In this document: in pieces, positions 1-51,649 of the stretch
Layout of the letters: each line of letters begins with the position of its first letter
How positions within the stretch are numbered: the stretch's first letter is position 1
Notes under the pieces: generated by a model
The model's input: only the letters and a program-made list of their open reading frames with translations
Databases searched by the model: none
What the model was told of the DNA's origin: nothing
Program-made: the position numbers and the translations under genes
Assembly (NCBI GenBank): GCA_903896015.1
Contig: CAITWF010000039.1
Location: 1-51,649, forward strand
Length of the DNA stretch: 51,649 nucleotides
Source of the DNA: an uncultured Opitutia bacterium
GTDB taxonomy: Bacteria; Verrucomicrobiota; Verrucomicrobiia; Opitutales; Opitutaceae
Reading direction: 5' to 3'

Positions 1-2
1 AG

Positions 3-353
3 CAGCGCCACTTTCTTCATCAAGTCATCCATCTGACGGGCGCTGCGAGACGCCAGTTGCCCGGCCCGGCGTTCGCCGTGACGGAGGTCCAGTTTCGACT
101 CGCTCCGGAGCTGCGCGTGCCACTTGTCCCACCCGACGAAGCACCAGCCCGATGAGGTAAAGCAACTGGGCGTCATTCGGCTGCGTCGCTGCCCGCGGAT
201 CTTCACATCCCACGCATCGCCGCCGGCGAGTTCGTTTTGGTAGAACCATACTTCAATGCCGGCGGCCCGGAGCGCGTCGGCGAGCCGGCGTGCAGCGTTG
301 GCGTCTTGCGACGCGTAACTAAGGAAGACCGCTTTGGTGGCGGAGTCGGCCAT
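3..353 (-). CDS. TIR-domain protein, N-terminal fragment running off the left edge; possibly degenerate
   Basis: The frame opens with ATG at 353 and stays open to the window edge (117 codons visible). Residues 7-47 read like the first half of a bacterial TIR domain: a first strand AVFLSYASQD, a helix NAARRLADALRAAG, a second strand IEVWFYQNEL, then GGDAWDVKIRGQ. TIR domains act in signalling or NAD cleavage, and such bacterial proteins often carry TPR or cyclase-like parts. After residue 47 the sequence no longer looks like TIR. A neighbouring minus frame (about 25-190) holds a TPR-like stretch (NDAQLLYLIGLVLRRVGQ), so the gene may be frameshifted or internally deleted. The TIR call is fairly safe; completeness cannot be judged from here. 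Confidence 0.55.
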   Translation of the reverse strand, partial: MADSATKAVFLSYASQDANAARRLADALRAAGIEVWFYQNELAGGDAWDVKIRGQRRSRMTPSCFTSSGWCFVGWDKWHAQLRSESKLDLRHGERRAGQLASRSARQMDDLMKKVAL

Positions 354-406
354 GCGAGTGGAGGCGCAAGAGCATTCGGCGCGCCCACCCATGGAGTCGC
401 AAGCCT

Positions 407-1429
407 TCAGTTGTCCACGCGGATGATCTTCGCGTCCTTCGTCTTCGTCGAGCCGACGCCGAGCGTCTCGGCGAACTCGAGCGTGCGGATTTCCTCGTCG
501 ACCGGCTCGAAGCCGGACTGCTTGCGATGGGAGTTGATTCGGTCGCGCATGAGCGAGTCCATCATCACGGGATCCTTGCTCAGCCAGATGACCGGTTCGT
601 TGACCGTGTAGAGCGAGTTGAAGAACGGGCCGCCGATGAACTGGTAGTGCTCGAGGCTCGCGAGGGTGAAGACCCACGTCTGCGAGAGTTCGGGGATCGC
701 GCTCATCTCGGCGACGGCGGCGGGGGCATTGGCGGGCGAACGGAAGAAGCGCGCGGTGTTGGAAGCGTTCCAGAGCGTGGCGTTCACGAGGGCACCGTTG
801 ATGCCGAGCGTCGGATGATCGGTGTAAACGGGGAGGTTAATCCAGAAATCGGCATCGAGGAAGAGCGGCGTGGCGAGGAAGCTTTTGCGGTCTTCGTCCT
901 TGGTCGAGTTGTTATCGGAATCCTTCGTTTGCTTCTCCGCAAAAATCGGATCGAAGCGCTGCGGAAGCGGGGAATCGTAGAACCAGACGGGATCGTAGTA
1001 GCGGTTGGACTCAAGCACGTAGACCGGGTGATCCTTGAAGGGCGTCTGGCCGGATGAAAGCGACGGCAGGTAGCCGGTCATGCGGAGGCGGAGGGCGTTG
1101 AGTCCGACGAGGAAAATATTCTTGGACTCGAAGCCGCGGCGCTCGAGCGCAGCGATGACGGCCTTGACGAGCGGGACAGGCGTGGCCATGCCGGGGCCGG
1201 AGTCGGTGTAGACCTTAAGGCCGACCCTTTTCTTCGCGCCGGGGACGAGCTTCTTGCCGGTGGCTTCCTCAAAGGTCGAAATGAGCTTTTCCACCTGCTG
1301 GGAATAGGCCGCCTCGCCGAAGTCTGACAGGCGCGCCTGCCACACCGGCGCGGTGGGCTTGGGTGCGGGAGCGGCGGAGAGCGACGCGGCGAGAAGGAGG
1401 GAGAGAAGCAGGGCGGTCAACAGACGCAT
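407..1429 (-). CDS. Exported DUF362-family protein
   Basis: A 340-residue protein. The chosen start is ATG 1429, which gives a clear signal peptide (MRLLTALLLSLLLAASLSAA); an upstream in-frame extension to 1579 is arginine-rich and unlikely to be translated. The mature part has the VGLKVYTDSGPGMATPVPLVKA region and the DADFWINLPVYTDHPTLGINGAL segment typical of DUF362 proteins, whose biochemical role is not settled; some members carry ferredoxin-like centres, but no such cysteine cluster is visible here. It is divergent from dnaG, so the 160 bases between them hold both promoters. The family assignment rests on recognised pattern only. Confidence 0.7.
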   Translation of the reverse strand: MRLLTALLLSLLLAASLSAAPAPKPTAPVWQARLSDFGEAAYSQQVEKLISTFEEATGKKLVPGAKKRVGLKVYTDSGPGMATPVPLVKAVIAALERRGFESKNIFLVGLNALRLRMTGYLPSLSSGQTPFKDHPVYVLESNRYYDPVWFYDSPLPQRFDPIFAEKQTKDSDNNSTKDEDRKSFLATPLFLDADFWINLPVYTDHPTLGINGALVNATLWNASNTARFFRSPANAPAAVAEMSAIPELSQTWVFTLASLEHYQFIGGPFFNSLYTVNEPVIWLSKDPVMMDSLMRDRINSHRKQSGFEPVDEEIRTLEFAETLGVGSTKTKDAKIIRVDN

Positions 1430-1590
1430 GGTGGGAGTTATGTCGCCAAACGGAGGGAGAAGTTTCCTCGCGCCGGCAAATAGCGAACGAAAGGGCGGCG
1501 AACTTGACAGCCGGGTGTGCAGGTTGAAAGTGCATTCTTTTCGCCGCGCCGCACATTTTCCCCGCCGCTGTCGTCGCACGCGATCGATCC

Positions 1591-3495
1591 ATGTCCGTCA
1601 TCAAGCCCATCTGCATCCGCGACGTGAAGCTGCGCGCGAACCTCGCCGACGTCGTGTCGCGGATGGTGACGCTGCGCAAGGCCGGCGGCGCGCGGATGAA
1701 GGGACTGTGCCCCTTTCACAACGAGAAGACGCCGTCGTTTCACGTCGATGCCGACAAGGGCTTCTACAAGTGCTTCGGCTGCGGCAAGGCGGGCGACGCG
1801 ATCACGTTTGTGCGCGAGACAGAGCAACTGAGTTTTTCCGAGGCCGTCGAGGCACTCGGTCAGCGCTTCGGCATTCCGATCGAATACGAGGAAGGCTCGG
1901 GCGGGCCGAGCGCGGCGGACCGTACGCTGCGGCAGGAGGTCTTCGATCTGCACGACGCGGCGGCGGAGCATTTTTATCAGGTCTTCAAGGCGAAGGACGC
2001 CACGGGCGAATTCTTCCGCGACCTGTGGGCGAACAAGCGAAAATTCCCCGCAGACCTCGCGGACGAATTCAAGATTGGTGGCGTCGACGCGACAGGCAGC
2101 GGGCTCGCCGCGCTGATGCTGCGGAAGAAATTCTCCGAGGAAGCGCTGCGGCGCTGCGGGCTGTTTTTCATCTACGACGACACCGCGATCACGCTGCACT
2201 CGCTGCGCCCGCGTTTCCGCGGACGGCTGATGATCCCGATCCGCGATCACCAGGGGCGCGTGTGCGCATTCACCGCGCGACAGACTACGCTGACCCCCGA
2301 CGACGATCCGGCGAAAGAGGCGAAATACGTGAACTCGCCCGAAACACCGATCTTCACGAAGGGCAATCTGCTTTTCAACCTAGACCGCGCGCGCTCGAAT
2401 GTCGGAGAGGGCAAGCCGTTCGTGATGGTCGAGGGCCAGCTCGACGCGCTCCGCTGTTGGAGCGTCGGCCTGAAAACCGCCATCGCGCCGCAAGGCACCT
2501 CGATCACCGAGAGCCAACTCGTGCTGCTGCGACGCTACCACACCCAAGTGGAATGTTTCTTCGACAGCGACAGCGCGGGACAAAAGGCGGCGCTGCGTTT
2601 CCTGCCGATGGCGCTGAAGGCGGGACTTGAAATCCGGTTCCTAACGCTCGCCGGTGCGACCAAACTCGACCCTGATTTGCTGTTTCTTGAGAGCGGACCG
2701 GAGCGGGCGGCCGAAGTTTACCGCGGACTCGTTCGCCGCAGCGCGATGGCCTTCGCCTGCGAAGTCGCGCTGCCTGATGTCGCGGGCGCATCGGCCGAGG
2801 CAAAATCACGCGCGGCGCAGACCGTCTTCGAAATCATCGCGGCAGCCGAAAGCGAAATGACGCGCTCGCAATTCGTCGCCGACGCGGCGGCTCATCTGCG
2901 ACTGCCAATCGCGGCAGCGCAAAAGGATTTCCAAAACTTCGCGTTGCGCCAGACCCGGCAAGCCGCAGCGCGACCCGCCGCCGCCGAAGTCACTGCGTCC
3001 GCGTCGGCCACATCCGCCAATTCGGCCAATGCCCACACTCCCGAGCGCGATCTGCTCCACCTTTGCCTCCACTATCAAGTCCTCGGCAAGCCGATCAGCT
3101 CCGCCGTGCCACACGATTGGATCGATGCGGGGCATCTCGCCGGCGCGCTGCTCAACCGGTTTCTGGCAGAGTTTGAGCAAAACGCCTGGCCGGGCATCGA
3201 TCATTTGGACCAGTTTGACCTCAACCCAGAGGAGCGCGCGCTGGTCGCGAGCCTGCTGTTCGATGCTCCCGTCGACACCGGCACCTACAAGGACCTCGGC
3301 GATCCGCGCCCCAAAGCCGAACAGGCAATCGCCCAGTTGCGGTCCCGGGCCCTTGAGCCGCGGCTCCGCCAAATAGAACTTGCTTTGGCCAACCCCCATG
3401 CGGACAGTGAATCTGACCCAATTTCACTCTTGAAAGAACGCTCTGAACTGCACCGTCTGCTCCGCCAGCCAATCGTCCTAACGATGGCGGCGTGA
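1591..3495 (+). CDS. dnaG: DNA primase DnaG
   Basis: A 634-residue primase that makes RNA primers at the replication fork. The N-terminal CHC2 zinc-binding domain has C40, H43, C61 and C64 ([11 protein letters not shown], then [11 protein letters not shown]). The catalytic core starts near residue 115 with [12 protein letters not shown] at 208-219. The TOPRIM domain has VEGQLDALR (E281) and the acidic [10 protein letters not shown] block near 325. The C-terminal third, after an alanine-rich linker near 460-480, is the divergent helicase-interaction part. Start ATG 1591 gives the family's usual N-terminus ([14 protein letters not shown]). No Shine-Dalgarno sequence precedes it; a TTGACA lies at 1504-1509 without a good -10. 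It leads directly to rpoD, the common dnaG-rpoD arrangement. Confidence 0.97.
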
Positions 3496-3565
3496 GCCAT
3501 TTTGGCGCCGCACGAAATTTTGCAGCGTTTTTTCGAGTTATATAGAGACCCACCACATTTCATCC

Positions 3566-5446
<1,881 letters not shown>

Positions 5447-5466
5447 TCCCGTAACCCAGGACGTCT

Positions 5467-5496
5467 GCCTCGCAGATGCTGCGGCGCGTGCGAGGC
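5467..5496. repeat. Perfect 8-bp hairpin between rpoD and the lipoprotein gene
   Basis: Arms 5467-5474 (GCCTCGCA) and 5489-5496 (TGCGAGGC) pair perfectly around a 14-base loop. There is no T-run after it, only CGCGCCCTTCC, so it is a weak terminator candidate at best. It could be an mRNA-stabilising 3' stem of rpoD or an intergenic repeat. Confidence 0.45.
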
Positions 5497-5509
5497 GCGC
5501 CCTTCCAAA

Positions 5510-5896
5510 ATGATTCTCACCGCCAGACTGCTCACGCTGCTGGCGGTGACTTTTTTTGCGGGCGCGTGCAGCCATTTCGCGCCACTCACACCCACGCCGT
5601 TACCGCCGCGCCCCGGTGATCGGTTGCCGCCTGATGCACTCCAGCCGAGCCCGAACCTCCTCGTCGGTCGCGTTCTCGCCGTGGATTTGCCGAACAGCTT
5701 CGTCATCGTTGATCTCGCGGGCGAACCGCCCGCCGCTGCGTTGACCGACGGCACCGAGTTGATCACGCGCACCGACGATTTGCGCGAGACCGCGCGGGTG
5801 CGTGTATCGCGCTATGTGCGCGGCCGCACCCTTGGGACGACGCTCATTTCCGGCCGGCCATCGCCGCGCGACGAAGTGGTGTGGCGCGCGCCCTGA
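5510..5896 (+). CDS. Small putative lipoprotein of unknown function
   Basis: A 128-residue protein with a short hydrophobic signal ([20 protein letters not shown]) whose AGAC motif fits a lipobox, so the mature chain would start at Cys20 and be lipid-anchored. A Pro-rich linker ([17 protein letters not shown]) follows. Next is a small beta-rich domain with [20 protein letters not shown], then [20 protein letters not shown], which resembles the short OB-like or S1-like folds of bacterial envelope proteins; no family is recognised. It lies between rpoD and tatA on the same strand, 63 bases after rpoD and 52 before tatA. Confidence 0.7.
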
Positions 5897-5948
5897 CCAA
5901 AACGCTTTACCGCTTTACACGACGCCCTTCCGACGTAGGGTCTGCCCC

Positions 5949-6188
5949 ATGGCAACCTCAACGCTTTTCCTCGCAGCCTTCGGCCTCGGCGGCATGGAGC
6001 TGCTCGCCATTCTGGCGATCGTGCTGCTGCTGTTCGGCGGCGCCAAACTTCCCCAACTCGCGAAAGGCCTCGGCCAGTCCGTAAAGGAATTCAAGAAGGC
6101 CTCGAAGGACGAAGACGAGACGGTCAAACCCGTCGAAGCCAAGAAGCCCGAGGAAACCAAGGCGACTACGACTCACGGATCGAACTGA
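5949..6188 (+). CDS. tatA: Sec-independent protein translocase subunit TatA/E
   Basis: A 79-residue subunit of the twin-arginine translocase, which moves folded proteins across the inner membrane. It has one N-terminal membrane helix ([19 protein letters not shown]), the FGG hinge, the amphipathic helix [18 protein letters not shown], and an acidic-lysine tail ([19 protein letters not shown]), all diagnostic of TatA. ATG 5949 is chosen because it begins just before the helix; the frame continues upstream without homology. No tatB or tatC is nearby, so the rest of the system lies elsewhere. A likely Tat substrate, the molybdenum-enzyme subunit at 8633-10789, is close by. Confidence 0.95.
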
Positions 6189-6216
6189 GTTTGATTCCGC
6201 CTCACGACTTTACCAA

Positions 6217-6248
6217 GCGCGCCCACTCGGCGCGCATTTTATTTTCCC
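6217..6248 (+). terminator. Rho-independent terminator after tatA
   Basis: A perfect GC stem, GCGCGCC (6217-6223) with GGCGCGC (6229-6235), closes a 5-base loop and is followed by ATTTTATTTTCC. It lies between convergent genes, 28 bases after the tatA stop and just before the stop of the antiporter. The T-rich run is on the plus side only. Confidence 0.85.
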
Positions 6249-6252
6249 GGGC

Positions 6253-8568
6253 TCAGTCCGCCTCCGCGTCGCCTACGGGATCGGGTCGTTCGCGCAGCCA
6301 AGCCTTGAACTCCTGAATTTGTTGCGGCGCACCCAGCGCCAGCACCTCGTCGCCGGCCCGAAGCGTTTCGCCCGCGCTCGGATTCAAAATGCGCACGCCG
6401 CCGCGCCGAATGCCCGCGATCTGAACGCCGTGATGCCGCGCCGGGGAGAGTTCGGCGAGCGTCTTCCTCGCCGCGCGGCTCCAATAGGGCAGCGTGAGCG
6501 CCTCCATCCGCACCTCCTCGAACAGCGAGTCGCCCGTCGGCTCCACCGACACCGCACCGAGAAACGCCTTCCCTTCACGCACCTGCTCGGTCGTGCCCAT
6601 CAGCAAGACCTTGTCGCGCGGATAGAGCACGGCGTCGGGCGGCGGCAGCGGAATCATGAAGCCCTGCCGCTCGATACCCACGACCGAACACCCGAAGCGG
6701 GACCGCAGCGCGAGCTCCGAGATTTTTTTCCCCTGGCAATCCGCGAGATCGGGCAGCGTGCAATCGATCATGTGCAGCAGCCACTCGCCGTGCGGTTGCA
6801 GCCACGGGGCCGTCGTTGCCGTCATCTTGTTATCGCCCGTCTCGATCACGCTCAGCAGCTCCACCTCAAGTTCGCTGTGCCAGAAAATCAGCTTCCTCCG
6901 CAGTACCACCAGCGCCGCGAGCGCCACCAGCCCGCTCACCAACAATAGCCAGCGGGTGGTGCCTTCTGCCGGCAGGATCGCACTGAGCCAGAGAAACAAC
7001 GCCCCCCCCACCCCGATCTTCAAGCCCGTCTCCACGATTGGCCGCAGGCGCTTCGCGTCAGCGCGCCCCTTCGTCAGCACCTCGGAATAGAGCAGCGACA
7101 TCGCCGAGAGATTTCGCCAGATCGCCACGAGCGGCGCGAGCGTCACCAGCACGAGCGATGCCCAGAAAACCACTTCGAGCCCGTGCGGAAAGAGCCAGTC
7201 TCGCCCGAGCCAGTTTTCGGCGAACGCAAACAGCTGCCCGGAAAACACCACGACTCCGGTCACGAACAGCACGCCCACTCCGACCTGCGCGACACGCTTC
7301 CGGCTCAGTTGCCAGAGGAGATTGCTTTTCGACCGCACCTGCAACTGTTCCAGCCAGCCGTGATACGCTGCGATCCAGTCGCGTAACCACTGCGGTTGTC
7401 TCGCCACCACCCCGTCCGCGATTTTCTCCGAGCGCCGCGTCAGGAAAGGCGCCGCGAGCGTCGTCACGAGTGACACGCCAACCGCCAGCGGATAAAATTC
7501 CGGCGGCACCACCGCCTTCGCCACGCCGAACTGCGCGATGATAAAAGAAAACTCGCCGATCGGCGTCGCGGTCAGCCCCGTGCGTAGCGCGTCCTTCAGC
7601 GGCGTACCGATCAAGGTCAGCCCGCTGGTCACCGCGACCGGCCGCGCCACCAGCGTGAATGCCGCCACGCCCGCGATCAGGCCCGCCGAGTGCCCCAACT
7701 CGCGCACATCGATCTGGAGCCCAATCGCCACGAAAAAGACCGCACTGAACACATCACGCATTCCTTCGAAAACCCTCTCGACCTGATGCCGGTGCGGCGT
7801 CTCGGCCACGATCGTGCCGAACAAAAACGCTCCCAGCGCGAGGGAATAGCCCGCACCCTGCGCCACCACCGCGAGGCCAAACAGCATCGCCGCGATCCCG
7901 AGCGTCTGCAATTCCTCGTCGGCCGCGATGCTCATCCGCTTCAGCAGCCACGGCACAAACAGCAATCCGATCACACCCGCGAGCGCGACGAACGCCCCGA
8001 GCGTCAGGAGCGTTTGTACGAGGCTCGCACCCTCGCCCCGGCCGATCTGCACGAGCGACGTAAGTAGCGTCAGCATCACCACCGCGACCACGTCCTCCAG
8101 CACCGAGATGCCCATGGCGAGTTGCCCCGAGCGTTCGTGGTTCAGACCGGTCTCGTGCAAGATTTTCGAGATGATTGCGGACGACGAGACCATGAGCATA
8201 CCCGCCAGAAACAAACTCTCCGTGCCTCCCCACCCGAGCGCCGCGCCGAGCAGCCGCGACAAATAATACATCACGACCGCGCCACCAAACGTCGCCAGCA
8301 TCAGCGCCAACCCGAGCCGCCGCATCTTGCGCACGCTCAACCGCAGGCCGATGCCGAACATCAAAAACACGAGCCCGACCTGCGCGAGCGTCTCGATGCT
8401 GGCTGCGTCGCGCACGAGCGAAAACGGCGGCGAGGCCGGTCCCACCAGAATTCCCGCGGCCAGGAACCCCACCACGACCGACAGCCCGATCCGCTGGCAC
8501 GCCCAGCCCACCACACCCGCCACGACGAGCACGACTGCGAGATCTTGGATGAAATGGAGTCCGTGCAT
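6253..8568 (-). CDS. CPA2-type cation:proton antiporter (KefB/RosB-like) with two C-terminal TrkA-C domains
   Basis: A 771-residue inner-membrane protein. Residues 1 to about 390 form the Na+/H+ exchanger domain, with roughly 12 hydrophobic segments, GFLAAGILVGP in the second, and the helix MVSSSAIISKIL and LEDVVAVVMLTLL of CPA2 antiporters. A second hydrophobic region lies near 430-560. The C-terminus holds two RCK_C (TrkA-C) modules, CTLPDLADCQGKKISELAL and LTLPYWSRAARKTLAELS, each ending in an LxxGD or PRDKVLLMG-type strand. There is no Rossmann TrkA-N domain, unlike KefB/KefC, so glutathione-type gating is not supported. Potassium or sodium export with proton exchange is the family role; the ion here is unknown. 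Confidence 0.88.
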   Translation of the reverse strand: MHGLHFIQDLAVVLVVAGVVGWACQRIGLSVVVGFLAAGILVGPASPPFSLVRDAASIETLAQVGLVFLMFGIGLRLSVRKMRRLGLALMLATFGGAVVMYYLSRLLGAALGWGGTESLFLAGMLMVSSSAIISKILHETGLNHERSGQLAMGISVLEDVVAVVMLTLLTSLVQIGRGEGASLVQTLLTLGAFVALAGVIGLLFVPWLLKRMSIAADEELQTLGIAAMLFGLAVVAQGAGYSLALGAFLFGTIVAETPHRHQVERVFEGMRDVFSAVFFVAIGLQIDVRELGHSAGLIAGVAAFTLVARPVAVTSGLTLIGTPLKDALRTGLTATPIGEFSFIIAQFGVAKAVVPPEFYPLAVGVSLVTTLAAPFLTRRSEKIADGVVARQPQWLRDWIAAYHGWLEQLQVRSKSNLLWQLSRKRVAQVGVGVLFVTGVVVFSGQLFAFAENWLGRDWLFPHGLEVVFWASLVLVTLAPLVAIWRNLSAMSLLYSEVLTKGRADAKRLRPIVETGLKIGVGGALFLWLSAILPAEGTTRWLLLVSGLVALAALVVLRRKLIFWHSELEVELLSVIETGDNKMTATTAPWLQPHGEWLLHMIDCTLPDLADCQGKKISELALRSRFGCSVVGIERQGFMIPLPPPDAVLYPRDKVLLMGTTEQVREGKAFLGAVSVEPTGDSLFEEVRMEALTLPYWSRAARKTLAELSPARHHGVQIAGIRRGGVRILNPSAGETLRAGDEVLALGAPQQIQEFKAWLRERPDPVGDAEAD

Positions 8569-8632
8569 GCGTCCGCGTTGACCACGAAAACGCGGCCAAG
8601 TGCGCGGAGCGTCAACTCAATCGTGCCGCAAT

Positions 8633-10789
8633 CTACGCGAGCTTGAACGGCAGCGTGCGCAGCCGCTTCCCCGTCGCCGCGAGGATCGCGTTGCTCACCG
8701 CCGGCGCGATCGGCGGCGTGCCGGGTTCACCGACACCACCCATTTTTTCGCCGCTGTTGATGATATGCGTCTCGACGATCGGCGCCTCGGGCAGGCGCAC
8801 GACCTGGTAGTCGTGAAAGTTCGACTGCTCGACCTGCCCGCCCTTGAACGTGATTTCTCCATAGAGCGCCGCCGACAAGCCGTAGACCACTGCCGACATG
8901 ATTTGCGCTCTCACGCCCGCGGGATTTACCGCGGTGCCGCAGTCGACCACCGCAGTGACTTTGTGCACCGTGAGCACGCCGCCGGCACCAATCGAGATTT
9001 CCGCGACCTGCCCGACGATCGACCCAAATGATTCCTGAATCGCGACGCCTTGGAAACGTCCCTTCGGGGCGATACCCCAATTCGATTTCTCCTTCAGCAA
9101 TCTAAGGATCGCGATCTGACGCGGCTGCGTCGCGAGCAACTCAATGCGATAGTCGATCGGGTCACGTTTCGCGGCGTGCGCGGCGTCATCGATCAACGTT
9201 TCCTTCACAAAGGCCGTGAACGAATGCCCCACCGATCGCCACCACAACACGGGCACGCCCACCGGCGCCATGTGATAGTCGACGCGCACGTTCGGGATTG
9301 CGTAAGGCAGATCGGCGAGACCTTCGACCTGCGTCGAATCGACGCCGTCTTTGATCATCATGGGCTCGAACGGCGTGCCCTTGATGATCGACTGGTTCAC
9401 GATCTGGTTTTCCCAGCTCACGAGCTTGCCGCTCGCATCGAAGCCTAGCTTCGCGGTCACGACGGTGCGCGGACGATAAAAGCCGCCGCGCATATCGTCC
9501 TCGCGCAGCCATACGACGCGCACAGGGACTCCGACCGCTCTGGAGATCTCCACGGCCTCGACAATAAAATCCGATGCCGGGTTCGCTTTGCGCCCAAAGC
9601 CGCCGCCAAGCAGCGTAGTGTGCAACGTCACTCTATCCGGCGGCACACCCGCCGCCTTGGCGGCGTTGAGCGCATCCACGCCTTGAAACTGCGTCGGTGC
9701 CCACACCTCCACACCGTCCGCCCGCACATGCGCGGTCGCGTTAACCGGCTCCATCGCCGCGTGCGCTAGATACGGAAGATCAAACAGGCCCTCGATTTTC
9801 GTCGTGGCGCTGGCAAACGCCGCCGTGGTGTCGCCGTCCTTGCGCGCGTTCGCGCCTTTTTCGGCGGCGAGCGCGAGGTAATTTTCCTTCTGTTTCGCGC
9901 TGTCGAACATCGCGAGGGCGCCATTGTCCCAATCGATCTTGAGTGCCTCGCGGCCCTGCTTTGCCGCCCACACGCCGGTGGCCACCACCGCCACGCCGCT
10001 CGGCACGGCGACGACGTATTTTACTCCTGAAATTTTCTTCGCGGCGGAGTCATCGAACGTTTTCACCTTGCCGCCGAACACCGGCGGCCGCGCCACGAGC
10101 GCCGTGAGCGCGCCGGGCACCTTCACGTCGAGGCCGAACACGCCGCGCCCCGTCACCTTCTCAAGCGAGTCGATCCGCTTCGTTGGCTTGCCGATGAGCG
10201 AAAATTGCGACGGCGCCTTCAACTTGACCTCGGCGGGCGGGGTGAGCAACGCCGCCGCACTGGCGAGTTCGCCGTAGCTCGCGCGCCGGCCGTCGGCCGC
10301 GATCACAGCGCTGTTCTCCGTGCGGAGCGAGCCGGCATCGACGCCCCACTTTTGCGCCGCTGCCTGCACGAGCAGCCCGCGCGCTGTCGCGCCGGCTTTG
10401 CGCATCTGGTCAAAGGCCTCCCAAGTGCTCGTGCTGCCACCCGTCATCTGCATCCCAAACGCCGTGTGGGCATACGCCGGCGCCGCCGGCGCCGCCTCGA
10501 CGGAAATCTTCGCCCAGTCCGCATCGAGTTCCTCCGCGATCAGAATTGCCAGCGACGTGTAGATGCCCTGCCCCATCTCAGAGTGCTTCGCGAGAATGGT
10601 AATCGCACCGTCTGGCGCGATGCGGAGAAATGCGTTCGGCGCAAATTCCGGGCTCACCTCCGCCGCGGCCAGCTTCGCCGGCAGCCACTTCATCGCAATG
10701 ATCAGGCCGCCACCGATCGCGCTGTTCTTGAGAAACGCGCGCCGGGAAAGATCGTTCGCCACATTCAAAAGCGTCGTGCTCATGATCAC
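8633..10789 (-). CDS. Molybdopterin-binding subunit of a xanthine dehydrogenase-family oxidoreductase (IorB-like), Tat-exported
   Basis: About 718 residues. A twin-arginine signal, [20 protein letters not shown], sits at the N-terminus, so the enzyme is probably periplasmic. The mature part shows the molybdopterin and active-site patterns of the IorB/aldehyde dehydrogenase group: [38 protein letters not shown] and the late [19 protein letters not shown]. The start is either GTG 10789, which overlaps the TGA of the upstream gene (GTGA), or ATG 10783; purine-rich AAGGA and GGAG precede each at about 5 bases. It forms an operon with the 2Fe-2S subunit. The substrate (isoquinoline, aldehyde or other) cannot be told from sequence. 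Confidence 0.92.
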
Positions 10790-11265
10790 TCCGTTCCTTT
10801 CTTCGCGCCGCTCGCGGCGAGTTCAGCCGCGCGATGCACGCCGGCGCGGATTTTTTCGTAGGTGCCACAGCGGCAGATGTTTCCGGCCAGCGCCTCGTCG
10901 ATCTGGGCGTCGGTCGGGTGCGGGTTCTTCCGGAGCAGCGCTGTCGTCGTCATGATCTGGCCGGACTGGCAGTATCCGCATTGCACGACATCCTGCTCAA
11001 TCCACGCCTGCTGGACGTTGTGGAGTTTTCCACCCGTCGCGAGTCCTTCGATCGTCGTGATCGATCTGCCAGCCGCGAGACCGACAGGAGTTTGACAGGA
11101 GCGCACAGCTTCACCGTCGAGGTGGACCGTGCAGGCACCGCAGAGACCGAGCCCGCAGCCGAATTTCGTGCCGGTCAGGCCGAGGTCGTCGCGCAACACC
11201 CACAGCAGGGGCGTGTCCGCGGCGGCACTCACCTCGACGGCGTTGCCGTTGATCGAGAGTTTCAT
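10786..11265 (-). CDS. (2Fe-2S)-binding subunit of the same molybdenum hydroxylase (IorA-like)
   Basis: A 159-residue electron-transfer subunit with two 2Fe-2S clusters. The plant-ferredoxin-type site is [20 protein letters not shown] with the fourth cysteine in VRSCQTP. The second, four-helix domain has [11 protein letters not shown] and [16 protein letters not shown] 11265 is used because the frame upstream lacks homology and the N-terminus [12 protein letters not shown] matches the family. It is the first gene of the pair and overlaps the Mo subunit by 4 bases, or ends 2 bases before it if the ATG at 10783 is used. A separate FAD subunit is absent, as expected for the IorAB type, which usually passes electrons to a cytochrome. 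Confidence 0.93.
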
Positions 11266-11383
11266 GGGTGAAATGGGATGTCGCGGAGCGTGGCCGGGGC
11301 CGACCCAATTGCAAATCGGACCCTGAAACATTTTTGCGCTCAGCCGCTCACCCCGAATCCGGTCCGCCGGCGTATTTCGCGCG

Positions 11384-11412
11384 TTGACACTCCCTCGCGC
11401 CGCCGATTCGTT
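11384..11412 (+). promoter_or_regulatory. Candidate sigma-70 promoter of mreB
   Basis: A perfect -35 hexamer TTGACA is at 11384-11389. At 16-17 bases spacing the -10 position reads ATTCGT or TTCGTT, a poor match. The site is 68 bases before the mreB ATG in the 191-base gap divergent from the 2Fe-2S gene. The rest of that gap shows nothing recognisable. Confidence 0.35.
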
Positions 11413-11456
11413 TCCGTCGGCGGCAACGCCGCCACACGCTCCCTGAAACCGACATC

Positions 11457-12479
11457 ATGGCCAACATCGCCAACATCTTCGGCTACTTCTCCAACGACAT
11501 CGGCATCGACCTCGGCACCGCCAACACGCTCGTCTATGTGAAAGACAAGGGCATCGTCCTGCGCGAACCCTCCGTCGTCGCCCTCGATACCGTCTCGCGC
11601 AAGGTCCGCGCCGTCGGCGATGAGGCGAAACGCATGCTTGGCCGCACGCCCGGTAACATCACCGCCATCCGCCCGATGAAGGACGGCGTGATCGCCGACT
11701 TCGATGTCACAGAGGCGATGCTCCGGTATTTTATCCGCAAGGTTTCCAACAACTCGTTCCGAGCCCCGCCGCGTGTCGTCATCGCGATTCCTTCGGGCAT
11801 CACCGAGGTAGAGAAACGCGCCGTGAAGGAATCCGCCATGCACGCCGGCGCCCGCGACGTCATCACGATCCCCGAGCCGATGGCCGCAGCTATCGGTGTC
11901 GGTCTTCCCATTGATGAACCCGCCGCCAACATGATTGTCGACATCGGCGGCGGCACCACGGAGATCGCGGTCATTTCGCTCAACGGCATCGTGTTTTCCA
12001 AATCGATCCGCGTCGCGGGAGACGAGCTCGACATGGCGATCATCAATTACATGAAGCGCGCCTACAATCTCCTCATCGGTGAACGCACCGCGGAAGAGAT
12101 CAAGATGCGCGTCGGCTCCGCTTATCCGCTCGACGAGGAACTCACGATGGAGGTCAAAGGCCGTGATTCCGTTGCCGGCCTGCCGAAAACCATTCACATC
12201 ACTTCGCAGGAAATTCGCGAAGCCCTCGCCGACACCATCGCCTCGATCGTGGACGCGGTGCGCGTGACGCTGGAGCGCTGCCCGCCCGAACTTTCCGCAG
12301 ACCTTGTCGACCGCGGCTTCGTGATGGCCGGTGGCGGCGCGCTCATCCGCGGCATCGACAAGCTTCTCAGTGAAAAAACCGGTCTCCCTGTCACCGTCTC
12401 CGACGACCCCCTTTCGGCCGTCGCCAACGGCACCGGCGCGGTCTTGAACGACCTGTCGTGGCTGATGCAGAACGTGTGA
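11457..12479 (+). CDS. mreB: Rod-shape-determining actin homologue MreB
   Basis: A 340-residue bacterial actin that polymerises under the inner membrane and directs the elongasome. It has the phosphate-1 motif [15 protein letters not shown], the [18 protein letters not shown] connector, the [14 protein letters not shown] motif, phosphate-2 [16 protein letters not shown], and the adenosine motif [16 protein letters not shown]. Length and motif order match the family. It heads the cluster mreB-mreC-mreD-PBP2; the 83-base gap to mreC contains a hairpin with a short T-run that may attenuate read-through. No Shine-Dalgarno sequence is visible before ATG 11457. Confidence 0.97.
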
Positions 12480-12491
12480 GGCGCGGATGCC

Positions 12492-12518
12492 GACCGATTG
12501 ATCGGTCCGCTCGTTTTT
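12492..12518 (+). terminator. Hairpin with T-run between mreB and mreC (possible attenuator)
   Basis: GACCGAT (12492-12498) pairs with ATCGGTC (12501-12507) around a 2-base TG loop in this notation, which in RNA would open to at least 4 bases. CGCTCGTTTTT follows. Placed inside the mre cluster it could lower mreCD-PBP2 expression relative to mreB rather than end transcription. Confidence 0.5.
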
Positions 12519-12543
12519 CCGTGTCTTCCGTGTCTTCCGTGGG
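12519..12543 (+). repeat. Short tandem repeat, 9-base unit CCGTGTCTT
   Basis: Two full CCGTGTCTT units and a partial third (CCGTGG) follow directly after the mreB-mreC hairpin. The text resembles the intergenic CGTGTCTTCCGTGG-type words I associate with Verrucomicrobia and Planctomycetes genomes; that family resemblance is from memory and unverified. Confidence 0.5.
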
Positions 12544-12562
12544 CAAAACCGCCTGACACGCC

Positions 12563-13393
12563 GTGCCCTTTCGCCGCCTCTCCACTGCCCGTCCGTTTCT
12601 CACGCTCGGCCTCGTCGTCGGCGCATGGCTCGTCGTGCCGGTGGTCGTGAAGACGTTTGCGCGCGCCAGCTTCTTCGAGCTGACCGCGCCCATCAGTGTC
12701 TCCGCCTCTTATCTCCGGGATCTCCAGCAATACTGGGCGCTGCGGCTGCACTCCAACGACGAGCTCGTCCGCGCCGGTCACGACCTTTCCGGCGTGCTGT
12801 CGCGCTACGAATTTGCCGTCCAGCAAAACACCGAGATGCGAGCCGAGATCGAGCGACTTGAGGGGCTCCTGCGGCTGCCGGCGTTTGCGAACTTCCGTAT
12901 GGAGCATGCGCGCGTCGCGAGCCGCGATTTCTCCGGCTGGTGGCAACGCATCGTCATCCGCAAGGGCGCGAACTATGGTGTGCCCGTCGGCGCGCCGGTG
13001 ATTTTCGCCGGCGGCGTCGTCGGCCGCGTTGCTGAGGTCCACGCCTACACCGCCGTCGTCGAATTGATCACCAGCCAGAACGTCCGGCTCGCCGGTGTCG
13101 TGGAGGGCGACACGCGCCCGATCAGTTTTCAAGGCGGACTCAACCCGACGTTCGGACCGCCGAAAGGGGTGGTCGAGTTCGTGCCGCTCGACGTGTTCGC
13201 CGCGCCCAACGCGACCAAGCGACTCGTGACGTCCGGCCTCGGCGGCGTGTTTCCACCCGGCCTCACCATCGGCGAAATCAACACGCTCGCGATCAGTTCC
13301 GACGGACTGTTCAAAACGGGCGAGGTAAAACTCGACGAGCGACTCGGCTCCATCTCCGAAGTTAGCGTGCTCGTGCCACTGGAACAGCCGTAA
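12563..13393 (+). CDS. mreC: Rod-shape-determining protein MreC
   Basis: A 276-residue bitopic elongasome protein linking MreB to periplasmic PBPs. A membrane segment lies near residues 10-35 (LTLGLVVGAWLVVPVVVKTF), followed by a helical, probably coiled-coil stretch (VQQNTEMRAEIERLEGLLRL). The beta domains contain ARVASRDFSGWWQRIVIRKG, the NYGVPVGAPVIFAGGVVGRV motif and VRLAGVVEGDTRPISFQGG. It starts at GTG 12563; no ATG fits better. Length is normal for MreC. It sits between mreB and mreD. Confidence 0.9.
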   Translation: MPFRRLSTARPFLTLGLVVGAWLVVPVVVKTFARASFFELTAPISVSASYLRDLQQYWALRLHSNDELVRAGHDLSGVLSRYEFAVQQNTEMRAEIERLEGLLRLPAFANFRMEHARVASRDFSGWWQRIVIRKGANYGVPVGAPVIFAGGVVGRVAEVHAYTAVVELITSQNVRLAGVVEGDTRPISFQGGLNPTFGPPKGVVEFVPLDVFAAPNATKRLVTSGLGGVFPPGLTIGEINTLAISSDGLFKTGEVKLDERLGSISEVSVLVPLEQP

Positions 13394-13475
13394 TCGATTA
13401 GCTCGCAAACCGACGGAAAATTCACGCCCACGCTTTCAAAGCTCACCGCTTCGGGCTTACTGTTTATCGCCCCTC

Positions 13476-13985
13476 ATGCGCCACACGCTCACCATTTTTC
13501 TCACGCTCGTGCTGCTCTGGGCGCTCGTTGCGCAGACGAATCACGAACTCAGCGGACTGCGCGTGTATCTTTTCGTCGGCGGACTCTATGTCACCTACGC
13601 GTCGCTGATGCTGCCGTGGCGCGCCGCGCTCACGAGCATCCTGCTCGGCGGCCTGCTCTGCGATGCGACCGCTCCCGTCGCATTCGGCACGCACGTCATT
13701 CTCTTCTCCGCCGCGTTTGCCGTGCTCTCTCATCTGCGCGATCGGTTGCCGCGCGAAGACACCATCGCGCGCGTCGTCGTAGCGCTGCTCGTCAACCTCG
13801 CGCTCTTTCTGCTGTTTTCCTTCACGCAAATCGGCGGATCGCCTTCGCCCGCCGCCGCGTGGCCGCGGCTCATTGCCGATCTCATCGTGTCGCAAATCGC
13901 CCTCGCGCTGGTTGCGCCGTGGTTCTTTGCGCTGCAACACCGTGCGCTCCTGCTCTCCCGCGCCGAGCGCGCCGCGCTCGATTGA
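13476..13985 (+). CDS. mreD: Rod-shape-determining protein MreD
   Basis: A 169-residue integral membrane protein, mostly hydrophobic, with about five membrane segments (for example LTIFLTLVLLWALVAQ, LYVTYASLMLPWR, HVILFSAAFAVLSHL, RVVVALLVNLALFLLFSF). The segment GLLCDATAPVAFGTHVILFS matches the D-x-x-x-x-x-x-F/L-G core of MreD. Sequence conservation in this family is low; the assignment leans on topology and on its place between mreC and PBP2, 18 bases upstream of the latter. Confidence 0.85.
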   Translation: MRHTLTIFLTLVLLWALVAQTNHELSGLRVYLFVGGLYVTYASLMLPWRAALTSILLGGLLCDATAPVAFGTHVILFSAAFAVLSHLRDRLPREDTIARVVVALLVNLALFLLFSFTQIGGSPSPAAAWPRLIADLIVSQIALALVAPWFFALQHRALLLSRAERAALD

Positions 13986-14003
13986 GTTCGCGCCGCTCCG
14001 AAC

Positions 14004-15986
14004 ATGGCCGCTGATGACGTCAACCTCGCCGAGCGCCCCGGCAGCCTCGTCGAGTCCCACCGGACTTACGATACGCGGCTGATTTTTTTCTATTTTGTCG
14101 TCGCGGCCCTGCTCCTCGTGCTCGCTGGAGGGCTCGCCTACCAGCAGATCGTCAAGACCACCGTTCACGGCGACGCCGAGAAATTTCAGAATCAGCGCCG
14201 CATCCTGATACCCGGCCCGCGCGGCAACATCTACGCCCGGGACGGCGTGACCATCCTCGTCGGCAACCGCCCGCGCTTTGCCGTGATGCTCCACCTCGAC
14301 GAGTTGAAGCTTGAGCTGCGCCGCGAGCACATCCGCATCCACAACAACTATCTCGCGGCTGGCGAAAAAAAGGACGTCCCCTCCTACTCGCAGCTTGAGC
14401 AGCTCGCGCGCGTCAGCCTCGTGCAGCGTTACCTCGATCAACTCAACGTGATCCTCGGCCGCGATGATCAGGCGGATCCCAAGAAGGTCGGCGCCCACTT
14501 CCAGCAAAACCTCCTCCTGCCGTTCCCCCTGCTCACCGACCTCTCGCCCGAGGAATTTGCCAAACTGGTCGAGCGCCTGCCCGTGCGCTCGCCGCTTGAG
14601 CCTACCACTACGATCGTGCGCGACTATCCCTTTGGCTCCGCCGCCGCGCACACCCTCGGGATCGTTGGCTCTACCGACGACATCGAGTCCGAAGATCTGC
14701 CCGGTGAAGGGCTGAGGACCTTCAAATTGAAAGGCTCGGTCGGTCAGGACGGTCTCGAGAAAACCTTTGACTCACTCCTGCAAGGCGAAGCCGGCGGCAT
14801 CATCTACCGCGTCGATCCCACCGGCTACAAAGTCAACCCTCCCCTCGAAAAGCGCCTCCCCGTCCAAGGCAAAAATCTCGTCACCTCGATCGACATCGAT
14901 CTCCAACTCGCCGCCGAGGAAGCGATCGGCGATCAGATCGGTGCGGCCGTCGCGGTCGATGTCGCGACCGGCGAAGTCCTCGCGATCGCCAGCAAGCCCG
15001 ACTACGACCTCTCGAAGTTCCGCGCCCCCGGCACCATCGCCGACATCGAGGCGCGCCACGCGTGGACCAACCTCGCGCTAAACGGCTTTTATCCGCCCGG
15101 CTCGACCTTCAAGATCGTCACCGCGATCGCCGGAATGCGCCGCGGTGTGCTCCCGCTCGACCAACCGATCGTCGACTGCGAAGGCTATCTCAAGGTCGGA
15201 AACCGTCTTTTCCCCTGCGAAAACGGCCTAGTGCACCACGGCGAAATACTCCTGCGCAACGCCATCGCCCAGAGTTGCGAAATCTTTTTCTATAAGGCGG
15301 GCGAGCTCACGACCATCGAGAGCCTCGCCGCCGAGGCGAAACGCTTTCACCTCGACCAGCGCACCGGCATCGAGCTGCCCGGCGAGGGCGGCCGCATGAT
15401 TGTGCCTGACCCCGAGTGGAAGTTGAAGGCCGTGAAGGAAAAATGGTTTCCCGGCGACACCGCGCTCACCGCCACCGGGCAAGGGTTCGTGCTGGTTACG
15501 CCGTTGCAGATGGCATGTTTCGCCGCCTCAGTCGCGCGCGGGGAAGTTTGGACACAACCAACTCTCGTCCATCAGGAAGGCCGCCCCGCACAACATACCG
15601 AGCCGATCGGGCTGACGCCCGCCCAGCGGGCCGCGCTGATCGACGGCATGGTGGGCTGCACCACCACGGGCACGGCCAAGACGCTCACCAGCATCGAAGG
15701 CTATCGCATCGCGGGCGTGCACATCGCGGGAAAGACCGGGACGCCGCAAAAGGACGTCTTCCGCGACGGCAAGGCCAGTAAGATCAATTACGCATGGTTC
15801 ATCTGCTTCGCCCCCGCCGAAAACCCCGAAATCGCGGTGGCGATCGCGATCGAGGGGGACACGCCAGGCGAGACCTTTGGCGGTGGCGAGCACGCCGCGC
15901 CGATCGCCGACGCCGTGCTGAAAAAATATTTCGAGAAGAAAAACCGCGCCGCCTCACCCGCCGCGAGTCCGTTCAAGGTCGATTGA
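14004..15986 (+). CDS. mrdA: Penicillin-binding protein 2 (elongation-specific peptidoglycan transpeptidase)
   Basis: A 660-residue class B PBP that cross-links peptidoglycan during side-wall growth. One membrane anchor is at residues 27-45. The dimerisation/pedestal domain includes the R-G-N-I motif (PGPRGNIYARDGV, 70-82). The transpeptidase domain has the catalytic S367-x-x-K370 (YPPGSTFKIV), a second motif at S424 that reads SCE instead of the common SSD/SxN, and KTG at 577-579 (AGKTGTPQKD). It is the last gene of the mre cluster. Its final 14 bases overlap the stop end of the convergent transglutaminase gene. Elongation rather than division function is inferred from the mre context. Confidence 0.93.
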   Translation: MAADDVNLAERPGSLVESHRTYDTRLIFFYFVVAALLLVLAGGLAYQQIVKTTVHGDAEKFQNQRRILIPGPRGNIYARDGVTILVGNRPRFAVMLHLDELKLELRREHIRIHNNYLAAGEKKDVPSYSQLEQLARVSLVQRYLDQLNVILGRDDQADPKKVGAHFQQNLLLPFPLLTDLSPEEFAKLVERLPVRSPLEPTTTIVRDYPFGSAAAHTLGIVGSTDDIESEDLPGEGLRTFKLKGSVGQDGLEKTFDSLLQGEAGGIIYRVDPTGYKVNPPLEKRLPVQGKNLVTSIDIDLQLAAEEAIGDQIGAAVAVDVATGEVLAIASKPDYDLSKFRAPGTIADIEARHAWTNLALNGFYPPGSTFKIVTAIAGMRRGVLPLDQPIVDCEGYLKVGNRLFPCENGLVHHGEILLRNAIAQSCEIFFYKAGELTTIESLAAEAKRFHLDQRTGIELPGEGGRMIVPDPEWKLKAVKEKWFPGDTALTATGQGFVLVTPLQMACFAASVARGEVWTQPTLVHQEGRPAQHTEPIGLTPAQRAALIDGMVGCTTTGTAKTLTSIEGYRIAGVHIAGKTGTPQKDVFRDGKASKINYAWFICFAPAENPEIAVAIAIEGDTPGETFGGGEHAAPIADAVLKKYFEKKNRAASPAASPFKVD

Positions 15987-18186
15987 TCCGCCGCCGCGTG
16001 GAGCGTTCCGCGCGCAAAGCTTGTCTCGCGCGCAGGAACGTCCTCCCCGGCTCCGACCACGTCGCCCGCGCCCCGAAGCGCAGCCGCTGCAACTCTCCGA
16101 CCACTGCGATCGTCTCGGCTTTTTCGAGCGGAATGTTTGTTGCCCGCAGCCGAGCCAGCCACCGGCTCGCGTCCGCCCGCACCGGGTCATCGCGTCGCTC
16201 GACGCCCCCCTTCGCCAGCATCCGCCAGATTTCCCGACGATGCCTCAGCGTTCCCCAGATGGCCGCGGCGACGAACGCGATGAGCGCCGCGACTTTCGCT
16301 CCACGGGCGAGGCTCCAGGGTCGCGCGAGCCATTCGCGCACGCCCGCGATTGTTTCCGCCACGGCGTCGCGCAGCTGGCGACTGGACGATTGCGCGACAT
16401 TTTTCACCTCACGCAGCGTCTCGATCTGCGAGCGCTGGTCGAAATTCACGATGCGCCGATACCAAAAGATCCGCAGACTATCGAGCCGCGCCGACCAGCT
16501 TCGATCGCTGCGCGCCGCGATCGCGGCCTCGCTTTTCGTCTCGGTTTCCTGCGCGGTCTTCGGAACCTCAAGCGCGTCTTCGCGCAGCCAGGCGCCTGCC
16601 GCCGGATCGTAAACTTCCGTCCAGGCATGCGCGTCAGAATTGCGGACCGTGAAGCTGTTCGAGTAACCATTCCACGTGCCGCCCCGAAACCCGATCGCAA
16701 CGCGCGAGGAGAAACCCGCGTCGCGCGCCAGCAGGACGAGTGCGCCAGCGAACAGCTCGCAGTGCCCGGCCTCCCGCGAGGCCGTCCAGCGCACCAGCGG
16801 ATCGCCGGCGCCGCGAGGCACCACGGGCGAGAGCGAGTAGCCATGGTTTTGCCGCAGCCAGGCAATGGCCCGCCGGGAAAAGTCCGCCGCGCTGAGTTTC
16901 GCCCCGCCCGTGATCTCGCTCACCAGCCGATCCAGGCGGGCGTGGTCGTCGGCGCTCACGTTCAGCCAGGTCTGGATCGTGCGTTCCCGGCGGCGAGATT
17001 CGGCCGAAAACGTCGGGTCGGTGCGCGCGTCGGCCAGTTCAAAGCCCTCGACGCGATAAGCCGTCATCGTCAGCGGCTCGTCGCGCAGCGCGAGCACGCC
17101 CACGGTGGCACCGTGCCGGAAGTTTTGCGTTTCGCGAAAGCGTAGCAACTCGAAGCTGCCGAGTAGCGGCAGGTAGCGGCTGAGGCCCGACTCGAGGTAA
17201 AACGTCCACACCACCGAGGCGCCGAGTCGCGGCCGGGCGTCGCCGTGCACGATCGTGTCAGTGCGTTCACCGCCAAATGCCACGCGCCGCAGCACCGGCG
17301 ACAGCCGGAAGGTGCCGTTCTCGTATTGATCGAGCACGAGCATCCTCCAATAGGGTGACACCGGCAACTGCGTGCGATCCGTCACGTCTATGCTCAGCGC
17401 CACACTCGTGTCCTGCTGGATGTCGGTCACGTCGCCAAACTTGATCGAATCGTTGAAACCGCTCTTGGCCTTCTTCGTGACCAGCCGTTCGAGAAACAAG
17501 CTGTTCTCCAGTTGAAACCGCGGAATTGCGAGGAACAGCAACGCGGAGACGGCCACGACACCCGCAAACAGCGCGGCGCCCAGCGTGAGGACTCGCCAGT
17601 CCGCCACTTCACGCATCCGGCGCACGAGCCGGCGCCAATCCGCGTGCACGGCCCAGGCAGGTGCGATATTCTTCACCTTGCCGCTTTCGACGCCCGGACC
17701 TTCCGCCGTCCCGACAAGCGTAATCGCCAGCAGAAACGCGAGCGCCCACGCGGTAAACACGAGCAATTGCGCCGCAAACACCAACGACACCGTCAGCACA
17801 CCTGCCACCACGATCAGGAAAAGCCCGAGAATGATAATCTGCAGATCGTCGCGGCGCTGCCGGTAACTGATGCTGCGGTAGAGCAACAGCAACATATCGA
17901 GTCGCACCATCGCCGGCAGCGGCGAGGCCGTAAGCCAAAGATCACCCGCGAAAAACGCCACGATGAGCGGAAACGCCAGCACGTGCGCGAACGGCGGCAC
18001 CCGCGCCGGCAGCGTCGGCCACAGCGTGCACGCAATCGCTGCAACGGTCACGACGCCCATCAATTCCCACGCATCGATGTCCATGTAGATCACCGTCCAC
18101 ACCGCGAGCAGCGTGAGGCCGCCGCCGAGCAGCCATTTGAGCTGGTGCAACTCGTCGAGACTAAGCTGTGGCCGCTTTTTTTCCAT
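15973..18186 (-). CDS. TgpA-like membrane transglutaminase (DUF3488/DUF4129 type)
   Basis: About 737 residues from ATG 18186 (MEKKRPQL); an in-frame ATG at 18225 would overlap the previous gene by 65 bases. The N-terminal 220 residues carry six or seven membrane helices (DUF3488). A periplasmic transglutaminase core follows, with catalytic Cys in REAGHCELFAGALVLLARDA, His in SDAHAWTEVYDPA, and an Asp in WLREDALEVP. A C-terminal membrane helix lies near LARGAKVAALIAFVAAAIWG, followed by a cytoplasmic DUF4129-like tail. It is third in a moxR-DUF58-transglutaminase operon; such modules are widespread but their substrate is not established. Overlaps mrdA tail to tail. Confidence 0.88.
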   Translation of the reverse strand: MEKKRPQLSLDELHQLKWLLGGGLTLLAVWTVIYMDIDAWELMGVVTVAAIACTLWPTLPARVPPFAHVLAFPLIVAFFAGDLWLTASPLPAMVRLDMLLLLYRSISYRQRRDDLQIIILGLFLIVVAGVLTVSLVFAAQLLVFTAWALAFLLAITLVGTAEGPGVESGKVKNIAPAWAVHADWRRLVRRMREVADWRVLTLGAALFAGVVAVSALLFLAIPRFQLENSLFLERLVTKKAKSGFNDSIKFGDVTDIQQDTSVALSIDVTDRTQLPVSPYWRMLVLDQYENGTFRLSPVLRRVAFGGERTDTIVHGDARPRLGASVVWTFYLESGLSRYLPLLGSFELLRFRETQNFRHGATVGVLALRDEPLTMTAYRVEGFELADARTDPTFSAESRRRERTIQTWLNVSADDHARLDRLVSEITGGAKLSAADFSRRAIAWLRQNHGYSLSPVVPRGAGDPLVRWTASREAGHCELFAGALVLLARDAGFSSRVAIGFRGGTWNGYSNSFTVRNSDAHAWTEVYDPAAGAWLREDALEVPKTAQETETKSEAAIAARSDRSWSARLDSLRIFWYRRIVNFDQRSQIETLREVKNVAQSSSRQLRDAVAETIAGVREWLARPWSLARGAKVAALIAFVAAAIWGTLRHRREIWRMLAKGGVERRDDPVRADASRWLARLRATNIPLEKAETIAVVGELQRLRFGARATWSEPGRTFLRARQALRAERSTRRRINRP

Positions 18187-19390
18187 CGACGTAAGCCGCC
18201 ACACCGCGCGCGCCGTCGGGCGCAAACGTCATGACGTTTTGTTTGGCGATTGCCCTCGGGCTCGGCGAAGCGAGCGACGAATTCCCCTTCGCGGGCCTCA
18301 CCACCGCGAGTTGATCCAGAAATGCCTCCAGGTCTCCTACCCGACGCACCGGCAGTGGCGGCGCATCATCGAGCGCCACGCTCATCAATCGACCCGCCCG
18401 AAACAAGTCCTCGGCCAGCGTCGCGCAAAAACTGACGAGCAGTTCGAACTGCTCCGGCTTCGTCCACACCTCCGCGTCCATCCGCAGCCAAAGCGAGAAG
18501 CCCTCCGCACTCTCCGCTGAAAACTGTCGGACCAGCAGCGTGCGTGTCCGCGCGCTCGCCTTCCAGTGGATCAGGCGGTGTGAATCGCCGGACTCATAGC
18601 GCCGCAATGCAAGCAGGTCCCCGCCGCTGCCCGCGCGCGTCACATGCTCGCCGCCCGCCGGCCGCCGCGCCGTGGCGACCGCGTGCCGGCGATATTCGAC
18701 TGGCGCAGGCCATACGACTACATCCGCCCGCAACTCGGTTCCGATCGATTTTTTTAGAAAACCAAACGGAAACAGCGAACCCACACTCGCCAGCTCAACG
18801 CGCAACGCGCCGCGATTCGCCGGTTTGAAAATCCACTCAAGCCGCGATTCGTACCCCGGGTCGAGCCGTGTGCGGCACGCGAGCTGGCCGCGTTGGGTCG
18901 CCGCGTCAGTCTGCGCAAGGATCTTCCGCACATCAAGATCGCGTCCGGTCCAGGTCGATTCGGGACGTTGGTCGCGCGCGTCCGCGATCGGCCGCGCAGC
19001 GAGTTCAAACCACAACCCGTAGGTCGGCAGGAATTTTTTCCCGTTGCGCAGTTCCAGCGTCACCGTCGCCTCCTGCCCCGCGCGCAACGGCGGCGTCACC
19101 CGCAGCCGCCACGCCACGCCACGCAAATTTAACCACGACAGCACGCCGCTCAGGATGAGGCACGTCAGCAGCAGCGACAGCGTGATGAACAGAATATTGC
19201 TCGACGAATTGTAGGCCGCCGTGCCGATGCCCATCGCCAGCCCGATCAGCACGAGGCCCGCCGTCGTCGGCAACACCCGGTGCGATCGCTGGGGCCACAC
19301 CAGCGACCAGAGAAGGCCATTCCACGTAAAACGCCGCCGCACCCCGCGCAAACCAGGGCCGGACCAGGCATTGAGATCGCGAGCGTTCAT
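18161..19390 (-). CDS. DUF58-domain membrane protein
   Basis: A 409-residue protein. Two adjacent membrane helices lie near residues 40-90 (GLVLIGLAMGIGTAAYN, ILFITLSLLLTCLILSGVLS). A beta-rich region follows (RAGQEATVTLELRNGKKFLP). The DUF58 block has ARRPAGGEHVTRAGSGGDLL, then LRRYESGDSHRLIHWKASAR and LLVRQFSAE, the family signature; the fold is related to von Willebrand A domains. It lies 7 bases after the MoxR gene and overlaps the transglutaminase start by 26 bases, so the three are co-translated. Partner of the MoxR ATPase by analogy. Confidence 0.9.
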   Translation of the reverse strand: MNARDLNAWSGPGLRGVRRRFTWNGLLWSLVWPQRSHRVLPTTAGLVLIGLAMGIGTAAYNSSSNILFITLSLLLTCLILSGVLSWLNLRGVAWRLRVTPPLRAGQEATVTLELRNGKKFLPTYGLWFELAARPIADARDQRPESTWTGRDLDVRKILAQTDAATQRGQLACRTRLDPGYESRLEWIFKPANRGALRVELASVGSLFPFGFLKKSIGTELRADVVVWPAPVEYRRHAVATARRPAGGEHVTRAGSGGDLLALRRYESGDSHRLIHWKASARTRTLLVRQFSAESAEGFSLWLRMDAEVWTKPEQFELLVSFCATLAEDLFRAGRLMSVALDDAPPLPVRRVGDLEAFLDQLAVVRPAKGNSSLASPSPRAIAKQNVMTFAPDGARGVAAYVDGKKAATA

Positions 19391-19397
19391 CTACGCC

Positions 19398-20369
19398 TCA
19401 CGCCGGAGTCGGAATCGATCCCACGATCCGGCTCACCGCAGCGCCGACCGCGCGCCGCTCCTCAAGCGCATCACTCGTCTGCCGCGCGAGCGCCAGGCGG
19501 TGCGCCAGAATGGGTAACACGAGTTCCGTGACATCTTCCGGCAGCACAAAATCCCGCCCGAACACCAGCGCCCGCGCCTGCGCCGCTGTGCGGAGCGCCA
19601 GACCGCCGCGCACGCTCGCGCCCGCGCGAAACTCCGTCTCGGTGCGCGTTGCGCCGATAATCTTTAAAATAAACTCCAGCACGCTCTCCTCGACAAACAC
19701 CTGGTGTGCGAGCGCCTGCAGCTTCAGCACGTCGCCACGCGTGATCACCGGGTTGAGCGCGATTGCATCGTAGCCGCCGCGGTGCGAGCGCAGAATCTCG
19801 AGTTCATCGGCCGCCTGCGGATAGCCCATCTGCAGCCGCATCAAAAATCGATCCATCTGGCTCTCGGGCAGCGGAAACGTGCCCTCATAGTCCACCGGGT
19901 TCTGCGTCGCGAACACCATGAACGGCGACCCGACCGCGTGCGCCTCACCGTCGACCGTCACCCTCGCGCGATCCATGACCTCAAGCAGCGCCGACTGCGT
20001 CTTCGGGGTCGCGCGGTTGATTTCGTCCGCGAGCACGACGTTCGCGAATACCGGGCCCTTCTTGAACACAAATTCCTTCACCGTCTCATCGTAGATCGCC
20101 ACGCCCGTCACATCGCTCGGCAGCAGGTCACTCGTAAACTGGATGCGCGAAAACGCGCAGTCCATCGATCGCGCGAGCGAGTAAGCGAGCGTCGTCTTGC
20201 CCACGCCCGGCAAATCCTCGATCAGCAAATGACCGCCAGCCACGAGGCACACGAGCACCTGCTCGACGACCTCATCCTTGCCCTTGATCGTCGTCCGCAT
20301 GTTGGCGCGCAACCGCTCCAACGCCTGCTTGGCCTCGGTCATCTGTCCTGCCTGCACAAAATCACTCAT
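19398..20369 (-). CDS. MoxR-family AAA+ ATPase
   Basis: A 323-residue AAA+ ATPase. Walker A is [19 protein letters not shown] (K58), Walker [21 protein letters not shown], sensor 1 [20 protein letters not shown], followed by the MoxR-typical [16 protein letters not shown] and a C-terminal lid ([18 protein letters not shown]). MoxR proteins act as chaperone-like ATPases for partner proteins with vWA or DUF58 domains. It is the first gene of the three-gene operon with the DUF58 and transglutaminase genes. Confidence 0.95.
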
Positions 20370-20435
20370 GGGCGAAACGCTAGCACGCCTCGCCCTCCGC
20401 GCAAACGGATTTACCTGCGCAAGACCCGCAGCAAC

Positions 20436-21485
20436 TCACTTCCCGACCGCGAGGATCGAAAACGAGTCCGGCACCATCGCGCCGCCACGGCCGCCCTTTC
20501 TTGGGGCGTCGCCCGGAGCCGGCGCTGGCGCCGGCGCGCGGTCCGCCGTGATGAGCAAGATGCGACCGGTCTTATCGTCGAGCGTGCAGGTCTTCGCACC
20601 GGCTTTGGTTTGAAGGTCCTGCTCGATGACGAAACTGGTCGGGCTGTTTTCCTTGATGATCGACAGCGTGCCATTGCCGTGGGAGCTGAACGCTTCCATC
20701 GTGGCGGGATTGAACACCGCGCCGTCGGAACTTCCGGCCAGGGGCAGGCTCGCGACGATTTTTCCGTCGTCGGCATTAAGGATCACGCAAGTGGCGGGCT
20801 CGCGGCAGCACGCGAAAAGAATTCGGTTCTTCACATCGAGCGCGAGGCCCGCCGGTGTGCTGGCTTTGCTGCTCAGATCGTAATTGCCGATCACCTTGAG
20901 CGCTTTCGCATCGACGACTGCGACGCTCGCCTTGTCTTCGACGTCGATGAAGACCTTGCCCTGACCATCGCTCTGCGCTTGCTCCGGCGCGCCGCCGAGG
21001 TCGATTGTGCCGACGATCGACCCGTCCTTGCCATCGAGCACGGTCACGTTGGGCGCGCGGTGGCTGAGCACGTAGATGCGCTCCGTCAGCGGCTCGAAGA
21101 AAATTCCATCCGGGTTACCCTCCACCGTGATCGTCTTGATCGTCGCAAGCGTCTGCGTGTCCCACATGACGACCGGCTTGCTGCTCGAAAATCCGTGGTG
21201 CGACTTCGGATCGATCGCGGCGCCGTGGACGCCGGCCGTTTCCGCGATTTCCCCGACGTATTTCAGCGAGTCGAGATCGTAGACGGTCACGTGGTTCGCC
21301 GGAGCGCCGCGCGGGATGTAGAGTCGGCGCCCGTCCGGGTCGGCCTGTACGTAGTCGAAACCGCCTGCGCCGCCGACCTTGGCGGACGCGACTACTTTGT
21401 AGGCGCCAGACTCAGCGGCATGCGCGAGCCCAACCGACGCCGTCAAACCCAACGCCAACCAAACCAACCGGGAGGAAGTATTCAT
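20436..21485 (-). CDS. Exported YncE-like beta-propeller protein
   Basis: About 349 residues from ATG 21485, giving a signal peptide (SRLVWLALGLTASVGLAHA). The rest is a series of short WD/NHL-like repeats: VTVYDLDSLKYVGEI, VVMWDTQTLATIKTI, VTVLDGKDGSIVGTI, VAVVDAKALKVIGNY, CVILNADDGKIVASLPL, which fits a seven-bladed YncE or lactonase-like propeller. Members bind ligands or DNA or have no known activity, so no function is assigned. A Pro/Ala/Gly-rich stretch (APAPAPAPGDAPRKGGRGG) precedes the C-terminus. Confidence 0.8.
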   Translation of the reverse strand: MNTSSRLVWLALGLTASVGLAHAAESGAYKVVASAKVGGAGGFDYVQADPDGRRLYIPRGAPANHVTVYDLDSLKYVGEIAETAGVHGAAIDPKSHHGFSSSKPVVMWDTQTLATIKTITVEGNPDGIFFEPLTERIYVLSHRAPNVTVLDGKDGSIVGTIDLGGAPEQAQSDGQGKVFIDVEDKASVAVVDAKALKVIGNYDLSSKASTPAGLALDVKNRILFACCREPATCVILNADDGKIVASLPLAGSSDGAVFNPATMEAFSSHGNGTLSIIKENSPTSFVIEQDLQTKAGAKTCTLDDKTGRILLITADRAPAPAPAPGDAPRKGGRGGAMVPDSFSILAVGK

Positions 21486-21553
21486 AGTGAAAGAGACGAC
21501 AACCCTCACCCCGAAACGATGCCGAAGCGACGACGAAACAGATTACGTTTCTG

Positions 21554-22255
21554 TCATCCGCCGAGGATCTCGAGCATCCGCGTGAAGAGCCGGTTCACCT
21601 TTGCCTGATTGTCTTTCACGAGTTCCTTGAACTTCGCAAAATCGATCTCGGTGCCCTCAAGGCCGTTCGCGTAGTTGTCGATCAGCGCGAGCGAGTTGTA
21701 ACGCAGGCCGAGTTCCGTGCAAAGGTCGGCCTCGTGCGCGGCGGTCATGCCGATCACGTCGCCCCAATGCTGCACGATTTTGATTTCCGCCTTGGTTTCG
21801 AACCGCGGGCCACGCATCTGCACGTAGACTTTGCCAGTGTGAATCTTGAATTCCGGAGCGAGTTCGCCGACGAGCTTCGGGATCAGGTTATTCGCGATCA
21901 CCGGGGCGCCGCCCTTGAGCTCGGTGTCGAAAAATGTCGCCGGCCCCTGCTGCAAGCCGACGTAATCCGCACACGACACGAACGTGCCCGGCGGCAGCTC
22001 CTTCTTCAGCGAGCCGACCGAGTTGAGCGACACGATGTCCTCAAACCCGAGATCCGCGAGCGCGCGGATGTTGGCGCGGTAATTGATCGAATGCGGCGGC
22101 AGCGGAAACGCGTAGCCGTGGCGGTTAATGAGCGCGTGCTCGCCACGTGATTTGTAGGTGACGGCACCAAATTTTGTCTCGATCGTCTTCACGTCCCACG
22201 ACGCAAACAACTGCGAGTTCACAATGCTGGTGCCACTGATGAATGCGACTTTCAT
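21554..22255 (-). CDS. MTAP/PNP-family nucleoside phosphorylase (S-methylthioadenosine or thioinosine phosphorylase-like)
   Basis: About 233 residues from ATG 22255 (MKVAFISGTSI); an ATG at 22267 is possible. Family features: phosphate loop near the N-terminus, HSINYRANIRALADLG (55-70), the LNSVGSLKKELPPGTFV strand, the signature VQMRGPRFETKAEI (145-158), and GMTAAHEADLCTELGL where most relatives have GMTxxPEA. Members cleave purine nucleosides such as methylthioadenosine with phosphate in methionine salvage. The changed substrate-side residues and the DNYANGLEG segment leave the true substrate open. Its start is only 28 bases from the divergent lipoprotein gene. Confidence 0.8.
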   Translation of the reverse strand: MKVAFISGTSIVNSQLFASWDVKTIETKFGAVTYKSRGEHALINRHGYAFPLPPHSINYRANIRALADLGFEDIVSLNSVGSLKKELPPGTFVSCADYVGLQQGPATFFDTELKGGAPVIANNLIPKLVGELAPEFKIHTGKVYVQMRGPRFETKAEIKIVQHWGDVIGMTAAHEADLCTELGLRYNSLALIDNYANGLEGTEIDFAKFKELVKDNQAKVNRLFTRMLEILGG

Positions 22256-22283
22256 CCGAAGAATCACGCGCTACACCCAATCA

Positions 22284-23033
22284 ATGACAATGCGAAAACT
22301 TGGTGCACGCCTCACATTCGCGGCGGCCCTCTCCGCCGTTGCCTTGAGCGGAGGCGGCTGCGCGACCCCCGGCCCGCTGCACGTCTACTCGGTCGCCACG
22401 GCAACAGCGCCGGAGATTCGCGATGAAGGCCCGGCTCCAGCGATAAGCGTGCCCACGTTCCTCGCCGCCGGCGAATCGATCACGGGCTTCGCCTACGATC
22501 CCTTCACTGATCATTTTTTTCTGCGGCTGGCCCCGGGCAATCGCATCCGCGTCGTCGATCGGCCGGCGCGGGCGATCAAGAGGGAATTCACCGTGGAGAA
22601 ACTTCCCACCGATGGTGGCGGCGATCTAGCGCTGCGACCGCGGGACGGACGTCTGTTTCTCGCGCTCACGCACGAGCCGGCACTAATGGAACTTTCGCGT
22701 TTTGGTGACTTTGTGAGGCAAATCGCACTCGATGCACCGGCGGCGGGTGTCGCGATCGATGCAACGCGAGACCATATGCTCACCCTCGATGAAACCGGAA
22801 AAAAAATAACGGTGCACGATCTGGCGGGCGCTGCGCTCGCGCAAATTTCACTCGATCGCGCGGTGGCGCTCGGGTCGCTCGGTTACGATGGAGACCGGCG
22901 CGAAATTTATGCGCCGCTCGCGGGCAACGCGACGATCGGGGTGTTCGACGAACATGGCCGCCTCCAGCGCAAGCTGCCGATTGCGGCGGAGTTTCTCGAT
23001 GTCGGGCCGCGGTCGTTTTTGCGGATGTTCTGA
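22284..23033 (+). CDS. Putative lipoprotein with propeller-like repeats, unknown function
   Basis: About 249 residues from ATG 22284 (a second ATG is two codons on). The signal RLTFAAALSAVALSGGGC resembles a lipoprotein signal, but GGGC is not a standard lipobox. The mature chain has repeated short strands of the type seen in SMP-30/NHL propellers: ITGFAYDPFTDHFFLRLAPG, DLALRPRDGRLFLALTHEP, AGVAIDATRDHMLTLDETG and LGSLGYDGDRREIYAPLAG. This spacing supports a partial beta-propeller. It is divergent from the phosphorylase gene with only 28 bases between starts, and 39 bases before the esterase gene, so it may share that transcript. Confidence 0.75.
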   Translation: MTMRKLGARLTFAAALSAVALSGGGCATPGPLHVYSVATATAPEIRDEGPAPAISVPTFLAAGESITGFAYDPFTDHFFLRLAPGNRIRVVDRPARAIKREFTVEKLPTDGGGDLALRPRDGRLFLALTHEPALMELSRFGDFVRQIALDAPAAGVAIDATRDHMLTLDETGKKITVHDLAGAALAQISLDRAVALGSLGYDGDRREIYAPLAGNATIGVFDEHGRLQRKLPIAAEFLDVGPRSFLRMF

Positions 23034-23072
23034 GCTTGTCACGCCGCACGCGTCGTTCGTCACTTACCCGCC

Positions 23073-24053
23073 ATGCCGCTCATCGATCTGCCGCTCGCCG
23101 AGCTCCGCCGCTATCCCGGCCGCAACCCGCGTCCTGCCGATTTCGACGCTTACTGGAATGCCGCGCTGCGCGAACTCGACGCCACCGATCCGCGCCCCGA
23201 GCTGCGGCCGAATCCGATCGTCGCGACCGACAGCATTGAGGCGTTCGATCTGTGGTTCACCGGCGTGGGAGGCGCGCGCATTTACGCAAAGTTTCTGCGG
23301 CCAAAAATTTCCGCCGCCGGCGATTCAGCGAAAAAATTTCCGGCCGTGCTCCACTTTCACGGCTACGCGGGCCACAGTGGCGACTGGGTCGACAAGCTCG
23401 GTTGGCCGGCGGCGGGGTTCTGTTTTGCCTCGATGGATTGCCGCGGTCAGGGCGGCCGCTCGGAGGACAGTGGGCAGGTGAAGGGTACGACGCTCCGCGG
23501 CCACATCGTGCGCGGCCTCGACGATCCAGATGCGCGGAAGCTGGCGTTTCGGCAGATCTTCTTGGACACCGCGCAGCTCGCGCGCGTCGTGATGAGCCTG
23601 CCCGAAGTTGACGCCGGTCGCGTCGGCTGCTTCGGCAACTCGCAGGGCGGCGCGCTCACGCTCGCGTGCGCTGCGCTCGAACCGCGCATCCAGCGCAGCG
23701 CGCCCGTCTACCCTTTTCTGTGCGACTACCGCCGCGTTTGGGAAATGGATCAGGCGAAGGACGCTTACGAGGAGCTGCGCCTTTTTTTCCGCAACTTCGA
23801 TCCGCGCCACGAACGCGAAGAGGAAATTTTCACGAAGCTCGGCTACATCGACTGCCAGCACCTCGCGCCACGCATCAAGGCGGAGACGCTGATGTTCACG
23901 GGCCTGATGGACACGATTTGCCCGCCGAGTTCACAGTTCGCCGCATTCAACAAAATTTCCGCCAAGAAGGACGTCGTGATCTACCCCGACTTCACCCACG
24001 AGGTACTACCCGGTCAAATTGATCGGACGTTTAGCTTTATGCGCGGATTGTGA
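23073..24053 (+). CDS. Acetyl xylan esterase / cephalosporin-C deacetylase family (CE7) hydrolase
   Basis: A 326-residue alpha/beta hydrolase. The N-terminal P-R-P-x-D-F-D-A-Y-W motif, HFHGYAGHSGDWVDKLGW with the oxyanion region, MDCRGQGGRSED, the nucleophile elbow GCFGNSQGGA (S190), D280 (GLMDTICPPSSQFAAFN) and H309 (DFTHEVLP) are all in place for the CE7 catalytic triad. CE7 enzymes remove acetyl groups from xylo-oligosaccharides and other small esters. No signal peptide is seen, so it is likely cytoplasmic. This fits a polysaccharide-using Verrucomicrobium, though no other carbohydrate gene is next to it. Confidence 0.92.
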   Translation: MPLIDLPLAELRRYPGRNPRPADFDAYWNAALRELDATDPRPELRPNPIVATDSIEAFDLWFTGVGGARIYAKFLRPKISAAGDSAKKFPAVLHFHGYAGHSGDWVDKLGWPAAGFCFASMDCRGQGGRSEDSGQVKGTTLRGHIVRGLDDPDARKLAFRQIFLDTAQLARVVMSLPEVDAGRVGCFGNSQGGALTLACAALEPRIQRSAPVYPFLCDYRRVWEMDQAKDAYEELRLFFRNFDPRHEREEEIFTKLGYIDCQHLAPRIKAETLMFTGLMDTICPPSSQFAAFNKISAKKDVVIYPDFTHEVLPGQIDRTFSFMRGL

Positions 24054-24137
24054 GAAGTCTGGGCGCGCGTCCTCACGCGCTGTTCAGAAAATTTGACAGC
24101 GCCGGGTCGGCGTGTTCGGGACAACCCGCCAGCACCC

Positions 24138-24434
24138 TCAGCCCACCCACGAAATCTTTTGGAGCCGTTGCGCGAGCTCGACGTCCTTCGCAGTGACCTT
24201 GCCGCCGGCATCGTGCGTATTGAGCCGGATCGCGACGCGGTTGTAGACGTTGGTCCAGTCCGGGTGATGATCGAGCGACTCGGCTTCGAAGCTTGCGCGC
24301 ACCATGAAGCTCATCGCATCGCGGAAGGACCCGAACTCAAAATTCTTCGCGAGCGCGTCGCGCCTAAGCGTCCAGCCGGGCAGCCCGGTGAGCGCCGCCG
24401 CAATTTTCGCCGCCGTCAGTGGAGTGCTGCTCAT
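24138..24434 (-). CDS. phhB: Pterin-4a-carbinolamine dehydratase
   Basis: A 98-residue protein matching the PCD/DCoH family along its length: LPGWTLRRDALAKNFEFGSF, FEAESLDHHPDWTNVYNRVA with the active-site HH, then the LNTHDAGGKVTAKDVELAQR motif. It recycles the carbinolamine made by aromatic amino acid hydroxylases. No hydroxylase gene is in view. A TTGACA lies on the minus strand about 30 bases upstream (near 24463-24468). The genes on both sides are unrelated, and it is convergent with the esterase. Confidence 0.95.
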   Translation of the reverse strand: MSSTPLTAAKIAAALTGLPGWTLRRDALAKNFEFGSFRDAMSFMVRASFEAESLDHHPDWTNVYNRVAIRLNTHDAGGKVTAKDVELAQRLQKISWVG

Positions 24435-24503
24435 GCCGCAACGGTTGCCCGGTCTTCCCCCTTGTCAACGCACGCGCCGCCAACCTAACTCTTCCCTTCA
24501 AGC

Positions 24504-25256
24504 ATGAGCCAAGCGCCCGCGCCCGCCCACATCCCGCACCACGTCGCCATTATCATGGACGGCAACGGTCGCTGGGCCAAACAGCGCGGGCTGCCGCGGA
24601 TCGAGGGGCACCGGCGCGGCGTCGAGACGGTCCGGACAACGACCTTTGCCGCCCGCGATCTCGGGGTAAAGATGCTCACGCTCTACGCCTTCTCAGTCGA
24701 AAACTGGAAGCGCCCGCAGGACGAGGTCGGAGCATTGATGGGGCTGCTTGAGTATTACCTGAAGAAGGAACTGGAAACCTTCGTCCGCGACCGCGTTCGC
24801 CTCCGCACGATCGGACGAACCGAAGAAATGCCGGCGAGCATCCAGAAACTCCTCCGCGCAACGATGGAGGAGACGAAACAATTCACCGACTACACGCTCG
24901 TGCTCGCGCTCAACTACGGAGCCCGAAGCGAAATCGTAGATGCCGCGCGGGCCTACGCCTCGGCCGTTGCCGCCGGCAAAGAAAAACTCAACGACGGCTC
25001 GTGGCAGAGTTTCAGCCGCTACCTCTACACCGCCGACATGCCCGACCCCGATCTTGTGATTCGCACGTCGGGGGAGACGCGCATCAGCAATTTTCTTTTG
25101 ATGCAGGCGGCCTACGCGGAGTTCGTCTTCACGCCCGTGCTCTGGCCCGACTTTACGAAGGCCGACCTGGCGGCAGCGATCGCCGAGTTCGCGAAGCGTG
25201 AACGGCGTTTCGGGCTGACGAGCGAGCAGCTCAAACCGACCGCGACGTCGAAATAA
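24504..25256 (+). CDS. uppS: Isoprenyl transferase (undecaprenyl diphosphate synthase)
   Basis: A 250-residue cis-prenyltransferase that extends farnesyl-PP with isopentenyl-PP to the C55 carrier for peptidoglycan and other glycans. Signature motifs: VAIIMDGNGRWAKQRGLPR with the catalytic Asp, GHRRGVETVRT, YAFSVENWKRPQDEV, and LVIRTSGETRISNFLLMQAA. First gene of a five-gene operon; the start of cdsA is 15 bases after its stop. The ATG is preceded by CTTCCCTTCAAGC, with no Shine-Dalgarno sequence. Confidence 0.96.
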   Translation: MSQAPAPAHIPHHVAIIMDGNGRWAKQRGLPRIEGHRRGVETVRTTTFAARDLGVKMLTLYAFSVENWKRPQDEVGALMGLLEYYLKKELETFVRDRVRLRTIGRTEEMPASIQKLLRATMEETKQFTDYTLVLALNYGARSEIVDAARAYASAVAAGKEKLNDGSWQSFSRYLYTADMPDPDLVIRTSGETRISNFLLMQAAYAEFVFTPVLWPDFTKADLAAAIAEFAKRERRFGLTSEQLKPTATSK

Positions 25257-25271
25257 TCTTCCCGACTCACC

Positions 25272-26102
25272 GTGGCGAAACGCATTTTCAGCACCCTCAT
25301 CCTCTGGACGTTCCTAGGCGGCACGCTGTGGTTTTTCCGCACCAACGGAGCGTTGGTGCTGATCGCGGTCATGTCGGTCCTGACATTGCGAGAGTTTTAC
25401 CAGCTGATACGCGGCGCGGGCTACGCGCCGTTCGACAAACTCGGGCTCACCTTTGGCGGACTCATCACGCTCGCCCCTTGGGCCGAGGCACGCTTCGGCC
25501 ACGCCAATCACCTGCTGCTGGCGCTGGCGACCGTCGTAATCGCGGTGCGACTGCTCGGCGAGCGCAAGCCGGAGAACCGCGTCGAGTCGCTTGCCTCAAC
25601 CATCGTCGGTCTCGTCTACGTTTCGCTGCTGCTGCAATATTTTGTGCGCATTGTGACCCCGCTCGCGGGCGACACAATTTCTCCCAACGGCCGTCTGCTG
25701 CTCGCGGTGTGGCTCATCATGGTGGCGAAATTCTGCGACATGGGTGCGCTCCTCATCGGCCTCGCGATCGGCAAGCACAAGATGTCGCCGCAGATATCGC
25801 CGAAAAAAACCTGGGAAGGCGCGATTGGCGGCGTGGTGCTCTCAATGGTGAGCGGGGCGACGTTCGCCCATTTCGCGCGCGATTCATTTCCATCGCACAT
25901 GACACCCCTGATCGCCGCACTCATGGCCGCACCGCTCGCCGTGCTCGCGATCGTATCCGACCTGATCGAGTCGGTGATCAAGCGTCGCGCGAATCTCAAG
26001 GACTCCGGCCGCGGCGTGCCCGGCATCGGCGGGATGTTTGACCTCAGCGACAGCCTCATCCTCGCGGCGCCACTCGGCTATTTTCTTTTCGGATTGCCCT
26101 GA
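25272..26102 (+). CDS. cdsA: Phosphatidate cytidylyltransferase
   Basis: A 276-residue inner-membrane enzyme making CDP-diacylglycerol from phosphatidate and CTP. About eight hydrophobic segments are visible. The C-terminal signature is IESVIKRRANLKDSGRGVPG followed by IGGMFDLSDSLILAAPLGYF. Most CdsA proteins read GHGGxxDRxDS here, so this one has IGG for HGG and L for the Arg after the Asp. The start is GTG 25272 (MAKRIFSTLILWTF). It is tightly packed in the operon, 6 bases before dxr. The function is safe at family level; the changed signature residues are noted separately. Confidence 0.92.
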   Translation: MAKRIFSTLILWTFLGGTLWFFRTNGALVLIAVMSVLTLREFYQLIRGAGYAPFDKLGLTFGGLITLAPWAEARFGHANHLLLALATVVIAVRLLGERKPENRVESLASTIVGLVYVSLLLQYFVRIVTPLAGDTISPNGRLLLAVWLIMVAKFCDMGALLIGLAIGKHKMSPQISPKKTWEGAIGGVVLSMVSGATFAHFARDSFPSHMTPLIAALMAAPLAVLAIVSDLIESVIKRRANLKDSGRGVPGIGGMFDLSDSLILAAPLGYFLFGLP

Positions 26103-26108
26103 CGCGCC

Positions 26109-27290
26109 ATGACCGCGACCAAGAAGAAACGCGTCGTCCTCCTCGGCGCGACGGGCTCCATCGGAGAAAATGCCCTCCGCGTGATCGCCGCGCATCGCGA
26201 CAAGCTCGAACTCGTCGGCATCGCCGCGCGCGCGAACTGGGAAAAGCTCGCCGCGATCGCGACCCGCTTCGGGGTCAAGCATGTCGGGATTTTTGAGAAT
26301 GCCACTCTGGGCACGGCACGGGAAAACTCAGCCGCGTTTCCCACAGATACGAAGTTCGTCGGTGGACTCGCCGGCTTGGTCGAGCTCGCACAACTGCCCG
26401 AGGCCGACATCGTGCTAGTCGCCGTGGTCGGCACGACCGGACTGCAGCCGGCGCTCGCCGCTCTCGCCGCCGGCAAGGATCTCGCGCTCGCGTCGAAGGA
26501 AATCCTCGTCCTCGCCGGCAAATTCGTGATGGCGGAAGCGAAAAAGCGCGGCGTGAAACTCCTCCCTGTCGACAGCGAGCACAACGCCGTCTTCCAATGT
26601 CTCGAGGGGCATCCTCACGCCGGCGTTCGCCGCATTGTGCTCACGGCGAGCGGCGGCGCGTTTCGCGACTGGCCGCAGGAACGGCTCGCGCACGCGACGC
26701 CTGCCGACGCACTCAAACATCCCAACTGGTCGATGGGTCCGAAAATCACAGTCGACTCCGCGACGCTCGCGAACAAAGGCCTCGAACTAATCGAAGCCCA
26801 GTGGCTCTTCGATCTGCAGCCCGAGCAATGCACCGCCATCCTGCATCCCCAAAGTATCGTGCACTGCCTCGTCGAATTCACCGACGGCGCCATGCTCGCT
26901 CAGCTCTCGCCACCTTCGATGACGTTTCCGATCCAGCACGCGTTGCTGCACCCCGACAGGGCGCCCGGCGTCGAAGCGTCGCTTGATTTTACGAAGTTGC
27001 TCGGTCTGGAATTCCGACCCGTCGACGAGACGCGTTTCCCGATGCTGCACCTCGCGAAGCAAACAATGGCATCTGGCGGCGCGGCCCCCGCGATCTATAA
27101 CGCGGCTAACGAAGTCGCCGTCGCCGCTTTCCTGAACAATCAAATTCCCTTCCTTGCGATCCCGCGGTTGGTCGAACACACTCTTGACAACATCCCTAAC
27201 TTCGAACCCACCGGCCTTGCTGCAATCTTAGCCGTGGACGCTGACGCCCGCCGCGCTGCGACTGCTGCCCTCGCCCACTACAAACTGTAG
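26109..27290 (+). CDS. dxr: 1-deoxy-D-xylulose-5-phosphate reductoisomerase
   Basis: A 393-residue enzyme for the second step of the MEP isoprenoid pathway (DXP to MEP with NADPH). The N-terminal nucleotide site is VVLLGATGSIGENALRVI. Further family motifs: LASKEILVLAGKFVMAEAKK, LLPVDSEHNAVFQCLEG, VLTASGGAFRDWP, HPNWSMGPKITVDSATLANK with metal-site D and E residues, GLELIEAQWLFD and LHPQSIVHCLVEF. Length is standard. It sits between cdsA and rseP (11-base gap) and shares the transcript with ispG. Confidence 0.96.
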   Translation: MTATKKKRVVLLGATGSIGENALRVIAAHRDKLELVGIAARANWEKLAAIATRFGVKHVGIFENATLGTARENSAAFPTDTKFVGGLAGLVELAQLPEADIVLVAVVGTTGLQPALAALAAGKDLALASKEILVLAGKFVMAEAKKRGVKLLPVDSEHNAVFQCLEGHPHAGVRRIVLTASGGAFRDWPQERLAHATPADALKHPNWSMGPKITVDSATLANKGLELIEAQWLFDLQPEQCTAILHPQSIVHCLVEFTDGAMLAQLSPPSMTFPIQHALLHPDRAPGVEASLDFTKLLGLEFRPVDETRFPMLHLAKQTMASGGAAPAIYNAANEVAVAAFLNNQIPFLAIPRLVEHTLDNIPNFEPTGLAAILAVDADARRAATAALAHYKL

Positions 27291-27301
27291 ATCAATTTCC
27301 T

Positions 27302-28753
27302 GTGTCCACCGACGCCCTTTCCTCGCTGCTCTCCAACACGTGGTCTTTTGCCCTCGTGGTGCTGTTCTTCGGAGGCTCGATCTTCGTTCACGAACTCGGC
27401 CACTTCCTCGCCGCCCGCCGCCGCGGCGCCCACGTTGAGCGCTTCTCAATCGGTTTCGGTCCGGCCATTTTTTCGTGGCGCGGCAAAGATGGCGTCGAAT
27501 ATCGCCTGTCGTGGATTCCACTCGGCGGCTACGTGCTCCTCCCACAACTCGCCGACCTCGGCCCGATCGAGGGCGAGAGCACGACCGATGTGAAGCGACT
27601 CCCGCCGATCGACTACGTTTCAAAGCTAATCATCCTCATCGCCGGCGCCACGTTCAACGTGTTGTTCGCCTTCGTGCTCGCGTGCGTCGTGTGGTTCGTC
27701 GGCGTGCCGACGATCGCCGACTGGACGACGACTAAAATCGGCCCGGTGGAGCCCACGCTCAAACTCACCGACGGAACCAGTGTCCCGAATCCCGCCGCCG
27801 AAGCCGGTCTCCAAGCCGGGGACATCGTGCGATCAATTGACGGCCACAACGTTGCCACGTTCGAGGACATCTGGAACGGCGTGATGCTCGGCAACGGCAG
27901 GGCCGCTGACGGCCGCCCGCAATCGCAGTTCCAAGTCGAGCGCTCCGGAGAAAAAATTAATGTGACGGTCTATCCCCGGCTCATGAGCGAAGAAAAAGTC
28001 CGCATCGCCGGGATCGATCCGGTCGAAAACATGCTCACGGCCGAAGCCGTCGTGCCCGGCTCCCCTGCCGAGGCCGCAGGCGTAAAGTCCGGTGACCGCA
28101 TCCTCGCCCTTGACGGCAAACCCGTCTTTCAGCGCGCGGCGGTCTTTGAGCATCTCTCGAAGAATCCGGATCGCGCCACCGCGTTCCTGCTCCAGCGCGG
28201 CGAAGATAAAATCACGCTGATGATCAAGCCGCGTCTCGAAACCGAGGAGCCGGGCACCAAGCCCGTCGCCCGTGTCGGGCTCCGCTACCGCGACCCGATC
28301 GTCGTGCTGCATCCGACGCCATGGGCGCAGCTTTCGGACAATGTCGTTTCCACTTTCCGTACGCTCAGAGCGTTGATCAGTCCGACTTCCGACATCGGCC
28401 CGTCGAAACTCAGCGGCCCCATCGGCATCGCCCGCGCGCTGCACCAACAGGCGCAGTGGGATTTCCGCCGCGCGCTCTGGTTTGTAATTCTCGTCAACGT
28501 CAACCTCGCGATCTTCAACCTACTGCCCGTGCCTGTGCTCGACGGCGGGCAGGTGCTCTTCGCCACAATCGGCCGCATCCGTCGGCGGGAGTTGCCGGCG
28601 AACTTCATCATCGCGACGCAGAGCGCGTTTTTCGTGCTGATTCTCTCGCTCATCGTCTATGTGAGCTTTTTCGACGTCCAACGGTGGCGGCGAGATATCA
28701 AGGCCGATCGCGCGGAAGCTGCCGCGCCCGCCCAACCGGCCGCGATAAAATAA
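27302..28753 (+). CDS. rseP: RIP metalloprotease RseP (site-2 protease family)
   Basis: A 483-residue intramembrane zinc protease that cleaves anti-sigma factors and remnant signal peptides. The zinc motif H30-E-x-x-H34 is in GGSIFVHELGHFLAARRRG in the first helix. Two PDZ domains follow (PAAEAGLQAGDIVRSIDGHN and SPAEAAGVKSGDRILALDGK). The C-terminal helix pair carries NLLPVPVLDGGQVLF, with the conserved Asp. Starts at GTG 27302; no ATG fits the N-terminus. The gene lies between dxr and ispG, the usual place in many bacteria. The end (AAPAQPAAIK) is a short soluble tail. Confidence 0.95.
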   Translation: MSTDALSSLLSNTWSFALVVLFFGGSIFVHELGHFLAARRRGAHVERFSIGFGPAIFSWRGKDGVEYRLSWIPLGGYVLLPQLADLGPIEGESTTDVKRLPPIDYVSKLIILIAGATFNVLFAFVLACVVWFVGVPTIADWTTTKIGPVEPTLKLTDGTSVPNPAAEAGLQAGDIVRSIDGHNVATFEDIWNGVMLGNGRAADGRPQSQFQVERSGEKINVTVYPRLMSEEKVRIAGIDPVENMLTAEAVVPGSPAEAAGVKSGDRILALDGKPVFQRAAVFEHLSKNPDRATAFLLQRGEDKITLMIKPRLETEEPGTKPVARVGLRYRDPIVVLHPTPWAQLSDNVVSTFRTLRALISPTSDIGPSKLSGPIGIARALHQQAQWDFRRALWFVILVNVNLAIFNLLPVPVLDGGQVLFATIGRIRRRELPANFIIATQSAFFVLILSLIVYVSFFDVQRWRRDIKADRAEAAAPAQPAAIK

Positions 28754-28794
28754 TTTTTGCGGTCGCGCGCTGCCGCGCCACGCTGGTTGCCGCC

Positions 28795-30831
28795 ATGTCG
28801 TATTGCGCCTCCCGTTTCCGCACCATCCGCCGGCCCACGCTTGAAGTGAAGGTCGGCGGCGTCGGCGTCGGCGGATCGAATCCGATCCGGGTCCAGTCGA
28901 TGACGACGAGCGACACGCAGGACATCGCCGCCACCGTAAAGCAATCGATCGCTTTGGCCGAGGTGGGCTGCGAAATCGTGCGCGTCACGGCACCCAACGT
29001 TGCCGCGGCAAAATGCCTGAAGGATATCCGCGAACAGTTTTCGGCGGCGGGTTTCGCGCAGGTGCCGCTGGTGGCGGACATCCACTTCCTGCCGAGTGCC
29101 GCGATGGAGGCGGTCGAGCACGTGGAAAAAGTCCGCGTGAATCCCGGCAACTACGCCGACAAAAAGAAATTCGCCGTCCGCGAATACTCCGACTCGGCCT
29201 ACGAAGAGGAGTTGCAGCGAATACACGAAACGTTTTCTCCGCTCGTGAAGCGCTGCAAGGAACTCGGCCGCGCCATGCGCATCGGCACCAATCACGGTTC
29301 GCTCAGCGATCGGTTGATGAACCGCTACGGCGACACGCCCGTCGGCATGGTCGAGAGCGCGCTGGAGTTTCTCCGCATCGCACGCAGCCACTCTTACGAT
29401 CAGATCGTCCTCTCGATGAAGGCCTCGAATCCGAAGGTGATGATTCAGGCCTACCGACTGCTCGTCGATCGGATGACAGCGGAAGACATGCATTATCCGC
29501 TGCACCTCGGCGTGACCGAGGCCGGCGATGGCGAGGACGGCCGCATCAAGAGCGCGATCGGAATCGGATCACTGCTGCTTGACGGTCTCGGCGACACGAT
29601 TCGCGTGTCACTTACCGAGGACAGCGTCTACGAAATTCCCGTCGCCCGGGCGATCGCCGACAAGGCAATGTCGCTCTGGAACCCAGGCGAAAAAATCGCG
29701 CCGCCCGAAACCGACGGCATCGATCCGTATCATTTCGTAAAACGCACAACTGCGCCGATTGAGCTGGGCGCGGACTGTGCGATCGGTCCGGAGCTGCCGC
29801 CGCGCGTGATCGTGCGCGTCGATTCGGTCGCGAAACTTGCCGAGGCCGCACACCAGCTTGGCTCGCGCTCGCTTGCAGATACTCAGGCCGAGGGCCTGCT
29901 CGTGCCCGTGGCCACGCCCGGCGATTTGGCGGCGCTCTGCGAGGTCGCGGCGGGCACCGCGCTGCCGGCGAAATTTCTCGCGCTCGAACTCTCGCCTGCG
30001 CTTACGCCCGATATTCTCCAGCCGCTCCTCGCGATGAGCCGCGGCCGCCTGCTGCTCGTGCGGTCATTCGCCGCGCACGAAGCGGAGGCGCTGGCGGCGT
30101 TTACTGCCCTGGTCCGCCAGCACGGACATACGCTTGCGTCTGGTCTCACTGTCGAAACGACCGACGCGCTCAATGAAACGCTCCGTTCGCTCGGGGAAGA
30201 AAATCTGATCGTCACGTTGAGCGCTTCACCCTACCCGGCCAGTGCGTCGTCCCATCCGATCGGCGCCTACCGTGCTCTCGCCGCGAGTTTGACGCGAGCC
30301 GGTGTGCGACCACCGATTTGGATTCGCAACACCGCGAGCACCGCCGTGCGCGGGGACAACACGTTTCTCTCAAAATTGATCGAGGCGTCGTTCCTCACTG
30401 GAGCGCTGCTCTGCGACGGCCTCGGTGATCTCGTCAGTATCGAAACCGAAGCCGACCCGGTGCGCGCAACGAAGCTCGCCTACAACGTCCTACAAGGCGC
30501 CGGCGCCCGCATCTCGAAGACTGAGTTCGTCGCCTGCCCGAGCTGCGGCCGGACGCTGTTCGACCTGCAGACAACCACGCAGCGCATTCGCGCGCAGACG
30601 GGTCACCTCAAGGGCGTGAAACTCGCGATCATGGGCTGCATCGTGAATGGTCCGGGCGAAATGGCCGATGCCGATTTCGGCTACGTCGGCGGCGCGCCAG
30701 GCAAGATCAACCTCTACGTCGGAAAAAACTGTGTCCAATACAACATTCCGCAGGCCGAAGCAGACGCGCGGCTTATCACCTTGATTAAAGAACACGGTAA
30801 ATGGATCGAGCCGCAACCCGCGCACACGTGA
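28795..30831 (+). CDS. ispG: 4-hydroxy-3-methylbut-2-enyl diphosphate synthase, long form
   Basis: A 678-residue MEP-pathway enzyme. ATG 28795 (MSYCASRFRTIRRPTLEVKV) is the start; the open frame extends far upstream as antisense-type noise inside rseP. The TIM-barrel part has GSNPIRVQSMTTSDTQDIAA, VADIHFLPSAAMEAV and VRVNPGNYADKKKF. The C-terminal Fe-S domain has C581 and C584 (CPSCGRTLFD) and C615 (MGCIVNGPGEMADADFGYV), which hold the 4Fe-4S cluster. Between them is an insertion of about 250 residues, as in chlamydial, Bacteroidetes and plant enzymes, whereas the short form (E. coli) has about 370 residues. Last gene of the uppS operon, 41 bases after rseP. Confidence 0.95.
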   Translation: MSYCASRFRTIRRPTLEVKVGGVGVGGSNPIRVQSMTTSDTQDIAATVKQSIALAEVGCEIVRVTAPNVAAAKCLKDIREQFSAAGFAQVPLVADIHFLPSAAMEAVEHVEKVRVNPGNYADKKKFAVREYSDSAYEEELQRIHETFSPLVKRCKELGRAMRIGTNHGSLSDRLMNRYGDTPVGMVESALEFLRIARSHSYDQIVLSMKASNPKVMIQAYRLLVDRMTAEDMHYPLHLGVTEAGDGEDGRIKSAIGIGSLLLDGLGDTIRVSLTEDSVYEIPVARAIADKAMSLWNPGEKIAPPETDGIDPYHFVKRTTAPIELGADCAIGPELPPRVIVRVDSVAKLAEAAHQLGSRSLADTQAEGLLVPVATPGDLAALCEVAAGTALPAKFLALELSPALTPDILQPLLAMSRGRLLLVRSFAAHEAEALAAFTALVRQHGHTLASGLTVETTDALNETLRSLGEENLIVTLSASPYPASASSHPIGAYRALAASLTRAGVRPPIWIRNTASTAVRGDNTFLSKLIEASFLTGALLCDGLGDLVSIETEADPVRATKLAYNVLQGAGARISKTEFVACPSCGRTLFDLQTTTQRIRAQTGHLKGVKLAIMGCIVNGPGEMADADFGYVGGAPGKINLYVGKNCVQYNIPQAEADARLITLIKEHGKWIEPQPAHT

Positions 30832-31292
30832 GGCGCCAACGCGCGCACGTGTATTCACGAACGCAAGCAATGTCGCCGTCCCGTCACACGCCCGTAACCG
30901 TGCACTCCGCTTCCGAAGCCGTTTGCATGGTGTTGTAGCCCTTGTCGGATTACGCCGGCGCACCAAAAAAATCCCGCGCCTAACTCACGGCGCACGAGGC
31001 AACGAAAAAAGCGAAAAAGTTATGCTCAGATCGCCTGTGAATAAGTTGTCGGAAAGTTGCTCTTGAAATGCTTTTTTGGTTCACAGTTACTGCGCCCTCG
31101 TTCAGTTCTAGTGCTCTGTCCGCCCGTTCTTTCCCATGTCGTTTGAGCCCCATCCAATCAGATCTTGCCATCGCGCATCAGTATTCATTGGTCATCAGCA
31201 GTTTATAATTCGATTTCTCCCAACGTGATTTCGACGATGACCGGACAACAATTTTCGCGCCGTAAGAAGAGAAGGATAAGGCACAGGCAGGC
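30832..31292 (+). other. 461-base gene-free region before dnaA; possible oriC or dnaA control region
   Basis: This gap is AT-richer than its surroundings, with runs such as AACGAAAAAAGCGAAAAAG near 31001-31020 and GCTTTTTTGG near 31070-31080. It holds a perfect TTATNCACA match at 31036-31044 (minus orientation) and a second identical one just inside the dnaA 5' end. No open frame in it looks like a protein. GC skew could not be measured here. Confidence 0.4.
31036..31044 (-). promoter_or_regulatory. DnaA box candidate (TTATTCACA)
   Basis: Plus-strand TGTGAATAA is the complement of TTATTCACA, a full match to the TTATNCACA consensus. It lies 257 bases upstream of the dnaA start. Confidence 0.5.
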
Positions 31293-32750
31293 ATGTCGGA
31301 GAGTGCGTCCCGGTGCAGTGTGAATAAAGCTGCCCACTCGCCCGACTCCATGCCCTCTCTTTCCCTCAACCCCAGCCTCTGGGAAACCGTCAAATGCGAC
31401 TTCAAGTCGCTGTTTCCGGAGGACGTTTTCCAGATGTGGTTCGAGCCCATGGTGTGCCTCGAGACATCGGGGGATTCAATGACGCTGGGCGTGCCCAATG
31501 ACTTCGCCGCGATCTGGATTCACGACAACTACCTCGATTTGATCACGCAGCGGCTCCGCCTTACGGCTGGCCGGATGGTCAACGTCACACTGCGGAAGAC
31601 CGACTCTTCGAGCCGATCGCCGGCCGCCGCGGCCGCCCGCGCTGCATCTGACGCGGGCGCCGTCACGCGCAGCCGCGCGGCCACCACCACCAAGCGCACG
31701 CCGCGCTACGATGAACGCGGCCCGACCACCGGCTCGCTCAATCCGCGCAACACGTTCGAGACCTTCGTTGTCGGCTCGAACAACCAGATGGCCCACGCTG
31801 CCGCCCTCGCTGTCACGCAAGCGCCGGCCCAGGCCTACAATCCCCTCTTCCTCTACGGCGAGACCGGCCTCGGCAAGACTCATCTCATGCACGCCATCGG
31901 GCATGCGATTCTGCGCGCCAACCCCGACGCCCGTGTGGCCTACCTCTCCACGGAAAAATTTACCAACGAGTTCATCCAAGCGCTCCAGGAAAACTCACTC
32001 ACGAAGTTCCGCCAGCGCTACCGCCACGTCGATGTCCTCCTGATCGACGACATCCAGTTCCTTGCCGGCAAAGAGCGCATCCAGGAAGAGTTTTTCCATA
32101 CGTTCAACGACCTCTTCGAGTCCGGTAAACAGGTCGTCCTCTCCAGCGATCGCCGTGCATCGGAGATTCAAAAACTCGAAGCCCGCCTCGTCTCGCGGTT
32201 CGAATGGGGCCTGCCCGCCGACATTCAGGCGCCCGATCTTGAGACTCGCCAGGCGATCCTCCGCGCCAAGGCCGCCACGCTCAAGTGCGACCTCCCCGAC
32301 AACGTCCTTAATTTCATCGCGACCCATATCACGAAGAACATCCGCCGCCTTGAGGGCGCGCTGATCAAGGTCGCCAGCTACTCCGGGCTCACCAACAAGC
32401 CCATCGACCTCGCAACCGCCGAGCGCCTCTTGCACGACGTGCTGATGGAGCAGGCGCAGAACATCCTCACGATCGAAACGATCCAGAAACGTGTGGCCGA
32501 CCACTACCAGATCCGCCACAGCGACATGACCAGCAAGCGGCGGCCCAACAACATCGCCATCCCCCGCCAAATCGCGATGTATCTCGCCCGCACGCTCACC
32601 AAGCACTCCCTCCAGGAAATCGGCGACGCCTTCGGCGGCCGCGATCACGGCACCGTGATCCACGCCTGCAAGGCCGTCGACAACATGTGCGAGCAGGACG
32701 CCTCCACGCGCGGCTCGGTCGAGTTTCTGAAGACGCAGCTTTCGAAGTGA
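31293..32750 (+). CDS. dnaA: Chromosomal replication initiator DnaA
   Basis: A 485-residue initiator. Domain I is residues 25-100 (LWETVKCDFKSLFPEDVFQM), domain II an Ala/Arg/Thr-rich linker (105-150). Domain III is the AAA+ core with Walker A GETGLGKTH (189-197, K195), Walker B VDVLLIDDIQFLAGKE and the arginine-finger region. Domain IV is the DNA-binding part with the signature IGDAFGGRDHGTVIHACKAV. The start at 31293 has purine-rich AAGGA and AGG upstream; ATG 31350 would drop 19 poorly conserved residues and place the second DnaA box in the leader. No dnaN follows; the next gene is an unknown protein. Confidence 0.96.
   Translation: MSESASRCSVNKAAHSPDSMPSLSLNPSLWETVKCDFKSLFPEDVFQMWFEPMVCLETSGDSMTLGVPNDFAAIWIHDNYLDLITQRLRLTAGRMVNVTLRKTDSSSRSPAAAAARAASDAGAVTRSRAATTTKRTPRYDERGPTTGSLNPRNTFETFVVGSNNQMAHAAALAVTQAPAQAYNPLFLYGETGLGKTHLMHAIGHAILRANPDARVAYLSTEKFTNEFIQALQENSLTKFRQRYRHVDVLLIDDIQFLAGKERIQEEFFHTFNDLFESGKQVVLSSDRRASEIQKLEARLVSRFEWGLPADIQAPDLETRQAILRAKAATLKCDLPDNVLNFIATHITKNIRRLEGALIKVASYSGLTNKPIDLATAERLLHDVLMEQAQNILTIETIQKRVADHYQIRHSDMTSKRRPNNIAIPRQIAMYLARTLTKHSLQEIGDAFGGRDHGTVIHACKAVDNMCEQDASTRGSVEFLKTQLSK
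31319..31327 (-). promoter_or_regulatory. Second DnaA box candidate (TTATTCACA), inside the dnaA 5' end
   Basis: Identical to the box at 31036-31044 and in the same orientation. If translation starts at 31293 it is coding (codons for S-V-N-K); if at 31350 it is in the untranslated leader. Either way it could serve DnaA autoregulation. Confidence 0.45.
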
Positions 32751-32787
32751 GCACCGTGCGGCGGCGCTCGCGGTTGAAGGTTGAGAG

Positions 32788-32843
32788 GTGAAAGTTGAAA
32801 GAAGCGGCCTTAACCGCTATCGTTTGCCTCTTTCAACTTTCAC
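32788..32843. repeat. Perfect 15-bp inverted repeat between dnaA and the next gene
   Basis: GTGAAAGTTGAAAGA (32788-32802) pairs fully with TCTTTCAACTTTCAC (32829-32843). A further inner stem, AGCGG (32803-32807) with CCGCT (32814-32818), extends the structure. Short words of the same composition (GGTTGAAGG, GTTTCACC) flank it, giving a run of near-repeats over about 80 bases. No T-run follows, so it is not a standard terminator. Confidence 0.65.
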
Positions 32844-32864
32844 GTTTCACCTTTCAAATTCGCC

Positions 32865-33449
32865 ATGCCTTTAACTCCTGAGCAAAAAGCCGCCGTCGCC
32901 AGTTGGGTCGCTGCGGGCGACAACCTTTCCGCCGTCCAAAAAAAGCTGTCCGAGCAGTTCAAGCTTTCGCTGACCTACCGCGACGTCCGCTTCCTCGTCG
33001 ACGATCTTGAGCTCACGCTCAAGGACCCCGCGCCCAAGGTCGACGCCAGCGACGTTTCCAAATCCCAGCCCGCGCCGAAGACCGCCGCCGAAAAACCCGC
33101 TGAGAAGAAAAGCCTGCTCGACAAGGCGAAGGAAAAGCTCGGCCTCGCCAAAGACGACACCGCCCCCGCCGACGAAGAGGTCGGCGAGGCCGCCGATCTC
33201 GACGAGGCGTTGCCCCCCGGCGGCGCGAGCACCCTCACCGTCACCGTCGACAAGGCCACGCTCATCCCCGGCGCGATCGCGAGCGGCAGCGTGACCTTTA
33301 GCGACGGCGTCACCGGCAACTGGATGGTCGATCAATATGGCCGGCCCGGCTTCACGAAAGTCAGCCAACCTGGCTACCGCCCCTCACCCGCCGATGCCCA
33401 GGCCTTCATGCAGGAACTGAGTGCTGCGCTCCAGCAGCGCGGATTCTGA
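32865..33449 (+). CDS. Conserved-looking protein of unknown function
   Basis: A 194-residue soluble protein that I do not recognise. Residues 1-53 (PEQKAAVASWVAAGDNLSAV, then LTYRDVRFLVDDLELTLKD) look like a small helical domain with a possible helix-turn-helix. Residues 54-115 are a low-complexity Lys/Ala/Pro/Glu/Asp linker. Residues 120-194 form a beta-rich domain (STLTVTVDKATLIPGAIASG, VTFSDGVTGNWMVDQYGRPG) ending in a helix (AQAFMQELSAALQQRGF). It follows dnaA across a strong inverted repeat. Role unknown; no signal peptide or membrane helix is present. Confidence 0.75.
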   Translation: MPLTPEQKAAVASWVAAGDNLSAVQKKLSEQFKLSLTYRDVRFLVDDLELTLKDPAPKVDASDVSKSQPAPKTAAEKPAEKKSLLDKAKEKLGLAKDDTAPADEEVGEAADLDEALPPGGASTLTVTVDKATLIPGAIASGSVTFSDGVTGNWMVDQYGRPGFTKVSQPGYRPSPADAQAFMQELSAALQQRGF

Positions 33450-33508
33450 GTTCGTCTCCGATCGGCCGCGACACGGCCGCGTCAATCGCCGGGCCCAGCG
33501 ATCACCGC

Positions 33509-33549
33509 AAAAAAATGCGGGCAGTGCGCCCACATTGCGCACCGCCCGC
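33509..33549 (-). terminator. Rho-independent terminator of the cheX operon (minus strand)
   Basis: On the minus strand a 13-bp stem with one mismatch (33537-33549 with 33517-33529) closes a 7-base loop and is followed by A and seven Ts (33509-33516). It is 43 bases past the stop of the receiver/STAS gene. The plus side has no T-run. Confidence 0.85.
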
Positions 33550-33591
33550 TACTGGCGTAATCTAACCTTCACACCCCCTGACAAAGATTTT

Positions 33592-34746
33592 TCAACTGAC
33601 GCCCGCGAGTTGCGGGGTCGCGCGCGCGAGGCTCGCCTTCGCGTCCTCCAGCGAGTCGTGGAACGTCCAGCCACGCGTGTCCTCGAAGCCCTTGCACTCG
33701 GAAACGAGTTGCGCGTGGCCAACCAGCGCGTAGCTGATCGCGAGTTCGCGGCAGGTCTGCATTGCCTGGAAAAGTAGCTTGATGATGCCCATGTGCAGTG
33801 CCTTCACATGGTGCAGATCGATCACGACCTTGTTGACGCCGGCATCGACCGCCTCGGCGAATTTTGGCTTCAGGTAGGCACCGACCTCTGCGAGCACGGC
33901 GGGCGCGCAATTTTCGGGCATGGTCAGCACCATCGCCTCGCCGTCGAGCGCGAAGTAGCGGAGCGAGGTGTCGAGGTTCATCGCCTTCGCGACCTTCGTC
34001 TCGAGTTCGGCGGTGTCGATGGGCTTGGTGATGACGGCGGAGAAACCGACCGTCTGCGCCTGCTGCTGCTGGGCGATTTCGGTTTTCACCACCAGGCCGA
34101 AGACGGGCGTATATTTGGTTTTTATTCCGGTGCGGATATGGCGGAAGAACGTGAACGCCGCCTCCTCCGGCAGCGAGAGGCTGACAAGAATCAAGTCCGG
34201 CGTCGCTGAGGCGCATTGCGCCACTGCCTCGGCGGTCGTGGAAACACCCCTGATTTTCCACGGCGTGTGGCGGAGGCCCTCCTGGATTTGCTGGATGATC
34301 GCGGGCTTGTCCTCGATGATGAGGAGATCGGCAGGATCGAAGATGGATCGGGCTTTCGCGGGCGCATCGGCAATGGGCTTCAGATCAAGCACACGACCGC
34401 ATTTTTCGATCAGCACTTCCTCCTTGAACGGCTTAACGAGGTAATCGCGCACGCCGATCTTGGCGATCTTCAGGACGTGTTCTCGGCCGCCTTCGGCGGT
34501 GAGCATGATGACGGGAATGCCCTTGAGTGCGGGATCCGCCTTGAGCTTCGTGAGCATCTCTACGCCGTCCATGACGGGCATTGTAACATCGAGGAGGATC
34601 AGCGCCGGCATTTCCTTCGCGGCGACGGCGAGACCTTCCACGCCGTTACCCGCTTCAATGATGTCGCAATCATAGGGCTTGAACGCCTTGCGGACGATGA
34701 TGCGGACGGTCTTTGAGTCGTCCACGGTAAGAACTTTGTAGCGCAT
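33592..34746 (-). CDS. Receiver / pseudo-receiver / STAS-like signalling protein
   Basis: A 384-residue three-part protein. The first receiver (1-120) is complete: D9/D10, phosphoacceptor D53 (ALILLDVTMP), T83 and K105 (YLVKPF). The second (140-255) keeps E145/D146 and K241 (ITKPID) but has Ser189 where the phosphoacceptor Asp should be (LILVSLSLP), so it probably cannot be phosphorylated. The last part (260-384) resembles a STAS/anti-sigma-antagonist fold (NKVVIDLHHVKALHMGIIKL). It sits 18 bases after cheX in one operon, with a terminator after it. An output by protein contact, perhaps to flagellar or adaptation partners, is inferred. Confidence 0.8.
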   Translation of the reverse strand: MRYKVLTVDDSKTVRIIVRKAFKPYDCDIIEAGNGVEGLAVAAKEMPALILLDVTMPVMDGVEMLTKLKADPALKGIPVIMLTAEGGREHVLKIAKIGVRDYLVKPFKEEVLIEKCGRVLDLKPIADAPAKARSIFDPADLLIIEDKPAIIQQIQEGLRHTPWKIRGVSTTAEAVAQCASATPDLILVSLSLPEEAAFTFFRHIRTGIKTKYTPVFGLVVKTEIAQQQQAQTVGFSAVITKPIDTAELETKVAKAMNLDTSLRYFALDGEAMVLTMPENCAPAVLAEVGAYLKPKFAEAVDAGVNKVVIDLHHVKALHMGIIKLLFQAMQTCRELAISYALVGHAQLVSECKGFEDTRGWTFHDSLEDAKASLARATPQLAGVS

Positions 34747-34764
34747 GGTGTGAAAGCGGGTGGA

Positions 34765-35283
34765 TTATTCTTCGGGCTGCAGGAGGATGTCGGCGACGAC
34801 CCGGTGCTCGGCGCAATCGAACTGGTAAATGTGGCGCACGATGTTGCCGACCGGCTCGATCGAAAAATTGGTACCGCGGGTGATCGTCGGGATCGTGAGT
34901 TTGCAGGGATAGCCGGCATCGCAGAGGCCGTTCTTGAAGCTGCCGACGGTCATGTTGGTGAGTTCGCCAACAGCGTCATTAATCACTTCGTCGCCCGCCT
35001 CGATGAGCTCGGCTTCGTTCATGCCGAGGAGGTGGCGGGTGCACAACTCCGCGAAGGCGAGATCGAGGTGCAGATAGATGAGGCCGTTGATGTCGCCGAC
35101 GAAACCGACGGTGCCGACCACGAGGGGGCGGCCGCTGGTGTGCGGCGAGGCGGCCTTGCTGGTGGTCTCGCCGGGGGTGCTGAAGGTAGGCACGCGGCCG
35201 AGCATCGTTTTGAAAACGTCGGTGACGGCGCGGTTGATATAGTCGCGGATGAGCGACTCGGTGATTTCCACAGTAGAGGGCAT
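34765..35283 (-). CDS. cheX: CheX-type chemotaxis phosphatase
   Basis: A 172-residue protein of the CheC/CheX/FliY phosphatase family, which dephosphorylates CheY-P. The single active helix shows the E-x-x-N pair E107 and N110 in INDAVGELTNMTVGSFKNGL, preceded by the DEVI segment and followed by the glycine-rich IPTITRGTNF strand. One such helix rather than two points to CheX and not CheC. A sigma-28-type promoter lies just upstream at 35311-35337. The next gene encodes a receiver/pseudo-receiver/STAS protein whose intact first receiver could be its substrate. Confidence 0.85.
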   Translation of the reverse strand: MPSTVEITESLIRDYINRAVTDVFKTMLGRVPTFSTPGETTSKAASPHTSGRPLVVGTVGFVGDINGLIYLHLDLAFAELCTRHLLGMNEAELIEAGDEVINDAVGELTNMTVGSFKNGLCDAGYPCKLTIPTITRGTNFSIEPVGNIVRHIYQFDCAEHRVVADILLQPEE

Positions 35284-35310
35284 GAGTGGCCGGATTGGCG
35301 GGTGCTTGCT

Positions 35311-35337
35311 CTATCGGCCGGATTCCCCCGCGGTTTA
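35311..35337 (-). promoter_or_regulatory. Sigma-28 (FliA) promoter of cheX
   Basis: On the minus strand TAAA (35334-35337), 15 bases, then GCCGATAG (35311-35318), against the consensus TAAA-N15-GCCGATAA: one mismatch in total. It ends 27 bases before the cheX ATG. Confidence 0.8.
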
Positions 35338-35460
35338 GCGAAGAAAATATCCGCGCGAAAAATCCTGCGCGTTCAGTCTGTAATTCGCGGGCGGAGCGGG
35401 TGGTGCTCCACGCACGTCGCCCGCAACAGGCGCGTTGCCGCCCCACCCGCTCCACCGCTC

Positions 35461-36930
35461 TCAAACGTCCACGGACTCGAGGCCGGCGTCGACTGGATCG
35501 CCGGCATCGCGGTATTCCTGGAGCTTGTTGCGGAGGGTGCGGATGCTGATCCCGAGGGCGGCAGCGGCCTGCGTGCGGTTGCCACCGGTCTGGCGCAGCG
35601 CGGCACGGATGGCCTGCTTTTCCAGCTCGTCGAGTTTCAAAACATGGCCGCCGCCGTCGGTCAGCGATTGCGCCGGCGCCGCTGCGGATGCCTCGAAGGA
35701 TGCAGCGGATTCCTCGACGGAATCGCCGCCCCACGGCGCCGCCGAACCCGGATCGACCGGCCCAAGATCAGGGAGGCCGAGCACCGCAGCCGTCACGGGG
35801 CGGCCGGACTCCGAGAGAATCACGGCGCGCTCGACGGTATTCTGCAGCTCGCGCACGTTGCCCGGCCAGCGATACGTGAGCATCGTGGCACGCGCGGAGT
35901 CGGCGAAGCCGGTGACTTTCACACCGTGCTTGCGCGCGAAGCGCTGCAAAAAATGTTCCGCGAGCAGCGGAATGTCCTCCACCCGCTCGCGCAGCGCGGG
36001 CACATGAACCGGGAAGACGTTGAGTCGGTAATACAGGTCCTGGCGAAACGCGCCGCTCGCCACGTGGGAAAGCAGATCGCGGTTCGAAGTGGCGATGATG
36101 CGGACGTTGACCTTGATCGTGCGGCTGCCGCCGACGCGCTCAAACTCGCGTTCCTGCAGCACGCGCAGCAGCTTCGCCTGCAGTGCAGGCGGAATTTCCG
36201 AGACTTCGTCGAGGAGGAGCGTGCCGTTGTTGGCGAGTTCGAAGCGGCCCTCGCGGCGCTCCGTCGCGCCCGTGAAAGCCCCGCGCTCGTGTCCGAAAAA
36301 TTCACTCTCGATCAGGTTTTCCTGCACGGCGGCGCAATTCACCTTGATGAATGGCTGTGCGCGGCGCGGGCTGCGGCGGAAAAATTCTCGCGAGATCATT
36401 TCCTTGCCGGTGCCGCTTTCGCCCGTCACGAGCACCGTGGCGTCGGTCGGCGCAACGCGATCGATGAGGGAACGCAGGCGCATCATCGCGGGGCTGCGGC
36501 CGACGAGCGCGCCGTCTTCGTCGAGCGAATCATCACTGAGCAGGCGGTTGACGCCGAGAAGCTGGCGGTAGGTCTGCGCCTTGCGCAGGATGATGTCGAT
36601 CTGCGAGGGCGAAAACGGTTTCAACACGTAGTCGAAAGCGCCGGCCCGCATGCAAGCAACGGCCGACTCGATCGAGCCGAAGCCAGTGACCATGACGACG
36701 AGCGGGCGTTGCGGCAGCGTCACCGAGTGCTCGAGCAGCTTGAGCCCGTCGCCATCCGGCAGCCGCAAATCGAGGAGCATCAGGTCAAACTGATCTTTTT
36801 CCAGCTGAGCGGTCGCCTCCGCGATCGTGGGGGCGCAGACGACGGGGAGCTTGTGACGCGTGAAGATGCTCTGGAGGAGATTGCGGACCACCACGTCGTC
36901 TTCGACGATGAGAATTTTCTCGAATGACAT
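35461..36930 (-). CDS. NtrC-family sigma-54-dependent response regulator
   Basis: A 489-residue activator. The receiver domain has D11/D12, phosphoacceptor D54 (MLLDLRLPDG) and K104 (YVLKPF). The AAA+ domain has Walker A GESGTGKE (170-177), the sigma-54 loop GAFTGA (217-222), Walker B LLLDEVSEIPP and WPGNVRELQNTVERAVIL. A Fis-type helix-turn-helix ends the protein (QTGGNRTQAAAALGISIRTL). ATG 36930 gives the family N-terminus; the frame continues upstream without homology. Its place in the flagellar block suggests an FlrC/FleR-like role in sigma-54 control of flagellar genes; no clear -24/-12 site was identified. Confidence 0.93.
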   Translation of the reverse strand: MSFEKILIVEDDVVVRNLLQSIFTRHKLPVVCAPTIAEATAQLEKDQFDLMLLDLRLPDGDGLKLLEHSVTLPQRPLVVMVTGFGSIESAVACMRAGAFDYVLKPFSPSQIDIILRKAQTYRQLLGVNRLLSDDSLDEDGALVGRSPAMMRLRSLIDRVAPTDATVLVTGESGTGKEMISREFFRRSPRRAQPFIKVNCAAVQENLIESEFFGHERGAFTGATERREGRFELANNGTLLLDEVSEIPPALQAKLLRVLQEREFERVGGSRTIKVNVRIIATSNRDLLSHVASGAFRQDLYYRLNVFPVHVPALRERVEDIPLLAEHFLQRFARKHGVKVTGFADSARATMLTYRWPGNVRELQNTVERAVILSESGRPVTAAVLGLPDLGPVDPGSAAPWGGDSVEESAASFEASAAAPAQSLTDGGGHVLKLDELEKQAIRAALRQTGGNRTQAAAALGISIRTLRNKLQEYRDAGDPVDAGLESVDV

Positions 36931-37047
36931 GGTGGGTGAAAAAGGGGAAATCAGCGATCCTCCAGGATGGCGGGACCACAGAGCCCCATCTAGCGATACC
37001 GCACGCGGCAGTTCAAACAAATGTTCTGCACCCCGCCGGGTCGGAAA

Positions 37048-37473
37048 CTACGCCGCCCGTCCAATCAGGCTTTGCACCTGCCGCAGGACATCAAGAGGCA
37101 TAAACGGCTTCGCCAAGTAGGCCGCAGGCCCACTCGCCGAGAGGCCGAGAGCAACATCCGAACACTCCCGCCCGCTCACGAGCAGCACCGGCAGCCCGGG
37201 GACTACCGCCCGCAGGCGTTCGCATAACGGCGCTCCTTCCGTGTCCGGCAGGCGGCCGTCAATGAACGCCAGCGCGATCGCCGGGCCGTGCTGGGCCACC
37301 GCATATTCTGCGCCGACGCCATCCATCGCCCGGACTACCCGCCAGCGACCCCGCTCCAGGAGGCGCGCGACCAGCGAGGCCACCATGTCGTCGTCATCCA
37401 CCAGCAGAATTGTATCGCGCACCGGCGCCACCGCAGGAGGCGTGGCACAATCAGCGACGAGGGAGGCAGTCAT
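37048..37473 (-). CDS. Stand-alone response-regulator receiver protein
   Basis: A 141-residue protein with one receiver domain after a 20-residue lead. It has a D-D-D-D acidic pocket (TILLVDDDDMVASLVARLLE), phosphoacceptor D72 in FIDGRLPDTEG, the S/T of VLLVSGREC and K122 in AYLAKPF. No output domain is present, so it acts like CheY, Spo0F-type relays or as a phosphate sink. It lies between the NtrC-type gene and the divergent unknown gene. An in-frame GTG start variant is possible but less likely. Confidence 0.85.
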   Translation of the reverse strand: MTASLVADCATPPAVAPVRDTILLVDDDDMVASLVARLLERGRWRVVRAMDGVGAEYAVAQHGPAIALAFIDGRLPDTEGAPLCERLRAVVPGLPVLLVSGRECSDVALGLSASGPAAYLAKPFMPLDVLRQVQSLIGRAA

Positions 37474-37518
37474 GGGTTGCTACACTTCGGACCGCTTAAA
37501 AAATTCTTGAGAAAAAGT

Positions 37519-37545
37519 TAAAGCCGCACCTCCCCGCGCCGATGA
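37519..37545 (+). promoter_or_regulatory. Sigma-28 (FliA) promoter of the 37562 gene
   Basis: TAAA (37519-37522), exactly 15 bases, then GCCGATGA (37538-37545): one mismatch from the consensus. It lies 16 bases before the ATG, giving a very short leader. Confidence 0.75.
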
Positions 37546-37561
37546 CTGGCATTGAATCCTT

Positions 37562-37975
37562 ATGCGCCTGCTCTCCTTCATCTCTGAAATCGAACGCGCG
37601 TTGCTGGCCGAGTCACCCGTCGTCGAAGGCGGCGCCTGGGAAAGCACGCGTATGGTAAACTTTCATTCGCATCTGGCCCGGCTTTCGCTCGTCGCGCGTC
37701 CGACGGCCGAGCTACCGATCGCGGGCGGGGGAATTTTCCTCCAGAGCTTCGCGCTCGCCGACGGCTCGCTCTGTCTGAAGGCGACCTTGACGTGGCGCGA
37801 CAGTGAAGCCCAGACGGTGATCCCGGTCTATGATGTGCCCGGTCTGAACTGGAAACTCGCCGCCTCGCGCATCGCGGGTGCCTTCCTCGAAGGCCCAGCT
37901 TCGGCGACGATCACCACGATGGTGCCGGCGACAATGGACGCCCACCTCGATCCGCTCGTCGCGGTTGCGGGCTGA
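37562..37975 (+). CDS. Unknown protein under a sigma-28 promoter
   Basis: A 137-residue soluble protein with no family I recognise. It begins MRLLSFISEIERALLAESPV and has the central strand-rich part HSHLARLSLVARPTAELPIA, SLCLKATLTWRDSEAQTVIP, and a C-terminal PATMDAHLDPLVAVAG. No signal peptide, membrane helix or cysteine pattern stands out. It stands alone on the plus strand among minus-strand flagellar genes, with its own FliA-type promoter and a strong terminator 22 bases after its stop. A late flagellar or chemotaxis role is inferred from that promoter only. Confidence 0.75.
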   Translation: MRLLSFISEIERALLAESPVVEGGAWESTRMVNFHSHLARLSLVARPTAELPIAGGGIFLQSFALADGSLCLKATLTWRDSEAQTVIPVYDVPGLNWKLAASRIAGAFLEGPASATITTMVPATMDAHLDPLVAVAG

Positions 37976-37997
37976 ACGCGATATTCTGCCTTTCCTG

Positions 37998-38026
37998 AGG
38001 CGACGGCTCACAGCCGTCGCCTTTTT
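37998..38026 (+). terminator. Rho-independent terminator after the 37562 gene
   Basis: A perfect 11-bp stem, AGGCGACGGCT (37998-38008) with AGCCGTCGCCT (38012-38022), 3-base loop, then TTTT. It lies between convergent genes. Confidence 0.9.
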
Positions 38027-38030
38027 GGTC

Positions 38031-38396
38031 TCAGCCCACCGCGCTCAATTGGCGCGACACCGGTGCGCACCGGCTGCCGTAAACGGGGGCAATTTGCCGC
38101 ACGCGACGGCGCCCTTCGTTCGTTTCCGCGAGCGCCTCTCGCGTTTTCTCAATCTGTTCGGAAAGCCATTCGCCGGTCTGCCGGCGGCGTTCAATCAGAC
38201 CTTGGAGACGCGCGCGCAGCGCCGGATCGGTGACGTCCGAGGCGTGCGCACCGAGCAATGCGACGAGCGGCGACGCGCGCTGCTGGAGCTCAATCACGGC
38301 AGGGAAATCGCGTGCCTCGAGCGTGGCGGCCTCACGGGCCACCAGGTCTTCGAGCGCGGCGACGAGCCGGACGCAGGTTTGCGCGGGCGCTTCCAT
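38031..38396 (-). CDS. FlgN/FliT-like flagellar export chaperone (putative)
   Basis: A 121-residue helical protein, taken from ATG 38396, which follows the fliS stop by 2 bases. The sequence is nearly all amphipathic helix: CVRLVAALEDLVAREAATLE, RDFPAVIELQQRASPLVALL, RARLQGLIERRRQTGEWLSE. FlgN and FliT chaperones have this size, helix content and lack of strong motifs, so the call rests on position after fliS and on composition. An upstream in-frame start (38465) would overlap fliS. Last gene of the flgM-fliS operon. Confidence 0.65.
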   Translation of the reverse strand: MEAPAQTCVRLVAALEDLVAREAATLEARDFPAVIELQQRASPLVALLGAHASDVTDPALRARLQGLIERRRQTGEWLSEQIEKTREALAETNEGRRRVRQIAPVYGSRCAPVSRQLSAVG

Positions 38397-38398
38397 GT

Positions 38399-38827
38399 TC
38401 AGGCGACGCTGTGCAGCCGCTCCGAACCGTTCTGAGAATCCCGTTTCGAGAGCATCTCGGCCCACGCATCGCGCAGGTCGCGGACGAGTTTCTCCACTTC
38501 CCGCACCGGCTCGGGTTGCTTGCGAATGTTCGCCTCAAAGAGGCGGCGCAGGTGAAATTCGTAGAGGCGGTTCATCGTCTGGGCAATCTCGCCGCCCGCC
38601 TCGAAGTTGAGTCCACCCTGAAGCTCGCGGATAATCGCCTGCGCTTTTTGCAGCTGGGTGTTGATCGTCTCAATGCGCTGCACGTCTGCCTCGGGCCGCG
38701 CAAACGCGTCGAGGGCGATCGCGAGCGCCTTGAGGGCCCCGTCGTAAAGCATCAGCACGAGCTGGCCCGGGCTGGCGGTGAGGACGGCATTGGCGCGGTA
38801 GGTCCGCGCGTAACCTTGGGCGAGCAT
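38399..38827 (-). CDS. fliS: Flagellar export chaperone FliS
   Basis: A 142-residue four-helix protein that binds the flagellin C-terminus before export. It shows the N-terminal Y-x-R-T-Y-R motif (GYARTYRANAVLTASPGQLV), the conserved LMLYDGALKAL and the helix INTQLQKAQAIIRELQGGLN, followed by IAQTMNRLYEFHLRRLFEAN. Together with fliD at 39948-41675 this identifies a filament assembly block. It lies 8 bases after the FlgM-like gene and just before the FlgN-like gene. Confidence 0.93.
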   Translation of the reverse strand: MLAQGYARTYRANAVLTASPGQLVLMLYDGALKALAIALDAFARPEADVQRIETINTQLQKAQAIIRELQGGLNFEAGGEIAQTMNRLYEFHLRRLFEANIRKQPEPVREVEKLVRDLRDAWAEMLSKRDSQNGSERLHSVA

Positions 38828-38835
38828 GGAAACGC

Positions 38836-39120
38836 TCAGGACGCGTCCTCGCTCAGATCCGGCGACGCCAGAATTTTTCCGGCGACGCTTTGAATGATCG
38901 AGGCGGACGGGTAACTGGGATCGGCGGCGAGCGCGCGGCCGCGTTCGACGACTTCGGGGCGGATTTCCGGCTGGCGGTCGAGCGCGGAGCGCAGATACGC
39001 AGCGCTCTGTGTCGAGATTTGATCCGGGCGGGGCGTGTTGGGACGCGCAGTGACCGGCGCGGGCGTGGAAACGAGTTCCGGGCGGGCGGCGCGGTCGGAG
39101 GAGGACGTTGAGGAGATCAT
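38836..39120 (-). CDS. FlgM-like anti-sigma-28 factor (putative)
   Basis: A 94-residue protein. The first 35 residues are low-complexity Ser/Pro/Ala/Arg, as expected for the disordered N-terminus of FlgM. The second half, DQISTQSAAYLRSALDRQPE followed by IRPEVVERGRALAADPSYPS and ASIIQSVAGKIL, follows the FlgM pattern of a helix, a P-E/D-I/V-R-x-E-x-V turn and a C-terminal I-A-x-K-I/L helix. It is first in an operon with fliS and sits under a near-perfect sigma-28 promoter, as flgM usually does. The family call is my inference and would need a profile search to confirm. Confidence 0.6.
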   Translation of the reverse strand: MISSTSSSDRAARPELVSTPAPVTARPNTPRPDQISTQSAAYLRSALDRQPEIRPEVVERGRALAADPSYPSASIIQSVAGKILASPDLSEDAS

Positions 39121-39192
39121 TGGCGAGGACGGATGCAGAACGGTCTGCCGCTGAGGTCGGTTACAGGGAACGCCGTTGTTCGAATAGGGAGT

Positions 39193-39219
39193 ATATCGGC
39201 CAAGGCACGCTAAACTTTA
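39193..39219 (-). promoter_or_regulatory. Sigma-28 (FliA) promoter of the flgM-like/fliS operon
   Basis: On the minus strand TAAAGTTT (39212-39219), 11 bases, then GCCGATAT (39193-39200). This equals the long sigma-28 consensus TAAAGTTT-N11-GCCGATAA with one mismatch. It is 72 bases before the operon's first ATG and overlaps the stop end of the lipoprotein gene. Confidence 0.85.
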
Positions 39220-39942
39220 GCGCGTCAGGCGAAAGAATTTTTCCGGCTTCGGCGGCGGAGGGGGCGCTGCGACGACAGGCGGAAGCGTGGCGAACATGGC
39301 GTCCGCCGCATACTCCGCGAAACGGGCCGGCGACTGGAGAACGCCGGGGCTGAGATCGGCGGGCACGCCGCCCCGATCGGCGCCGAGGAAATGCTGGCGA
39401 GCGCTGTTGGCAACCGCGGGGTCGTCGGCGGAAAAGACGTTGTCAAAGGTCCACACGAGGCGCGGCGTAGTGGAGAGTGTGGCAAGCTTGGCGCGCAGCC
39501 CGAGCCCGATCGGGCGATACGGGCGAAAGACCGTGATGTCGATAAACAGCACGCCATCGGCCGCAAACTCGCGCTGGATCGTCGCGAGAAAATCGTGCGG
39601 CAGTGCGGCGACGGAGGAGATTTCCTCGAAGTGAAACTCCCGCCGGCTCTGTTCGCGCGTGAGCGGCACGACTTCAAAGCGATGCTGCTGCTGGAGCGCC
39701 GCGACTATCACGGGATCGAGCGCGGCGACCGTCTCGACCGGCGCGAGCGTGCCGCCGCAGACGGGCAGCACGACGACGCGACGCATGCCGCCCAGGCTGG
39801 CGTCGCCAACATGGTTACTCGGGGTGAAGAATGGCCCAAGCCGCGCGGGATCGTCGAACGCGGGCGTCATGCAGCCGGAGAGCACAGCGAGCGCGCCGCA
39901 TGCGGCCGCGAGCAGACAGGAAACGTAGAGTGTGCGGTTCAT
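39217..39942 (-). CDS. Putative outer-membrane lipoprotein downstream of fliD
   Basis: A 241-residue protein with a lipoprotein signal, LLAAACGALAVLSGCMTPAF; LSGC is a good lipobox. The domain RRVVVLPVCGGTLAPVETVA, ALQQQHRFEVVPLTREQSRR, ADGVLFIDITVFRPYRPIGL resembles the GNA1162/CsgG-like family of lipoproteins with a conserved beta sheet and a DGVL motif. It ends in a run of prolines (AAPPPPPKPEKFFRLTR). It starts 5 bases after the fliD stop and shares that transcript, so a flagellar or surface role is possible. Confidence 0.75.
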   Translation of the reverse strand: MNRTLYVSCLLAAACGALAVLSGCMTPAFDDPARLGPFFTPSNHVGDASLGGMRRVVVLPVCGGTLAPVETVAALDPVIVAALQQQHRFEVVPLTREQSRREFHFEEISSVAALPHDFLATIQREFAADGVLFIDITVFRPYRPIGLGLRAKLATLSTTPRLVWTFDNVFSADDPAVANSARQHFLGADRGGVPADLSPGVLQSPARFAEYAADAMFATLPPVVAAPPPPPKPEKFFRLTR

Positions 39943-39947
39943 GAAGA

Positions 39948-41675
39948 TTAGCCGGTCGTGGAGCTCTTGAAGAAGGTGTTGGTGAGATAAGTCTGCTGGC
40001 TTTGCGCACTGGACTGAGCGTCGAGCATGGCGATGAAGGAGTTCGTCAGGTTGGTGCGCTCGTCGTCGAGCTTCGATTGGATCGTGGCAATCTGCGTGGT
40101 CAGATCAGTGTTTGATTGAGTTATGTTGTTTTGCTCCGTCGTATTGGAAGATAGCGCATTGGTCAGGTAGCCGAAGAGCTTGGGCACGAAGCCGGCGGTA
40201 GGGCTGAGAAAAAATGACTGCACGTCGTCCGGGTGATCGCTGAGCGCGGTGGCGAGTTTACCGCTGTCCTTCACGACGAGCTGGCCGGAGGTGCTGTTGA
40301 AGTCGATCCCGAGATCGTTGAGGCGCGAGACTGAGCCAGTGAGCCCGCCGACCGCCTCGAACGCGAGGGATTGGAGTTTGCTGCCCCAAGCCTCGACCTC
40401 GCGATTCCCCGAAAGCACCGAGGTGGTGACATTGCTGCCGGTGACAGTGATATTGGTATCCGTGTCGATCAGGGACTGCAGGGAGTTAAACTTAGTGATG
40501 AAATCCTGAATCGAGGAACTCATCGTCGCCGTGTCGCTCGAGACTTGCAGGGTCTGAGTGTCCAGACTGTTCACCGTCACACTGAGTCCGGAGATGCCGT
40601 GGACCGAAGAGGTGAGCGTATTGCTGGTGCTCGAAAGCGTGGGGCCGTCGTTGACTTTAAAGAGTGCGTTCTTGCCGTGCAGGAGCGTCCCACCCGTGCC
40701 GGCACTGAGTCCGAGCGCGTCGACCAGACCGCCGGACGCCTCAAGGGCGCCGATGCCGGTGTCGCCGGTGTTCTTGTTTGTAAGCAGGAGTCGGTCGTTG
40801 GCCGAATCGTAGGAGGCGACGACGCCGGCGCTGGTGCCGTTGATCCGGTTGATCACACGTGCAATCGAATCGGTGTTGATATTGTAGTTTATCGTCACGC
40901 CGTTGAGCGTGAAGCTGCCGTTGCCGGAGCTGTCGACAGCGGTGAGCGCGCGGGCGAGGCCGCTGCTGGCGATCGGCGCCGTCGTGGCGAGCGTGCCGAG
41001 CCGGGCGGCGCTGCTCACGCTGGTGGTGCCATTGTTGGCGAGCTTCATGACCGAGAGAAAATTGCTCGTGTCGTTGGCGGCACCAAGGACGAGTTCGCCG
41101 CTCGACTGGGAAAGGGTGATGCCATCGCCGGTCGGATCGTAGCTCGCGGTCACGCTGGGATCGGCGGCGGAAATTTTGTCGAACACATCCTGGAGCGAAT
41201 CGGTGAGCGCGACCGTGACGGTGTGGCCATTGACACTAAACGTGCCCGCCGACACGGCCGTCGCGGTGCGCATCGAGGCGAGCGTGAGTCCAGAAACGTC
41301 GCTGGTCGGCGCCAGGGTGCTGGAAATGTTAGTGGCACCCTTGAGCTGGGCGGCCGTGGCGAGTTGCGAGACGGCGAACTTGTAGCTGCCGAGCGGGGCG
41401 CCAGTGACGGAGCTGGACTGCCACGTAGTATTGGCCGTGTCGGAGCTGACCGTGCGAGCCGCGAAGACATTTCCCGTGCGGATCGACTGGATCGAGTCCT
41501 GCACGGCTTGCAACGAGGTTTGCACCGCTGCGAGCGCAGTGACCTGGTCGGTGTTTGTCTTTTGTTGGGTCTGCAGCGTGGTGATCGGGATACTATCAGC
41601 CGCGATGAGTTGATCGACGACGGATTTCCAGTCGAACGCCTGGTTGGAGAGGAGGCCTGATATTTGGATGCCCAT
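39948..41675 (-). CDS. fliD: Flagellar filament-capping protein FliD (hook-associated protein 2)
   Basis: A 575-residue cap protein that helps flagellin fold at the filament tip. The N-terminal coil domain matches FliD (SNQAFDWKSVVDQLIAADSI, then PITTLQTQQKTNTDQVTALA). Repeated FliD-type D2/D3 regions follow, with KFAVSQLATAAQLKG and two similar ADPSVTASYDPTGDGITLSQ / SAGVVASYDSANDRLLLTNK blocks, and the C-terminal coil domain LTTQIATIQSKLDDERTNLT ends in ...QTYLTNTFFKSS. Length is on the long side for FliD. A sigma-28 promoter is 43 bases upstream. It is followed by the lipoprotein gene. Confidence 0.93.
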   Translation of the reverse strand: MGIQISGLLSNQAFDWKSVVDQLIAADSIPITTLQTQQKTNTDQVTALAAVQTSLQAVQDSIQSIRTGNVFAARTVSSDTANTTWQSSSVTGAPLGSYKFAVSQLATAAQLKGATNISSTLAPTSDVSGLTLASMRTATAVSAGTFSVNGHTVTVALTDSLQDVFDKISAADPSVTASYDPTGDGITLSQSSGELVLGAANDTSNFLSVMKLANNGTTSVSSAARLGTLATTAPIASSGLARALTAVDSSGNGSFTLNGVTINYNINTDSIARVINRINGTSAGVVASYDSANDRLLLTNKNTGDTGIGALEASGGLVDALGLSAGTGGTLLHGKNALFKVNDGPTLSSTSNTLTSSVHGISGLSVTVNSLDTQTLQVSSDTATMSSSIQDFITKFNSLQSLIDTDTNITVTGSNVTTSVLSGNREVEAWGSKLQSLAFEAVGGLTGSVSRLNDLGIDFNSTSGQLVVKDSGKLATALSDHPDDVQSFFLSPTAGFVPKLFGYLTNALSSNTTEQNNITQSNTDLTTQIATIQSKLDDERTNLTNSFIAMLDAQSSAQSQQTYLTNTFFKSSTTG

Positions 41676-41717
41676 GGTGCAGTGGAGGGTGTGTGGCGGG
41701 CACGATCGCCCTGCCCT

Positions 41718-41744
41718 ATATCGGCACCAGAGCGGGCGGATTAA
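41718..41744 (-). promoter_or_regulatory. Sigma-28 (FliA) promoter of fliD
   Basis: On the minus strand TTAA (41741-41744), exactly 15 bases, then GCCGATAT (41718-41725): two mismatches to TAAA-N15-GCCGATAA. It ends 42 bases before the fliD ATG. Confidence 0.8.
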
Positions 41745-42129
41745 GCGCGAATAAGTTTAACAAAATCTGGGGCCGGCTAGGAAATTTTTCCGGTGGGTTT
41801 GCGTAAAGGTCGGGTTTCCTCGGTCCGATTGGTTTCCGGCCCAAAAACGAAACGTCGCCGCCGCCATCTGGCGAATGCCCAAAGAGTTCGCCAACCCGCC
41901 TGGGGTTAACCGATTTCGCGACCACGTGAGGCGCGCCGCGGGCTTGGAACTGGCGAAAATGGCACTTGGGAAACTTCCGACAGCACAACGTGGAAAGACC
42001 CCGCTATGATGGGAACGACCCAAGCAAGTAACTCACCGCGGCCGTTTCCGAGACCAAGCATTCACCATCGCGAGGTTTTGTTGGGCCTCCAAATCATTCG
42101 GAATTTCCCCTGGATGATTTTTCGAGTGT
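41745..42129. other. 385-base stretch with no recognisable gene
   Basis: It separates the flagellar block from the accessory right end. A plus frame ending with the TGA at 42007-42009 gives a basic peptide (RMPKEFANPPGVNRFRDHVR and a short tail), but there is no start with support and no family match. No hairpin terminator or repeat stands out. It may be decayed sequence. Confidence 0.4.
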
Positions 42130-42813
42130 TCATCTGAAGCGATCACTGCATGGCCACCTTCGCGATGGCCGCGGCATGAATCTCAGCGCAGTCGATCGTC
42201 GGAAAGCCGGGACCCGCTCGTTGAACGCGAGAGCAAGGTCGGTGCCGGCCAGCATTACGGCTTCGACCGCGAAGTCGGCGGTCAGTCTCTGTGCTGCAGC
42301 GAAGAAGATGAGCCGTTGAGCTTCGGTGACCTTGCCAGAAGCCGCCATCGCAACATAGGCATCATGAACATCCGATAGAGTGCCACCCGGTGGCGGGATG
42401 ACCGTCGCCCCACTGATTGCGCCATAGAAGCCGGATTCCATGACGACACGTGTGCCGATCACGCCCAGCCGACGGAGCTTCCGAAAGGCAATCTCGCGAT
42501 CAACTTCGGTTAGCAGGTTGATGAGGGGCAACGGCGATACCGCTTCAAATTCTCGGATGCAGAAATGCCCTGCGATAGAGGTGATCGCGAGCGTCTGCGC
42601 GCCAGCCACCTTCAGCCGTGCTGCCAGCCGGGTGTAGATCTTGACCTGAGCGGAGACATCTCCGCTCGACTGGTGGCGCAACAAGGTCGCGGTGTCGGCA
42701 TGCGCCATGGTGAGTTCAAGCTCTACACCGGCGCGAGCGAACGCACCGATAAGATAGCGGTAATAATAGTCGGTGGCAGCCGGTCCGATTCCGACGATGA
42801 GGCCCAAATGCAT
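42130..42813 (-). pseudogene. Aspartate/glutamate racemase-family gene with a C-terminal frameshift
   Basis: From ATG 42813 the protein matches the family: MHLGLIVGIGPAATDYYYRY, TLAITSIAGHFCIREFEAVS, GVIGTRVVMESGFYGAISGA and AVMLAGTDLALAFNERVP. After that the frame turns to basic, unrelated residues and stops at 42130. A shift at the GGG of 42209-42211 (one missing base, since GGGG would restore the frame) gives GFPTIDCAEIHAAAIAKVAM and a stop at 42143-42145, the usual C-terminus with its catalytic Cys. Racemases interconvert D- and L-amino acids, and this one may be inactive. A sequencing error in the homopolymer is the alternative. The first catalytic site of the family (C in the N-terminal half) reads TSIAGHF instead of a Cys motif. 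Confidence 0.75.
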
Positions 42814-42892
42814 GGTTGGATTTATGTCTGCGGTCGCGCTTCCAGCAGAGCAAGGAATACAATAACACAGCAACACCAGGTGAGTCGCGCGG

Positions 42893-43380
42893 GGGAGTTG
42901 ATCCGTTTGGTGATGCAGCGAGTCAGCGACGGCTCGATCCTTGGTCTGGTCAAACGCTTCCCTCCACGGTGATTAGCCGCTTCAAAGGTACTACGAGCCT
43001 TTCCGACTTCTGCACTGGCCAAACGGGCCTCGCGGGATTCCCCGCTTGAACCCGCCGTTGGACGCTGCCGTCCACCAGGGCAGATCTCATGCTTTAACGC
43101 CACCACCTGTCCAGACATCCCGTGCCTGCAGACCATGCCACGGCGGAGACTGGACAACTCGTCATTCAGGTCTTTCCCGCTCTTCGCAGGGTTTACCTTG
43201 GTCCAATCCTGATAGCCTTCACCCAAATAGAAGGGGCTCGGCTCCGTGGTATTCGGTTTTTCGGGGCTCATCAGCTAGTATCATGTCGTTACGGGCTGCC
43301 CGCCTTGCTTGCGGTTGCTCTCCACACCCCCTCGCGGGAACGCGGTCACCGGGCATTCTCCGCTAAATGACGTAATTGGC
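42893..43380 (-). mobile_element. Remnant of a group II intron with parts in opposite orientation
   Basis: On the minus strand the text AGTGCAGAAGTCGGAAAGGC at about 43020-43000 and the peptide ASAEVGKARSTFEAANHRGG are the sequence that precedes and opens many group II intron reverse transcriptases; intron-like structured sequence continues up to about 43380. The rest of the reverse transcriptase is missing. On the plus strand at about 42897-42972 a short frame reads LIRLVMQRVSDGSILGLVKR, which resembles the palm/finger part of the same enzyme class, in the opposite direction. A broken, rearranged copy is the simplest reading. No domain V or full exon boundary was found. Confidence 0.5.
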
Positions 43381-43578
43381 GGAGACGTTGTTTTCATACA
43401 TGGGTTGTGGTTTTCAGGAGCGCGATCTTTGACGATCGATTTTGGTTTGAGACCACGTTCAACGATTTGCGTGGAAGCAGAGATTGCCCAGGTCGTTGGT
43501 CGGAGTTTCCGCTGACGACCGGTTTGGCTAAGGCTCCCGTTTGAAGCGCGCTCTTCCGGACAAATGGCTTGAATAGAT
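43381..43578. other. Gap between the intron remnant and the signalling cassette
   Basis: About 200 bases with no gene or clear terminator. The TGAATAGATTCA near 43569-43580 is a small dyad at the stop end of the receiver gene. Confidence 0.3.
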
Positions 43579-43944
43579 TCATTCGCCGAGCAGCCGCTCG
43601 ATCTCTTCCCGGATGCGCGACAGCGGCGACGTTTTCATCAGATATGCCGAGACCTTCTTGCTGAGCGTGTCGCGGAAAACCTGCGCGTCGAACAGCACGC
43701 CCGTGAGCAAAATCACCGGCGTATCCGGCAACTCGGCCTTCAGTTGCGCGATCATTTCAAGCCCGTCCGAATCTTCGAGTTGGAGGTCGGAGATGATGAG
43801 ATCGGGAGGGTCGACATGCACGAGCCGTAGAGCCTCAATAGCGGTTTCGACCGCTGTTACGCGGTAACCGCTGCTGGTAAGGAAGAGGCTGAGCAAATCG
43901 CGGATCTCGATTTCGTCGTCGACGATCAAAATGTGGTTTTTCAT
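43579..43944 (-). CDS. Stand-alone receiver protein, last gene of the signalling cassette
   Basis: A 121-residue receiver: D9/D10 acidic pocket (HILIVDDEIEIRDLLSLFLT), phosphoacceptor D53 (DLIISDLQLEDSDGLEM), T81 (VILLTGV) and K104, where the usual K-P is K-T (YLMKTSP). Its ATG overlaps the stop of the CHASE3-PAS gene (ATGA), so the two are translationally coupled. It has no output domain and may be the phosphoryl target of the two hybrid kinases encoded upstream. Confidence 0.88.
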   Translation of the reverse strand: MKNHILIVDDEIEIRDLLSLFLTSSGYRVTAVETAIEALRLVHVDPPDLIISDLQLEDSDGLEMIAQLKAELPDTPVILLTGVLFDAQVFRDTLSKKVSAYLMKTSPLSRIREEIERLLGE

Positions 43945-45143
43945 AACAGGGAGGGCGAACGTGCGAAGTCACGTTGCGGCGGCGGTGAGCCGAGCACCTC
44001 TAGGACGATTATGCCGCCGACGACCTTGTCGCGGTCGCGCACCGGGAAGAGTGCAAGACGCGCGGTGATCGGCTGACCGAGCGCGTCAGTGACCACCGCG
44101 GGCTGCGCGCGCAGTTCGCGGCCTTCGCGCAACGCCACTGCCATCGCGTCGAAGTTTACCGAGGTATCGCCGGTCAGCCGCACGATGTCCGCCAGCGGCC
44201 GGTCGATCAGCGCGGCGGGCTCGCGGCCGGTCAGCCGGACCACGGCAGGATTCACGCGTGAGATGTTCATGGCCTTCGTGACCACGAGCACGAGATCGTT
44301 GAGAGCGTTGAAAACATTTTGCTGGTAGCGCAGCTGATGCTCCGCGGCTTGGTGGGCCCAGCGCTGCTCGAGGTTTTCGGAGACCAGCCGTGCGTTGGCG
44401 GTGGAAAGCTCACTGGTGCGCGCCTCGACCCGGGCTTCGAGCTGTGCGTTGGCCTCAGCGAGCACAGCGGTCGCGTGGCGTCGGGCCTGGAGGTCGTCGC
44501 GGATCAGCCAAGCTGTGGCGCTGAGCAATAGGAAATCGAGAGCCACGCCCGTCCACACGGTCCAGCGCGTGGTCTGCGCTTGAAGAAACGCTGCCGTGTC
44601 GCGTTCCGCAAGCAGCGCCATTTCATCAGCCTTCAGTCGTTCGACGACCCGGCGGATCTCGGCGGTTGTCGCTGCACTGCCATCCGCTGCGGTTAGTGTT
44701 CGCACGGCCTCGGCGTGATCAATCTGCCACGCGGCAATCACGCGTTGCGTGAGGTTGGCGCGCTGGTTGGCGAGCGTCTCGAGCCGGAGGACCTGCGCGT
44801 GCTGGGCGGCCTCGTCGCGCGTCAGGGCCTTGGCGATCTCCAGATGCTCGCTCATGGACGAAAACGCGTCGCGGCCAGCGCCTTGATCGCGCGCATCGCC
44901 GGTCATGACGAAGGTCCGAAGCGCCCCGTCGCCCGCATGCACCGTGGCGAGGATGGCGTCGATTTCGAGGATGACGGCATGCGTGTGGTTGACCCAGTCG
45001 GCACTACGCTCGGCGCGGTTGATGTTGCGCACGGCGAGCGCGACGACGGTGATCAACACGGCGGCAATGAGCGCGAAGAACGCGAGCACGCGTCGGATGG
45101 TTGGGTCGCGGGCCGGCGGATGGGAAGTCGAGGGTACGGTCAT
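43941..45143 (-). CDS. Membrane CHASE3-PAS sensor without a kinase domain
   Basis: A 400-residue protein from ATG 45143. Membrane helices lie at about 18-38 (RVLAFFALIAAVLITVVALA) and 196-214 (VWTGVALDFLLLSATAWLI). Between them is a periplasmic CHASE3-like helical domain (RSADWVNHTHAVILEIDAIL, GDGALRTFVMTGDA). A coiled coil (LAEANAQLEARVEARTSELS) leads to a single PAS domain (276-385, LRYQQNVFNALNDLVLVVTK, VGGIIVLEVLG). The protein then ends with no H-box or ATPase, so it cannot autophosphorylate. It is coupled by overlap to the receiver gene. Starting at 45167 would overlap the upstream gene. Confidence 0.85.
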   Translation of the reverse strand: MTVPSTSHPPARDPTIRRVLAFFALIAAVLITVVALAVRNINRAERSADWVNHTHAVILEIDAILATVHAGDGALRTFVMTGDARDQGAGRDAFSSMSEHLEIAKALTRDEAAQHAQVLRLETLANQRANLTQRVIAAWQIDHAEAVRTLTAADGSAATTAEIRRVVERLKADEMALLAERDTAAFLQAQTTRWTVWTGVALDFLLLSATAWLIRDDLQARRHATAVLAEANAQLEARVEARTSELSTANARLVSENLEQRWAHQAAEHQLRYQQNVFNALNDLVLVVTKAMNISRVNPAVVRLTGREPAALIDRPLADIVRLTGDTSVNFDAMAVALREGRELRAQPAVVTDALGQPITARLALFPVRDRDKVVGGIIVLEVLGSPPPQRDFARSPSLL

Positions 45144-45159
45144 CGGTTGACGCAGGCGT

Positions 45160-45710
45160 TCACGCATCCGGGTCGCGCGCGGGCGGATCGGTTTTCACGA
45201 CGGAAACGACGATGAGCTTTTTCTCGGTGTTGTAGTCGTAAGTGTATTCCGAGGCGGAGGTCCAATTGGCTTCGAAGGAGTTGGCGACTACGCTGGCAAT
45301 TTGGCGCAAGCGTTGGCCACTGCCCTCAAGCGTCGAGGCGTATTTCCGGTTGTTGTAGTCGAGATAGGCCTTGTTCTGGACCACGTAGCAGACGTCGTGA
45401 GCGACCCGTCCCACGAGCGAGACGCGCACTAGTCGGGTACCGACTTTTTTCGCTTCAGCACATAGTCCGCCAGGATGGCATAGTCGTCGCAGTCGCCTCG
45501 ACGCGTGCTGAGAAACACATCTGGAGGTTGAACTTCGGCGTGAAACTCATACTCAAAGGTCTCGAACTGCGCCGCGAAGCGCTTGGGCGTCATGCGGTCG
45601 TCGAACAGCAGACTCGGCAACGTGGTGGCGTCGAGCCATCCGGCCGCCACGAGGCAGATGAGCGTCTGCTTGAAAAATAGTCGCGTGCGGCAAGTCATCG
45701 CAGGAAACAT
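45160..45710 (-). CDS. Transglutaminase-like cysteine peptidase split by a -1 frameshift
   Basis: The first frame (45710-45429) has a hydrophobic leader (FFKQTLICLVAAGWLDATT), then RMTPKRFAAQFETFEYEFHA and STRRGDCDDYAILADYVLKR with the catalytic Cys, and stops at TAG. The second frame, open to 45160, continues with RVSLVGRVAHDVCYVVQNKA (His) and YLDYNNRKYASTLEGSGQRL (Asp). Only the -1 fusion carries Cys, His and Asp together, as in bacterial transglutaminase-like cysteine peptidases. The switch falls on the heptamer A-AAA-AAG in the correct phase, giving ...LKRKKVGTRLVRVSLVG. Predicted to be exported and to process a surface or periplasmic protein; the partner is unknown. It lies between the second kinase and the CHASE3-PAS gene. 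Confidence 0.7.
45429..45450 (-). other. Candidate -1 ribosomal frameshift site (A-AAA-AAG plus small hairpin)
   Basis: Minus-strand heptamer A-AAA-AAG covers 45450-45444 in the phase of the upstream frame. GTCGG-TAC-CCGAC directly after it can form a 5-bp hairpin, and the zero-frame TAG follows at 45431-45429. The site is the same heptamer used by E. coli dnaX. The hairpin is closer than usual to the slippery run, so this is not proof; a homopolymer error is the rival explanation. Confidence 0.45.
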
Positions 45711-45749
45711 GGGACTGTAAGGCGCTTGCTGGGAGTCGAGTCGGGCGGC

Positions 45750-47708
45750 TTAGACCGTGGCCTCCACCGCAGACGGTTGGTTGGTATCGAGCGCGCTGCG
45801 CACGATCGAGAGCAGCGTCTCGGCTTGGAATGGTTTCGCTAGAAACGCCGTCGAGAACGGCGAGCGGCTGGGGCTTTCGCCGCCATTGAATCCGCTCATT
45901 TCGATGACCGGCACGCCAGGTTTAATCCTGTGCAGCGCGGTGAGGAGCCCGGCGCTACCTAACAACGGCATGTGCTGATCGGTAAGCACGAGCCGCACCT
46001 CACCAGCGCGCGGGGCGAAAATGGCGATGGCCTCGGCTCCATCACATGCGGTCAAAGTCTGGTATCCATACCCGCCTAGAATTTCTGCGGCGGTAGTGCG
46101 GACCGGTTCCTCGTCATCGACGACGAGAATCAACTCGCCGTTTCCGCGGGCCGGAGGCGCGTCCTGCTGCAAGGCTTCACCGTGGTCGATGCCTTCGCCG
46201 GCCGGCAGGTAGATCGTAAACGCGGTACCGTGGTCCGGGTGGGTTTCGATGGCGGCGAAGCCCCCATGTTGATGCACGATGCCACGCACGGTCGAAAGGC
46301 CTAATCCCGTGCCCTTGCCTTCGCCCTTGGTAGTGTAGAACGGCTCCCAGATTCGCGGTAGCACGTGGGCCGGAATGCCCGTGCCGGTATCTCGGATCTC
46401 GACGGCCAGAAAATTTCCCGGCCGCGCGTCGGGAATGTTCGCCGCCGCTGTGGCGTCCAGCGTGCGATTGGTCCCCGTGACGCAGAGGACTCCGCCAGCC
46501 GGCATGGCGTCCCGCGCGTTCACGCAGAGATTGAGGAAAACCTGGTGAATTTGTGTGGCGTTCGCGACGACGGGCCACAAGTCGCCGGGCAACTGAGACA
46601 CCACCTCGATCGACTTGGGAAAAGTGACTTCGGCCAGCTCCACCAATTCGCGCAGCACGTGACGCGTCTGCAGAAGTTGGCGCTGTCCGTTGGCCCCATG
46701 GGCGAACGAGAGCAACTGGCGCACAAGCGCCACGCTGCGCGCCGCACCTTTCTCCATCGTATCGAGAAGTCGCTGGCCGCTCGCGTCGGCCACATGCGGT
46801 CGAAGGATACTGCAGCACATGACAATTGGCGCGAGGGCGTTGTTGAAATCGTGCGCGATGCCGGCGGCCAGCATGCCGATGTTCTCCAGCCGTTGGGCCC
46901 GCAACATCAATTCCTCGGCTGCCTTTCCGTCGGTAACATCGCGCGCCACACCACCCATGCTGACGATGGCTCCGTCTTCTCCGCGGATCGGCGTGCCACT
47001 GTCGAGGATCCATCGCTCCGTGCCATCCGGCCGGATGACCCGGTATTCCTCCTTAAACCGGGCGGCGCGGCCCGCGAGTGTGGCTTCGCGAGCAGCCGAT
47101 ACTCGCACCTGGTCGTCGCGATGGATGGACTTGGCCCAATAGCTCTCGTCCTCGAGAAAGCGCTGCGGCGAAACGCCCCAAATTTTTTCCGCGGCAGGGC
47201 TGACATAGGTCAATCGCACCGGCGTGCGCGACGTGAACCAAAACACTTCTTCACTCTGCTCTGCGAGCGTCCGGAACCGCGTCTCGCTCTCGAGTAACGC
47301 CGCTACAGCCTCAGTGTGCCGGCGATAGCGATTCAAGCGGGTGATGGTGTGCACCCGCGCGCGAAGTTCGGCCCGGTTAAACGGCTTCGCGATGAAGTCG
47401 TCGGCGCCCGCTTCGATTCCAGCGAGCCGTGACGCCTGATCGTCGAGCGCTGTGATCATCACCACTGGCATTTCTGCGAGACGAGAGTCTGCGCGCAGCC
47501 GGCGGCAGACTTCGTAGCCGTCCATGCCGGGCATCATCACGTCGAGCAGGACTAGATCGGGCTGCGTCGCCGCGGCGAGCGCGAGCGCTTGAGTGCCGGT
47601 TGAGGCCTCGACGAGTTGATAATCCCGCACCGCAAGAAGTTCGATCAACGTCTGCCGATTCGCGGCGATGTCATCGACGATGAGGACGATGGGCGGCGAG
47701 GATTTCAT
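45750..47708 (-). CDS. Hybrid histidine kinase: receiver-PAS-kinase-receiver
   Basis: A 652-residue cytoplasmic kinase from ATG 47708; an alternative start at 47753 would overlap the previous gene by 14 bases. The N-terminal receiver has D56 (LVLLDVMMPGMDGYE). The PAS domain (about 145-262) is followed by the H-box with H286 (GMLAAGIAHDFNNALAPI), the N-box N397 (FLNLCVNARDAMPAGG), D440 (VEIRDTGTGIPAHVL) and the GKGTGLGLSTVRGI glycine loop. The C-terminal receiver has D577 (LVLTDQHMPLLG) and K625. No membrane helix is visible. It follows the CHASE3 kinase gene by 31 bases and is probably its partner in a phosphorelay. Confidence 0.92.
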   Translation of the reverse strand: MKSSPPIVLIVDDIAANRQTLIELLAVRDYQLVEASTGTQALALAAATQPDLVLLDVMMPGMDGYEVCRRLRADSRLAEMPVVMITALDDQASRLAGIEAGADDFIAKPFNRAELRARVHTITRLNRYRRHTEAVAALLESETRFRTLAEQSEEVFWFTSRTPVRLTYVSPAAEKIWGVSPQRFLEDESYWAKSIHRDDQVRVSAAREATLAGRAARFKEEYRVIRPDGTERWILDSGTPIRGEDGAIVSMGGVARDVTDGKAAEELMLRAQRLENIGMLAAGIAHDFNNALAPIVMCCSILRPHVADASGQRLLDTMEKGAARSVALVRQLLSFAHGANGQRQLLQTRHVLRELVELAEVTFPKSIEVVSQLPGDLWPVVANATQIHQVFLNLCVNARDAMPAGGVLCVTGTNRTLDATAAANIPDARPGNFLAVEIRDTGTGIPAHVLPRIWEPFYTTKGEGKGTGLGLSTVRGIVHQHGGFAAIETHPDHGTAFTIYLPAGEGIDHGEALQQDAPPARGNGELILVVDDEEPVRTTAAEILGGYGYQTLTACDGAEAIAIFAPRAGEVRLVLTDQHMPLLGSAGLLTALHRIKPGVPVIEMSGFNGGESPSRSPFSTAFLAKPFQAETLLSIVRSALDTNQPSAVEATV

Positions 47709-47739
47709 CGAATGGAACGGAATTGAAATGAGTGCTGGC

Positions 47740-50700
47740 TCAGTGGGCGGCACCGATTCCCGCCAGTTGTTCCACCAAGGCGGCGAGCGCCTTCAAACTC
47801 ACGGGCTTGCTCAAGTAGTCGGTCGCGCCGGCTGCGAGGCAGCGTTCGCGGTCACCCATCATGGCGAGCGCCGTGAGCGCCACGATCGGCGTGGCGGCGA
47901 ATCGCGCATCTGCCCGGATTTCACCGATCGCCGCAAGGCCGTCCATCACGGGCATCTGAATGTCCATGAGAATCAGCGCGGGGTTTATCTCCCGTGTGAG
48001 CTTTACGGCCAAGAGCCCGTTCACGGCGTAGTGCATCGTATAACCCTTGTCCTCAAGGTAGCCGCCGACTGTCTGGATGTTCGCCTCGTTGTCCTCGACG
48101 AGAAGAATGACGGGGCCCCGCCCTTGGATGCCGGCCGGCAGCGCAGCGCCGTGCTGAAAGAATCCACCGAGCTGTGCACGCGTCACCGGTTTCGTGAAAT
48201 GCGCCACGGCGCCGAGCGCGTGGGACTTCCTGGGTTCGTCCACCACAGAGACCACGACGACAGGGATTTCGCGCGTTTGCGGGTGCTCCTTGAGTTTGGC
48301 CAGCACCACCCAGCCGCTTTCGCCTGGCAGCTGAATATCCAAAAGGATCACGTCAGGCCGCTCGCGCAAGACGACGTCTATCGCGTTGTCGCCGCGCGCA
48401 TGCAATGCGCAGGCAATTCCCAACTCTGCGAGATTGTCGACAAGGATCGCCCCGGCAGTCGGGTCATCCTCGATTACGAGTGCACGTCGGTATTTCCAAC
48501 GCTCGGCGCTGCCGACCGGTTCCAGCGTCCTCGGAAATGGCGTGGCTGAGGGTGCGCCTCGCGGTAGCGTCACAATGAATCGGCTGCCTTTCCCCGGGTC
48601 GCTTTCGAGGGCGACGCTGCCGCCGTGGAGTTCCACGAGTTTCGCCACCAGCGCGAGGCCCAGCCCCGTGCCTTCCTGCGCCCGGCTCAAGCCTGAATCC
48701 ACCTGCGTAAACGCGGTGAACAATTTTGCGGCGTCCGCCGGCGCGATGCCGATGCCAGTATCCCAAACGGTGAACAGCACCGTCTCTTTACCCTTCGGCA
48801 TGGAAACGCGGAGCCCGACGTGTCCGCCCTCCCGTGTAAATTTCACGGCATTGGTCAGTAGGTTCACAAGGACCTGCTTGAACCGCTTCGGATCCGCGGC
48901 AAATAGCTGCCCGCGACCATCGTGCTCGAAGGCCACGTCGATTTGTTTGTGCATTGCCTGCGTCCGCACAAAAATAAGACAGCTCTGGCAAAATTCGTCC
49001 AAGTTTACGGTCTCAAGGTTCAGTTCGAGCTTGCCCGCTTCGATCTTGGACAGGTCGAGGATGTCATTGATCAGCGCGAGCAGGTGCTGACCGCTCGTCG
49101 AAATCGTCGTGACCGACTTGAGCTGCCGCGGGGACAGCGTGCCGGAAATCTGCTCGAGCAGCGCCTCGCTCAGGCCCAAAATGGCGTTCAGCGGGGTCCG
49201 GAGCTCGTGACTCATTTTGGCCAAAAATTCGTCTTTGAGGCGTGAAGTTTGGGCGAGCGCGGAGTTGGCCTGATTCAACTCGCCGAGCGCTCGGCGCAAT
49301 TCCTCGTCGGCGCGATGGCGTGCCGTGATGTCTCGCAAGATGCCGGTGAAATGTCGCTCGCCGCCGAGCCACATCTCCGTGACGGCGATCTCGATAGGGA
49401 ACATGCTTCCGTCTTTGCGGCGGCCCGTGACTTCACGTTCACTCCCCAGCTTGTTGATTTCCGCACCAGAAGTGAACAGCGCTGTCGATTCGTCGCGCGG
49501 GGCGCCTTCGAACTCCGGCACCAACCGATTGAAATTGCGCCCGATGAGTTCAGCCGCGGGGTAGCCAAACATTTTCTCGGCCGCGGGATTTACTGTTTTC
49601 AAGAGACCACCGGTCGCATGCAGGGTGATGATGCCGTCCGCCACGGTGTTGAGGACGGCTTGAATCAGCGTCGCGCTGTCACGGCTGGCTTGCTGCGCTG
49701 CATATTCGTCCGTGACGTCGCGGAAGACCAGCACGGCGCCGACAACCCGACCCGCGCGGTCGCGAATCGGCGCGCAACTGTCAGCAATCGAGCGTTCGGT
49801 GCCATCCCGGGAAATCAGGACCGTGTGATTTTCAAGGCCCTGCACGGTTCCTTGCGCCAGAGTTTTCGTAACCGGACTGGCGAACGACTGGCGCGTTTCC
49901 TGATTGATGATGCGGAACATCTCGTCAACAAGCCGGCCCTCGGCGTTCGTCCGATTCCAACCTGTCAGCAATTCTGCCACCGGATTTAGAAACGTCACCC
50001 GGCCTGTGGCGTCCGTAGCGATCACCCCGTCGCCGATAGAGTGGAGTGTCACGGCCAGCTTCTCTTCGCTCACTTGGAGCGTGAGGTTAGCCTGCTGGAG
50101 TTTTTCGTTGGCCTTGTTTTGGATCTCAAGCAAGTGCTGGGTCTCGAGCAGCGCCTGATTTTCCAACTGCTGCCGCGTGCGGCGATTGATCATGTACGCA
50201 AACGAGCCCGCCAGAATCAGCGTGAAAACGCTCGCGACCGTGATGATCACGAACATCCGCCGCATGTTGGATTCAAACTCGGCCTCATGCGCGGCCTCCG
50301 CCTTCGCTTCGATCTGGCGAAAGGCCGCCATCTCGGAGCGGATCGTCTCCATCAAATCCTTGCCCCGCCCGCTGCGAATGATCGCGAGCATGCCGGCCAA
50401 ATCTTGGCCCCGCCGCAATTCAATTGTCTGGTCTAACTCGGTCAACTTGGCGTCGAGCAAGGGAGCCACCGCGTCCAACTGCTTTCGGGCGGCTTCAATC
50501 GAGGTCTGTTGCCGCAGTTCGGCCAGATGGGTCCTAATGACCCCGAGCACCGCTCGATATGGCTTAAGAAACGATTCGTCTCCGGTGATCGCGTATCCCC
50601 TCTGCCCGGTTTCTGCATCCTTCAGTTCAGAGAGGAAATCGTCGGCGAGTGAAATTACCGCAAGGGTGTGCGTGCGCGCCGTCGAAACTTTTCCAAGCTG

Positions 50701-50790
50701 CCGGAATGCCAACGATGACACGACCACGCCGGTCGCCACCAGCAGGATCGCGCCGAGCGCCACTGCCGCGAACTTCGAAGGAGTTTTCAC
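47740..50790 (-). CDS. Hybrid histidine kinase: CHASE3-PAS-PAS-kinase-receiver-receiver
   Basis: A 1016-residue membrane kinase, start GTG 50790. TM1 (8-30) and TM2 (about 179-200) bracket a CHASE3-like periplasmic domain (ELKDAETGQRGYAITGDESF). PAS 1 covers about 240-360, PAS 2 about 370-490 (DITARHRADEELRRALGELN). The kinase has H528 (FLAKMSHELRTPLNAILGLS), N647 (LVNLLTNAVKFT), D677 (VWDTGIGIAPADA) and GTGLGLALVAKLVELHGG. Two complete receivers follow, with D818 (VILLDIQLPGESGW) and D943 (LILMDIQMPVMDG). It is first in the five-gene minus-strand cassette. Both receivers could relay to the downstream stand-alone receiver. Confidence 0.93.
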   Translation of the reverse strand: MKTPSKFAAVALGAILLVATGVVVSSLAFRQLGKVSTARTHTLAVISLADDFLSELKDAETGQRGYAITGDESFLKPYRAVLGVIRTHLAELRQQTSIEAARKQLDAVAPLLDAKLTELDQTIELRRGQDLAGMLAIIRSGRGKDLMETIRSEMAAFRQIEAKAEAAHEAEFESNMRRMFVIITVASVFTLILAGSFAYMINRRTRQQLENQALLETQHLLEIQNKANEKLQQANLTLQVSEEKLAVTLHSIGDGVIATDATGRVTFLNPVAELLTGWNRTNAEGRLVDEMFRIINQETRQSFASPVTKTLAQGTVQGLENHTVLISRDGTERSIADSCAPIRDRAGRVVGAVLVFRDVTDEYAAQQASRDSATLIQAVLNTVADGIITLHATGGLLKTVNPAAEKMFGYPAAELIGRNFNRLVPEFEGAPRDESTALFTSGAEINKLGSEREVTGRRKDGSMFPIEIAVTEMWLGGERHFTGILRDITARHRADEELRRALGELNQANSALAQTSRLKDEFLAKMSHELRTPLNAILGLSEALLEQISGTLSPRQLKSVTTISTSGQHLLALINDILDLSKIEAGKLELNLETVNLDEFCQSCLIFVRTQAMHKQIDVAFEHDGRGQLFAADPKRFKQVLVNLLTNAVKFTREGGHVGLRVSMPKGKETVLFTVWDTGIGIAPADAAKLFTAFTQVDSGLSRAQEGTGLGLALVAKLVELHGGSVALESDPGKGSRFIVTLPRGAPSATPFPRTLEPVGSAERWKYRRALVIEDDPTAGAILVDNLAELGIACALHARGDNAIDVVLRERPDVILLDIQLPGESGWVVLAKLKEHPQTREIPVVVVSVVDEPRKSHALGAVAHFTKPVTRAQLGGFFQHGAALPAGIQGRGPVILLVEDNEANIQTVGGYLEDKGYTMHYAVNGLLAVKLTREINPALILMDIQMPVMDGLAAIGEIRADARFAATPIVALTALAMMGDRERCLAAGATDYLSKPVSLKALAALVEQLAGIGAAH

Positions 50791-51090
50791 GGTACAATCT
50801 TACATTGCCCCGCCCGGCTTTCGCGGCGGCGTTCCGACGACCCACACGGCGGGATACAGGAAGCGGGCAGCCACCCTAGGCGAGGACTCTCAGTGAAGAT
50901 CGGAGGCAAAGTATTCGAAGCTTAGAACGCCCGACTAGGAGAACTAGTCACACCCTTGGGTGAGCGTTGATTTACGATGCGACAATGTGCGCTGAAAATT
51001 CCCGCCAACCAATGGGGTCTTACCCGCCTTCGATTCGAGTGCGCCCACGACTGGAAAAGAACGTCTGGGTCGAATGCACCATCGCGCTTA
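50791..51090. other. 300-base gap holding two small perfect dyads
   Basis: GACTAG (50933-50938) pairs with CTAGTC (50944-50949) around GAGAA, and CACCCTTGGGTG (50951-50962) is a perfect 12-base palindrome directly after. The remainder carries no gene I recognise. The promoter of the kinase gene must lie in its left end but no clear hexamers are seen. Confidence 0.4.
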
Positions 51091-51649
51091 GAGCGCGTCT
51101 AAAAAACCCCGGTGAAGTTTAGGATCGTGCGCCGGATCGGTTTGTGATCGAAACTGGGGATGGTAAATCCCAGTAGCATGAAAACGTATCCAGTGACCTT
51201 CGGGATGAGGAGTGGGCGCTCCTCGATCCCTTGATACCAAAAGCAAGAAAGGCCGGTCGTCCGGAGAAATACTCGAAGCGCGCGATCCTCAATGCGATTT
51301 TCTACTTGGTCCGCAGTGGCTGCGCGTGGCGGATGCTGCCGAACGATCTGCCGCCGTGGAAACTGGTTTGGCACTATTTCGCCCATTGGAAGAAGCAGGG
51401 CGTGTGGGCCCGGCTCAACGACGCGCTGCGCGATGCCGTGCGGCTCCAAGCTGGTAAAAAAAAGCCCCCACGGCTGCGATCCTTGACGCGCAAAGTGTGC
51501 GAACAACTGAGCAAGGGGGAGTTCGTGGATACGATGCTGGCAAGAAGGTGGCAGGACGAAAGCGACACCTTTTGGTCGATACCCTGGGACTGATTCTGCT
51601 CGTCTGCGTCCATCCCGCCAACGTGCAGGATCGGGATGGAGCCCGCCTG
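51091..51649 (+). mobile_element. IS5-family (IS427-group-like) insertion sequence, 5' part
   Basis: The element seems to start at 51091 (GAGCGCGTCTAAAAAACCCC, a typical IS5-group left end), preceded by TTA as a possible target duplication. It includes the transposase gene and runs off the right edge, so the right inverted repeat and second target copy are not visible. Confidence 0.75.
51178..51649 (+). pseudogene. IS5-family transposase, frameshifted near the start, cut by the window edge
   Basis: The protein text follows the common IS5 transposase: MKTYP, then DEEWALLDPLIPKARKAGRP, EKYSKRAILNAIFYLVRSGC and AWRMLPNDLPPWKLVWHYFA. The first five codons (from ATG 51178) are out of frame with the rest; one missing base in the CC of 51190-51191 (CCC expected) would restore it. 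A second switch, to the frame of [20 protein letters not shown] and [20 protein letters not shown], lies at A-AAA-AAG (51458-51464) and matches programmed -1 frameshifting known in this IS group. DDE residues lie mostly beyond the edge. As read, the start lesion leaves it inactive unless a downstream start is used. Confidence 0.7.

Follow-up and report, generated by a model that had tools for sequence, protein, structure and literature searches.

The 137-aa gene (P0001) at positions 37562-37975 (+) of the window, the 51,649-nt stretch of DNA from an uncultured Opitutia bacterium analysed here, is very probably a class III flagellar or chemotaxis gene, and it is a lineage-specific addition to the flagellar set in flagellated Opitutaceae of one clade. 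ORF analysis of the window identified a real reading frame of this position and length, opposed to both flanking genes (37048-37473 and 38031-38465), which lie on the minus strand. The encoded protein shares 106 of 136 residues with a homologue from the same genus, and the nucleotide differences between the two genes fall mostly on third codon positions (29/13/75 by codon position), with a dN of 0.17 and a dS of 1.70; purifying selection acts on the gene. It is present as a single copy in its own genome, and the protein has a pI of 5.2. An earlier note on this DNA had described a lone transcription unit with a one-mismatch sigma-28 site and a terminator, antiparallel to its neighbours, and the site, the terminator and the strands were all recovered in our analysis.

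The promoter-like site, TAAA-N15-GCCGATGA (37519-37545, +), was located by pattern match, ends 16 nt ahead of the ATG and is one mismatch off the sigma-28 (FliA) consensus, TAAA-N15-GCCGATAA. A FliA-like site by itself is not more than chance: the genome contains 61 sites with at most one mismatch to a shortened sigma-28 pattern versus 71 for the reversed control, and the pattern is not enriched genome-wide. The window holds 4 of these 61 sites, with ~0.6 expected from its length. The promoter is more than chance because its core is conserved across homologous upstream regions. We compared the 110 nt before the start of 47 distinct homologous proteins, the regions being related to each other; the set comprises part of the 95 gene-positive genomes plus further members, whose starts, some of them GTG, TTG or CTG, were set manually. 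The core TAAA-N15-GCCGAT was exact in 13 of the 47 regions, carried one mismatch in 18 and two or more in 16. The 31 of 47 regions that are exact or one mismatch away compare with a mean of 0.22 (largest 2) in dinucleotide shuffles and 0 for the reversed pattern, and divergent homologues keep the site too. Additionally, FliA is encoded on another contig of the same genome (TIGR02479, 232.6 bits, cut-off 189.6). Near the genome's two other exact sigma-28 matches (L077 and L078), no flagellar gene was recognised by eye in the ORF lists. Downstream of the 137-aa gene, an intrinsic terminator (37997-38023, +; 12 pairs by scan) has a fold energy of -23.4 kcal/mol (z -5.1). A comparable terminator follows only 11 of the 46 homologues whose downstream sequence is long enough (20 mononucleotide shuffles: mean 0.5, largest 2), so it is not general among homologues.

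The gene sits among flagellar and chemotaxis neighbours. On its divergent side lies a single receiver-domain protein (37048-37473, -; Pfam Response_reg 1.5e-13), which was detected in only part of the homologous loci, followed by an NtrC-type sigma-54-dependent response regulator assigned by Pfam (35461-37020, -), the most constant divergent neighbour. Beyond it are a CheX-like CheY-P phosphatase (34765-35283, -; Pfam CheX 1.2e-20), with a one-mismatch FliA-like site at 35311-35337, and a protein (33592-34746, -) that matches the receiver domain in two stretches (Response_reg 1.1e-39) and STAS weakly (21.2 bits, cut-off 22.6). The flagellar role of the sigma-54 regulator would follow from its place; among NCBIfam models AtoC ranks best, then NtrC, ZraR, FlbD and FlgR lower, all below curated cut-offs. 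The convergent neighbour is a FliT/FlgN-like protein (38031-38465, -) with weak matches below cut-offs (Pfam FliT 0.051; FlgN 0.0086 and 0.078 for two homologues), and it is followed by FliS (38399-38827, -; Pfam 7.3e-38), a probable divergent FlgM (38836-39120, -; one-mismatch FliA-like site at 39193-39219) and FliD (39948-41675, -; Pfam FliD_C 5e-32, FliD_N 3.5e-15; two-mismatch FliA-like site at 41718-41744). The gene that separates fliD from the flgM-like gene (39217-39942, -) has no Pfam match, and its product starts with what by eye resembles a lipobox, LSGC; this gene adjoins the two in loci with and without the 137-aa gene.

This arrangement recurs in homologous loci. The sigma-54 regulator is found head-to-head with the 137-aa gene within 3 kb in 29 of 31 loci, the exceptions being L058, at a contig edge, and L132; 28 of these loci are divergent as called, and the apparent convergence in L073 is a stop-to-stop ORF effect, with the gene starting at 4966 and the regulator ending at 4824. 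CheX and the receiver-STAS gene occur within 3 kb in 22 of 31 loci, and in six of the 31 (L124, L126, L134, L135, L136 and L137) the 137-aa gene is directly followed by both on the same strand. CheX was not detected at the threshold used in nine of the 31, some of which end at contig edges. FliS is present in 19 of 31 loci, in 18 of them within 3 kb, and the FliT-like gene is present in 15; the 137-aa gene is convergent with FliS in 16 loci and with the FliT-like gene in 15. FliD shares a contig with the gene in 68 of 91 genomes, lies no more than 6 kb away in 61 of those 68 and is on the opposite strand in 54 of the 61. Because the regulator and CheX are linked in 29/31 and 22/31 loci versus 19/31 for FliS and 15/31 for the FliT-like gene, the linkage is steadier with the sigma-54 regulator/CheX group than with fliS, fliT and fliD, and it points away from the filament. 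The regulator is also kept in six of nine loci from flagellated lineages that have no 137-aa gene, and the module therefore works without it. The suggestion of the earlier note that the gene encodes a late flagellar or chemotaxis component is supported by the conserved sigma-28 site, the encoded FliA and these neighbours. As to the role of the protein, we tentatively favour a cytosolic protein that would act as adaptor or regulator within the module of sigma-54 regulator and CheX, a plausible reading that we would place somewhat short of probable. The nine loci without detected CheX, the retention of the regulator where the gene is absent, the AtoC ranking of the regulator and the FliS and FliT-like neighbours, which suit a chaperone equally well, count against it.

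The protein itself belongs to no family in the libraries searched, and the earlier note had recognised none either: the 137-aa sequence matched 0 families in Pfam and 0 in NCBIfam. When 23 members were searched against Pfam with an E limit of 1, six families were matched by one member each (best 0.0099), none of them YbjN or a type III chaperone, while a PHROGs scan of the same 23 members gave weak single-member matches only and PDB sequence searches with the family gave nothing convincing. Two AlphaFold models were built from overlapping alignments with shared members, one for the window protein (pLDDT 81 on average and around 90 over most of the core) and one for a member 43% identical to it (75.6 on average). 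Both models agree on a helix, five strands, a helix and a low-confidence tail, with no helix between strands 3 and 4; in the window protein the predicted core spans residues 3-110 and the tail residues 115-137, ending in PLVAVAG. Foldseek returned nothing at E up to 0.001 against the PDB and viral models. In structural alignment, the second half of the alpha and beta subunits of actin capping protein, CapZ, came top for both models, with Z 8.7 and 3.6 A over 100 residues for the window model and Z 9.9 and 3.1 A over 113 residues for the second.

The likeness to CapZ lies in the succession of a helix, a five-stranded sheet, a helix and then a C-terminal extension; the CapZ rows, however, share 2-11% identity with our proteins, and CapZ is a eukaryotic heterodimer that binds actin. 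The best Z without true relatives is usually 7 to 8, and the CapZ values of 8.7-9.9 are somewhat above this. The CapZ-like fold may be a common arrangement, and the likeness shows no function. In the 137-aa protein, the linker after residue 112 is variable and the last four residues are small, with 74-89% A/G/S/V/T by position versus 43-64% at positions 8 to 20 from the C-terminal end. Non-polar tails of a similar kind end the receiver-STAS protein (QLAGVS), the FliT-like protein (RQLSAVG) and FliS (RLHSVA). The tail patterns were written after the tails had been seen, so the following counts are no tests: the strict pattern occurs in 2 of 334 called genes in a sample of the own genome, both of them from this cluster, where the FliT-like gene escaped the gene caller, and in 7/15 FliT-like, 9/20 FliS, 3/22 receiver-STAS and 2/47 proteins of the 137-aa family, and the looser pattern in 19/47 of the 137-aa family versus 7/334 called genes. 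CapZ is a dimer whose subunits build a common sheet and carry mobile extensions at their C-termini. One conceivable elaboration, which we consider unlikely, is that a bacterial capping-protein-like fold was recruited into the flagellar regulon; as a dimer, it would dock through the conserved non-polar ends of two mobile tails, ends that FliS, the FliT-like protein and the receiver-STAS protein show in looser form, on one common partner (e.g., the export gate or a protease), with late products handled together and a report passed to the sigma-54 regulator.

The main rival to the adaptor or regulator reading is a flagellar export chaperone or co-chaperone that would bind a late substrate, or the FliS and FliT-like proteins, ahead of type III export and would have an alpha/beta fold in place of the usual helical one; we regard it as rather doubtful. 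The convergence with the FliT-like gene and FliS noted above, with FliA-like sites at both, speaks for it, as do the pI and the loose likeness of the tail to those of FliS and the FliT-like protein. DR_1245, a small two-layer alpha/beta protein like ours, also appears among the first model's structural matches (Z 6.8; 98 residues aligned at 3.9 A), and one report describes it as reminiscent of type III chaperones (PMC3575483). According to the same report, YbjN and class I type III secretion chaperones share an alpha-beta3-alpha-beta2-alpha topology (PMC3575483), whose middle helix is missing from the topology predicted for the 137-aa protein; a report on AmyR bears on this comparison with the YbjN middle helix (PMC5398634). 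Membership in the YbjN/class I chaperone group, which the DR_1245 match had prompted, was dropped on this topology, and DR_1245 is not in the best 50 structural-alignment rows for the second model. The 137-aa gene also directly precedes cheX in the six divergent loci named above, which speaks against a chaperone. The flagellar chaperones FliS, FliT and FlgN are all-helical; the 137-aa protein resembles them as a product of neighbouring late genes with FliA-like sites, but it has five predicted strands and no sequence match to them.

The distribution of the gene follows that of flagella. A profile of 23 members detected it in 95 of 252 Opitutaceae genomes, and of the 387 genomes sampled from the phylum, Opitutaceae included, 17 were positive and every one of these was Opitutaceae, in line with the lineage specificity that had been raised as a possibility. 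The first protein search, covering 95 relatives, gave 23 positives and none among 34 relatives from the order's other families. FliD was found in 123 of the 252 Opitutaceae genomes; 91 genomes have the gene and FliD, 4 the gene only, 32 FliD only and 125 neither (Fisher p 3e-35, uncorrected for relatedness). The gene is thus present in 91 of 123 FliD-positive and 4 of 129 FliD-negative genomes, and three of these four have FlhA, so homologues are not widespread in non-flagellated relatives. The fourth (G126, 86% complete) has no match to FliD or FlhA, and at its locus (L128) it retains the 137-aa gene together with the sigma-54 regulator, CheX and receiver-STAS genes; either the assembly has a gap here or the module has outlived the flagellum. 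Of the 32 FliD-only genomes, ten fall in genera where others have the gene, and they may be losses or assembly gaps. A FliD tree was built from 29 chosen loci, 20 with the gene and 9 from the 32 FliD-positive genomes without it, the ten same-genus FliD-only genomes being outside the tree. Gene-positive and gene-negative rows are split by one branch (support 100/99), and therefore one gain or one loss explains these 29 rows. No diverged copy was found in nine flagellated-lineage loci without the gene (best E 1.4; reversed decoys 2.1). In G039, the second copy, at L024, is interrupted by a stop and was excluded from set A1, and an intact copy lies on another contig.

G126 and the 32 FliD-positive genomes without a copy, including the ten from otherwise gene-positive genera, would be compatible with a FliA-driven gene of non-flagellar function that is carried along by linkage. 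Its absence from 125 of 129 FliD-negative genomes and the confinement of all phylum-wide positives to one family argue against this, and we consider such a function improbable. A structural or exported late component, such as a filament, cap or motor accessory, is in our view very unlikely: the FliA-like promoter and the position of fliD within 6 kb in 61 of 68 one-contig genomes would suit it, but the protein opens almost at once with the conserved helix of the predicted folded domain, and neither a signal peptide nor a membrane helix was seen by eye. This N-terminal helix is among the best conserved parts of the protein and, being conserved within the folded domain, does not suggest an export signal.

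The 94-aa gene at 38836-39120, which sits between the putative lipoprotein gene and fliS, looks like a probable diverged FlgM, the anti-sigma-28 factor. FlgM is the only Pfam family matched by its 24 aligned family members (5/24, best 0.052), the NCBIfam FlgM model matches 4/24 (best 0.027), and a PDB profile search gave two weak matches, the second being a negative regulator of flagellin synthesis (E 0.52). The Pfam FlgM model detects no credible FlgM in the own genome (best E 2.33), and flgM may therefore be overlooked in Opitutaceae. No FlgM motif was matched by Pfam in the 137-aa protein. A second anti-sigma-28 factor or FliA modulator would fit a small, FliA-linked late gene with one copy in its genome, but this role is weakened by the FlgM-like gene three genes away and by the predicted compact alpha/beta domain, which is unlike FlgM, and it is the least probable of the roles considered here.

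As a cytosolic adaptor or regulator, the small, soluble 137-aa protein would be a late product of flagellar assembly, its gene being transcribed by the FliA form of RNA polymerase; the neighbouring fliD, cheX and flgM-like/fliS operon seem to be FliA-transcribed as well. The protein would stay in the cytosol, where its likeliest partner would be either the NtrC-type sigma-54 regulator or the pair of CheX and the receiver-STAS protein. Through it, late flagellar expression could exert feedback on chemotaxis signalling or on the regulator that acts earlier, and its non-polar C-terminal end may be a docking or turnover signal. A functional analogue may be FliX of Caulobacter, reportedly a modulator of the sigma-54 activator FlbD and, like the 137-aa protein, a small flagellar protein of restricted lineage distribution that is associated with such an activator. 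This analogy is one of function only, and the regulation of FliX appears to differ from that of the 137-aa gene.

FliA regulons are generally taken to comprise familiar genes for the filament, the motor and chemotaxis. Among the titles listed by our search of the open literature, none concerned late flagellar genes of Opitutaceae or the 137-aa gene, most subscription papers being outside its coverage. What is new here is a family of proteins that the searched libraries do not match, inside a regulon of a known kind. In Opitutaceae the FliA regulon has an additional member that is linked with a sigma-54 regulator and in many loci with CheX, and the 137-aa gene offers a concrete and testable starting point for the study of flagellar control in Verrucomicrobiota.
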